Shown piece after piece: positions 1 through 35,522 of a DNA stretch of 35,522 nt; position 1 is the stretch's first letter; the number at the start of each line of letters is the position of its first letter. Where the stretch lies: contig VHCW01000048.1 in assembly GCA_016871575.1 (NCBI GenBank), positions 1-35,522 on the forward strand. The letters run 5' to 3'. The DNA comes from Verrucomicrobiota bacterium. GTDB taxonomy: Bacteria; Verrucomicrobiota; Verrucomicrobiia; Palsa-1439. A program made the position numbers and the translations under genes. The notes below the pieces were generated by a model. It saw nothing but the letters and a program-made list of their open reading frames with translations. It had not been told where the DNA came from and ran no database searches.

Positions 1-10
1 GTTCAACTAG

Positions 11-79
11 ACCAAGGTGTTCGCGGTGCCGATGCTCTTGACGCTGGCCGGCGTGCTCGCGCTGGTGTTCGCGTTCTAG
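11..79 (+). pseudogene. C-terminal tail of a membrane protein, partial, amber codon at 8-10
   Basis: The frame ending at TAG 77-79 encodes a hydrophobic tail (KVFAVPMLLTLAGVLALVFA, then F), which looks like the last transmembrane helix of a permease-type protein. The same frame carries a TAG at positions 8-10, so it is open only from base 11; that codon is one substitution from TGG or CAG. Either the gene is broken just before its last helix, or the first ten bases are unreliable. Too little is present to name the family. Confidence 0.3.
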
Positions 80-100
80 TCGGGAGGCGCGAGCAGCAAC

Positions 101-1348
101 ATGACACGTCGAGAGTTTCTTGGGACTACTGCCGTTGCCGTTACGGCGTTTCCCTCGATTCTGCGCGCCCAATCCCCGATCCGCACCATCGGCGTCGGCT
201 GCATCGGCCTCGGCACGCGTGGCGGCGATCTCATCAACGGCGTCGTCAATTGCGATGGGGTCAAGGTCACCGCCGTGTGCGACGTCTATGGGCCGCACCG
301 GCAGAAAGGCATCGAGCGCAGCAGGAATCCCGACGTGAAAGCGTACGTGGATTACCGCGAGTTGCTCGCTGACAAGAACGTGGACGCCGTGATCATCGGC
401 ACGCCCGACCACTGGCATTGCCGGATGGTGCTGGACGCCGTGAAGGCCGGCAAGGACATCTATTGCGAGAAAGGTTTTGCCCGAACCTTGCGCGAGGCGA
501 AATTGATGCGCGCCGCCATCAAGAAGAGCAACGTCGTGTTTCAACTCGGCCATCAGGCGCGACAGGCCACGTGCGCGCTACAGGCAAAGGAACTCATCGC
601 CAAGGGCGTCCTCGGCCCGATTACGCTCGTCCGCACCGGGCGGTTCGGCAACAACGAACCGTCGCGCCCGATCTGGCGATGGTACGGTTATTACAGTCAT
701 TGGGAACATCCCGATCCCGCCACGGTCGCCAAGGAAGTTCGCTGGCCGCTCTGGCTGGGCGATGCGGGGCGGATTCCGTTCAACGAGCGTCATTTCTGGC
801 ACTGGCGTTGTTACTGGCGCTACGGCACGGGACAGGCCGGCGATCTGCTGTCGCACGAACTGGATTTCGTCCAGTACTTGCTCGGCCACGGCATTCCCGA
901 CACCTGCTATTGCGCCGGCCTCAATGCACTGCTCAAAGACGATCGCGAAGTGCCGGACACATGGAATGCCATTTACGAGCACGAGAAGATCGGGCGCACG
1001 GTCACCTTCAGCGCCAGCATGAACGCCACGACCATGCAGCCCGTCGAGATTTGCGGGAAGGAAGCGACCTTGAAATTCGACGGCATCGCGCATGATGTGA
1101 CCGACTTCAGCGTCATTCCCGCGCGGTTCAACGAGCGCAAAGACCTCCCGAAACGGTACGCGCGCGGCCAGACGCCGCAGCAGCCGAATCATCTGGAGGA
1201 CTTCTTCAATTGCGTTCGCAGCCGCGGTCGTGCGAAATGCGATGTGGACGAGGCATTTGTCGAGTGCGCCACGTACTTGATGTCCGTGGAATCGCATCGC
1301 GCGAAGCGACTGGTCCGTTGGAATGCGGCCCGCGAAGAAATCGTTTAG
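101..1348 (+). CDS. Tat-exported Gfo/Idh/MocA family oxidoreductase
   Basis: 415 aa. NAD(P)-dependent sugar or cyclitol dehydrogenase family; the substrate is not predictable. The N-terminus has a twin-arginine signal (RREFLG at residues 3-8, then a short hydrophobic stretch and an Ala-rich cleavage region near residue 23). The Rossmann fold begins at about residue 29 with GVGCIGLGTRGG. VIIGTPDHWH (97-106) is the usual segment before the catalytic block. The conserved lysine is present (YCEKG, K124), but the usual EKP proline is glycine. GDLLSHELDFVQYLLG is typical of the C-terminal domain, and 415 aa is normal for the exported subgroup. The ATG at 101 follows GGGAGG near 81-86. The M48 lipoprotein gene starts 11 nt downstream, so the two are probably co-transcribed. 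Family assignment is strong; the Tat signal is likely. Confidence 0.9.
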   Translation: MTRREFLGTTAVAVTAFPSILRAQSPIRTIGVGCIGLGTRGGDLINGVVNCDGVKVTAVCDVYGPHRQKGIERSRNPDVKAYVDYRELLADKNVDAVIIGTPDHWHCRMVLDAVKAGKDIYCEKGFARTLREAKLMRAAIKKSNVVFQLGHQARQATCALQAKELIAKGVLGPITLVRTGRFGNNEPSRPIWRWYGYYSHWEHPDPATVAKEVRWPLWLGDAGRIPFNERHFWHWRCYWRYGTGQAGDLLSHELDFVQYLLGHGIPDTCYCAGLNALLKDDREVPDTWNAIYEHEKIGRTVTFSASMNATTMQPVEICGKEATLKFDGIAHDVTDFSVIPARFNERKDLPKRYARGQTPQQPNHLEDFFNCVRSRGRAKCDVDEAFVECATYLMSVESHRAKRLVRWNAAREEIV

Positions 1349-1359
1349 GAGAATCTGTC

Positions 1360-2181
1360 ATGACAAGAAACAATCTCACCTTCGTTGCCCTCCTCGCTGC
1401 CGTTGTGTTGACGGGATGTTCCACCGTTCCCATCACCGGCCGCTCTCAGTTGCTCCTGATCTCGTCGCAACAGGAAGTGGCGCTCGGCATGACGGAATTC
1501 GAGAAGATCAAAAAACAGTCGCGCATTTCCCACGACCCGACTTGGGCGCCGATGCTCCAGCGAATCGGAAGCCGCATCTCCGCCATCGCACCGCTGCCCA
1601 ACGCGCAATGGGAGTTCGTGCTCCTCGACGACCCGAAAACGGTCAACGCCTTCTGTCTGCCCGGCGGCAAGGTGTCCGTCTATACCGGCATCCTCGGCAT
1701 CGCCAAGGACGAAGGCGGCCTCGCCACCATTGTCGGCCATGAAATCGCGCACGCCGTCGCCCGACACGGCTCCGAACGCATGTCCCACGGCATCCTTGTC
1801 CAAGCCGGCGGCGTTGTTCTCGACACGGCCATGCAAAGCAGAACCGAAGCCAACCGCCAGGCCTTCATGACCGCCTACGGCCTGGCTTCGCAAGTCGGGT
1901 TTTTGTTGCCGTACTCCCGCAAACAGGAGTACGAAGCCGATCATCTGGGCGTGATTTACATGGCGCGCGCCGGCTACGACCCGCGGGCGGCCGTCGAGTT
2001 GTGGCAGCGATTTGCCGCCTACAGCAAACAGCACCCCAACAACACGCCTTCGTTCCTGCGCACCCATCCCGTTGACGAAGCGCGGATCGCGCAGATCCAG
2101 AAACTCATGCCGGCCGCCTTGAAGGAATACAACAACCCTCCAGGCGCAACAGCGCCCGCTTCCGCGCCAGCCCGGCGCTGA
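1360..2181 (+). CDS. M48 family zinc metalloprotease, lipoprotein
   Basis: 273 aa. Zinc endopeptidase related to the LoiP/YcaL/Oma1 group, probably anchored in the envelope for protein quality control. The first 20 residues are a lipoprotein signal ending in LTGC, with the lipidated cysteine at C20. The metal site is complete: HEIAH at 127-131 inside [11 protein letters not shown], and the third ligand E192 in YEADHLG. The C-terminal block [13 protein letters not shown] is typical of the family. The ATG at 1360 is preferred to upstream starts because TAGGAGA at 1346-1352 is a good ribosome site and this start restores the lipobox. The 3' end overlaps the convergent alkyltransferase gene by 77 nt, and the last 16 residues (Ala/Pro rich) lie in that overlap. 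Zinc protease assignment is firm; the physiological substrate is unknown. Confidence 0.93.
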
Positions 2182-2587
2182 ACCCGCCAAGCGAGCCGTC
2201 GCTGCGCACCACGCGGTGACACGGCACCAGAATCGGCGCGGGATTCGCGCCGCAGGCCGCACCCACCGCGCGCGCGGCGCGCGGACAACCCATTTGCCGG
2301 GCCACCCACGCGTACGAGCGTGTCTGGCCGTGGGGAATGCGCTGCAATACCCGCCAGACCTTTTGTTGAAACGCCGTCCCCGCGCGCAAATCAAGCGGGA
2401 CGCGAAAACGGACCGGTTCCCCGGCGAAGTAGCGTTCGAGTTGTCGCTGAAGTTGGAGGGGCAAACGTTCCGGTTGCCCCTGATGGAACTCGATGCGACT
2501 GACGCCGCGCGCCGTGGACTCGACGCGCAGGGTTAGCCCATCACAAGCCAGAGCAATCCCAACACCACGATGGCGAGTCCGAGCCAT
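2105..2587 (-). CDS. ogt: methylated-DNA-[protein]-cysteine S-methyltransferase
   Basis: 160 aa cytoplasmic suicide repair protein that moves the alkyl group from O6-alkylguanine to its own cysteine. The active site PCHRV is at 122-126, with acceptor Cys123. The DNA-binding part is recognisable ([20 protein letters not shown], 70-89, and the Arg-finger region around [14 protein letters not shown]), followed by [18 protein letters not shown]. Length is normal for Ogt/MGMT proteins without an Ada N-domain. The ATG at 2587 lies inside the 3' end of the preceding minus-strand gene (55-nt overlap), suggesting translational coupling; I see no better internal start. The 3' end overlaps the M48 gene by 77 nt. 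Function is certain; the choice of ogt over other MGMT symbols is conventional. Confidence 0.93.
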
Positions 2588-2961
2588 AAATAAAAACGAT
2601 GGCGGTTTTGGCGCAACTCATGACGCAACGGGGTGCGCCCCTTGGTGGAGCCTGTCTTGAAGTATTGGGCCATCTTCTCCGGCGAACGATTGAACAAATC
2701 CGGTTGCTCCTCAAAAGGCAGGGGCTGTTGCTCCAGTTCCTTCAACGGCTCGACCGGCTCATTGGGGAGCGAGCGTCGCCTGGCTGTTGAGGTGTGGCGC
2801 GGCGGAGGCGCAAACCAATCCTTCCAGACCGTGCTCGAAGCCGGCGATCCGGTGGTCTGCGTTTCCGTGTGCTGCGCCTGGCGCTCCAGGTCGGTGATGC
2901 GCTGTTGAATTTCCGCGACAGCGCGGTCAATGGGCGTCGGCGATTTGCGGGTGAAGGCCAT
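2533..2961 (-). CDS. small tail-anchored protein of unknown function
   Basis: 142 aa, family not recognised. Residues 10-35 are charged and predicted helical ([13 protein letters not shown], possible coiled coil). Residues 36-105 are polar, Pro/Gln/Glu rich and probably disordered. The last 20 residues form one hydrophobic helix ([20 protein letters not shown]) ending at the terminus. There is no N-terminal signal, so the likely topology is a cytosolic domain anchored by the C-terminal helix. The gene starts 3 nt after the stop of the coiled-coil gene 2965-3585, which has the same layout, so the two are probably a functional pair. Expression is supported by tight spacing and by the coupled ogt gene downstream. 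Confidence 0.72.
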
Positions 2962-2964
2962 GGT

Positions 2965-3585
2965 TCAGCGTTTCATGAGAAGAAACACAATGAGCCAGAT
3001 CGTGCCGGCAACGATCAACGGCAACGACGCGGCGAAGCCGAGCCGCATGTGCCGCCCAAACTCTGCCGCGCCGTCGTCTTTCTTGCCTTCGGGAGAGAGC
3101 AGTTTTGGATTCAGGCATTCGAGACGGGCGGAGGCGCGCTGCAATTCGGCGCGCGTGTTCTCGATGATGCCGAGCGCCCGGCTCAACTCGGTGCGGACGG
3201 TTGTGCTCGTCCATTCCTCGTCGCGGATGCGTTGTAGTTGGTCGAGCGCCTCGCAAAACGACTGGCGCGTGCTGGCGCAAAGCTCGCCGCGCCGTTGCGC
3301 TTCCAGTTGCTCGCGTTCCAACAAGACCAGTCCGCGCGTGAGCTGCTCGATCATCTCCTGACGTCCGCGCGCGTATTCCTCGTGTTTGCGGCGCAGGTCT
3401 TCGAGGTCCGTCTTTTGTTTTTCCAGTTCCTCCTGCTGACGGCGCAGCAACAGCAGTTGCTCGCGTTTCTGTTGGAGTTCGCGTTCAAGTTCCTCCTTCT
3501 GCTTCGGATTTTCCACTGCGGCATAAGCCGGGGTTTGGTCCGACGCAGACACAACAGTGGCAAAACTATTGTCCGCCTCCTTCAT
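2965..3585 (-). CDS. coiled-coil protein with C-terminal membrane anchor
   Basis: 206 aa, family not recognised. Residues from about 27 to 115 are a strongly charged Glu/Gln/Lys/Arg heptad-type coiled coil (KQKEELERELQQKREQLLLL and onward). A further helical region with two cysteines follows, and the protein ends in one membrane helix at about 182-204 followed by MKR. There is no export signal, so a cytosolic coiled coil tethered to the inner membrane is the simplest reading. The ATG at 3585 is chosen over a start 29 codons upstream because GAGGCGG lies about 9-15 nt before it and the upstream extension is not conserved-looking. It is the first gene of a minus-strand unit with the 142-aa protein and ogt. 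Confidence 0.72.
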   Translation of the reverse strand: MKEADNSFATVVSASDQTPAYAAVENPKQKEELERELQQKREQLLLLRRQQEELEKQKTDLEDLRRKHEEYARGRQEMIEQLTRGLVLLEREQLEAQRRGELCASTRQSFCEALDQLQRIRDEEWTSTTVRTELSRALGIIENTRAELQRASARLECLNPKLLSPEGKKDDGAAEFGRHMRLGFAASLPLIVAGTIWLIVFLLMKR

Positions 3586-3668
3586 AAAAGATACCGCCTC
3601 CTTGTTGCCCGCAAAATACCAAAGCCGACAAAAAAGTAAAGAAGACTCTTGCCGTCCGTCGGGAAAAT

Positions 3669-4312
3669 TCACGGGATTTCGTTCTCGAAACGGAAACTGT
3701 ACAGTTTGGCCTGAGCGCCGGTGAAGACGAGCCGCACTTCACGGCCTTTGAGCGCAGAGTGGTTCCACGGCAGGGCGGCGCTCGTTGAGTTTGTCCGCAC
3801 TGTTGCGTTGAAACCGGGGATTGGTTTGCGGTCGGCGTCGAGCAGACCCATGCGCAATTCACCGGCGCGGTTACACGCTTGCCTTCGTCGGCCCCGAAAT
3901 CGAGGGAGACGAAACCGTCCACACGCTGGACATAACGATGGATGATGCCGTCGGTCTTGCGTTTGCGCGCTTCCACGTCGCCATGCTTGGAGTGGAACGC
4001 AAGGCCGTATTCCCAAATCTCGTCGCCAATGGCCGGGCACTCGTCCTTGCCACACATGTAAACGCTTTGGGCCGACGGACCGACGGGCAGTGGCGTTGTC
4101 AGGCTCGGCATCTCGTCGCGCACCACTTTGCGATGGCGGTTCCCGTCTGCACGAGTCTCCCAACCGCGCAAGTAAAGCACATGCTTGCCAAGACGTTCGT
4201 CCCAGAACGTCACGTTTTGCGTATCGGCGCCGAGGCGAATCAGCGGCGTCTTGTCGCGCTGCGCCTGTCTGCTGCTGTCATTTCTGATCGTGTTTCTGCG
4301 CGAACAAGAAAA
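3669..4312 (-). pseudogene. remnant of an exported sugar-hydrolase-like protein (5'-truncated, frameshifted)
   Basis: Two minus-strand frames together encode the C-terminal half of a PVC-group secreted protein family with beta-structure. In the first frame (4312 to about 3870), PLIRLGADTQNVTFWDERLG, then KHVLYLRGW, RVDGFVSLDFG and TAPV are characteristic. The second frame (about 3876 to 3669) continues with GELRMGLLDADRKPIPGF, WNHSALKGREVRLVF and AKLYSFRFENEIP, the usual end of this family. The switch occurs near 3861-3876, and roughly a dozen residues normally found between the two blocks also seem to be missing, so a deletion caused the shift. Upstream the frame stops at TGA 4313-4315, before any start or signal peptide, so the N-terminal half is gone. 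The break lies next to the palindrome 4322-4357. Confidence 0.7.
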
Positions 4313-4321
4313 TCAACCATT

Positions 4322-4357
4322 GCCAAAAGAGTGAAATAGGTATTTCACTCTTTTGGC
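4322..4357. repeat. perfect 36-bp palindrome (17-bp arms, 2-nt loop)
   Basis: The left arm GCCAAAAGAGTGAAATA (4322-4338) and right arm TATTTCACTCTTTTGGC (4341-4357) are exact reverse complements around GG. It sits between the end of the SGNH/DUF4886 gene (4404) and the broken start of the pseudogene (4312). It could serve as a terminator for the minus-strand operon, although there is no clear T run beyond the arm. It could also be a small mobile palindrome, since others occur in this window. Confidence 0.85.
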
Positions 4358-4403
4358 CGGTGAGGTATTCCCAGGACATCCAGAGCGGATGAGATTGCGG
4401 TGG

Positions 4404-5501
4404 CTACGGTCGGCGCAACCCGGCCACCGCCCGATGGGCGGTTTCACGGAGAAACCGCGCGTAGTCAGGATCAAGTCCTTCGGGAACGAAGTTGTTGCCG
4501 ACGATGTTCTCACCGTAGAGCACCTCGTAGAACACACACGCGCCAAGGTATTGGCCGGCGACGCCGGCGTGGTGTCCATCCATGCTGAGCTTGCCTTTGC
4601 TCCAGCGCCAGCCAGTGTGCAGCGAATGGGTTTGGTCAGGCAACGCGGGTAACTTCGCATTCTTGAAATCGAATTTCTTGTCGGGCTTGTAGCCCCAGCG
4701 GCGATTGGTGTCGGCAATCTGGAAAGCGTCGCCGACGGGAATGATGCGCGCGCCGAGTTCGGCGGCGATGGTTCGATAGGCATGACAAAGGCCATCGTAC
4801 ATGATTTTCTGCGTAAACGAATTGGTGGCAAAACGCGAGTCGTCACAACGATATGCCCACGTTTGGTGCATGAGCAGTTTGGCGGTCGGCGCGTATTTCT
4901 TGATGCAATCGCGCAGTTGCCCGGCAAACGGGCGATACGTGCTGATGTCGTGGCTTTTGAGGCTGGCTTGCTGGATGGTCACGTAGTCCCACTGGTCGGA
5001 TTCCAATTCTTGTTTCAGGCTGCGACCAGTCTTATATGCGCCGTTGGTGGCGGCCATGGTCGCGTGCAACTCAAGCGATGCGCCGCCGACCACGATCGGG
5101 CAATGAATCAATTCGTGGCCGCCGGCCCTGACGATGTCGGGCAGGTATTGCGTGGCGTTCCGCGAAAAGCTGTTGCCGATGGTCAACAGGCGCACCGTCT
5201 TGGCTTTTGTTGCGTGGGTAGGCAACTGCGCGTCGTGCAGGCCGAAGTTGAAATGAATCACGTCCCACTTCTTCTCGCCGAGCCAAACATCGAGGTTCTT
5301 CAGCCCGAACCCGGTTGAACTGCAATTGGCCAGTGGCCGGTGCACATTGACCTTGTTCTGAAGCAAGGCGCGCGTCGGCGCGGTGTCGCCCATCGAAGTC
5401 GGATCGCCGATGAGTAAGACGCGCGCCAACCCGGCGACATCTTCAACCGACATCAAGGACGGAACACCGGCAAGCAGGAGGGCGAGGAGACAAAGTTTCA
5501 T
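4404..5501 (-). CDS. exported chimeric SGNH / DUF4886 hydrolase-like protein
   Basis: 365 aa with a Sec signal at 1-18. Residues 27-91 match the front of an SGNH/GDSL hydrolase (RVLLIGDPTSMG, NCSSTGFGLKNLDVWLG, WDVIHFNFGLHD), but the nucleophile position in GDS is proline (GDP, 32-34) and the rest of that domain is absent. From about residue 101 a second SGNH-like unit begins that resembles DUF4886: VRLLTIGNSFSRNATQYLP with S111, GGASLELH, WDYVTIQQAS (171-180) and MDGHHAGVAGQYLGACVFYE with D308 and H310/H311. Only the second half looks catalytic. The ATG at 5501 is chosen because it begins the signal peptide. It is the last gene of the minus-strand run, 68 nt after the FAD gene. The exact substrate (probably an ester) is unknown. 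Confidence 0.85.
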   Translation of the reverse strand: MKLCLLALLLAGVPSLMSVEDVAGLARVLLIGDPTSMGDTAPTRALLQNKVNVHRPLANCSSTGFGLKNLDVWLGEKKWDVIHFNFGLHDAQLPTHATKAKTVRLLTIGNSFSRNATQYLPDIVRAGGHELIHCPIVVGGASLELHATMAATNGAYKTGRSLKQELESDQWDYVTIQQASLKSHDISTYRPFAGQLRDCIKKYAPTAKLLMHQTWAYRCDDSRFATNSFTQKIMYDGLCHAYRTIAAELGARIIPVGDAFQIADTNRRWGYKPDKKFDFKNAKLPALPDQTHSLHTGWRWSKGKLSMDGHHAGVAGQYLGACVFYEVLYGENIVGNNFVPEGLDPDYARFLRETAHRAVAGLRRP

Positions 5502-5569
5502 GTGTGCATGATTGGACGCCAGAAGCCCGGCAAAGTTCAAGCCGGAAATGGTCGGTGTCTTTGGACTTC

Positions 5570-7459
5570 TCACTTTCGAACGGGCTTGGCCTTGAGGGTT
5601 TTGGCCCAGTTCTTGTCCTTCTTCTTGTACTCCTGAAAAGCCTGATGCTCTTCCAATGAAATCTTGCCGTCGCGGTTCTTGTCAATGTGCGGGAAAAGCC
5701 ATTCGTGGCCGGGCTTCGCGAGGTTCCACTCTTCGACAGAGGAAAACGCCCTGACGCTGTACCCGCTGTCTTTGACCGGGTCGTAGTCTTTCCAACTTGG
5801 GTCGAGGCGGATTGGGATGGTTTTGTAATCTTCGGGGTGGCTCATCCAATAGATCGCATTCGCGGCCCAGTGCCGCGGGCTGTTCGGGCCGTAGCCAGTG
5901 CCGTTCCATTCCATCCTGACGCCTGCCTTTTGCATATCGGCTCGCATCGCTGCCACGTCCACCTCGTGGAAAGTTTTTCCCGACCTGACTGCATGGCTGG
6001 CCGCAATGCCGGCGGCCTCTCCCATGACGACGTACGATGATTCCATCCGTATCGAGGCCATGGCGACGTGCGACGCGGACATGCAGACTGGAACAATCAG
6101 GTTCGTGCACTGGTTCTTCTTGGGGATGAGAGACCGGTACGAGAGCGGGTATGGTCCCGGGCTTACGCGGACGAACACTTCCCCTTCGGATGCGACCTTG
6201 CCTTCGTGAGCGATCAGCCGGGGCGGGTAAATGTCTACAGCGTAATACGCCAGACCGACAGAATCATCCACGGCGGTCTGGTGCATCAGGTCGTGCTGGG
6301 TCACGACGTGCTCACCGATCATGCGGCGGCTCATGCGGATATAGAGTTGGTCAGGGAAGTCGCCGTTGTCGGGATATTCGCCTTGGGGCAGCACCGGGTT
6401 CTTGATCCCGCACAGGAGGTTCATTGTCTTGACGTGGTCAATCCAATCGCGCCACACCTTGGCGCGCGTGTCCCAATCGCCGTCGGGATAATCGGCTTGG
6501 CAACCCGGCGGGCCGCTTGAGACCATCGTTGTTCGCGCGTAGTTCCAGGAAAACCAACCAATTACCCCCTTCTTCGAACTCTTCAGTCCGCGGATTACGA
6601 GTTCATATCGCTTCCGGTCGATCTCCCTTCCGAGCGGTTTGAGAGGCGTGCCGCTGGCCTTGTCGCCGTCGGCGTCGCTCATGCCTTTCAGGCGGAAGTT
6701 ATAGGTGAGAATGTATCGCGAGGCCGCCCCGGGTTCGTAGGGTTCTGTGCTGATCATTGGCAGCACGCCGCTCGACGGATCACCGGGAACGACGTATGGG
6801 TCAACATCGAAATGCCGGAGACGCCCCTGCCCGGCGAGGGACTCGCCGTACTGGGCTTTCGACTCGCGCCCGACGGTGTAATCGCAGCCGGCGAAAGCCA
6901 TGAGGTCGCCTTCGTAGCTGGCGTCAATGAACACTCTGGCCTTGACCGAGAACGCTTTCCGCTTTGTTGGTTTCGGCGCGGGAACACCTTCCTCCATGAT
7001 CGGCGCATGATTGAGATGGATCATTTTGATCGTGGTGCCGTCTTTCACGACATCACCCCGGCCGTCCAACCGGTGTTCGGTGATGAACCTGATCCCGGCC
7101 TCCTCGACCTTTTTGCGGATCATCAGACGCGCTTGCCACTGGTTCGCACTGCCGCCTCCCGGCAACGCATAGTCGGCATCATGGAGCTCCCTGGCGATGC
7201 CGCCGATGTCGTTCAGATACAGACAATCCTGCTGGATGCGAATGCCGCCGCCGTGCATTCCGCCCAAATGACGGAACGGCTCGACGATCACTACACTCTG
7301 CCCCCGCCGCGCCGCAGCCAGCGCGGCTGTGACGCCGCTGGCGGTGCCGCCATAGACGCAGACATCCGTCTCGATAATCCCTCTCTCAGCCGCCGGAAAC
7401 GAAGGACAAGAAACGAGAAACACAAAAACAACCGCTAAGTTTCGCATGCGCGGGGACAT
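5570..7459 (-). CDS. exported FAD-dependent oxidoreductase with C-terminal EF-hand
   Basis: 629 aa, FAD_oxidored family (PF12831 type). A signal peptide covers residues 1-24. The dinucleotide fold follows at once: DVCVYGGTASGVTAALAAAR, then VVIVEPFRHLGGMHGGG. Later typical blocks include FIDASYEGDLMAFAGCDYTVGRES, which includes the AxCDYTxGRES motif, and IPKKNQCTNLIVPVCMSASH. After the flavoprotein body, residues 593-604 form one canonical EF-hand loop (DKNRDGKISLEE), followed by a Lys-rich tail; such an appendage is uncommon in this family. The ATG at 7459 follows GAGACG; the ATG at 7447 is also possible. It begins 10 nt after the PDZ gene stops and is probably co-transcribed with it. It likely oxidises a sugar or polyol outside the cytoplasm; substrate unknown. 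Confidence 0.9.
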   Translation of the reverse strand: MSPRMRNLAVVFVFLVSCPSFPAAERGIIETDVCVYGGTASGVTAALAAARRGQSVVIVEPFRHLGGMHGGGIRIQQDCLYLNDIGGIARELHDADYALPGGGSANQWQARLMIRKKVEEAGIRFITEHRLDGRGDVVKDGTTIKMIHLNHAPIMEEGVPAPKPTKRKAFSVKARVFIDASYEGDLMAFAGCDYTVGRESKAQYGESLAGQGRLRHFDVDPYVVPGDPSSGVLPMISTEPYEPGAASRYILTYNFRLKGMSDADGDKASGTPLKPLGREIDRKRYELVIRGLKSSKKGVIGWFSWNYARTTMVSSGPPGCQADYPDGDWDTRAKVWRDWIDHVKTMNLLCGIKNPVLPQGEYPDNGDFPDQLYIRMSRRMIGEHVVTQHDLMHQTAVDDSVGLAYYAVDIYPPRLIAHEGKVASEGEVFVRVSPGPYPLSYRSLIPKKNQCTNLIVPVCMSASHVAMASIRMESSYVVMGEAAGIAASHAVRSGKTFHEVDVAAMRADMQKAGVRMEWNGTGYGPNSPRHWAANAIYWMSHPEDYKTIPIRLDPSWKDYDPVKDSGYSVRAFSSVEEWNLAKPGHEWLFPHIDKNRDGKISLEEHQAFQEYKKKDKNWAKTLKAKPVRK

Positions 7460-7469
7460 TCAAATCGTC

Positions 7470-8138
7470 TCATGGTTTCTGTGGTTCGGTTTTTTCACCG
7501 AGCCAACGTTGAAAGAATTCGTCGCCGCGTTCCTTGGTCTGGATCCGTTCGGCCTCGGCGATGGGGAGTTCACCGAGCACGGCAGACACGGCGTTGGTGG
7601 TCGCGCCGCGCAACACAGAGAGCGACACTTTTTCGCCGGGACGCTTGGCTTGCACGTATTCGATGAAGCCGTCGGGGCCTTCCTCGCAGGGTTTGCCGTC
7701 CAAACCGATGATGCAATCGTTAGCTTGCAGGCCGGCTTTTTGCGCGCCGGTGTCGTCGAGCACCTGCGCCACCCAGACCGCGCCCGGCGGAATGACGGTG
7801 CCGGCGGCGATGAACTGGCCGCCGCCGCGCACGTGGACGCGGTTGAGCCGGACGCCAAGATACCCGCGCGGCGCGCGGAACAGATGTTTGTCCACTACAG
7901 TTGCCATCACGTCTTTCAGGCGCATCTTGACTTCGGGGTCTTTTGTCTCGCGATACACCGGCACGCAGGCGGCAAGCAGAGCCTTGTGATCGGCATCACC
8001 CATCTCCAACAATCGTTGTTGCGCCGCCTCGCGCTCGGCAAATCGTTCGTGGCCAAGGTTGCCAATGGCACGCTGAATGTCGTCAACCGTTGCCGCAAGC
8101 ACTGACGAAGCGATGAATGCGAGTACGAGTAATTTCAT
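7470..8138 (-). CDS. exported PDZ-domain protein with N-terminal HEAT-like helices
   Basis: 222 aa with a short signal peptide (MKLLVLAFIASSVLA). Residues 17-88 are helical and HEAT-like (LGHERFAEREAAQQRLLEMG, then DPEVKMRLKDVM). Residues 92-190 form a PDZ domain with the carboxylate-binding-type loop RGYLGVRL and the typical VLDDTGAQKAGLQANDCIIG and PGEKVSLSVLRG segments. There is no protease domain, so it probably acts as an adaptor or scaffold for exported partners. Its ATG overlaps the yecH stop by 4 nt (ATGA). Fold assignment is good; the role is inferred. Confidence 0.85.
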   Translation of the reverse strand: MKLLVLAFIASSVLAATVDDIQRAIGNLGHERFAEREAAQQRLLEMGDADHKALLAACVPVYRETKDPEVKMRLKDVMATVVDKHLFRAPRGYLGVRLNRVHVRGGGQFIAAGTVIPPGAVWVAQVLDDTGAQKAGLQANDCIIGLDGKPCEEGPDGFIEYVQAKRPGEKVSLSVLRGATTNAVSAVLGELPIAEAERIQTKERGDEFFQRWLGEKTEPQKP

Positions 8139-8380
8139 TTTTCGTGTTTGCAGATTTTCTCCGGGGCGGTCTGAAAACCGTCCTTGTGCGGGTGAAACTT
8201 GCCTTTCGCTTCGAGGAACGCGACCAATTCCGAGGCCGTCATGCTGTCGGCGGAACAGGTGTAGAACCGCGCGTCCTTGCCGAAGGTCTTGACGATCTCC
8301 TTTGCCAGCGTCGTCTTCTTGTAGGGTTTGCCCGACGCGAGCATCATCTTCATCACTTCATGGCCGTGGATTCGTTTCAT
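8135..8380 (-). CDS. yecH: YecH-family (DUF2492) small metal-binding protein
   Basis: 81 aa, aligning over its whole length with E. coli YecH as I recall that family: HGHEVMKMMLASG at the start, FGKDARFYTCSADSMTA in the middle, LVAFLEAKGKF and ICKH at the end. The likely metal ligands H5, H7, C42, C77 and H79 are all present. There is no signal peptide, so it is cytoplasmic, unlike its neighbours. Both ends are coupled: its ATG (8380) overlaps the esterase TGA by 4 nt, and its own stop overlaps the PDZ start by 4 nt. Why a cytoplasmic metal-binding protein sits inside an operon of exported enzymes is unclear. Family confidence is high; function is unknown even in model species. Confidence 0.9.
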   Translation of the reverse strand: MKRIHGHEVMKMMLASGKPYKKTTLAKEIVKTFGKDARFYTCSADSMTASELVAFLEAKGKFHPHKDGFQTAPEKICKHEK

Positions 8381-10167
8381 GGCCGTATCTTATCACGGTG
8401 TCGCATGACGTTCAGGTAAATCGGCCCGTTGCGGTGCGACTTCGGAAGATTCTGAAGATCAAGCTGCGGCTTGTCGGGAATGAAGAACGACGCATACAAC
8501 GCGTTAGCCGCCATGACACCTTGCGCGCGAAGTGTCATCGGCGTCTTGGCGAACTCCGGCAGTCTCCGCAACGCAGCGACGGCTTGTTGGATGTCCCAGA
8601 CCTGTCCGCTTTCAAGTGTTTCGCCGAGCAACTGCAATCGCCGGAGGAGATGAGTTTGTTTGTTGGTGGAAAGATTCGACCAACTGGTCGGGCCGGCGCC
8701 GCGCGGACAGAAATACGCGATGGCCTGATTCGCCGGCGGATTGGGCTGGAAGTCTTTGAACGTTTCGTCGTCGAGGACGTGGAGGACGATCCGCGCGATT
8801 CTTCCTTTGCCGCGGGCGAGACTGAGTTTGAAGGTGAACGGAGGTTCGCTGGTGAATTCGTAAACATCGGTCACGGCGGAGGCAGGTTGCAAACCTGCCC
8901 CACATTGCTTCGGCCACGCACGGAAACAATCACGGCGCAGCACGTCGAGCGATTTCGTGTCCTCATGCGGGACAAACCATTCGTCAACAGTGGTGACACG
9001 CTCGTCTTTCGGCAACTCGGTGAAGACGCGGAGATCGGATGGTGAAAGCATCTTGCGCGCGGGTTCGTCGGTGAGGTCCATCCGGTCGGCGCCCTTGAGG
9101 AAGCGGTTCATCCAGTGGAACGCACCGGTGTTGAGCGTCTGCATGTCGGCGTGCGGACCTTCGGCGATATGCAGGCCAATGTTCTTTTCCTGGCCGAGCT
9201 TTTTGTAGAGCGAGCGAACACGGTTGTAGATTTCGACCACGCCATCGAGTGGGAAGATGCCGTCCTTGTCGGTATTGGCAATCAGCAACGGGCGTGGTGC
9301 AACGAGCGCGGCAACGCGGTCGAAGTCCCAACGTTCGGTGTTGACCATGAACATGCAGTCGCAATGTCCCTCGATACATCCGTCGAGGATGTGGTTTTTA
9401 AGCGTCGTGATGCCGGCGGTCGGCACGGCGGCCTTGATCCGGTCGTCGAGCGCCGCGACCCACCACGAGTAGGCGCCACCGCCGGAGCGGCCAGTGATGC
9501 CGATGCGGGTGCGGTCAACCTCGGTGCGGGTTTCGAGGTAATCGAGCGCGCGGATGCCGTTCCACGCCTCGACGCCGGCCGGCGTATAGCCGCGCGCGGG
9601 CCACCACCAGCGGTTGAGTTTGTAGGTTCCGTGATGGTCTCCACGGATTTCGCCGAGCTGAATCGTGTCAATGATGAGGCAGACATAACCATTCCGGGCA
9701 AACCAAGTGCCGTGGTGCCGGTAGCCGGTTTTGTTGCCGAGGCTGATGCCGTTGGTGGTCATCGAGGCGTGGCCGCAAACGTAGAGAATCGCCGGCAACG
9801 GTTTCGTGACTTCCTTGGGCCGGTAGAAGTTGGCGGTGACGTAGAGTTGCGGCGAGGACTGGAAGTGGAGTTTCTCCACGATGTAGCCGTCGCCCTCCAC
9901 AGTGCCGGTGATGACGGGATTGAGCGGAGTGCGTTCCGGCCACGGGTCGAGACCGAGCATCCGCTGGAGTTGGGCGCGCATCGTCGCGTGGCGTTGCGGC
10001 CAGTTCTGCGGCGTGATCTCCGCCAGCCAGTCGGCGCTGGAAAGCTCGGCCACGCGCCGCTCAAAGTACCGGTCAAATGGTTGCGGCAGAAACTCGCGCG
10101 GCTCTTTTGTTGCCGCCGCGTTCGCACTGAGGACGATGCAAAGCCATACGCAAAAGCAGGCTTTCAT
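8377..10167 (-). CDS. exported alpha/beta-hydrolase, acetyl-xylan-esterase-like
   Basis: 596 aa with a signal peptide at 1-18. The alpha/beta-hydrolase core spans about 80-365: LPAILYVCGHAS (oxyanion region), GYVCLIIDTIQLGE, and nucleophile elbow GITGRSGGGAYSWW with S228. PRPLLIANTDKDGIFP supplies D300/D302, and EGPHADM supplies H339. This pattern resembles the exported esterases annotated as acetyl xylan esterase or AXE1-like in PVC genomes, so deacylation of a decorated glycan is the best guess. Residues 380-596 are a second region of unknown fold. It contains the segment CGAGLQPAS (422-430), encoded by a palindrome at 8881-8899 that looks like an in-frame insertion. Start and stop overlap the neighbouring genes by 4 nt on both sides (ATGA at 10164-10167 and 8377-8380). 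Confidence 0.88.
   Translation of the reverse strand: MKACFCVWLCIVLSANAAATKEPREFLPQPFDRYFERRVAELSSADWLAEITPQNWPQRHATMRAQLQRMLGLDPWPERTPLNPVITGTVEGDGYIVEKLHFQSSPQLYVTANFYRPKEVTKPLPAILYVCGHASMTTNGISLGNKTGYRHHGTWFARNGYVCLIIDTIQLGEIRGDHHGTYKLNRWWWPARGYTPAGVEAWNGIRALDYLETRTEVDRTRIGITGRSGGGAYSWWVAALDDRIKAAVPTAGITTLKNHILDGCIEGHCDCMFMVNTERWDFDRVAALVAPRPLLIANTDKDGIFPLDGVVEIYNRVRSLYKKLGQEKNIGLHIAEGPHADMQTLNTGAFHWMNRFLKGADRMDLTDEPARKMLSPSDLRVFTELPKDERVTTVDEWFVPHEDTKSLDVLRRDCFRAWPKQCGAGLQPASAVTDVYEFTSEPPFTFKLSLARGKGRIARIVLHVLDDETFKDFQPNPPANQAIAYFCPRGAGPTSWSNLSTNKQTHLLRRLQLLGETLESGQVWDIQQAVAALRRLPEFAKTPMTLRAQGVMAANALYASFFIPDKPQLDLQNLPKSHRNGPIYLNVMRHRDKIRP
8881..8899. repeat. 19-bp palindrome inside the esterase gene
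   Basis: GGCAGGTT (8881-8888) and AACCTGCC (8892-8899) are perfect inverted arms around GCA. On the coding strand it is translated in frame as part of CGAGLQPAS. Short GC-rich palindromes of this kind are dispersed in many verrucomicrobial genomes, from memory; the copy number here cannot be judged from one window. Confidence 0.75.
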
Positions 10168-11111
10168 TTCGTTTTCACCTTCTTGGGTTTTGGCGGCGCT
10201 TTTTTCTCGGCTTTCTTCACTGTCACCTTTGGCGTGGGGTCGTTGACGCCGGCAAACTGGTTATAGGCTTTCTGAATCACGTCGGCCGACGGCATTGCGC
10301 CGGCGATGACGAGGAACCGAACACGAAACGTCTTCTCGCCACCGGCGGGGATGGTGTCCTTGGCGAACATTCCGAAACGTCCGTAGTCACGGTAGGCGGA
10401 GGTGATGGCGTCCTTCGGATTCGATGGATGGTTGAGATAGACGACGCTGTATTGCTTGCCGCCAAGCGTGTATGACAAGCCGACCCACGGATAATCCCTG
10501 TCGGTTTTCGGGTCGGCGTTTTCTTTCGGGAAGATATACTCGGTTGATTCTCGCTCCATTTCGTTGGCAGCCCGGAATTGAAGGCCAGCGTGTTCGGGAT
10601 CGCCATCGAGAATTGCTTCACCGGCAAGAGTTTTGATTTTCGAGGTGGTTTCAATGACGGCATACGATGGGCGGGCTGGCGACAAGAAAGTGAACGCGCG
10701 TTCTTCGGTCAGCAGAACTTTTCCCTCGGCAGTCGTCCAGTCCACCAGCGATGTGAACCCGGTTTTGTCTTTGCGCATGACGAACTTGCGGTGAACCTGA
10801 TGACCGTCGTTCATCCCCCAAAAGTTGTAGGATTTGTCGCCAATGGTCAGCTTTCGCCAGCCGATGAAGATGCCGCGGTGATGTGGATATTCGCCGCCGG
10901 GGCCGTTGGTGATCGGGGTTTTGCCGTCGGGGTCAAACACGTGCAGGAACGGCTTGCCGGTCAGTTCGATTTTCTCCGGACTGGAGTTGTCGTAGGCGCA
11001 CATATAGCGCGCGAGCAGTTTCCCGTCTTGCAGGACATCAAGGTGTTTCCCTTTTGTGTCCTTGAAGGTGAATCCGGCAGCCAGTGTGATGAGAGCGAGA
11101 AGAATATTCAT
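10164..11111 (-). CDS. exported DUF6807 (PmoA-like) protein
   Basis: 315 aa with a short signal peptide (about 1-13). It belongs to the family now called DUF6807, often misannotated 'methane oxygenase PmoA'; it has no relation to particulate methane monooxygenase in membrane topology or ligands. Typical blocks are LARYMCAYDNSSPEK, PFLHVFDPDGK, YPHHRGIFIGW (75-85), STEYIFPKENAD and a beta-rich C-terminal half, ending in a Lys/Pro-rich tail. It is first in the minus-strand run, and its TGA overlaps the esterase ATG by 4 nt. Upstream is a possible promoter with its -10 only 9 nt from the ATG and no clear Shine-Dalgarno site. The family is commonly found beside exported oxidoreductases, suggesting a role in sugar handling, but no activity is established to my knowledge. 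Confidence 0.87.
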   Translation of the reverse strand: MNILLALITLAAGFTFKDTKGKHLDVLQDGKLLARYMCAYDNSSPEKIELTGKPFLHVFDPDGKTPITNGPGGEYPHHRGIFIGWRKLTIGDKSYNFWGMNDGHQVHRKFVMRKDKTGFTSLVDWTTAEGKVLLTEERAFTFLSPARPSYAVIETTSKIKTLAGEAILDGDPEHAGLQFRAANEMERESTEYIFPKENADPKTDRDYPWVGLSYTLGGKQYSVVYLNHPSNPKDAITSAYRDYGRFGMFAKDTIPAGGEKTFRVRFLVIAGAMPSADVIQKAYNQFAGVNDPTPKVTVKKAEKKAPPKPKKVKTK

Positions 11112-11120
11112 GGTGCGCGT

Positions 11121-11150
11121 TTTGTACCCTCACAGACGCACCGGCGGCAA
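11121..11150 (-). promoter_or_regulatory. candidate promoter of the DUF6807 operon
   Basis: On the minus strand TTGCCG (11150-11145), an 18-nt spacer and TACAAA (11126-11121) resemble a housekeeping promoter. The -10 is 9 nt from the ATG at 11111, which would leave almost no 5' leader. Confidence 0.3.
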
Positions 11151-11171
11151 GCATGATTCAGTTGACGGTTC

Positions 11172-11200
11172 TTGCGTTCGAGCGCGCTTGGCTTTATAGA
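11172..11200 (+). promoter_or_regulatory. weak candidate promoter for the nucleotidyltransferase gene
   Basis: TTGCGT (11172-11177), a 17-nt spacer and TATAGA (11195-11200) lie just before the ATG at 11209. The AGAAGG overlapping the -10 could instead act as the ribosome site of a longer transcript. Confidence 0.2.
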
Positions 11201-11208
11201 AGGCGGCC

Positions 11209-12114
11209 ATGAAACCGACACTTTTGGTGCTGGCCGCAGGAATGGGAAGCCGTTACGGCGGCTTGAAACAGGTGGATCCCGTCGGCCCAAACGGCGAGAC
11301 CATCATTGATTATTGTATTTACGACGCGATGCGCGCGGGATTCGGCAAGGTTGTGTTCGTGATCCGTCATGACATTGAGACTGCATTCCGCGAGGCGGTT
11401 GGGGCGCGTTTCGAGAAACGGTTGCCGGTCGAGTATGCGTTTCAGGAACTTGACAAGGTTCCCACGGGCTTCGCGGTGCCGGCGAATCGGACAAAACCGT
11501 GGGGCACCGCGCACGCCATCCTTGTCGCTGAAGATGTTATTCGGGAACCGTTTGCGATGATCAATGCGGACGATTTCTACGGCGCGGATTCGTTCCGGGT
11601 GCTCGGCGAATTTCTGGCGAAAGCAGACGCGCAAAGCACCGGCTATTCGATGGTCGGGTTCATCTTGCGCAACACGCTCAGCGATCACGGCACGGTGTCG
11701 CGCGGCGTCTGTCAAGTGGACGACCGCGGAATGGTGAAGCAGGTGGTTGAGTTATTGAAGATCGAGCGGCACGGCCACGCGGCCCACAACCTCGACGGCA
11801 AAGGCGGCGCGCAGCCGTTGACCGCCGACGAATATTGCTCGATGAACATGTGGGGATTCACGCCGACGCTTTTCGCGGTTCTGCGCGAGGAGTTCACGAA
11901 GTTTCTGAAAGCGCGCGGCGGCGAGGAAAAAAGCGAGTGCCTGATTCCGACGGTGGTCAATCAACTCATCAGCGACAAGCGCGCGACGTTGAAGGTGTTG
12001 CCAACGACGTCGTCATGGTTCGGCGTGACCTACCAGGAAGACCGTCCCAAGGTGCAGGAGAGCGTCCGCGCGCTCATCGAACGCGGGGAGTATCCGCAGA
12101 AGCTTTGGACGTGA
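11209..12114 (+). CDS. sugar-phosphate nucleotidyltransferase
   Basis: 301 aa cytoplasmic enzyme of the NTP_transferase family (GalU/RfbA-like fold), which joins a sugar 1-phosphate or similar to NTP. The N-terminal signature LVLAAGMGSRYGGLKQVDPV (5-24) carries the nucleotide loop, and MINADDFYGADSF gives the metal-binding aspartate region. The segment KPWGTAHAILVAEDVI is typical. There is no C-terminal acyltransferase or hexapeptide domain. AGAAGG precedes the ATG. The gene is monocistronic by layout: divergent from the DUF6807 operon and convergent with hpt, overlapping its 3' end by 41 nt. Which sugar is activated cannot be told. Confidence 0.88.
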   Translation: MKPTLLVLAAGMGSRYGGLKQVDPVGPNGETIIDYCIYDAMRAGFGKVVFVIRHDIETAFREAVGARFEKRLPVEYAFQELDKVPTGFAVPANRTKPWGTAHAILVAEDVIREPFAMINADDFYGADSFRVLGEFLAKADAQSTGYSMVGFILRNTLSDHGTVSRGVCQVDDRGMVKQVVELLKIERHGHAAHNLDGKGGAQPLTADEYCSMNMWGFTPTLFAVLREEFTKFLKARGGEEKSECLIPTVVNQLISDKRATLKVLPTTSSWFGVTYQEDRPKVQESVRALIERGEYPQKLWT

Positions 12115-12649
12115 TCTCGGTCTTGAGCACGCCAACGCACGGCAGGTTGCGATAACGTTCTTGATAGTCCAGCCCGTACCCGACGACAAACCGGTCAGGA
12201 ATCCGAAACCCGATGTAATCGGCGCAAAACCCCGACTGGCGCGGAATCTCCTTTTCAAGAAAAATACAGAATTTCAAGCTGCGCGGTCGAAGCGCAGCGA
12301 TCAAATCCCGCACACGAATCAATGTGAGACCGGTGTCGAGGATATCGTCCACGACCAGCACGTCGCGGTCGCGGACGTCGAGTTGGAGCGCCTTGGTGAT
12401 GTGGATGTCACCGGAAGAACTGGTCTGGCCGTGATAGCTGGAGACGCCGAGGAAATCCAGCCGCAACGGTCCCGGCAAACGTCGCAATAGGTCGGCAACA
12501 AAGAGGACACTGCCGGTCAACAACGGCACGAGCGTGAGGTCCTTCCCATCGTAATCGCGCTGGAGTTGTGCGGCCAATTCGTTGAGCCGCTGTTGGATTT
12601 GCGACTGGGTCAACAGCACTTCCTGAAGATCGTCTTGAAGCAGGCTCAT
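12074..12649 (-). CDS. hpt: hypoxanthine phosphoribosyltransferase
   Basis: 191 aa purine-salvage enzyme making IMP or GMP from hypoxanthine or guanine and PRPP. The PRPP-binding motif VLVVDDILDTGLT is at 97-109. LVPLLTGSVLFVADL (40-54) and the flexible loop DFLGVSSYHGQTSSSG (65-80) match Hpt. The C-terminal IPDRFVVGYGLDYQERYRNLP, slightly divergent in its last residues, is diagnostic. The start at 12649 is chosen because the family begins there; an upstream ATG would add 43 unrelated residues crossing the divergent promoter. A TACAGT hexamer lies 6 nt before this ATG, with no Shine-Dalgarno sequence. The 3' end overlaps the convergent nucleotidyltransferase by 41 nt. Confidence 0.94.
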   Translation of the reverse strand: MSLLQDDLQEVLLTQSQIQQRLNELAAQLQRDYDGKDLTLVPLLTGSVLFVADLLRRLPGPLRLDFLGVSSYHGQTSSSGDIHITKALQLDVRDRDVLVVDDILDTGLTLIRVRDLIAALRPRSLKFCIFLEKEIPRQSGFCADYIGFRIPDRFVVGYGLDYQERYRNLPCVGVLKTEITSKASADTPRVR

Positions 12650-12691
12650 GCGGCCACTGTACCCCACCGCCTCCGCGCCGGGAAGCAAAGC

Positions 12692-12721
12692 TTGTAGCGA
12701 ATCGAAAACAATTTGTATAAT
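12692..12721 (+). promoter_or_regulatory. promoter of the sulfatase/flavoprotein operon
   Basis: TTGTAG (12692-12697), an 18-nt spacer and a perfect TATAAT (12716-12721). The expected start near 12728 gives a leader of about 33 nt that contains AAGGA (12752-12756) before the ATG at 12761. Confidence 0.55.
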
Positions 12722-12760
12722 CGAACGACAGAAACGTCTATTATTCAACTCAAGGACAAA

Positions 12761-14809
12761 ATGAAACAAATGATCCAACTATTGTTTGCCCTGCCCGCGC
12801 TATCGCTTGCGACAGTCAAGAGCGAATTCATTTACGAGACGGCGCCGTTCCCGTCGTGTCACGCTTCGACCATTGTCGAGGCCAAGAGCGGTTTGGTCGC
12901 CGCGTGGTTTGGTGGCACTCGTGAGGGTGACAAGGACGTGGCGATCTGGTTGTCACGGCACGAAGGCGGCAAGTGGACGTCGCCGGTGGAGGTCGCGCGC
13001 GATGCGGAGCATCCTTGCTGGAACCCGGTGTTGTTCCAGCCAAAGAAAGGTTCGCTGATGCTGTTCTACAAGGTCGGCCCCAATCCGCGCGTGTGGTGGG
13101 GGATGCTTCGCACGAGCAACGACGCCGGCAAGACGTGGAGCAAGACGCGACGGTTGCCCGACGGCATTCTCGGCCCGATCAAGAACAAGCCGGTCCAGCT
13201 TCCCAACGGTGATATTCTTTGCCCGACGAGCACCGAGAGCAACGAAAAACCAAGCACGTGGCGCGTTCATTTTGAGCGAACATCCGACCTCGGCAAGACT
13301 TGGACAAAAGTCGTGCCGGCTGCCTCGGAGATGAACGCCATTCAGCCGAGCATTCTCTTTCATCCCGGTGGCAAACTGCAAGCGATTGGCCGGTCGCGCG
13401 ACAAACGGCTGTTCCAAACGTGGTCGAGCGACGACGGCAAAACGTGGAGCGCGCTGACGCCAGCCGACGTGCCGAATCCGAACTCTGGCACCGATGCCGT
13501 GACGTTGCGCGATGGCCGGCACTTGCTTGTCTATAATCCCACGGAGCGCGGACGCTCGCCGCTGTCCCTTGCAGTTTCAAACGACGGAAAATCGTGGCGG
13601 GATGTTCTCGTCTTGGAAAACGAACCGAAAGCGGAGTTCAGTTATCCGGCGATCATCCAAACCAGTGACGGCCTCGTCCACATCACCTACACATGGAAAC
13701 GCAAGCTCATCAAACACGTCGTGCTCGATCCAGCGAAGTTGACGATTACCAATGGCACCGGGTGGAAGGGTGAGCGGCCAAAGGTGGAAAGCGTGCTCAT
13801 TTACCAACCCACTACCGAGTGGACGTATTCGCATCACCAGAGCATCACGTTCTTCAAGGGCCGGTTTTACGCGATCTGGTCGAATGGCCGGCAGGATGAA
13901 GACGCGCCCGGCCAACGCGTGTTGATCTCTTCCTCGGCGGATTTCAAGAATTGGACGACGCCGAAACCTCTCGTGGATTCGGTGACAGAGAAGGGCGTCG
14001 AGCGCGTGCTGACGGCGGCGGGATTTCACCAGCACAAAGACACACTCGTCGCCTACTTCGGCAACTACGGTCCGAAAAAAGAGACGACCCGCTTGCAGGC
14101 GGTCACGACGACCGATGGCAAGCGTTGGAGCGCGCCGCGCGAGATGGGTGTGCCGGTAAATCCGAATCATCCGCCGCAACCCACAGCGTCGGGACGGCTG
14201 ATCATCGCCGGCAACATTTCATTTCCATACACCGACGATCCAGGCGGCCTCGCCGGCTGGAAGATGACCGGCATCTATCCGTCCAGCATGGCCGCGACAA
14301 TCAAGGATGATCCAACTTCTTTTCATGAGGTTGCCCAGAAGCAGGGTTGGTCGGCCCACTTGTGCGAAGGCTCGTTCTACCAGACCGACGACGGCGTGCT
14401 GCACATGCTGTTGCGCAACACCACCAAGACGAACACCCGTCGTCTCTGGCTCACGGAGAGCCGCGACAATGGAGTGACGTGGTCAGCGCCGGTGGAGACG
14501 GAGTTCACCGACACCAACGCGAAGTTTCATTTTGGCCGGTTGCCGGACAAACGGTTCTATTATGTCGGGAACCCCATCGGTCGCGATCGCTCGCCGTTGG
14601 TGCTGTCGCTCTCGCGCGACGGCGTGATGTTCGACCACCACTTCATTCTTGGCGACACGCATTACGAGCAGCGCAAACCCGGTCACGCGAAAGGCGGCCA
14701 GTACGGCTATCCGCACACGTTGATTCACGACGGTCACCTTTACGTCATCGTCTCGCGACGGAAGGAAGCGGTCGAGGTGTTACGCGTGGCGTTGTCAGAG
14801 TTAAATTGA
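12761..14809 (+). CDS. exported double BNR/sialidase-like propeller protein
   Basis: 682 aa with a signal peptide at about 1-17. Residues 20-350 form a BNR_2-type six-bladed propeller (start: FIYETAPFPSCHASTIVEA) with Asp boxes SNDAGKTWS, SDLGKTWT, SDDGKTWS and SNDGKSW. Residues 355-682 form a second propeller-like half (SHHQSITFFKGRFYAIWSN, TTDGKRWSA, SRDNGVTWSA). Members are annotated exo-alpha-sialidase, but sialidase catalysis needs an Arg triad and a Tyr/Glu pair that I cannot confirm, so treat it as a sialidase-like glycan-binding or hydrolytic protein. The ATG at 12761 is chosen over 12713 because it begins the signal peptide and has AAGGA 4 nt upstream. It is the first gene of the plus-strand operon; the sulfatase starts 6 nt after its stop. 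Confidence 0.85.
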   Translation: MKQMIQLLFALPALSLATVKSEFIYETAPFPSCHASTIVEAKSGLVAAWFGGTREGDKDVAIWLSRHEGGKWTSPVEVARDAEHPCWNPVLFQPKKGSLMLFYKVGPNPRVWWGMLRTSNDAGKTWSKTRRLPDGILGPIKNKPVQLPNGDILCPTSTESNEKPSTWRVHFERTSDLGKTWTKVVPAASEMNAIQPSILFHPGGKLQAIGRSRDKRLFQTWSSDDGKTWSALTPADVPNPNSGTDAVTLRDGRHLLVYNPTERGRSPLSLAVSNDGKSWRDVLVLENEPKAEFSYPAIIQTSDGLVHITYTWKRKLIKHVVLDPAKLTITNGTGWKGERPKVESVLIYQPTTEWTYSHHQSITFFKGRFYAIWSNGRQDEDAPGQRVLISSSADFKNWTTPKPLVDSVTEKGVERVLTAAGFHQHKDTLVAYFGNYGPKKETTRLQAVTTTDGKRWSAPREMGVPVNPNHPPQPTASGRLIIAGNISFPYTDDPGGLAGWKMTGIYPSSMAATIKDDPTSFHEVAQKQGWSAHLCEGSFYQTDDGVLHMLLRNTTKTNTRRLWLTESRDNGVTWSAPVETEFTDTNAKFHFGRLPDKRFYYVGNPIGRDRSPLVLSLSRDGVMFDHHFILGDTHYEQRKPGHAKGGQYGYPHTLIHDGHLYVIVSRRKEAVEVLRVALSELN

Positions 14810-14815
14810 CGGGCT

Positions 14816-16177
14816 GTGAAAAGTGTGGCGACATTCTTTTGTTTGGTTGCTCTCAACATCGCAGCGTTGGGAGAGCAACCAAACATCATTCTCATTCTGG
14901 CTGATGACATGGCCGTTGGCGACATTGCCATGTTCAACAAGGGGATCACCCGCACACCGACGCTCGACAAACTCATCAAGGATGGGCTGTGGTTTGAGCG
15001 GGCCTATTCCGCTTCGCCGGTTTGCGCACCGGCGCGAGCCGCGTTGCTGACCGGCAGATACCCGCACCGCACCGGCGTCGTCTCGCTCAACATCAACACT
15101 GAGCCGGAACTGACGCGGATTCATCGCGATGAGACCACACTGGCCGATGTGTTTGCGGCCAACGGTTACCGCACCGGACTCATTGGCAAATGGCATACCG
15201 GTCTCGGTGAAGGGTACGGTCCGGTAGCGCGCGGGTTTCAGGAAATCGAGTGTTTCCATGGTTCGGCCGGTTTGGGCTATTACAGATATGCCATTCAAAC
15301 CGATGACCGCATGGCGGAACCGCTGGCCAAACGCGACAGGTATCTCACGGATGAACTCAATGCACGCGCCATCCAGTTTATACGGCGGCACGCGGACAAA
15401 CCGTTCTTCCTGCACCTTGCGCACTACGCGCCGCATCGCCCGATCGAAGCACCGGCAGAAGCCGTGAAACCGTATCGCGATGCCGGTTTCGATGAGAAGA
15501 CGGCCACGGTGTATGCCATGATCGAAATCATGGATCGCGGTCTCGGCGAACTGATGCGCGAGCTTGAGACACTTGGTCTTCGCAAACGCACACTGATCAT
15601 CTTTGCCAGCGACAACGGCCCGGACATTCTTGTTCCTGAACGCTTCAATCTCCATCTGCGCGGCGGCAAATACATGGTTTATGAGGGCGGCATCCGTGTG
15701 CCGTTCATCGTGAGCCTGCCGGGAACCATCAAGCCCGGCAGGCGCAAGGAGATCGTCCACTTCACCGACGTATTGCCCACGCTGGTTGAGTTCTGCGGCC
15801 TCAAACATGAACCGAAAAAACCGCTCGACGGATGCAGTTTCGCGCCGCTACTCACCGGCAAGGGACGGTATCAATCCCCGCCGCGATTCTGGCAATGGAA
15901 TCGCGCGTTGCCCAACTACACCCACAACGCCGCTCTGCGCGACGGCCCGTGGAAGCTCGTAAAACCGTTCGTTACCCAGAACAACATCAAAGCTGACTCG
16001 GAGATTCCTCACGCCCTCTATCATCTCGACAACGATCCTCAGGAAACAACCGACCTCGCTGCAAAACACCCCGAGCGCGTCAACGTCATGCGCCAAAAAC
16101 TGGAAGCATGGTCGCGCGAGGTGGAAGAAGAACGGAAGCGCCCTGCAACAAAACGAAAGGAAACGACCACACCATGA
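14816..16177 (+). CDS. exported sulfatase, Cys-type (arylsulfatase-like)
   Basis: 453 aa. Sulfate-ester hydrolase of the formylglycine-dependent family. The start is GTG at 14816 (GTG at 14825 is possible); a short signal peptide ends near residue 19. NIILILADDMAVGD holds the first metal aspartates (D30, D31). The sulfatase signature CAPARAALLTGRYPHRTG begins at C70, the residue converted to formylglycine. IFASDNGPD gives the later metal ligands, and DVLPTLVEFCGL is the usual C-terminal block. Activation would need a formylglycine-generating enzyme, not encoded in this window. Its TGA overlaps the next sulfatase's ATG by 4 nt. The substrate (a sulfated glycan) is inferred from context. Confidence 0.93.
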   Translation: MKSVATFFCLVALNIAALGEQPNIILILADDMAVGDIAMFNKGITRTPTLDKLIKDGLWFERAYSASPVCAPARAALLTGRYPHRTGVVSLNINTEPELTRIHRDETTLADVFAANGYRTGLIGKWHTGLGEGYGPVARGFQEIECFHGSAGLGYYRYAIQTDDRMAEPLAKRDRYLTDELNARAIQFIRRHADKPFFLHLAHYAPHRPIEAPAEAVKPYRDAGFDEKTATVYAMIEIMDRGLGELMRELETLGLRKRTLIIFASDNGPDILVPERFNLHLRGGKYMVYEGGIRVPFIVSLPGTIKPGRRKEIVHFTDVLPTLVEFCGLKHEPKKPLDGCSFAPLLTGKGRYQSPPRFWQWNRALPNYTHNAALRDGPWKLVKPFVTQNNIKADSEIPHALYHLDNDPQETTDLAAKHPERVNVMRQKLEAWSREVEEERKRPATKRKETTTP

Positions 16178-17607
16178 ACATCGTATTCGGACTGGTTATC
16201 TTCTGTTGCGCATTCGCGGCGATGGGTGCGCAACGGCCCAATGTCTTGTTCATTGCTGCTGACGACCTGCGCAACGATCTCGGCTGCTACGGCAACACGC
16301 TGGTCAAAGCCCCCAATTTCGACCGGCTGGCAAAGCGCGGTGTCGTGTTCAATCGCGCCTACTGCCAGCAGGCGCTGTGCAATCCGTCGCGCGCTTCGCT
16401 GTTGACCGGGCTTCGTCCCGACACATTGCGGATATGGGATTTGCCCACGCACTTCCGCAGCGCTGTGCCGGAAGTTGTCACGTTGCCGCAGTATTTCAAG
16501 CAGCACGGCTACTTCACGCAGAACATCGGAAAAATCTTCCACAACTGGATTCACGAGATTCAAGGCGACCCCGCTTCGTGGAGCGTGCCGGCGGTGATGC
16601 ACTTTGCCAACCACGGCGCGGACAAGCCGGTGGTGGACGGCGCGCCGCCGCCCAATCTCGCCAAGGACCTCAAATGCGAACAGTGCGATGTGCCTGACGA
16701 AGCGTATTTCGATGGCCGCGTGGCGAAGCTGGCGGTCGAGGCGTTGCGCGAACTGAAATCAAAATCACAACCATTCTTCTTGGCGGTCGGTTTTTGGAAA
16801 CCGCATTCACCATTCAACGCGCCGAAACGCTATTGGGACCTCTACCGGCGCGAAGACATCCCGATGCCCAACCCTGCCGACTGGCCGCAGGACGCCCCGC
16901 GCGTGGCTTGGCACAACAGCCGTGAGATTCTCACCGAGAAAGGCCGCGAGTTGACACCTGACGCCGTGCGCGAAATCCGTCACGGCTATCTGGCCAACAT
17001 CAGCTATCTCGATGCGCAGTTGGGGAAAGTCATTGATGAACTCGACCGGCTACAGCTTGCGCAGAACACGATCATCGTATTCTGGAGCGACCACGGTTTT
17101 CACCTCGGCGAACATACCCTTTGGGCGAAGACATCGAACTTTGAACTCGACGCGCGGGTGCCGATGTTCATCGCTGCGCCAAAGATCAAGGCTGCCAGAA
17201 CCGATGCGCTTGCCGAACTGCTCGATCTGTACCCGACGTTGGTGGAACTGTGCGGCCTGCCGATGCCGAAAGGACTGGATGGCGTCAGCTTGGTGCCCGT
17301 GCTGAAAAATCCGCGCCGGTCAATCAAACCCGCTGCGCTCACACAGCATCCGCGTCCGGCCTACTACAAGGGAGCGCCCGAAACGATGGGCTATTCGTTG
17401 CGCGCCCAGAATTTCCGCTACATCGAATGGCGCGACTGGAAAACCGGCGCAGTGGTGGCACGCGAACTCTACGACCACAAAACCGATGGATCCGAAACGC
17501 GCAACGTAGCCGCCGATCCGAGCCGCGCTGCCGATGTTCGCAACGTCGCCAAATTGTTGGAGCAGTTTCGCCCCATCGTCCGGCCCGGATGGAAACCCGC
17601 CTTGTAA
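16174..17607 (+). CDS. exported iduronate-2-sulfatase-like sulfatase
   Basis: 477 aa with a signal peptide at 1-19. RPNVLFIAADDLRNDLGCYG and the signature CNPSRASLLTGLRPDT (C69) place it in the formylglycine sulfatases. The stretch RIWDLPTHFR and the later HGFHLGEHTLWAKTSNFE are characteristic of the iduronate-2-sulfatase subgroup, common in PVC bacteria, where members act on various sulfated polysaccharides. The ATG at 16174 overlaps the previous stop (ATGA), and AAAGGA lies upstream. The next gene's AGGAGG overlaps its stop. Two sulfatases of different subgroups in tandem imply a substrate with more than one sulfate linkage. Confidence 0.93.
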   Translation: MNIVFGLVIFCCAFAAMGAQRPNVLFIAADDLRNDLGCYGNTLVKAPNFDRLAKRGVVFNRAYCQQALCNPSRASLLTGLRPDTLRIWDLPTHFRSAVPEVVTLPQYFKQHGYFTQNIGKIFHNWIHEIQGDPASWSVPAVMHFANHGADKPVVDGAPPPNLAKDLKCEQCDVPDEAYFDGRVAKLAVEALRELKSKSQPFFLAVGFWKPHSPFNAPKRYWDLYRREDIPMPNPADWPQDAPRVAWHNSREILTEKGRELTPDAVREIRHGYLANISYLDAQLGKVIDELDRLQLAQNTIIVFWSDHGFHLGEHTLWAKTSNFELDARVPMFIAAPKIKAARTDALAELLDLYPTLVELCGLPMPKGLDGVSLVPVLKNPRRSIKPAALTQHPRPAYYKGAPETMGYSLRAQNFRYIEWRDWKTGAVVARELYDHKTDGSETRNVAADPSRAADVRNVAKLLEQFRPIVRPGWKPAL

Positions 17608-17616
17608 GGAGGTTTT

Positions 17617-18987
17617 ATGAACCGATTCAGCCGAAGAGATACAATCAAGGGACTTGCGCTGGGCGCAGTCGCAGGATTCAGCGCGCGTTTGGGATTCGCG
17701 GCGGAGCGAACGACGGAGCAATGGCCGGCGGTGGACGTGCTGGTGTGCGGCGGCGGACCGGCGGGCATTGCGGCGGCGCTGATGGCGGCGCGGGCGGGGC
17801 GCAAGACGTTGTTGGTCGAACGCTACGGACGCGTAGGTGGCATGGCGGTGCAGGCAATGGTCGGGCCGCTCATGGGCAGGGTCCGCAGCGCGGTGGTGGA
17901 CGAAATCATTCAACACATCGGTGGTCGTCGTGTGGATTACGAGTTTATTGACCTCAAATACGCAGAGCTGCTTCAGAAAGCCGGTTGCGAAATCTTGCTG
18001 CACGCATGGGTTGCCGAGCCGCTTCTTGACGGCCAACGCGTCGTCGGCGCGCGACTGCTCACGAAACAAGGAATGATTGACGCGCGGGCGCGAGTCATCA
18101 TTGACGCCACCGGCGACGGCGACGTGGCCGTCGGCGCGGGCGCGACGTTCGACCAAGGCCGCGGCGCGGGACCGACATGGGCTGCTGACGGGTTGCTTCA
18201 ACCGATGACCATCATGTTTCGCGTCGCCGGCGTGAAACATGCAGAGACGATGGAAGCGCAGCGCGGGCGAAAAGGTTTTCGTTTTCCCGATGGCCGGACG
18301 TGGAACCAGGTGACGAAGGACGCCAACGCGCGCAGTGAATTGCCGCCAACGGTCGGCATGGTGCGCACCTATACGTCGTTGCGCGATGACGAACGCGTCA
18401 TTAATGCCACACAAATCAATCGCGTTGATGGCACGAAAGTGCGCGACCTTACACAAGCTGAACTCGAAGGCCGGCGACAAGTGCAACCAATTGTGGAGTT
18501 TCTCCGCAAGAACGCGCCGGGTTTCCAAAACGCCTACGTGAGCGGGATGCCGGCGGTGATCGGCGTGCGCGAGACGCGGCGGATTCGTGGTGTCGAGTCG
18601 CTCGCGGTGGACGACCTCTTTGCCGGTCGGAAATGGCCAAACGCCGTCGTGCGCGATGCGTCGTTCCCGATTGACATTCACAACCCCGACGGCATCGGCC
18701 AGGCGCAAGGCGTCTCCTCGCAGGATCCGCTTGGCAAAGATCCGTCGGTCAAGCCATACGAGATTCCTTATGGCTGCTTGGTGCCTCGCAGCGTCAACGG
18801 CTTGTTGGTTGCGGGCCGTTGCATCAGCGGCAGCCACGAAGCGATGGCGTCGTACCGGGTACAAGTGATAGCGATGGGCATTGGCGTCGCCGCCGGCGTG
18901 GCGGCCGCCGAGGCGGCTCGTCAGAACATTGAGCCGCGCGATGTGGATGCCGGGAAAATCCAGGGCATGATTTTCGGGAAGGCGTGA
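17617..18987 (+). CDS. Tat-exported FAD-dependent oxidoreductase
   Basis: 456 aa, FAD_oxidored family. Twin-arginine signal at the N-terminus (SRRDTIKGLALGAVAGF, with R6 and R7), cleaved around residue 29. Residues 39-66 are the FAD fold (DVLVCGGGPAGIAAALMAAR), followed by LLVERYGRVGGMAVQAMVGP. IDATGDGDVAVGAGATFD and the C-terminal SVNGLLVAGRCISGSHEAMA complete the FAD site. AGGAGG at 17607-17612 sits 4 nt before the ATG. Its TGA overlaps the VCBS gene's ATG by 1 nt (TGATG). The Tat route implies export after cofactor loading. It is a paralogue of the flavoprotein at 20954-22291; the substrate is unknown. Confidence 0.92.
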   Translation: MNRFSRRDTIKGLALGAVAGFSARLGFAAERTTEQWPAVDVLVCGGGPAGIAAALMAARAGRKTLLVERYGRVGGMAVQAMVGPLMGRVRSAVVDEIIQHIGGRRVDYEFIDLKYAELLQKAGCEILLHAWVAEPLLDGQRVVGARLLTKQGMIDARARVIIDATGDGDVAVGAGATFDQGRGAGPTWAADGLLQPMTIMFRVAGVKHAETMEAQRGRKGFRFPDGRTWNQVTKDANARSELPPTVGMVRTYTSLRDDERVINATQINRVDGTKVRDLTQAELEGRRQVQPIVEFLRKNAPGFQNAYVSGMPAVIGVRETRRIRGVESLAVDDLFAGRKWPNAVVRDASFPIDIHNPDGIGQAQGVSSQDPLGKDPSVKPYEIPYGCLVPRSVNGLLVAGRCISGSHEAMASYRVQVIAMGIGVAAGVAAAEAARQNIEPRDVDAGKIQGMIFGKA

Positions 18988-20957
18988 TGTTGATGCATGG
19001 AATGTTTCTTGCGCTGATTGCCGCGAGCGGTCTTGTCTCCGGTCAACCGCTGAAAGTGGCGGTCAACGGCGGCGTGGGATTGTTGGCATCGCCGAATGCT
19101 TACAAGACGGTACCAGTGGGTTGCGCGCAGGTTTTTGGCGGGCGCAGGCCGGATGTGTTTGTCAACGCCACTCACGGAATCGAGCGCGGATTGTACCTGT
19201 ATCGTTGGGTGCGCGACAACGAGCAGGGACAGCCTGTGTTTGCGGAGCCGGTGCGCGTGAAGCATCCATTTGGCAATCACAGTCCTCCCGAAGGCAGCAT
19301 TGTGCAGGATGCAGCGGGTGCGATTCACGGTTTCTGGATGGACAAATCGCGTTTGGTGCGATGCCGGTTCGACCGCGAGGCAATGGCATTCCAACGGGTG
19401 GCGCAGCGGACGCTGACAGGATTGCCGCGTCTGCCGGATGCGGTGGCGATTTTGGAGATGACGGCAGAGCGGATGGACGTGGTGGTGACTTGTTCCAATG
19501 GCGCAAAATATCGTCCGCCGGGAGATCAGAACACCGATGACTACCTGCTCTACAACGGCGCAGGAGTCTTCCGTGGCCAGTGGCCGCGCATGGGACTGTA
19601 TCGGTTCCAGCTTCAGGGCGATTTGACCGGAAAAGTGAATCCGCCGCAACGGTTCAGCGAATCGGAAGGTGAAATCCTGAGCGGCGTGGCGCTGACAACC
19701 GTTGCGTATCCGGGCAAAAGAGGAAACTGTGTCATTGCGGGAACATCGCTGGGGAATCTGTATTGTTTCGAGGCTCCCGGAAAGCCGAAGCGCCCGCTGT
19801 TGGGGGCAGATCTCCGATTGATACGTCATCCGACGATTGGCGCGGCACCGATTGCTTATCCCAACGTGGCAGGCGAACGTGTGGACTTGATCGTCGGCGG
19901 CGAAGGTTCGCTCTATTACTACGCGTTCACCGGCAAGTTCAGCGAGGACGGCAGTCCGATTTACAGCAGCGATCAACCGGTCTGGCAGGAGAACGCGTTG
20001 CTCTACGCCGGCACGCTGGCCGTGCCGAACGCGGTGGATTGGGACGGCGACGGCGCGCTCGATTTGATCGTCGGCAACTCCGAAGGGCGCGTGCTGTTCT
20101 TTCGCAACCATGGCACCAGCCGCGACCCGCGCTTCGGCGTTGGCGTTCCGCTGAAGGCCAACGGCGAAGAGATTCATATCCAACCCGGCTACTACGGCAT
20201 CCAAGGACCGTTTGAGACGCGCTGGGGATACACTTGCCCGACGGTTGCCGATTGGAACGGCGATGGTCTGCCGGATTTGCTGTTGAGCAGCGCCACCGCC
20301 CGCCATGAAGTGTTCCTCAACATCGGCACACGAACCGAACCGCGTCTTGCCGCGCCGCGCCCGCTCTACCTCGACGGCCTTGAACTGCACGGCATGTGGC
20401 GCGTGAAGCCTGCTGTCGCAAAGATTGACGGACGCATGACATACATCATGCAGGACGATGCCGGCGCGTTGCATCGTTACTGGCGGCTCGATGATTACAA
20501 TGTTGCCGATGGCGGCCCATTGCGGATGGAGGACGGTTCGGTCATCACCGCGCACTGCGCTGACGCGGCGCCGGGACAGAAAAGCCGCGCCAAGATCGCC
20601 ATCGCTGACTGGGACGGCGATGGCCGGCTGGACTTGATTGTCGGCACCGCAAAACGAGGCTGTCTCCCGGAACCGAAAGCGGGGTTGCCGTGGACGCTTC
20701 GTCGCGCGGGCGTGAATTGCCTGCAAGTGGTATTGCTGCGGAATGACGGCACCAACACCGAACCACGATTCCAACCACCGCGAATCCTCCAGTTTCGCGG
20801 GAAAGACATCTATCTCGGCGCGCATTCCAACGCACCGGAACCTTGCCAACTCGGCATTGTCTCGGACGGCCCGAATTTGCTGATTGGCATGGAGTCCGGG
20901 CGAATCTATTTTTTCGAACACAAGGACATAACGTTGCGACCGGAGAAAAACAAATGA
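18987..20957 (+). CDS. exported VCBS/FG-GAP repeat propeller protein
   Basis: 656 aa with a signal peptide at about 1-18. At least three calcium-binding VCBS-type blades are clear: DWDGDGALDLIVGNSEG (351), DWNGDGLPDLLLS (422) and DWDGDGRLDLIVGTA (541); more degenerate blades fill the rest (AGERVDLIVGGEG). There is no catalytic motif, so a binding or scaffold role at the cell surface is likely. The ATG at 18987 makes TGATG with the previous stop; GTG 18984 is a less likely alternative. Its own stop overlaps the next flavoprotein's ATG by 4 nt. Its fixed position between two Tat flavoproteins suggests a partner function. Confidence 0.87.
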   Translation: MLMHGMFLALIAASGLVSGQPLKVAVNGGVGLLASPNAYKTVPVGCAQVFGGRRPDVFVNATHGIERGLYLYRWVRDNEQGQPVFAEPVRVKHPFGNHSPPEGSIVQDAAGAIHGFWMDKSRLVRCRFDREAMAFQRVAQRTLTGLPRLPDAVAILEMTAERMDVVVTCSNGAKYRPPGDQNTDDYLLYNGAGVFRGQWPRMGLYRFQLQGDLTGKVNPPQRFSESEGEILSGVALTTVAYPGKRGNCVIAGTSLGNLYCFEAPGKPKRPLLGADLRLIRHPTIGAAPIAYPNVAGERVDLIVGGEGSLYYYAFTGKFSEDGSPIYSSDQPVWQENALLYAGTLAVPNAVDWDGDGALDLIVGNSEGRVLFFRNHGTSRDPRFGVGVPLKANGEEIHIQPGYYGIQGPFETRWGYTCPTVADWNGDGLPDLLLSSATARHEVFLNIGTRTEPRLAAPRPLYLDGLELHGMWRVKPAVAKIDGRMTYIMQDDAGALHRYWRLDDYNVADGGPLRMEDGSVITAHCADAAPGQKSRAKIAIADWDGDGRLDLIVGTAKRGCLPEPKAGLPWTLRRAGVNCLQVVLLRNDGTNTEPRFQPPRILQFRGKDIYLGAHSNAPEPCQLGIVSDGPNLLIGMESGRIYFFEHKDITLRPEKNK

Positions 20958-22291
20958 AACGACGAGACGCGCTGAAATTGATGGCCGCCGGCGCAGTCGG
21001 CGTGCTGGCGGGACGAAAGGCAAACGCTGCACCCGACAAGCCCGGCGAGATCACGTGGTCGCGCAAAGTGCCGGTGCGCTACGACGCAGACGTGGCCGTG
21101 CTTGGCGGCGGGATCGCTGGCGTGGCGGCGGCGTGCGCGGCGGCGCGGTCGGGCGCGAAGGTGTTGCTCGTTGAGCGGTTCGCGATTACCGGTGGCGACC
21201 TGACCAGCGGCGGCGTGGCGTCGTTCTGCGGCGAGACAGCGGGGCAGGGGGAGGTCTTGGACGAGATCCTCGCCGACATGGAGAAGTTCAAGGCGGTGGA
21301 ACCCTACAAACCGTATCCGCAGGCTGACCATCGCGTCTTTGATCATCACATCCTCGCCATTGTGCTTCAGGAAGTATTGCTGCGGCGGAAGGTCAAACTG
21401 CTATTGCACACTCGCTTTGTGGATGCTCGTGTCGTTGACGGGCGAATCACGGAGTGCATCGTCTGCGGCAAATCAGGAACGGAGGCGTTGCGGGCGAAGC
21501 AGTTCATTGACTGCACCGGCGATGCGGACGTTGCGCGCGTGGCCGGGTTCGCGGTGATGAAGGGACAGCCGTTCTCGCTGCCGATGTCCATGATGTCGTT
21601 TGTCCGGCACGTTGAGAAACAGGAGCCGCAACTACCGGAGGGCTGGTTCGAGCCGGTAAAGACGAAGGAAGCGTTGCCGATGACGAGCGTGTGGCCGAAC
21701 GGTCCCGGCAGCAACGCGCTCAAAATCAAGATACCGATGTTCGATGCCACCGATACGGAGTCGTTGACCGCCGCTGAGATTCGCGCGCGGCGTCGGACGC
21801 TGGAGGTGCTCGACTATTATCAGCGGGTCCTGAAGAAACCGTGGCGCTACGATGGTTGCTCGCCGCAGATTGGCATCCGCGAAGGCGCGCGCATCGCGGG
21901 TGACTATGTGTTGACGTTGAAAGACCTGCGCGCGGGACGAACGTTTGACGACGGCGTTGCGCGCGGCGTGTATTATCTCGACGGCCACAAACCTGATGAC
22001 GACAAGCGGACCTACATTCTTAAAAAGAGCGAACTGAAGGTGCCGCCGTATCAGATACCGTTGCGGAGTCTGATTGCGAAGGATGGCGTCAACCTGTTGA
22101 TGGCGGGGCGCTGTTTCTCGGCGGAGCAACTTGCGTTGAGTTCGGCTCGTGTCAGCACCAGTTGCGCGATGATGGGGCAGGCCGCCGGCATTGCGGCGGC
22201 GTTGTGCGTTCAAAAACGAACCGACCCGCGCCAGCTCGACCCGCAAACCGTCCGCCGCATCGTCGAAGAACGCGGCGGCAAGCTGACATAA
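20954..22291 (+). CDS. Tat-exported FAD-dependent oxidoreductase (second copy)
   Basis: 445 aa, FAD_oxidored family, a paralogue of the protein at 17617-18987. The Tat signal is MKRRDALKLMAAGAVGVLAG (R3, R4). The FAD fold starts near residue 45 (DVAVLGGGIAGVAAACAAAR), then LLVERFAITGGDLTSGGVAS, IDCTGDADVARVAGFA and, near the end, DGVNLLMAGRCFSAEQLALSS. The region IREGARIAGDYVLTLKDL is the usual IGVRETRR-type block. The ATG at 20954 overlaps the VCBS stop by 4 nt; an earlier in-frame start would not give a signal peptide. It is the last gene of the plus-strand operon, facing gph. Confidence 0.92.
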   Translation: MKRRDALKLMAAGAVGVLAGRKANAAPDKPGEITWSRKVPVRYDADVAVLGGGIAGVAAACAAARSGAKVLLVERFAITGGDLTSGGVASFCGETAGQGEVLDEILADMEKFKAVEPYKPYPQADHRVFDHHILAIVLQEVLLRRKVKLLLHTRFVDARVVDGRITECIVCGKSGTEALRAKQFIDCTGDADVARVAGFAVMKGQPFSLPMSMMSFVRHVEKQEPQLPEGWFEPVKTKEALPMTSVWPNGPGSNALKIKIPMFDATDTESLTAAEIRARRRTLEVLDYYQRVLKKPWRYDGCSPQIGIREGARIAGDYVLTLKDLRAGRTFDDGVARGVYYLDGHKPDDDKRTYILKKSELKVPPYQIPLRSLIAKDGVNLLMAGRCFSAEQLALSSARVSTSCAMMGQAAGIAAALCVQKRTDPRQLDPQTVRRIVEERGGKLT

Positions 22292-22344
22292 GAGGCTGCA
22301 AGTTCATCGAGAACGCCGGTGCGCCGAAGGCGGACTGGGTCGCA

Positions 22345-22989
22345 TCATAACAATCGCAGCACGTCTTCCGGGTGGGCGACCAGTTCCTGGGCGCCCGCCT
22401 TGATCAGTTCTTCCCGGTCCCGAAATCCCCAGAGCGCGCCCACGGCGAACATTCCCGCGGCCAGGGCGGTCCGCATATCGGTGTTCGTGTCGCCCAGATA
22501 CAGCCACTCGCACGGCGGAATGCCAAGCTCTCCCGCTATCTGTAACGCCACTGACGGATCGGGTTTGAGTGGCTGGTTTGGCAATTGACCTCGCACGGCG
22601 GCAAACGGCTCGTCCGGGAAAAAATGCGCCACCATCCGTTTCGTAAACGTGTCCGGCTTGTTCGAAAACACCGCCAGTTTCAACCCGCGCAACGAGGACA
22701 CCAATTCGGGAATGCCGGGATAGAGCCGCGTTTTGTCGAAACAATGCGCGTCATAATGCGCCCGCATCAACGCCAGCGCCTTGTCCGCCAACGACGCCTT
22801 GTCGGCCGGCAACGTCCGCAACATCAGGTTCCGCGCGCCGTCGCCGACAAAATAGCGGTACGACGGCAGCGGGTGTGTCGGGCAACCGAGCGCCGCCAGC
22901 GCGTGGTTGACCGCGTCCGCCAAATCCTCCAGCGTGTCGGCAAGCGTTCCGTCCAGGTCGAATAATACAGCGCGAAATCGAGGTTTCAT
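22345..22989 (-). CDS. gph: HAD-superfamily phosphatase, phosphoglycolate-phosphatase-like
   Basis: 214 aa cytoplasmic phosphatase. All four HAD motifs are visible: I, FDLDGTLADT (D11 nucleophile, D13); II, SNKPDT; III, KPDP; IV, YLGDTNTDMRTALAAG. The helical cap between motifs I and II and the LYPGIPELVSSLRG segment match Gph. It probably removes phosphate from 2-phosphoglycolate, though related HAD enzymes accept other substrates. The ATG at 22989 is chosen because the motif spacing fits the family; TATTGT lies 7 nt before it with no ribosome site. It is divergent from argH, with 50 nt between the starts. Confidence 0.87.
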   Translation of the reverse strand: MKPRFRAVLFDLDGTLADTLEDLADAVNHALAALGCPTHPLPSYRYFVGDGARNLMLRTLPADKASLADKALALMRAHYDAHCFDKTRLYPGIPELVSSLRGLKLAVFSNKPDTFTKRMVAHFFPDEPFAAVRGQLPNQPLKPDPSVALQIAGELGIPPCEWLYLGDTNTDMRTALAAGMFAVGALWGFRDREELIKAGAQELVAHPEDVLRLL

Positions 22990-22996
22990 CCCCCGA

Positions 22997-23025
22997 ACAA
23001 TAGCTTGATTCCCGCCCAAAATCAG
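22997..23025 (-). promoter_or_regulatory. candidate promoter of gph
   Basis: On the minus strand CTGATT (23025-23020), 17 nt and TATTGT (23002-22997), 7 nt before the ATG. It shares the 50-nt divergent region with the argH promoter. Confidence 0.3.
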
Positions 23026-23032
23026 CCACAAT
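23005..23032 (+). promoter_or_regulatory. candidate promoter of argH
   Basis: TTGATT (23005-23010), 16 nt and CACAAT (23027-23032), 7 nt before the ATG at 23040. There is no Shine-Dalgarno sequence in between, so the transcript could be leaderless. Confidence 0.35.
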
Positions 23033-23039
23033 CCTCGTT

Positions 23040-24371
23040 ATGAAAAAAGCGCCGCAACAGACTTGGGGCGGACGATTCTCCGCCGGCCCGGCAGACATTG
23101 TCAAGCGGTTCACGGAAAGCGTCAGCTTCGACTGGCGGTTGTACCCGCATGACATCGCCGGTTCGATTGCCCACGCGAAAGGTCTCGCGAAAATCGGCGT
23201 CCTCACGAACGCCGAGGCCGCGAAAATCATCCGGCGATTGCGGGCCATCCGGCCCGAACCGGATCCATCGCTCGAGGACGTTCACATGAACGTCGAGGCT
23301 GCGCTTGGTTCCGTCGGACGGAAGCTTCACACCGGACGGAGCCGCAACGACCAAGTGGCGACCGACATCCGGCTCTGGCTCCGGTCGGAAATCTCGAATC
23401 TCAAATCTCAAGTGTCCAATCTCCAGAAATCGCTTGTGACGCTTGCGGACAAGAACTCCGGCGTCATTATCCCCGGCTACACACATCTTCAGCGGGCGCA
23501 ACCGGTATTGCTTGCGCATCATTTGCTCGCCTACGTCGAGATGTTGGCGCGCGACGCCGCGCGGTTTGATGACTGCGCGAAGCGGGTCAACGTCTGCCCG
23601 CTCGGCTCCGGCGCCATCGCCGGGAGCACGCTGCGGCTGGCGCGGGAGTTTGTCGCAAAAGAACTTGGTTTCGACGGCGTGACGCACAACTCGATGGATG
23701 CCGTCAGCGACCGGGATTTTGCGGCGGAATTTCTCGCGGCGGCGGCGATTTGCGGAATGCACCTCTCGCGGCTGGCCGAAGACCTCGTGCTCTGGTCAAG
23801 CGCCGAGTTCGGGTTTATCCGGATCGGCGACGCCTACACGACCGGCTCGTCGTTGATGCCGCAAAAGAAAAATCCTGACATCGCGGAGCTGGTGCGGGGC
23901 AAGACCGGCCGGTTGTACGGGAATCTTGTCGCTTTGTTGACGATCCTCAAGGGGCTTCCGATGACCTACAACCGCGACATGCAGGAGGACAAGGAGCCGC
24001 TGTTCGACAGCGCTGACACGCTCAGCGCGTCGCTGCAAGTCATGGCCGACATGCTCCGTCACACCAAGATCAACAAGGCGAAGTGCGAAGCCGCCGCCAG
24101 TGATCCGTTGCTGCTGGCGACCGATCTGGCTGATTTTCTCGTCAAGCAGGGGATGCCGTTCCGACGGGCGCATCACGCCGTCGGCGCGCTTGTTGCGGAG
24201 TCGGAGCGCACCGGCGTGCCGCTGCCAAAACTCGCGGCGAAGAAATACGGCGCGTCAGCCGCGAAAGTATTCGATGTTCGTCGGGCGCTGGCGGCCCGGA
24301 ACATCCCTGGTGCGCCATCGCCGAAACAAGTCTGCGCACAACTGGCGCGCTGGAAAGCGGTCCTCCGGTAG
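23040..24371 (+). CDS. argH: argininosuccinate lyase
   Basis: 443 aa, last enzyme of arginine synthesis: splits argininosuccinate into arginine and fumarate. The family signature GSSLMPQKKNPD starts at residue 269 and carries the catalytic serine. WGGRFSAGP at the N-terminus, LHTGRSRNDQVATDIRLWLR and PGYTHLQRAQPVLLAHH are all diagnostic. Length is slightly under the usual 455-465. Residues of the SEISNLKSQVSNLQ segment are encoded by five 7-bp repeats (23390-23424), at a point where other ArgH proteins have a variable helix. There is no ribosome site before the ATG. The ROK gene follows immediately after the stop. Confidence 0.96.
   Translation: MKKAPQQTWGGRFSAGPADIVKRFTESVSFDWRLYPHDIAGSIAHAKGLAKIGVLTNAEAAKIIRRLRAIRPEPDPSLEDVHMNVEAALGSVGRKLHTGRSRNDQVATDIRLWLRSEISNLKSQVSNLQKSLVTLADKNSGVIIPGYTHLQRAQPVLLAHHLLAYVEMLARDAARFDDCAKRVNVCPLGSGAIAGSTLRLAREFVAKELGFDGVTHNSMDAVSDRDFAAEFLAAAAICGMHLSRLAEDLVLWSSAEFGFIRIGDAYTTGSSLMPQKKNPDIAELVRGKTGRLYGNLVALLTILKGLPMTYNRDMQEDKEPLFDSADTLSASLQVMADMLRHTKINKAKCEAAASDPLLLATDLADFLVKQGMPFRRAHHAVGALVAESERTGVPLPKLAAKKYGASAAKVFDVRRALAARNIPGAPSPKQVCAQLARWKAVLR
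23390..23424 (+). repeat. heptamer tandem repeat inside argH
   Basis: Five units in a row: AATCTCG, AATCTCA, AATCTCA, AGTGTCC, AATCTCC. The frame stays open through them. Confidence 0.6.
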
Positions 24372-25208
24372 ATGTATCTCGGCGTCGAGATTGGCGGGAC
24401 GAAATTGCAGGCCGGCGTTTGCGACAGGCACGGCCGCGTCCGCCAAGTTGCCCGCGTCGCCGTCGAACGCGAACTTGGCCGTGACGGTATCTTGCGCCAG
24501 CTTGAGCGGCTCGTCGGGCAGCATCGCCGGGTGAACGCCATCGGAGTCGGTTTTGGAGGCCCGGTGGATGTGGAGCGGGGACGGGTGCTGAAATCGCACC
24601 ACGTGGCTGGTTGGTCCGGCTTCGAACTGCGACGATGGTGCGAGAAACGATTTGGCTTGCCTGTCGTTGTCGAGAACGACTCGAATTGCGCGACGCTGGC
24701 CGAGGCACGTGTTGGGGCGGGACGCGGGAAACGCGTCGTGTTGTACACCAACATCGGGACCGGCATCGGCGGCGGTTTGGCCGTGGACGGAGAACTCTAC
24801 ACCGGACGGTTCGGCGCCATGGAAATCGGCCATACCCGTTACTGCCAGCCATCGCGCCATGACACAACTTTGAAACGGTCGTTACAAAGTTGTGTAATGG
24901 GGGCGACGGTGGAATCATTGGCGTCGGGGCTGGCGATTGAGCGCGGCGTCAGCACCGTTGAGGAGGCAGCGCGCTGGTACGGCGCGGCAATTGCCAACGC
25001 GATCACGTTGCTCAATCCTGATGTCGTCGTGGTTGGCGGCGGCGTCTCGTTGGCCGGCGCGAAGTTCTGGCGGCCTTTGCGCGAAACGGTGCGGCGCCAA
25101 GTCTTTCCTCCCTTTCGCAACAACTTCAAGCTCGTGCCGGCGGCGCTGGGGGAAACGGTGGTCGTGGTGGGCGCCGCGTTGCTTGCGATGGAGCGACGTC
25201 GCCCGTAA
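24372..25208 (+). CDS. ROK-family sugar kinase with disrupted zinc motif
   Basis: 278 aa. ROK kinases phosphorylate glucose, fructose or amino sugars. The phosphate loop GVEIGGTKLQAGV (4-16), GVGFGGPVD (58-66), VENDSNCATLAEA with catalytic D103, and TNIGTGIGGGLAVDGELYTG are intact, as is E151-I-G-H154. The CxCGxxGCxE zinc motif that normally follows is not recognisable. In its place is a stretch at about 162-177 encoded by a 44-bp palindrome (24857-24900), after which ATVESLASG resumes the family pattern. The protein is shorter than the usual 290-320 aa. There is no helix-turn-helix, so it is an enzyme and not an NagC-type repressor. It starts directly after argH with no gap. Whether it is active without zinc is uncertain. 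Confidence 0.87.
   Translation: MYLGVEIGGTKLQAGVCDRHGRVRQVARVAVERELGRDGILRQLERLVGQHRRVNAIGVGFGGPVDVERGRVLKSHHVAGWSGFELRRWCEKRFGLPVVVENDSNCATLAEARVGAGRGKRVVLYTNIGTGIGGGLAVDGELYTGRFGAMEIGHTRYCQPSRHDTTLKRSLQSCVMGATVESLASGLAIERGVSTVEEAARWYGAAIANAITLLNPDVVVVGGGVSLAGAKFWRPLRETVRRQVFPPFRNNFKLVPAALGETVVVVGAALLAMERRRP
24857..24900. repeat. 44-bp imperfect palindrome inside the ROK gene
   Basis: Core arms ACACAACTTTG (24862-24872) and CAAAGTTGTGT (24885-24895) are perfect. Outward, CCAT pairs with ATGG after one mismatch; inward, AACG pairs with CGTT after one mismatch, leaving a GT loop. It is translated in frame as part of the kinase. Confidence 0.8.
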
Positions 25209-25261
25209 CACCAGACGGCCGGTTCGGCACCCAACTCCCAGACAACACGAGGAACTGCGCG

Positions 25262-26473
25262 CTATCGTTTTCGCGCGAGCACGCCGGCGCGCGTGCGCAG
25301 GCGCAGGGCGTTCAACCGGATAAACCCGGTTGCATCGGACTGGTTGTACGCGCCCTGATCGGCTTCCATCGTGGCGACATACGGGTTGTAGAGCGAGACG
25401 GGACTCTTTCGTCCTGCCGTGATGATGTTGCCCTTGTAGAGCTTCAAGCGCACGGTGCCGCTGACGTTCCGCTGGCTCTCGGTTACGAACGCCTGGAGCG
25501 CCTCGCGTTCGGGACTGAACCAGAACCCGTAATAAACCAGCTCGGCGTAGCGCGGAATCAATGAATCGCGCAGATGCATGACCTCCCGATCCATCGTCAA
25601 CGTCTCCATCTGCCGGTGCGCGAAATGCAGGATCGTGCCGCCGGGCGTTTCATAGACGCCGCGACTCTTCATTCCGACAAACCGGTTCTCAACAAGGTCA
25701 ACCCGTCCGACGCCGTGTTTGCCGCCGAGCTTGTTCAACGCCCGCATGACGCCGGCGGGACTGAGCCGTTTCCCGTTGACGGCGATGCAATTGCCCCGCT
25801 CGAAGTCGAGGACGACGTATTCGGGTTTGTCGGGCGCGTCTTCCGGCGAAACGCTGAGCTTGAAGATTTCCTTGGGCGGTTCGAGCCACGGGTCTTCGAG
25901 GATGCCGCTCTCGTAGGAGATGTGAAGAAGGTTCCGGTCCATCGAGTACGGTTTCTTGGCGGTGGCTTCCACGTTGATCCCTTTTTCCGCGCAATACGCA
26001 AGCATCTCGGCGCGTCCCTTGAATTGTTCTTGGTACTCCGTCAACCGCCACGGCGCGATGATCTTGAGGTTCGGCGCGAGCGCCGCGTAGGTCAACTCGA
26101 ACCGGCATTGATCGTTGCCTTTGCCCGTCGCGCCGTGGGCGACGGTATCGGCTTTCTCTTTGCGGGCGATGTCCACGTGCGCCTTCGCGATGAGCGGGCG
26201 CGCGATGCTGGTGCCGAGATAATACTGGTTCTCGTAAATCGCCCCGGCCTGGATCATCGGAAAAATGAAATCGCGGGCGAACTCCTCAACCAGATCGAGC
26301 GCATAGAATTTGCTCGCGCCGGTTGCCTTGGCCTTCTTATCGAGGCCGCGCAACTCCTCTTCCTGGCCGATGTCGGCGCAGTACGCAATGATGTCGCATT
26401 GGTATGTTTCCTTCAACCAATGCAGGATGACCGAAGTGTCCAATCCGCCGGAATAAGCAACGACAATTTTCAT
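25262..26473 (-). CDS. argG: argininosuccinate synthase
   Basis: 403 aa. Joins citrulline and aspartate with ATP in arginine synthesis. The ATP pyrophosphatase loop is YSGGLDTS (7-14). [30 protein letters not shown] and [19 protein letters not shown] are family signatures, and length is normal. The ATG at 26473 is chosen because the family starts with [10 protein letters not shown]; the upstream extension would add 17 unrelated residues. It is convergent with the ROK gene across 53 nt with no strong hairpin. The likely promoter is 26484-26512, very close to the ATG, with no ribosome site. Confidence 0.96.
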
Positions 26474-26483
26474 AGTGGCGGGA

Positions 26484-26512
26484 GTTGTACACGAAAAGTC
26501 CTGTGGCCGCAA
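26484..26512 (-). promoter_or_regulatory. candidate promoter of argG
   Basis: On the minus strand TTGCGG (26512-26507), a 17-nt spacer and TACAAC (26489-26484), 10 nt before the ATG at 26473. Confidence 0.35.
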
Positions 26513-26580
26513 CCATCTGTTCATCGCAAGCTTCTGTCAGGGCGCAGTGTGGGCGAGACTTTTGATCCCTGCTTTGTTCC

Positions 26581-26681
26581 GGTGGCGCAAGCGTCTCTGC
26601 TTGCGCAGCCGAAGGCTTCTGCTTTTCCAAAAGCAACATTGCCTTGCGGCTGTTGGCACAAGCAGAGACGCTTGTGCCACG
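26581..26681. repeat. pair of inverted hairpin repeats with compensating changes
   Basis: Copy 1 contains GCGCAAGC-GTCTCT-GCTTGCGC (within 26585-26606). Copy 2, in the opposite orientation, contains GGCACAAGC-AGAGAC-GCTTGTGCC (within 26655-26678). The copies differ at one position in each arm, and both changes keep the stem paired. Between them lies a further perfect palindrome, GCTTTT-CC-AAAAGC (26621-26634). Confidence 0.8.
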
Positions 26682-26768
26682 CAAAACTTGATATGTGCCC
26701 TTTTTTCTGACAACACGGCGCAATGGATAAGGCGGAAGAAGAAACCATTCGCTGCGGACAGGCTGTAG

Positions 26769-26854
26769 CGGCGCTTCCTTCGACAGACTCAGGACAGCGT
26801 CTGTGAAGCGCCGTGTCGCGTAGGGAGACCAATCTGCGCTTCGCAGAAGCGCAG
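26769..26854. repeat. two further hairpins in the same intergenic region
   Basis: CGGCGCTTC (26769-26777) pairs with GAAGCGCCG (26805-26813) around a 27-nt loop that includes CTTCGACAGACTCAGGACAG, a phrase resembling a widely dispersed bacterial palindrome. CTGCGCTTC (26834-26842) pairs with GAAGCGCAG (26846-26854) around GCA. Confidence 0.7.
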
Positions 26855-27063
26855 CTACAACCTCGAATTTCTGTCAGTATTCGTTGGTATCTCGCTGCTC
26901 TCTCGCTGCTCTCCGCGCTTGACAACGTCGTCGGACTTCATAGTCTGTTGTCCGCTAAGCGTAATAGCAATATAAGGATGCTAAGCGGAATGCGACCCTA
27001 TTACAATAGGTGGAATGCAGTAAAGTAACTGTTCGGGCACAAAACGGAAGGAGAAAGAGCGAA
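26855..27063 (+). promoter_or_regulatory. leader region of the orphan secreted gene
   Basis: No gene is seen. It holds a possible -35 TTGACA (26919-26924) with a weak TAGTCT 16 nt later. The octamer GCTAAGCG occurs twice (26954-26961 and 26980-26987), and there is a 14-bp palindrome CCTATT-AC-AATAGG (26997-27010). AAGGAG precedes the ATG at 27064. The repeats could be operator sites, but this is only a guess. Confidence 0.3.
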
Positions 27064-27600
27064 ATGAGAACGCAAATGATCCTGATTGCCGCACTTGCCA
27101 TGCTCGCTACTGACGACGCATTGGCTCAACGCAAAATTGTGAACGACTCCGGCAAACCAAGAGCCATCCAGAACTTAGTGGACTCAAGCGGGCAGCCATT
27201 CGCCAGACTGTTCATGTCAGGGAAAGAAATGGTTCTCGATGCAAACGGGGAACCCACGTCGGGTGCTGGATACTATGAGGCAGCGGCCAGCAATTACTAC
27301 TACCTTGCAACGACTATGACATGCACGGGGGGCTTTGGGGGCTTGCATGTCGGCAAGGTCGAATGGGACGACACCGGAAAGACGACAAGCATCAGTGGAT
27401 TGGAACCCTTGTTCGAGGCTGAGAAGTCACTCAAAATAGTTTCCGATGTGAAGAATCCGAAACTTGTGGATGGGATTCTCTCCCTCAAGTTTGAAGGAAA
27501 AGGCGACGTGGAGTACAAGTTCAAGATCGTATTCGGAAAGATCATCTCGATTGAGCCATCCTTGAGGGAGAAAAAGACCGGAGAATCGAAAACCAAGTAG
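27064..27600 (+). CDS. secreted hypothetical protein
   Basis: 178 aa, family not recognised. A clear signal peptide covers residues 1-22 (MRTQMILIAALAMLATDDAL, then AQ). The mature part is polar and probably beta-rich, with GQPFARLFMSGKEMVLDANG, a Ser/Tyr-rich stretch SNYYYLATTMTC and a Lys-rich C-terminus (EKKTGESKTK). The ATG at 27064 has AAGGAG upstream. The composition is visibly less GC-rich than its neighbours, and it stands alone behind a repeat-rich region, so it may have been acquired. No function can be offered. Confidence 0.7.
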   Translation: MRTQMILIAALAMLATDDALAQRKIVNDSGKPRAIQNLVDSSGQPFARLFMSGKEMVLDANGEPTSGAGYYEAAASNYYYLATTMTCTGGFGGLHVGKVEWDDTGKTTSISGLEPLFEAEKSLKIVSDVKNPKLVDGILSLKFEGKGDVEYKFKIVFGKIISIEPSLREKKTGESKTK

Positions 27601-27627
27601 GCCCGAACAACGGCGTGGTGCCTACTC

Positions 27628-27646
27628 GCCACCCGCAGCGGGTGGC
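27628..27646. terminator. bidirectional hairpin between convergent genes
   Basis: GCCACCCGC (27628-27636) and GCGGGTGGC (27638-27646) are perfect arms around one A. GTGCC and GGCAC further out can extend the stem across an internal loop. It lies between two converging genes but lacks a T run, so it may instead be a dispersed palindrome. Confidence 0.45.
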
Positions 27647-27709
27647 TCGCGGCACACGCCGAACGTTCGCCCTCAGCCTGAGCAGCCCGCCGACGCAAAG
27701 CCAGATGCC

Positions 27710-28819
27710 TTACTTCCGGGTATCCAGCCGCCACTTGAGCCATGCATAGATGGTATCGCCGATTTGGTTGTAACCGGTGGTGTTGGGATGCACGCCGTTG
27801 TTGACGGGATAGCCGTCAACGGGATCGAGATTGAGTTGGGTTGGGATGAGGAAGATTCGTTCTTTTTCGCGGTTGCCCAAGTGTTCGAGTTGGCGTTCTA
27901 CAAGCCGGTGTTGAATGCGTTTCCAGCCCCATCGGTGGTATTTGCCTTTGTAGTTGGCCTCAAAACCGGATTCGCGGGCATTGGGCGGCGTGGTGACGCA
28001 GATGCCAATGTCAGCTTTGGGTGCGGCGGCGCGTAGCGCGGCGAGAAGCGTTTCGGCCTCTTTGAACATCTTGTCAATGACATCATCGGTTCCCTTCGGA
28101 TCGTCGGGCGGGGCGCGGAAGCAGTCGTTGATGCCGAGCATGATGGTGATGAAGTGTGGCAACTCGCCGGCGCATGTCTGTTTGAAATAGCGAGGCATGT
28201 CGAGCGACGGTTTGCCGTCAGCGCCGAGGAAGACGAACGGGCTGCTGAACTTTCGCTTGGTTTTGTCGGGTTTCGGTTCGTAGTGGTTGACGAATCGCGC
28301 CCACGTCCAGCCGCCGTAGCCTTCGTGCGCCACGCCCTTGATGGCGGCAGTTGGCCGGGGTGCGCCGAGCATCTTCCACGCAGGATTGCCGGGCAGGGAA
28401 AGGAGACGTGCGATCTCGGTGGGGTAGGCGGTTGCGGCCGTGAGGCTGTCGCCAATGATGAGGAGTCGGATGGTCTTGCCCGCACCGGCATCGGCGGGAA
28501 CGATTCGAAGCATTGTGCTTTTCTGGGCGATTGTTTTGCCGGTGGCGTCGGCGACGCTGACAGTTAGCGGGTGAGCGCCAACATCCTTGTCGGTTGGTGT
28601 GAGTGTCCAGCGCCGCGCTTCGCTTTTGCCAACGCTGCAATTGACAGTGAACCGGTAATTCTCCGGCGTTTGGGTAAGGACGATGTTGTCGTAGTAGCTG
28701 CTCATTGGGACGCCGGGGACGGCGTAGCAAACGGTTGGCAAGGTCAATCGGAGCGCGTCGTCAGCGCCGAAGACTTGAAGCGCCAGGAACGGGAGGGCGA
28801 GAAGAAGGAAGCGTTTCAT
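27710..28819 (-). CDS. exported SGNH/GDSL hydrolase with N-terminal Ig-like domain
   Basis: 369 aa with a signal peptide at 1-18. Residues 20-110 are a beta-sandwich-like domain (TLTPTDKDVGAHPLTVSVAD). The SGNH domain starts at about 117 with IRLLIIGDSLTAAT (S125). HEGYGGWTW supplies the block-II glycine, TIMLGINDCF the block-III asparagine, and GYPVNNGVHPNTTGY near the end the catalytic Asp/His (H344). All catalytic blocks are present, so it is probably an active carbohydrate esterase. The ATG at 28819 is chosen for the signal peptide; TATGCT lies 7 nt before it. It is divergent from the Gfo/Idh/MocA operon. Confidence 0.9.
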   Translation of the reverse strand: MKRFLLLALPFLALQVFGADDALRLTLPTVCYAVPGVPMSSYYDNIVLTQTPENYRFTVNCSVGKSEARRWTLTPTDKDVGAHPLTVSVADATGKTIAQKSTMLRIVPADAGAGKTIRLLIIGDSLTAATAYPTEIARLLSLPGNPAWKMLGAPRPTAAIKGVAHEGYGGWTWARFVNHYEPKPDKTKRKFSSPFVFLGADGKPSLDMPRYFKQTCAGELPHFITIMLGINDCFRAPPDDPKGTDDVIDKMFKEAETLLAALRAAAPKADIGICVTTPPNARESGFEANYKGKYHRWGWKRIQHRLVERQLEHLGNREKERIFLIPTQLNLDPVDGYPVNNGVHPNTTGYNQIGDTIYAWLKWRLDTRK

Positions 28820-28871
28820 GGCGGTGAGCATACAGCAGTGGGTGCGGTAGGCGGAAGCGGTTTTTGGCGGC

Positions 28872-28900
28872 TTGACGCTCCGTGTGTCGCAAGCTAGAAG
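28872..28900 (+). promoter_or_regulatory. candidate promoter of the Gfo/HEAT/Gfo/SGNH operon
   Basis: TTGACG (28872-28877), exactly 17 nt, then TAGAAG (28895-28900), 6 nt before the ATG at 28907. The predicted transcript would begin at or next to the start codon; AGAAG could alternatively serve as a weak ribosome site. Confidence 0.42.
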
Positions 28901-28906
28901 AAGCGT

Positions 28907-30202
28907 ATGAGACCAGTTACGCGCCGTGATTTTCTGAAACATGCCGCAGCCCTCGGTGGGGTGGCGATTGCGTTTCCGACGATTGTGCCGTCGTCGGTGT
29001 TCGGCCAGAACGCGCCGAGCAACCGGATCGGCGTCGGGTTTGTTGGGATGGGGTTGATTGTGGGAGGACATTTCGGGCACGTGTTGGGACGCGATGATTG
29101 TCATGTGATGGCGATTTGCGACGTCGTGCGCGAGAAACGGGAAAGCTCAAAGGCGCGCGCCGAGGAATCGTATGCGAAGAAATCCGGGGCCGGTTCTTAC
29201 AAGGGGTGCGATGCGTATGTCGAGTTCGAGCAGTTGGTGACGCGCAAGGACATTGACGCGGTGTTCGTGACGGCGCCGGATCATTGGCACGCGCCGATTT
29301 CCAACATGGCGATGCGTCACGGCAAGGATGTGTATTGCCAGAAACCGATGACGCTCACCGTCCGCGAAGGACGGATCATGAGTGACGTGGCGCGGCAATA
29401 CGGCGCTGTCTTCCAGGTTGGCTCGCAGCAGCGCAGCGAGCGGGCGTTTCGCAAGGCGTGCGAGATCGTCCGCAACGGCTGGATCGGCAAGGTTCACACG
29501 GTCAACACGAGCCTCGGCGAGTTCCCGCCGCCGCAGTCGTTGCCGGAGCAGCCGATTCCCGAAGGGTTCGATTATGACCGTTGGCTCGGCCCGACGCCGT
29601 GGTATCCGTACAACGAGGCGCGCGTGAAGGGAAACTACGGCGGCGGCTGGCGTTGTTTCTGGGACTACGGCTCGCGCAAGAACGGCGACTGGGGCGCGCA
29701 TCATTTCGACATCATCCAGTGGGCGCTTGGCATGGACCAGAGTGGCCCGGTTCAATTCATCCCGAAAGGTTACGAAGGCAACGAGTGGCAGACCCACATC
29801 TACGCCAGCGGCACGAAAGTCCACCGCGTTGACAAGGTCAAGAACGGCCAGATGATCCAGTTCATCGGCGACAAGGGCGAGGTGCTTGTCAGTCGTGGGG
29901 ATCGCCTCGAAACCACCCCGGTCGAGTTGAAAGACCGCCCGCTCAGCGCGGGCGACACGAAGCTTTATACCGTCACGCGCGGCCACGAGGACAACTGGAT
30001 CGAGTGCATCAAGACCCGCAAGCCGACGATCTGTACCGCGGAGATTGGACACCGCACCGCGACTATTTGCCATCTCAGCGGCATTGCCGAGCGGCTTGGG
30101 CGCCCACTGAAATGGGACCCGGTGAAGGAAGAGATCCTTGGCGACGCCGAAGCCTCTCGCTGGTTGGATCGTCCGCGACGGACGCCCTACACCTACATTT
30201 AA
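28907..30202 (+). CDS. Tat-exported Gfo/Idh/MocA family oxidoreductase
   Basis: 431 aa. Tat signal with RRDFLK at 6-11, cleaved near residue 34 (VFGQNAP). The Rossmann fold starts with IGVGFVGMGLIVGG (about 40-53). DAVFVTAPDHWHAPISNMAM and DVYCQKPMTLTVREG hold the catalytic-lysine segment; it reads QKP and not EKP, but the lysine is kept. The C-terminal domain has NGDWGAHHFDIIQWALGMD. This is the exported subgroup abundant in PVC bacteria, for which sugar substrates are presumed. It is the first gene of a four-gene operon; the HEAT gene starts 3 nt after its stop. Confidence 0.92.
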   Translation: MRPVTRRDFLKHAAALGGVAIAFPTIVPSSVFGQNAPSNRIGVGFVGMGLIVGGHFGHVLGRDDCHVMAICDVVREKRESSKARAEESYAKKSGAGSYKGCDAYVEFEQLVTRKDIDAVFVTAPDHWHAPISNMAMRHGKDVYCQKPMTLTVREGRIMSDVARQYGAVFQVGSQQRSERAFRKACEIVRNGWIGKVHTVNTSLGEFPPPQSLPEQPIPEGFDYDRWLGPTPWYPYNEARVKGNYGGGWRCFWDYGSRKNGDWGAHHFDIIQWALGMDQSGPVQFIPKGYEGNEWQTHIYASGTKVHRVDKVKNGQMIQFIGDKGEVLVSRGDRLETTPVELKDRPLSAGDTKLYTVTRGHEDNWIECIKTRKPTICTAEIGHRTATICHLSGIAERLGRPLKWDPVKEEILGDAEASRWLDRPRRTPYTYI

Positions 30203-30205
30203 GCC

Positions 30206-32110
30206 ATGAAATCCATCCTCATCGCATTCACACTCGCCGTCGCCGCATCTGCTGCGCAACTTGACGAACTGATTCCGAAACTGGCCGACGAAGTTGTCAC
30301 GAATCGTTACGCAGCGCAGATGGAGTTGCAGGCCATCGCGTCCAACGCCTCGAAGCCTGGCAACGAACGCGCCGGCGCTGCGCTCGGCTCGGCGCTGGCC
30401 GCCAAAGCCGCCGATGCCAGCGTGCCGCAACCAGCGCGCGTCTGGATCATTCGCCAGCTTGAATACATGGGGCGGGGCGAAGCTGTGCCGGCGTTGACCA
30501 TATTGCTGAATGGCACGGATGCCGAACTGCGCGAGTGCGCCCGTCGCGCGTTGGAGAAGAATCCGGACCCGAAAGCCGTTGAGCCGTTGCGTGCCGCGCT
30601 CCAGAAAGGCGGCGACATCAATTGGAAGATTGGCTTGGCGCATTCGCTCGGCGAAAAGCGCGACGCCAAATCCGTCGTGCTGATTGCGCCGCTGCTCACC
30701 GACCCCAAGGCCGGCAGTGCCGCGGCCAAGGCGCTCGGCGCAATCGCGTCGCGCGAGGCCGTGGCGGCGTTGTGGAACGTGTTCGGCAGGCTCGATGCGG
30801 CAAATGAAGCGCTGGTTTGTGCCGGCAACCGCGATGCGTCGCAAGCGGCGGCCATCGGGAAGCGGCTTTATGCCGAGTGTCCGCTGTCGCCGGTGCGCGC
30901 GGCGGCGTTGACCTTGGTCGCCAAGAGTGAACCCAAGCTGGTTGAAGACGCGCTTGTTGGCCACGATGTTCGCCTTCAGAAAACTGCTGTGGATCTGTTG
31001 TCGCCGGCGAAGCTGGCGGCCATGCTGCCGAAACTGCCGGACACGGCGAAAGTGTTCGCGCTCCGCGTGATTGACTCTGAGAAGACTGTGCTTGATTGCA
31101 CGACGGAGAAGGGCGAGGCGATTCGGGTTGCGGCGCTGGAACGGCTCTCGGACATCGGCGGCGCGGCCAGTGTGCCGGCGTTGATTAACGCTGCCGCGAA
31201 CGGCTCGGAGTTGGAGAAAGTTGCGGCCGTGGCTTCGCTCAGTCGCGTGAATGGAGATGGGGCAGGACAGGCAATTGTGAGGCAAGCGGGGCAGGGGAGC
31301 ACAGCGACGCGTGTTGTCGCCATCACCGCGCTCGCGGCGCGCGTTGAGAAGGCGGCGTTGTCGTCGTTGCTCGCTTATGCAGGTGAGGCTGACGCTGAGG
31401 TCAGCAAAGCGGCGCTCGCGTCCATCGGCAAGATTGGTGGCGATGAGTCGCTCGATGGTTTGGTGAAGCTGGTTCTCGCCAACAAGCCGGGCGCGAAGGA
31501 CGCGTTGCAAGCGGTTGCGGGCCGCAGCGCGAACAAGTCGGTTGTCGGGCGGAAACTTGCCGCGCAGGCGCAGTCCGCTGGTGTCCTTGAGGTGATGTCG
31601 TTGGTCGGCGGCGCGGATGCGCTTGCCGCCGTCGTGAAACTGGCCACCGCAGGCAACGACGACGCGATCCGCGCGCTGTGTCAGTGGCGTGAGTTTGCCG
31701 CGGTCAAGCCGTTGCTCGACGTGGCCGCAGCGCCCGGCGTGAAACAGGTTCACCACGTCCTCGCCATCCAAGCGGTGTGCCGGTTGGTGAAGGCCGGTGA
31801 GAACGAGCCGGCGCAAGCCCGCGTGGATGCCGCGCTGGCGGCATTGCAGGCAGCGGGACGGGAACAGGAGAAGAAGCAGGTCATGTCGGCGCTCGCTTCC
31901 GTCAAGGATCGCAAGGCGGCGGACTCGATCATCAAGCTGTTGACGGACGCGTCGGTGAGGACCGACGCGGCACACGCGGCGTTGTCGCTTGCGGACGGCT
32001 TGCGCAAGCAAGACCGTGGTTCGGCAAAGAAACTCGCCGAAGCGGTCAAGAAGGCGAATATTTCGTCGGACTTGAATAAAAAGGCCGAGCAATCGTTGAA
32101 AAAGAAGTAG
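30206..32110 (+). CDS. exported HEAT-repeat protein
   Basis: 634 aa with a signal peptide at 1-17. Almost the whole mature protein consists of alpha-helical HEAT/PBS-lyase-type repeats of about 30 residues (GRGEAVPALTILLNGTDAEL, DPKAVEPLRAALQKG and many others). The sequence is very rich in Ala, Val, Leu and Lys. There is no catalytic or heme motif, unlike many PVC HEAT proteins fused to cytochrome c. A scaffold role for the two flanking Tat oxidoreductases is plausible. Spacing is 3 nt to the gene before and 2 nt to the gene after. Confidence 0.88.
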   Translation: MKSILIAFTLAVAASAAQLDELIPKLADEVVTNRYAAQMELQAIASNASKPGNERAGAALGSALAAKAADASVPQPARVWIIRQLEYMGRGEAVPALTILLNGTDAELRECARRALEKNPDPKAVEPLRAALQKGGDINWKIGLAHSLGEKRDAKSVVLIAPLLTDPKAGSAAAKALGAIASREAVAALWNVFGRLDAANEALVCAGNRDASQAAAIGKRLYAECPLSPVRAAALTLVAKSEPKLVEDALVGHDVRLQKTAVDLLSPAKLAAMLPKLPDTAKVFALRVIDSEKTVLDCTTEKGEAIRVAALERLSDIGGAASVPALINAAANGSELEKVAAVASLSRVNGDGAGQAIVRQAGQGSTATRVVAITALAARVEKAALSSLLAYAGEADAEVSKAALASIGKIGGDESLDGLVKLVLANKPGAKDALQAVAGRSANKSVVGRKLAAQAQSAGVLEVMSLVGGADALAAVVKLATAGNDDAIRALCQWREFAAVKPLLDVAAAPGVKQVHHVLAIQAVCRLVKAGENEPAQARVDAALAALQAAGREQEKKQVMSALASVKDRKAADSIIKLLTDASVRTDAAHAALSLADGLRKQDRGSAKKLAEAVKKANISSDLNKKAEQSLKKK

Positions 32111-32112
32111 CC

Positions 32113-33555
32113 ATGATCCAACAAAACAGACGTGAATTTCTAAAGACAGCGTTGGTCGCCGCTGGCAGTTTGAGCGCGGTCGAGTTGTTCGCCGCGTCGA
32201 AATCAAAGAAGACATCGAAGCCCAAGGTGACGGTGAAGACGGAGAAGCCGTTGCGCGTTGCCGTGATCGGCTGCGGCGGGCAGGGCAGGGGCTCCCACGT
32301 GCCGCCCGCGGTGCGAGAGCAGCTCGTGGCGCTCGTGGATCCCGATGAGCAGTGCCTCAACAAGGCGCTGAAACGCGCGACGGACACGGTGCCTGACATT
32401 GACACGCGCAAGATCCGCACGTTCACCGATTATCGGAAGCTTTTTGACGCGATGGGCAAGGAACTTGACGCGATCCTCATCGCCTCGCCGAATCATCATC
32501 ACGCGCTGCCGGCATTGATGGCGATGCAACTGGGCATCGGCGTGTATGTCGAGAAACCGCTGTGCTACAACATCGCCGAGGCGCGCCTGATGGCGGAGTT
32601 CTCGCGCAAATACAAAGTCGCCACGCAGATGGGCAACCAAGGCCACTGCGGCGAGGGCATCCGGCGGCTCTGCGAGTACATTGGGGCCGGTGCCGTGGGA
32701 AAAGTCACTGAGGTGTATAGCTGGACTGACCGCACCAACGGGGGCATGGGACCGCGTCCGCCGGTGGAGCCGGTTCCCGCTGGCATGAATTGGGACTCGT
32801 GGATCGGTCCCGCGCCGTATCGGGATTTCCACAGCGACCTGCATCCTCATGCGTGGCACGGCTGGCACGATTTCGGCGACGGCTCGCTTGGCAACATGGG
32901 CTGTCACGTGCTCGACTGTCCGCACTGGTCGTTGAAACTCGGCCACCCGACATCCATCGAACTCGAAGAAGCCAGCGGGGGAGGCGAAGAACGTTATCCC
33001 GTTGGCAACCGCATCCGTTACGAGTATCCCGGCCGCGGCGACATGCCGCCGGTGAAAATTTATTGGTATGACGGCGTGAAACTCGACCCGCGCATACCGC
33101 GTCCTGCCATCGTTTCCGGCGAAAAACTGAAAGGCCCCGCCAATCGCCCGCCATTGATGGTTGAACTGGAGAAGAAATACAACCGCAAGTTCGGCGGCAG
33201 CGGCAGCCTGTTTGTCGGCGACAAAGGCATCATGTTCGCCGGCACCTACGGCAGCGAAGTCCGCATTATCCCCGAAGAGAAGCACAAAGCCTTCCCGCTA
33301 CCGGAAAAGGTCCTGCCCCGCATCGTCGGCGGTCCGCACGTTGATTTCTTCCGCGCGTGCCGCGACGGCAAACCCTGCGCTTCGAACTTCGAGACCGCGG
33401 CGCGCCTCACCGAGATGGTGTTGCTCGGAACTCTCGCCATGAGAGCCGGCGTCCACAAGAAGATCGAATGGGACGGCGACAATATGCGCTGCACCAATCG
33501 GCCCGATGTGAACCAGCTTCTCCAGCGCACCAATCGCGACGGCTGGAAAGTATGA
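32113..33555 (+). CDS. Tat-exported Gfo/Idh/MocA family oxidoreductase
   Basis: 480 aa. Tat signal RREFLK at 6-11, then a Lys-rich linker (SKSKKTSKPKVTVKTEK) before the Rossmann fold LRVAVIGCGGQGRGSH. DAILIASPNHHHALPALMAM and VYVEKPLCYNIAEARLM hold the canonical EKP lysine. The C-terminal half has GSLGNMGCHVLDCPHWSLKL and is longer than in the protein at 28907-30202, so the two are not recent duplicates. Its TGA overlaps the SGNH gene's ATG by 4 nt (ATGA). Substrate unknown. Confidence 0.92.
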   Translation: MIQQNRREFLKTALVAAGSLSAVELFAASKSKKTSKPKVTVKTEKPLRVAVIGCGGQGRGSHVPPAVREQLVALVDPDEQCLNKALKRATDTVPDIDTRKIRTFTDYRKLFDAMGKELDAILIASPNHHHALPALMAMQLGIGVYVEKPLCYNIAEARLMAEFSRKYKVATQMGNQGHCGEGIRRLCEYIGAGAVGKVTEVYSWTDRTNGGMGPRPPVEPVPAGMNWDSWIGPAPYRDFHSDLHPHAWHGWHDFGDGSLGNMGCHVLDCPHWSLKLGHPTSIELEEASGGGEERYPVGNRIRYEYPGRGDMPPVKIYWYDGVKLDPRIPRPAIVSGEKLKGPANRPPLMVELEKKYNRKFGGSGSLFVGDKGIMFAGTYGSEVRIIPEEKHKAFPLPEKVLPRIVGGPHVDFFRACRDGKPCASNFETAARLTEMVLLGTLAMRAGVHKKIEWDGDNMRCTNRPDVNQLLQRTNRDGWKV

Positions 33556-34406
33556 CTTCGATCCTGCTGGCGGTTGCGCTCCTCGCCGCCGCGCCGTTGC
33601 GCGATGCGACGCGCATCGTCTTCCTCGGCGACAGCATCACCTATGGCGGCGGATACGTCGTGGATTTTGCCTGCTGGCTTGCAACCGCGCATCCCAACGC
33701 CGAAATCCTCAACCTCGGCCTCAGCAGCGAAACCGTCTCCGGCCTCAGCGAAGAAGGACACGCCGGAGGCAAGTTCCCGCGGCCAGACCTCCACGAACGG
33801 CTCGCGCGTGTTCTTGCCGGAACAAAACCAGACATTGTCATCGCCTGTTACGGCATGAACTGCGGCATCTACCAGCCGCTCGACGAAGAACGGTTCAAGA
33901 AGTTCCGCGATGGCATGACGCGCCTGCACGAGGCCGTCCGAAAAACCGGCGCCAACATCATCCATCTCACGCCGGCGGTGTACGACTCCCACGACGACAA
34001 ACCCTCCTACGACGATGTGCTCGCGCGCTACTCCGCTTGGTTGGTCGCTCAACGAAGCAAGGGATGGCAGGTAATTGACGTTCACAGTTGGATGAAAACG
34101 CGCATCGCCGAATTGCGCCGCAACAATCCGAAGTTCACATTCTCCCGCGACCACATCCATCCCGACAAAGCCGGCCACCGCGTCATGGCGCAGCCGCTCC
34201 TTGCCTATTTCGGTGGGACCGAGGCTGCCGCCGACAACGCTGAGTTGCGCAAGCTCGTCGAGAAACGGATGAGATTGTTGCGCGACGCGTGGCTGACCGA
34301 AACCGGTCACCAACGACCGGGCGTCGCCAAAGGGCTTCCGCTGCCTGAAGCACAGAAGCAGGCTGTTGAACTGATAAAACAGTTCGGCACATTGCTGGCG
34401 AAATAA
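33552..34406 (+). CDS. exported SGNH/GDSL hydrolase
   Basis: 284 aa with a short signal peptide (about 1-14). RIVFLGDSITYGGGY gives block I with S28; NLGLSSETVSGL block II; IACYGMNCGIY block III, with Asn in place; FSRDHIHPDKAGHRVMA the catalytic Asp and His. It is a complete catalytic set for an ester hydrolase, probably removing acyl groups from sugars. The ATG at 33552 overlaps the previous stop by 4 nt; the longer upstream frame is a shadow of the previous gene. Residues 225-284 form a helical tail. Last gene of the operon. Confidence 0.9.
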   Translation: MTSILLAVALLAAAPLRDATRIVFLGDSITYGGGYVVDFACWLATAHPNAEILNLGLSSETVSGLSEEGHAGGKFPRPDLHERLARVLAGTKPDIVIACYGMNCGIYQPLDEERFKKFRDGMTRLHEAVRKTGANIIHLTPAVYDSHDDKPSYDDVLARYSAWLVAQRSKGWQVIDVHSWMKTRIAELRRNNPKFTFSRDHIHPDKAGHRVMAQPLLAYFGGTEAAADNAELRKLVEKRMRLLRDAWLTETGHQRPGVAKGLPLPEAQKQAVELIKQFGTLLAK

Positions 34407-34614
34407 ACATTCCATTTTCCGATGGGTAAATATTCTTGACGGCGGAGGGGGGAATTTTTGTAAAGGAGCACCAGCTTCACGCGGATGTCATCGCGGCAGG
34501 AGTTCAACGGATGAACAACAGATTGATGACAATGAGAGCAAGAAAAGTGGACGCGCCATCCACGGTTGGCACGATCCTTGCGCAGGCAGGCAGTTCTTCC
34601 CCTATTAGCCCAAG
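34407..34614. other. non-coding stretch after the SGNH operon
   Basis: No convincing gene. A plus-strand frame from 34436 (or ATG 34511) stays open to TGA 34715-34717 and overlaps the next start by 4 nt (GTGA), but its sequence has no domain, and it would be translated through the heptamer repeat. It could be a leader peptide. AAGGAG near 34459 and AATATTCTTGACG near 34427 are weak expression signals. Confidence 0.35.
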
Positions 34615-34700
34615 TTCTCAGTCCTCAGTTCTCAGTTGTCAGTTTTCAGCGTTTCAGCGTTTCACCTTTCAGCTTCCAGCTTTCAGTTTTCAGCTTTTGG
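34615..34700 (+). repeat. degenerate heptamer tandem repeat, about 12 units
   Basis: Units read TTCTCAG, TCCTCAG, TTCTCAG, TTGTCAG, TTTTCAG, then two 8-mers (CGTTTCAG, CGTTTCAC), CTTTCAG, CTTCCAG, CTTTCAG, TTTTCAG, CTTTTGG. The consensus is close to YTTTCAG. The block ends directly at the ribosome site (GGGAGG) of the GTG-initiated gene at 34714. Confidence 0.8.
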
Positions 34701-34713
34701 GAGGCAGGGTAAA

Positions 34714-35442
34714 GTGAACTCCCGATTGACCTTGATGGCGGTGACGGGTATGGTCGCGGTGGTTTCGATGATACTGCAAGCGGCAACGGGTCCGGCCTGG
34801 TGGGTGGCGCGCGGCGTGGTCAACACGAATGCGACGCCGAACGATTTTGCCGCCGTCAACCAAGGCCAGTTGAAATGGATGGCCGTCAATGCCGCCCTCG
34901 AACTGGAGTCGCAACTTCCCGGCGGCGCCGGCAGCAACGTCTGGGCGCTGATTGAGTCGTTCTCCAACACCAACAACTTCCGTCCCGTCAACCTCGGCCA
35001 ACTCAAGTTCGTGGCTTCGCATTTTTATGACCGGCTGATGGCAGTCGGCTACACGACGAACTATCCGTGGAGCGGTCAACCGAACGACTATGCGCTGGCC
35101 AACATCGGCCAGATGAAGAACGTGTTCAGCTTCGATGCCGCATGGTGGATGACGCTGGACAGTGACGAGGATGGAATGCCCGATTGGTGGGAGGTAATGA
35201 ACGGCTTTGACCCCTTCAATGAAAACGACGCTGATGAGGATGCTGACGGCGACGGCTCGACTAACTACGATGAGTACGCGGCGGCAACCAACCCGCACAA
35301 CTCGAATTCGATGCCGGCGAACAACCCGATCAAGCAGGAATTGGATTATTTCAACTATGCGCAGGTCAACCTGTTGCGCGCGCTAGTTGGACTAGCCCAT
35401 TTGTTTCACCGTACGAAAGGTTGTGATGGTTTTTCGATTTGA
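34714..35442 (+). CDS. exported protein with N-x-GQ[LM]K repeats and calcium-type motifs, probably truncated
   Basis: 242 aa. The GTG start at 34714 follows GGGAGG, and a signal peptide covers about 1-24. Three copies of a motif recur: NQGQLK (49-54), NLGQLK (93-98) and NIGQMK (130-135), each in a similar context (FAAVNQGQLKWMA, FRPVNLGQLKFVA). This repeat is familiar from verrucomicrobial surface proteins. Residues 149-186 hold acidic thrombospondin-type-3-like calcium sites (DSDEDGMPDWWE, DADEDADGDG). The end, IKQELDYFNYAQVNLL, looks like the start of an RHS/YD-type domain but is followed by an unrelated tail (LAHLFHRTKGCDGFSI). The gene therefore seems interrupted near 35370-35390. Function is probably surface display or adhesion. 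Confidence 0.72.
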   Translation: MNSRLTLMAVTGMVAVVSMILQAATGPAWWVARGVVNTNATPNDFAAVNQGQLKWMAVNAALELESQLPGGAGSNVWALIESFSNTNNFRPVNLGQLKFVASHFYDRLMAVGYTTNYPWSGQPNDYALANIGQMKNVFSFDAAWWMTLDSDEDGMPDWWEVMNGFDPFNENDADEDADGDGSTNYDEYAAATNPHNSNSMPANNPIKQELDYFNYAQVNLLRALVGLAHLFHRTKGCDGFSI

Positions 35443-35522
35443 TTGAGGCTCTGAACCCTCTGCCCAAGAGTCATCAGCAGTTTCAAAGGACGACGGCCTC
35501 TGCGGAGGCCGCGTCGGGCGGG
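35443..35522. other. end of window, non-coding with a GC-rich hairpin
   Basis: No gene seen. CGGCCTC (35494-35500) and GAGGCCG (35505-35511) form a perfect stem around TGCG; CGA and TCG outside can extend it. It could be a terminator or another dispersed palindrome. Confidence 0.4.

Follow-up and report, generated by a model that had tools for sequence, protein, structure and literature searches.

A 42-nt palindrome in a ROK-family gene and a candidate mobile DNA system with a PaaX-like gene in Verrucomicrobiota

How does a near-perfect palindrome come to lie within the reading frame of a gene that is otherwise intact? The question is raised by a ROK-family gene in a 35,522-nt stretch of Verrucomicrobiota DNA (contig VHCW01000048.1 of assembly GCA_016871575.1), the whole of which was analyzed and is referred to as the window, and for which an initial annotation had proposed the in-frame insertion of a small palindromic element that rewrote the zinc motif of the kinase. 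The answer that we favor, with a probability of roughly 65%, is that the palindrome is a solitary, non-autonomous mobile unit of 42 nt, whose autonomous form consists of a PaaX-like gene between two such palindromes, the encoded protein driving dispersal in a manner similar to that of REPs and RAYTs. This gene-plus-palindrome system with a PaaX-like protein was missed by the initial annotation.

The palindrome in the ROK-family gene

Two features of the window are central to the analysis:

24372 to 25208, + strand: ROK-family sugar kinase/regulator-like gene with an insertion, without CxCGxxGCxE whether the palindrome is counted or left out
24858 to 24899, no strand: solitary palindrome within the ROK gene, whose cognate element is the PaaX-like one at C3:95383-96282, also in this genome

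The open reading frame is intact, codes for 278 amino acids and matches the Pfam ROK family with E=2e-46. Its start codon directly follows the stop codon (TAGATG) of a gene for argininosuccinate lyase, and a gene for argininosuccinate synthase is oriented toward it on the opposite strand, all within positions 23040-26524 of the window. A repeat search in the window, together with the reading of the frame, bears out the near-perfect palindrome noticed in this gene, with arms of 21 nt each (24857-24877 and 24880-24900) that are 90% complementary and separated by a 2-nt spacer. By comparison with other copies, the symmetric unit comprises 42 nt, 24858-24899, centered between 24878 and 24879, which correspond to codons 163-176 and thus to exactly 14 codons, in frame, encoding the peptide HDTTLKRSLQSCVM. 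With either strand taken alone, the hairpin fold of this palindrome has a z of about -4.6, i.e. it is ~4.5 SD better than that of shuffled sequence.

Concerning the relatives, the ROK protein of the congener G001, which is 80% identical, reads EIGHTK-IGDKTVEELASG at the palindrome site, while further homologues of the same family read EIGHTRYFVRGR-WRILEELSSG, EIGHTVIG-TRRLEALASG and similar. The insertion accordingly measures 14 codons with respect to the G010 type and 18 codons with respect to G001. Since the residues of the palindrome are absent from these relatives, and since related palindromes are present elsewhere in the genome so that the copy is not unique, the reading as an in-frame insertion of a small palindromic element stands. 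The proposed rewriting of the zinc site falls, because the ROK lineage had already lost the motif: CxCGxxGCxE is found in none of the same-family ROK homologues compared, the congener included. As judged from these alignments, the palindrome is an in-frame insertion in a loop whose zinc motif was already gone.

A strict 34-nt architecture, ACACAAyTTTGtAACG NN CGTTaCAAArTTGTGT, occurs five times in this genome, namely in queC (in frame), in the intergenic stretch C32:22567-22600, in the ROK gene and twice on contig C3, where the two copies are 866 bp apart and flank a single 275-aa gene. The same architecture is missing from all 92 relatives, as expected given that every element has its own palindrome (see below).

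Palindromes on both sides of PaaX-like genes

The product of the C3 gene matches PaaX_M (a Cas2-like domain) in Pfam with E=1e-18, together with weak PaaX_C and Cas2 matches, and it is to the palindromes of this element that the ROK palindrome is closest, with identities of 33/42 to the left and 30/42 to the right one, the next best element reaching 26/42. PaaX-like homologues number at least 15 in this genome (G000) and 3 or 4 in G002; some further genomes of the class have 1-2, and the congener has none. The 34 loci obtained from the named genome collection, with a conserved-stretch search that used a closer subset of the family alignment, all belong to Verrucomicrobiota wherever the title names the phylum or a lower taxon, two titles giving only 'bacterium'.

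The gene and its cognate palindrome are associated. A matching palindrome of ~42 nt lies on both sides of the gene in 14 of the 15 copies here and at 30 of the 33 loci taken from other Verrucomicrobiota, typically with a spacing of ~860 bp centre to centre, whereas the same criterion is satisfied at 21 of 3000 random positions, which include stretches of this genome holding real elements. A stricter criterion retains 14/15 and 28/33 loci, respectively, versus 7/3000 random positions. The palindrome sequence varies between elements and left matches right within one element, the mean identity being 33/42 within and 17/42 between elements (permutation p<1e-4). When non-orthologous copies are compared, e.g. 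L178 with L190 or L206, similarity begins and ends near the outer palindrome edges, hence the unit is palindrome-gene-palindrome, ~900 bp in length. Distances between proteins and distances between palindromes show a modest correlation (Mantel r=0.27, p=0.005).

The C3 element is found between an ECF sigma gene and anti-sigma/LTXXQ genes, a gap of 1.09 kb here compared with 0.12-0.51 kb in four relatives, and neither Cas1 nor a CRISPR array was seen beside it. Four related genomes share one element at the same place, which indicates that the system is not very active. By eye, no consistent target-site duplication is seen outside the 42-nt unit in a sample that holds no close empty-site pair, and neither an excision footprint nor a recent transposition was found in the sequences compared.

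It should be noted that at the locus shared by these four genomes, all from closely related soil Verrucomicrobia, an additional palindrome-bounded stretch of ~230 bp is present in L183 and L192 (about 3200-3500) and absent in L181 and L195. The difference suggests loss or gain between palindromes, which would make these also sites of local rearrangement.

The two arms of the palindromes covary. The paired fraction per position ranges from 0.54 to 0.98, versus 0.26 to 0.96 for shuffled arms, and at nearly all of the 21 positions it is higher than in any shuffle. In L049 the outer arms differ between left and right, yet each palindrome is self-complementary, so that base pairing is kept and not a fixed sequence.

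Solitary palindromes

Away from any PaaX-like gene, about 20 solitary palindromes are dispersed over 1.19 Mb, or roughly 17 per Mb, a count drawn from these 1.19 Mb of the 5.19-Mb genome and from targeted searches. Scanning 791 kb of this genome for palindromes yielded 23 matches versus none in Markov-shuffled sequence at the same threshold, and in 396 kb from family members without a PaaX-like gene three palindromes of score 14 appeared, none of them of the 42-nt type. All but one of the 22 tabulated solitary copies best match a single element, with 32-41 of 42 positions identical, and both palindromes of the best element rank top for 20 of 21 copies, the exception being C17:42591.

Solitary copies are mostly intergenic, those inside conserved genes being located in ROK, miaA and queC. 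The miaA copy corresponds to a net gain of 8-12 codons with respect to relatives, in frame. In queC (L039 3705-4361, contig C75) there is no length change with respect to relatives, and LHNFVTIVTPLC aligns ungapped to LNSRVKIIAPFR; thus the palindrome unit may also replace resident sequence instead of only inserting. Clean insertion as a universal rule was rejected on the basis of these two genes.

The PaaX-like protein family

An alignment of 24 PaaX-like members defines one family, with a winged helix followed by a Cas2-like domain with an invariant Asp and the PaaX C-terminus. Invariant positions are W108, D114, R123, G136, L138, Q139, S141 and W143 together with a DPLLP motif, and W104/D105/G106 are nearly so. 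The AlphaFold2 model of the protein has a mean pLDDT of 82, and Foldseek retrieves E. coli PaaX (PDB 8a39, E=6.7e-9) and Rv0674 as best matches, followed by Cas2 with weak E-values (probability 0.97-0.99, E about 0.1-0.3). The Pfam description of PaaX_M likewise makes the central domain Cas2-like, and the invariant Asp falls close to where the Cas2 profile match begins, the place at which Cas2 has its Asp. The family differs from Cas2 in remaining below the Cas2 cut-offs and in the fusion to a winged helix and a C-terminal domain, and a PADLOC search for defence systems returned weak Cas2 matches only. For the gene of the C3 copy, Pfam detects no recombinase domain of the DDE, HUH, serine or tyrosine type. 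A phage origin was considered and rejected, since no relative was found in viral contigs and there was no PHROG match.

The likeness to PaaX repressors comprises the fold, the domain order and the DPLLP motif at the C-terminus. E. coli PaaX aligns lengthwise with the family but has other residues in place of the Asp (D114) and the Gln-Ser pair (Q139/S141) that the family carries at Cas2-like positions. Further differences are the score against the NCBIfam PaaX regulator model TIGR02277, 38-58 bits and thus far under the equivalog cut-off of 264.55, and the palindromes that accompany the PaaX-like family.

The alternative that survives best, although we consider it unlikely, is that the PaaX-like protein acts simply as a transcription factor, with the flanking palindromes as operators around its own gene and the remaining ones as its regulon. 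Those PaaX relatives whose function is known act as transcription factors, which makes binding to DNA without any mobility possible, and this explanation accommodates the fold and full-length similarity to PaaX, the palindromic dimer sites typical of winged-helix repressors and the intergenic location of many solitary copies. It does not sit well with a palindrome that came as an insertion within the ROK coding sequence and with others in queC and miaA, nor with the pairing kept in L049 in place of a fixed sequence. An operator of the same type 3' of nearly every gene copy would be unusual, the presence of 15 diverged copies in a genome whose congener lacks the gene altogether is not regulator-like, and the equivalog score also argues against it.

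Origin of the solitary copies

Solitary palindromes have on average 18.9 of 21 positions paired and those flanking elements 16.7 of 21 (means compared without a significance test). In the solitary copy C12:38178, the left arm of the imperfect left palindrome of the C210 element is exactly doubled, and C6:4897 is right-type on both arms, with 40/42 identities to the right versus 26/42 to the left palindrome of its element. Taken together, the near-perfect solitary copies and these two cases suggest hairpin copying, with one arm templating the other.

Next in plausibility, and again improbable, is that the solitary copies are scars, left where a whole element inserted and was then deleted by recombination between its palindromes, as in a solo LTR. 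The palindromes flanking an element repeat each other in direct as well as in inverted orientation, and the ~230-bp stretch present or absent among four related genomes would fit such a process. A scar is expected to combine the left half of the left palindrome with the right half of the right one, whereas C6:4897 has right-type arms only, and several solitary copies are more perfect than either flank. Scars as sole origin are therefore disfavored by both arm types and perfection.

Comparison with known palindromic systems

RAYT/REP systems, as characterized in PMC2817692 and PMC3116915, present a single gene flanked by two palindromes, dispersed REPs and palindromes kept by complementary changes. 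Both a gene between two matching palindromes and the same palindromes as dispersed solitary copies are found here, along with compensatory changes, several diverged types per genome and some copies within genes. The differences concern the protein, which is PaaX-like/Cas2-like and has no Y1 HUH domain (PF01797) by Pfam, the palindromes, which are ~42 nt long, nearly loop-free, symmetric and without a GTAG/CGTC head or other common tag, and the copy number, in the tens and not in the hundreds. Hence, the system is outside the RAYT/REP class.

It is very improbable that the palindromes represent common REPs mobilized by tyrosine transposases of the IS200/IS605 type (RAYTs). The genome does have nine Y1_Tnp matches, and PMC3733652 describes in-gene REPs and RPEs, including GTAG REPs, a different repeat class, in genes of the verrucomicrobium Opitutus terrae. 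None of the four Y1_Tnp loci examined among the nine matches has these palindromes, however, and the palindromes show no GTAG/CGTC end tag and no loop, have stems of ~20 bp within 42 nt compared with 6-9 bp reported for most GTAG REPs, and are present at nearly every PaaX-like gene. Chance mutation within the ROK gene, with which the ungapped alignment of the queC palindrome to the residues of its relatives would agree, has a negligible probability in view of the same 34-nt architecture occurring five times in the genome and of the insertion seen in ROK relative to its relatives.

The analogy to Rickettsia palindromic elements (RPEs) drawn in the initial annotation is fair in concept, the likeness being in-frame palindromic insertion in coding genes, here in ROK and, as a net in-frame gain, in miaA. 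According to PMC3733652, the RPEs of R. conorii carry a CGTC end tag. The palindromes described here have none, and it is this reported tag that sets them apart. A further difference is that a partner gene is bracketed here by the same palindrome, while RPEs are not known to have a partner gene.

Proposed mechanism and implications

In the reading that we prefer, a mobile palindrome dispersed by its PaaX-like gene, the protein would recognize its own palindrome through the winged helix plus a hairpin or cruciform structure, and the protein, or a process that needs it, would get copies of the palindrome inserted elsewhere, via the Cas2-like domain, whose conserved Asp may be catalytic, or via host enzymes. 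Such a spread would resemble the role proposed for RAYTs in REP dispersal. New copies would come out as near-perfect palindromes if one arm served as template for the other in a hairpin intermediate. Given that the 42-nt unit equals 14 codons, a gene that receives it can remain in frame, and in the ROK protein the additional residues would be tolerated in a loop.

More tentatively, and at somewhat less than even odds, the PaaX-like protein could represent a new class of mobility enzyme, a winged-helix/Cas2-like nuclease that moves its cognate 42-bp palindrome via a hairpin and is unrelated to known transposase or recombinase folds, with a possible link of the Cas2 fold to mobile DNA.

No description of a PaaX-like gene linked to palindromes or to mobility turned up in the literature searched, preprints apart, which is not proof that none exists; this small mobile DNA system of Verrucomicrobiota is apparently undescribed. 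If the reading is true, there is a second, unrelated way in which bacteria carry mobile palindromes of the REP kind, one found across Verrucomicrobiota, and proteins of this phylum that are annotated as PaaX-like regulators may belong to mobile elements. With a specific protein and a short, well-defined site on the DNA, binding, cleavage and transposition can be tested directly. The system is also relevant to the entry of palindromes into coding genes with the frame kept, and to the question of where the Cas2 fold came from.

Additional palindromes

The window contains a further palindrome of the same superfamily as the ROK copy, belonging to a different element and located just 3' of the ORF 4404-5573 (- strand):

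4319 to 4360, no strand: second solitary palindrome of the window, ATTGCCAAAAGAGTGAAATAGGTATTTCACTCTTTTGGCCGG, matching by eye the palindromes of the C59:11610-12350 element (TGAGCCAAAAGAGTGAAATACCTATATCACTCTTTTGGCAAT)

A final point concerns individual palindromes elsewhere in the genome. Three identical G+C-rich 42-nt palindromes, GGCCGCGTCACCCGACGCGGCGCCGCGTGAGGTCACGCGGCC, at G000:C5:24589, 30549 and 31662, belong to a different repeat family, without link to PaaX-like genes. C2:61428, the one tabulated copy left unassigned above, is a near-perfect solitary palindrome that no sampled element matches closely, and its PaaX-like partner may have been lost or may lie in the unassembled part of the genome. 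At G000:C8:11018 and 11344, two solitary copies of the same type lie 326 bp apart, and the stretch between them has no PaaX-like gene; the pair could be a shortened element.
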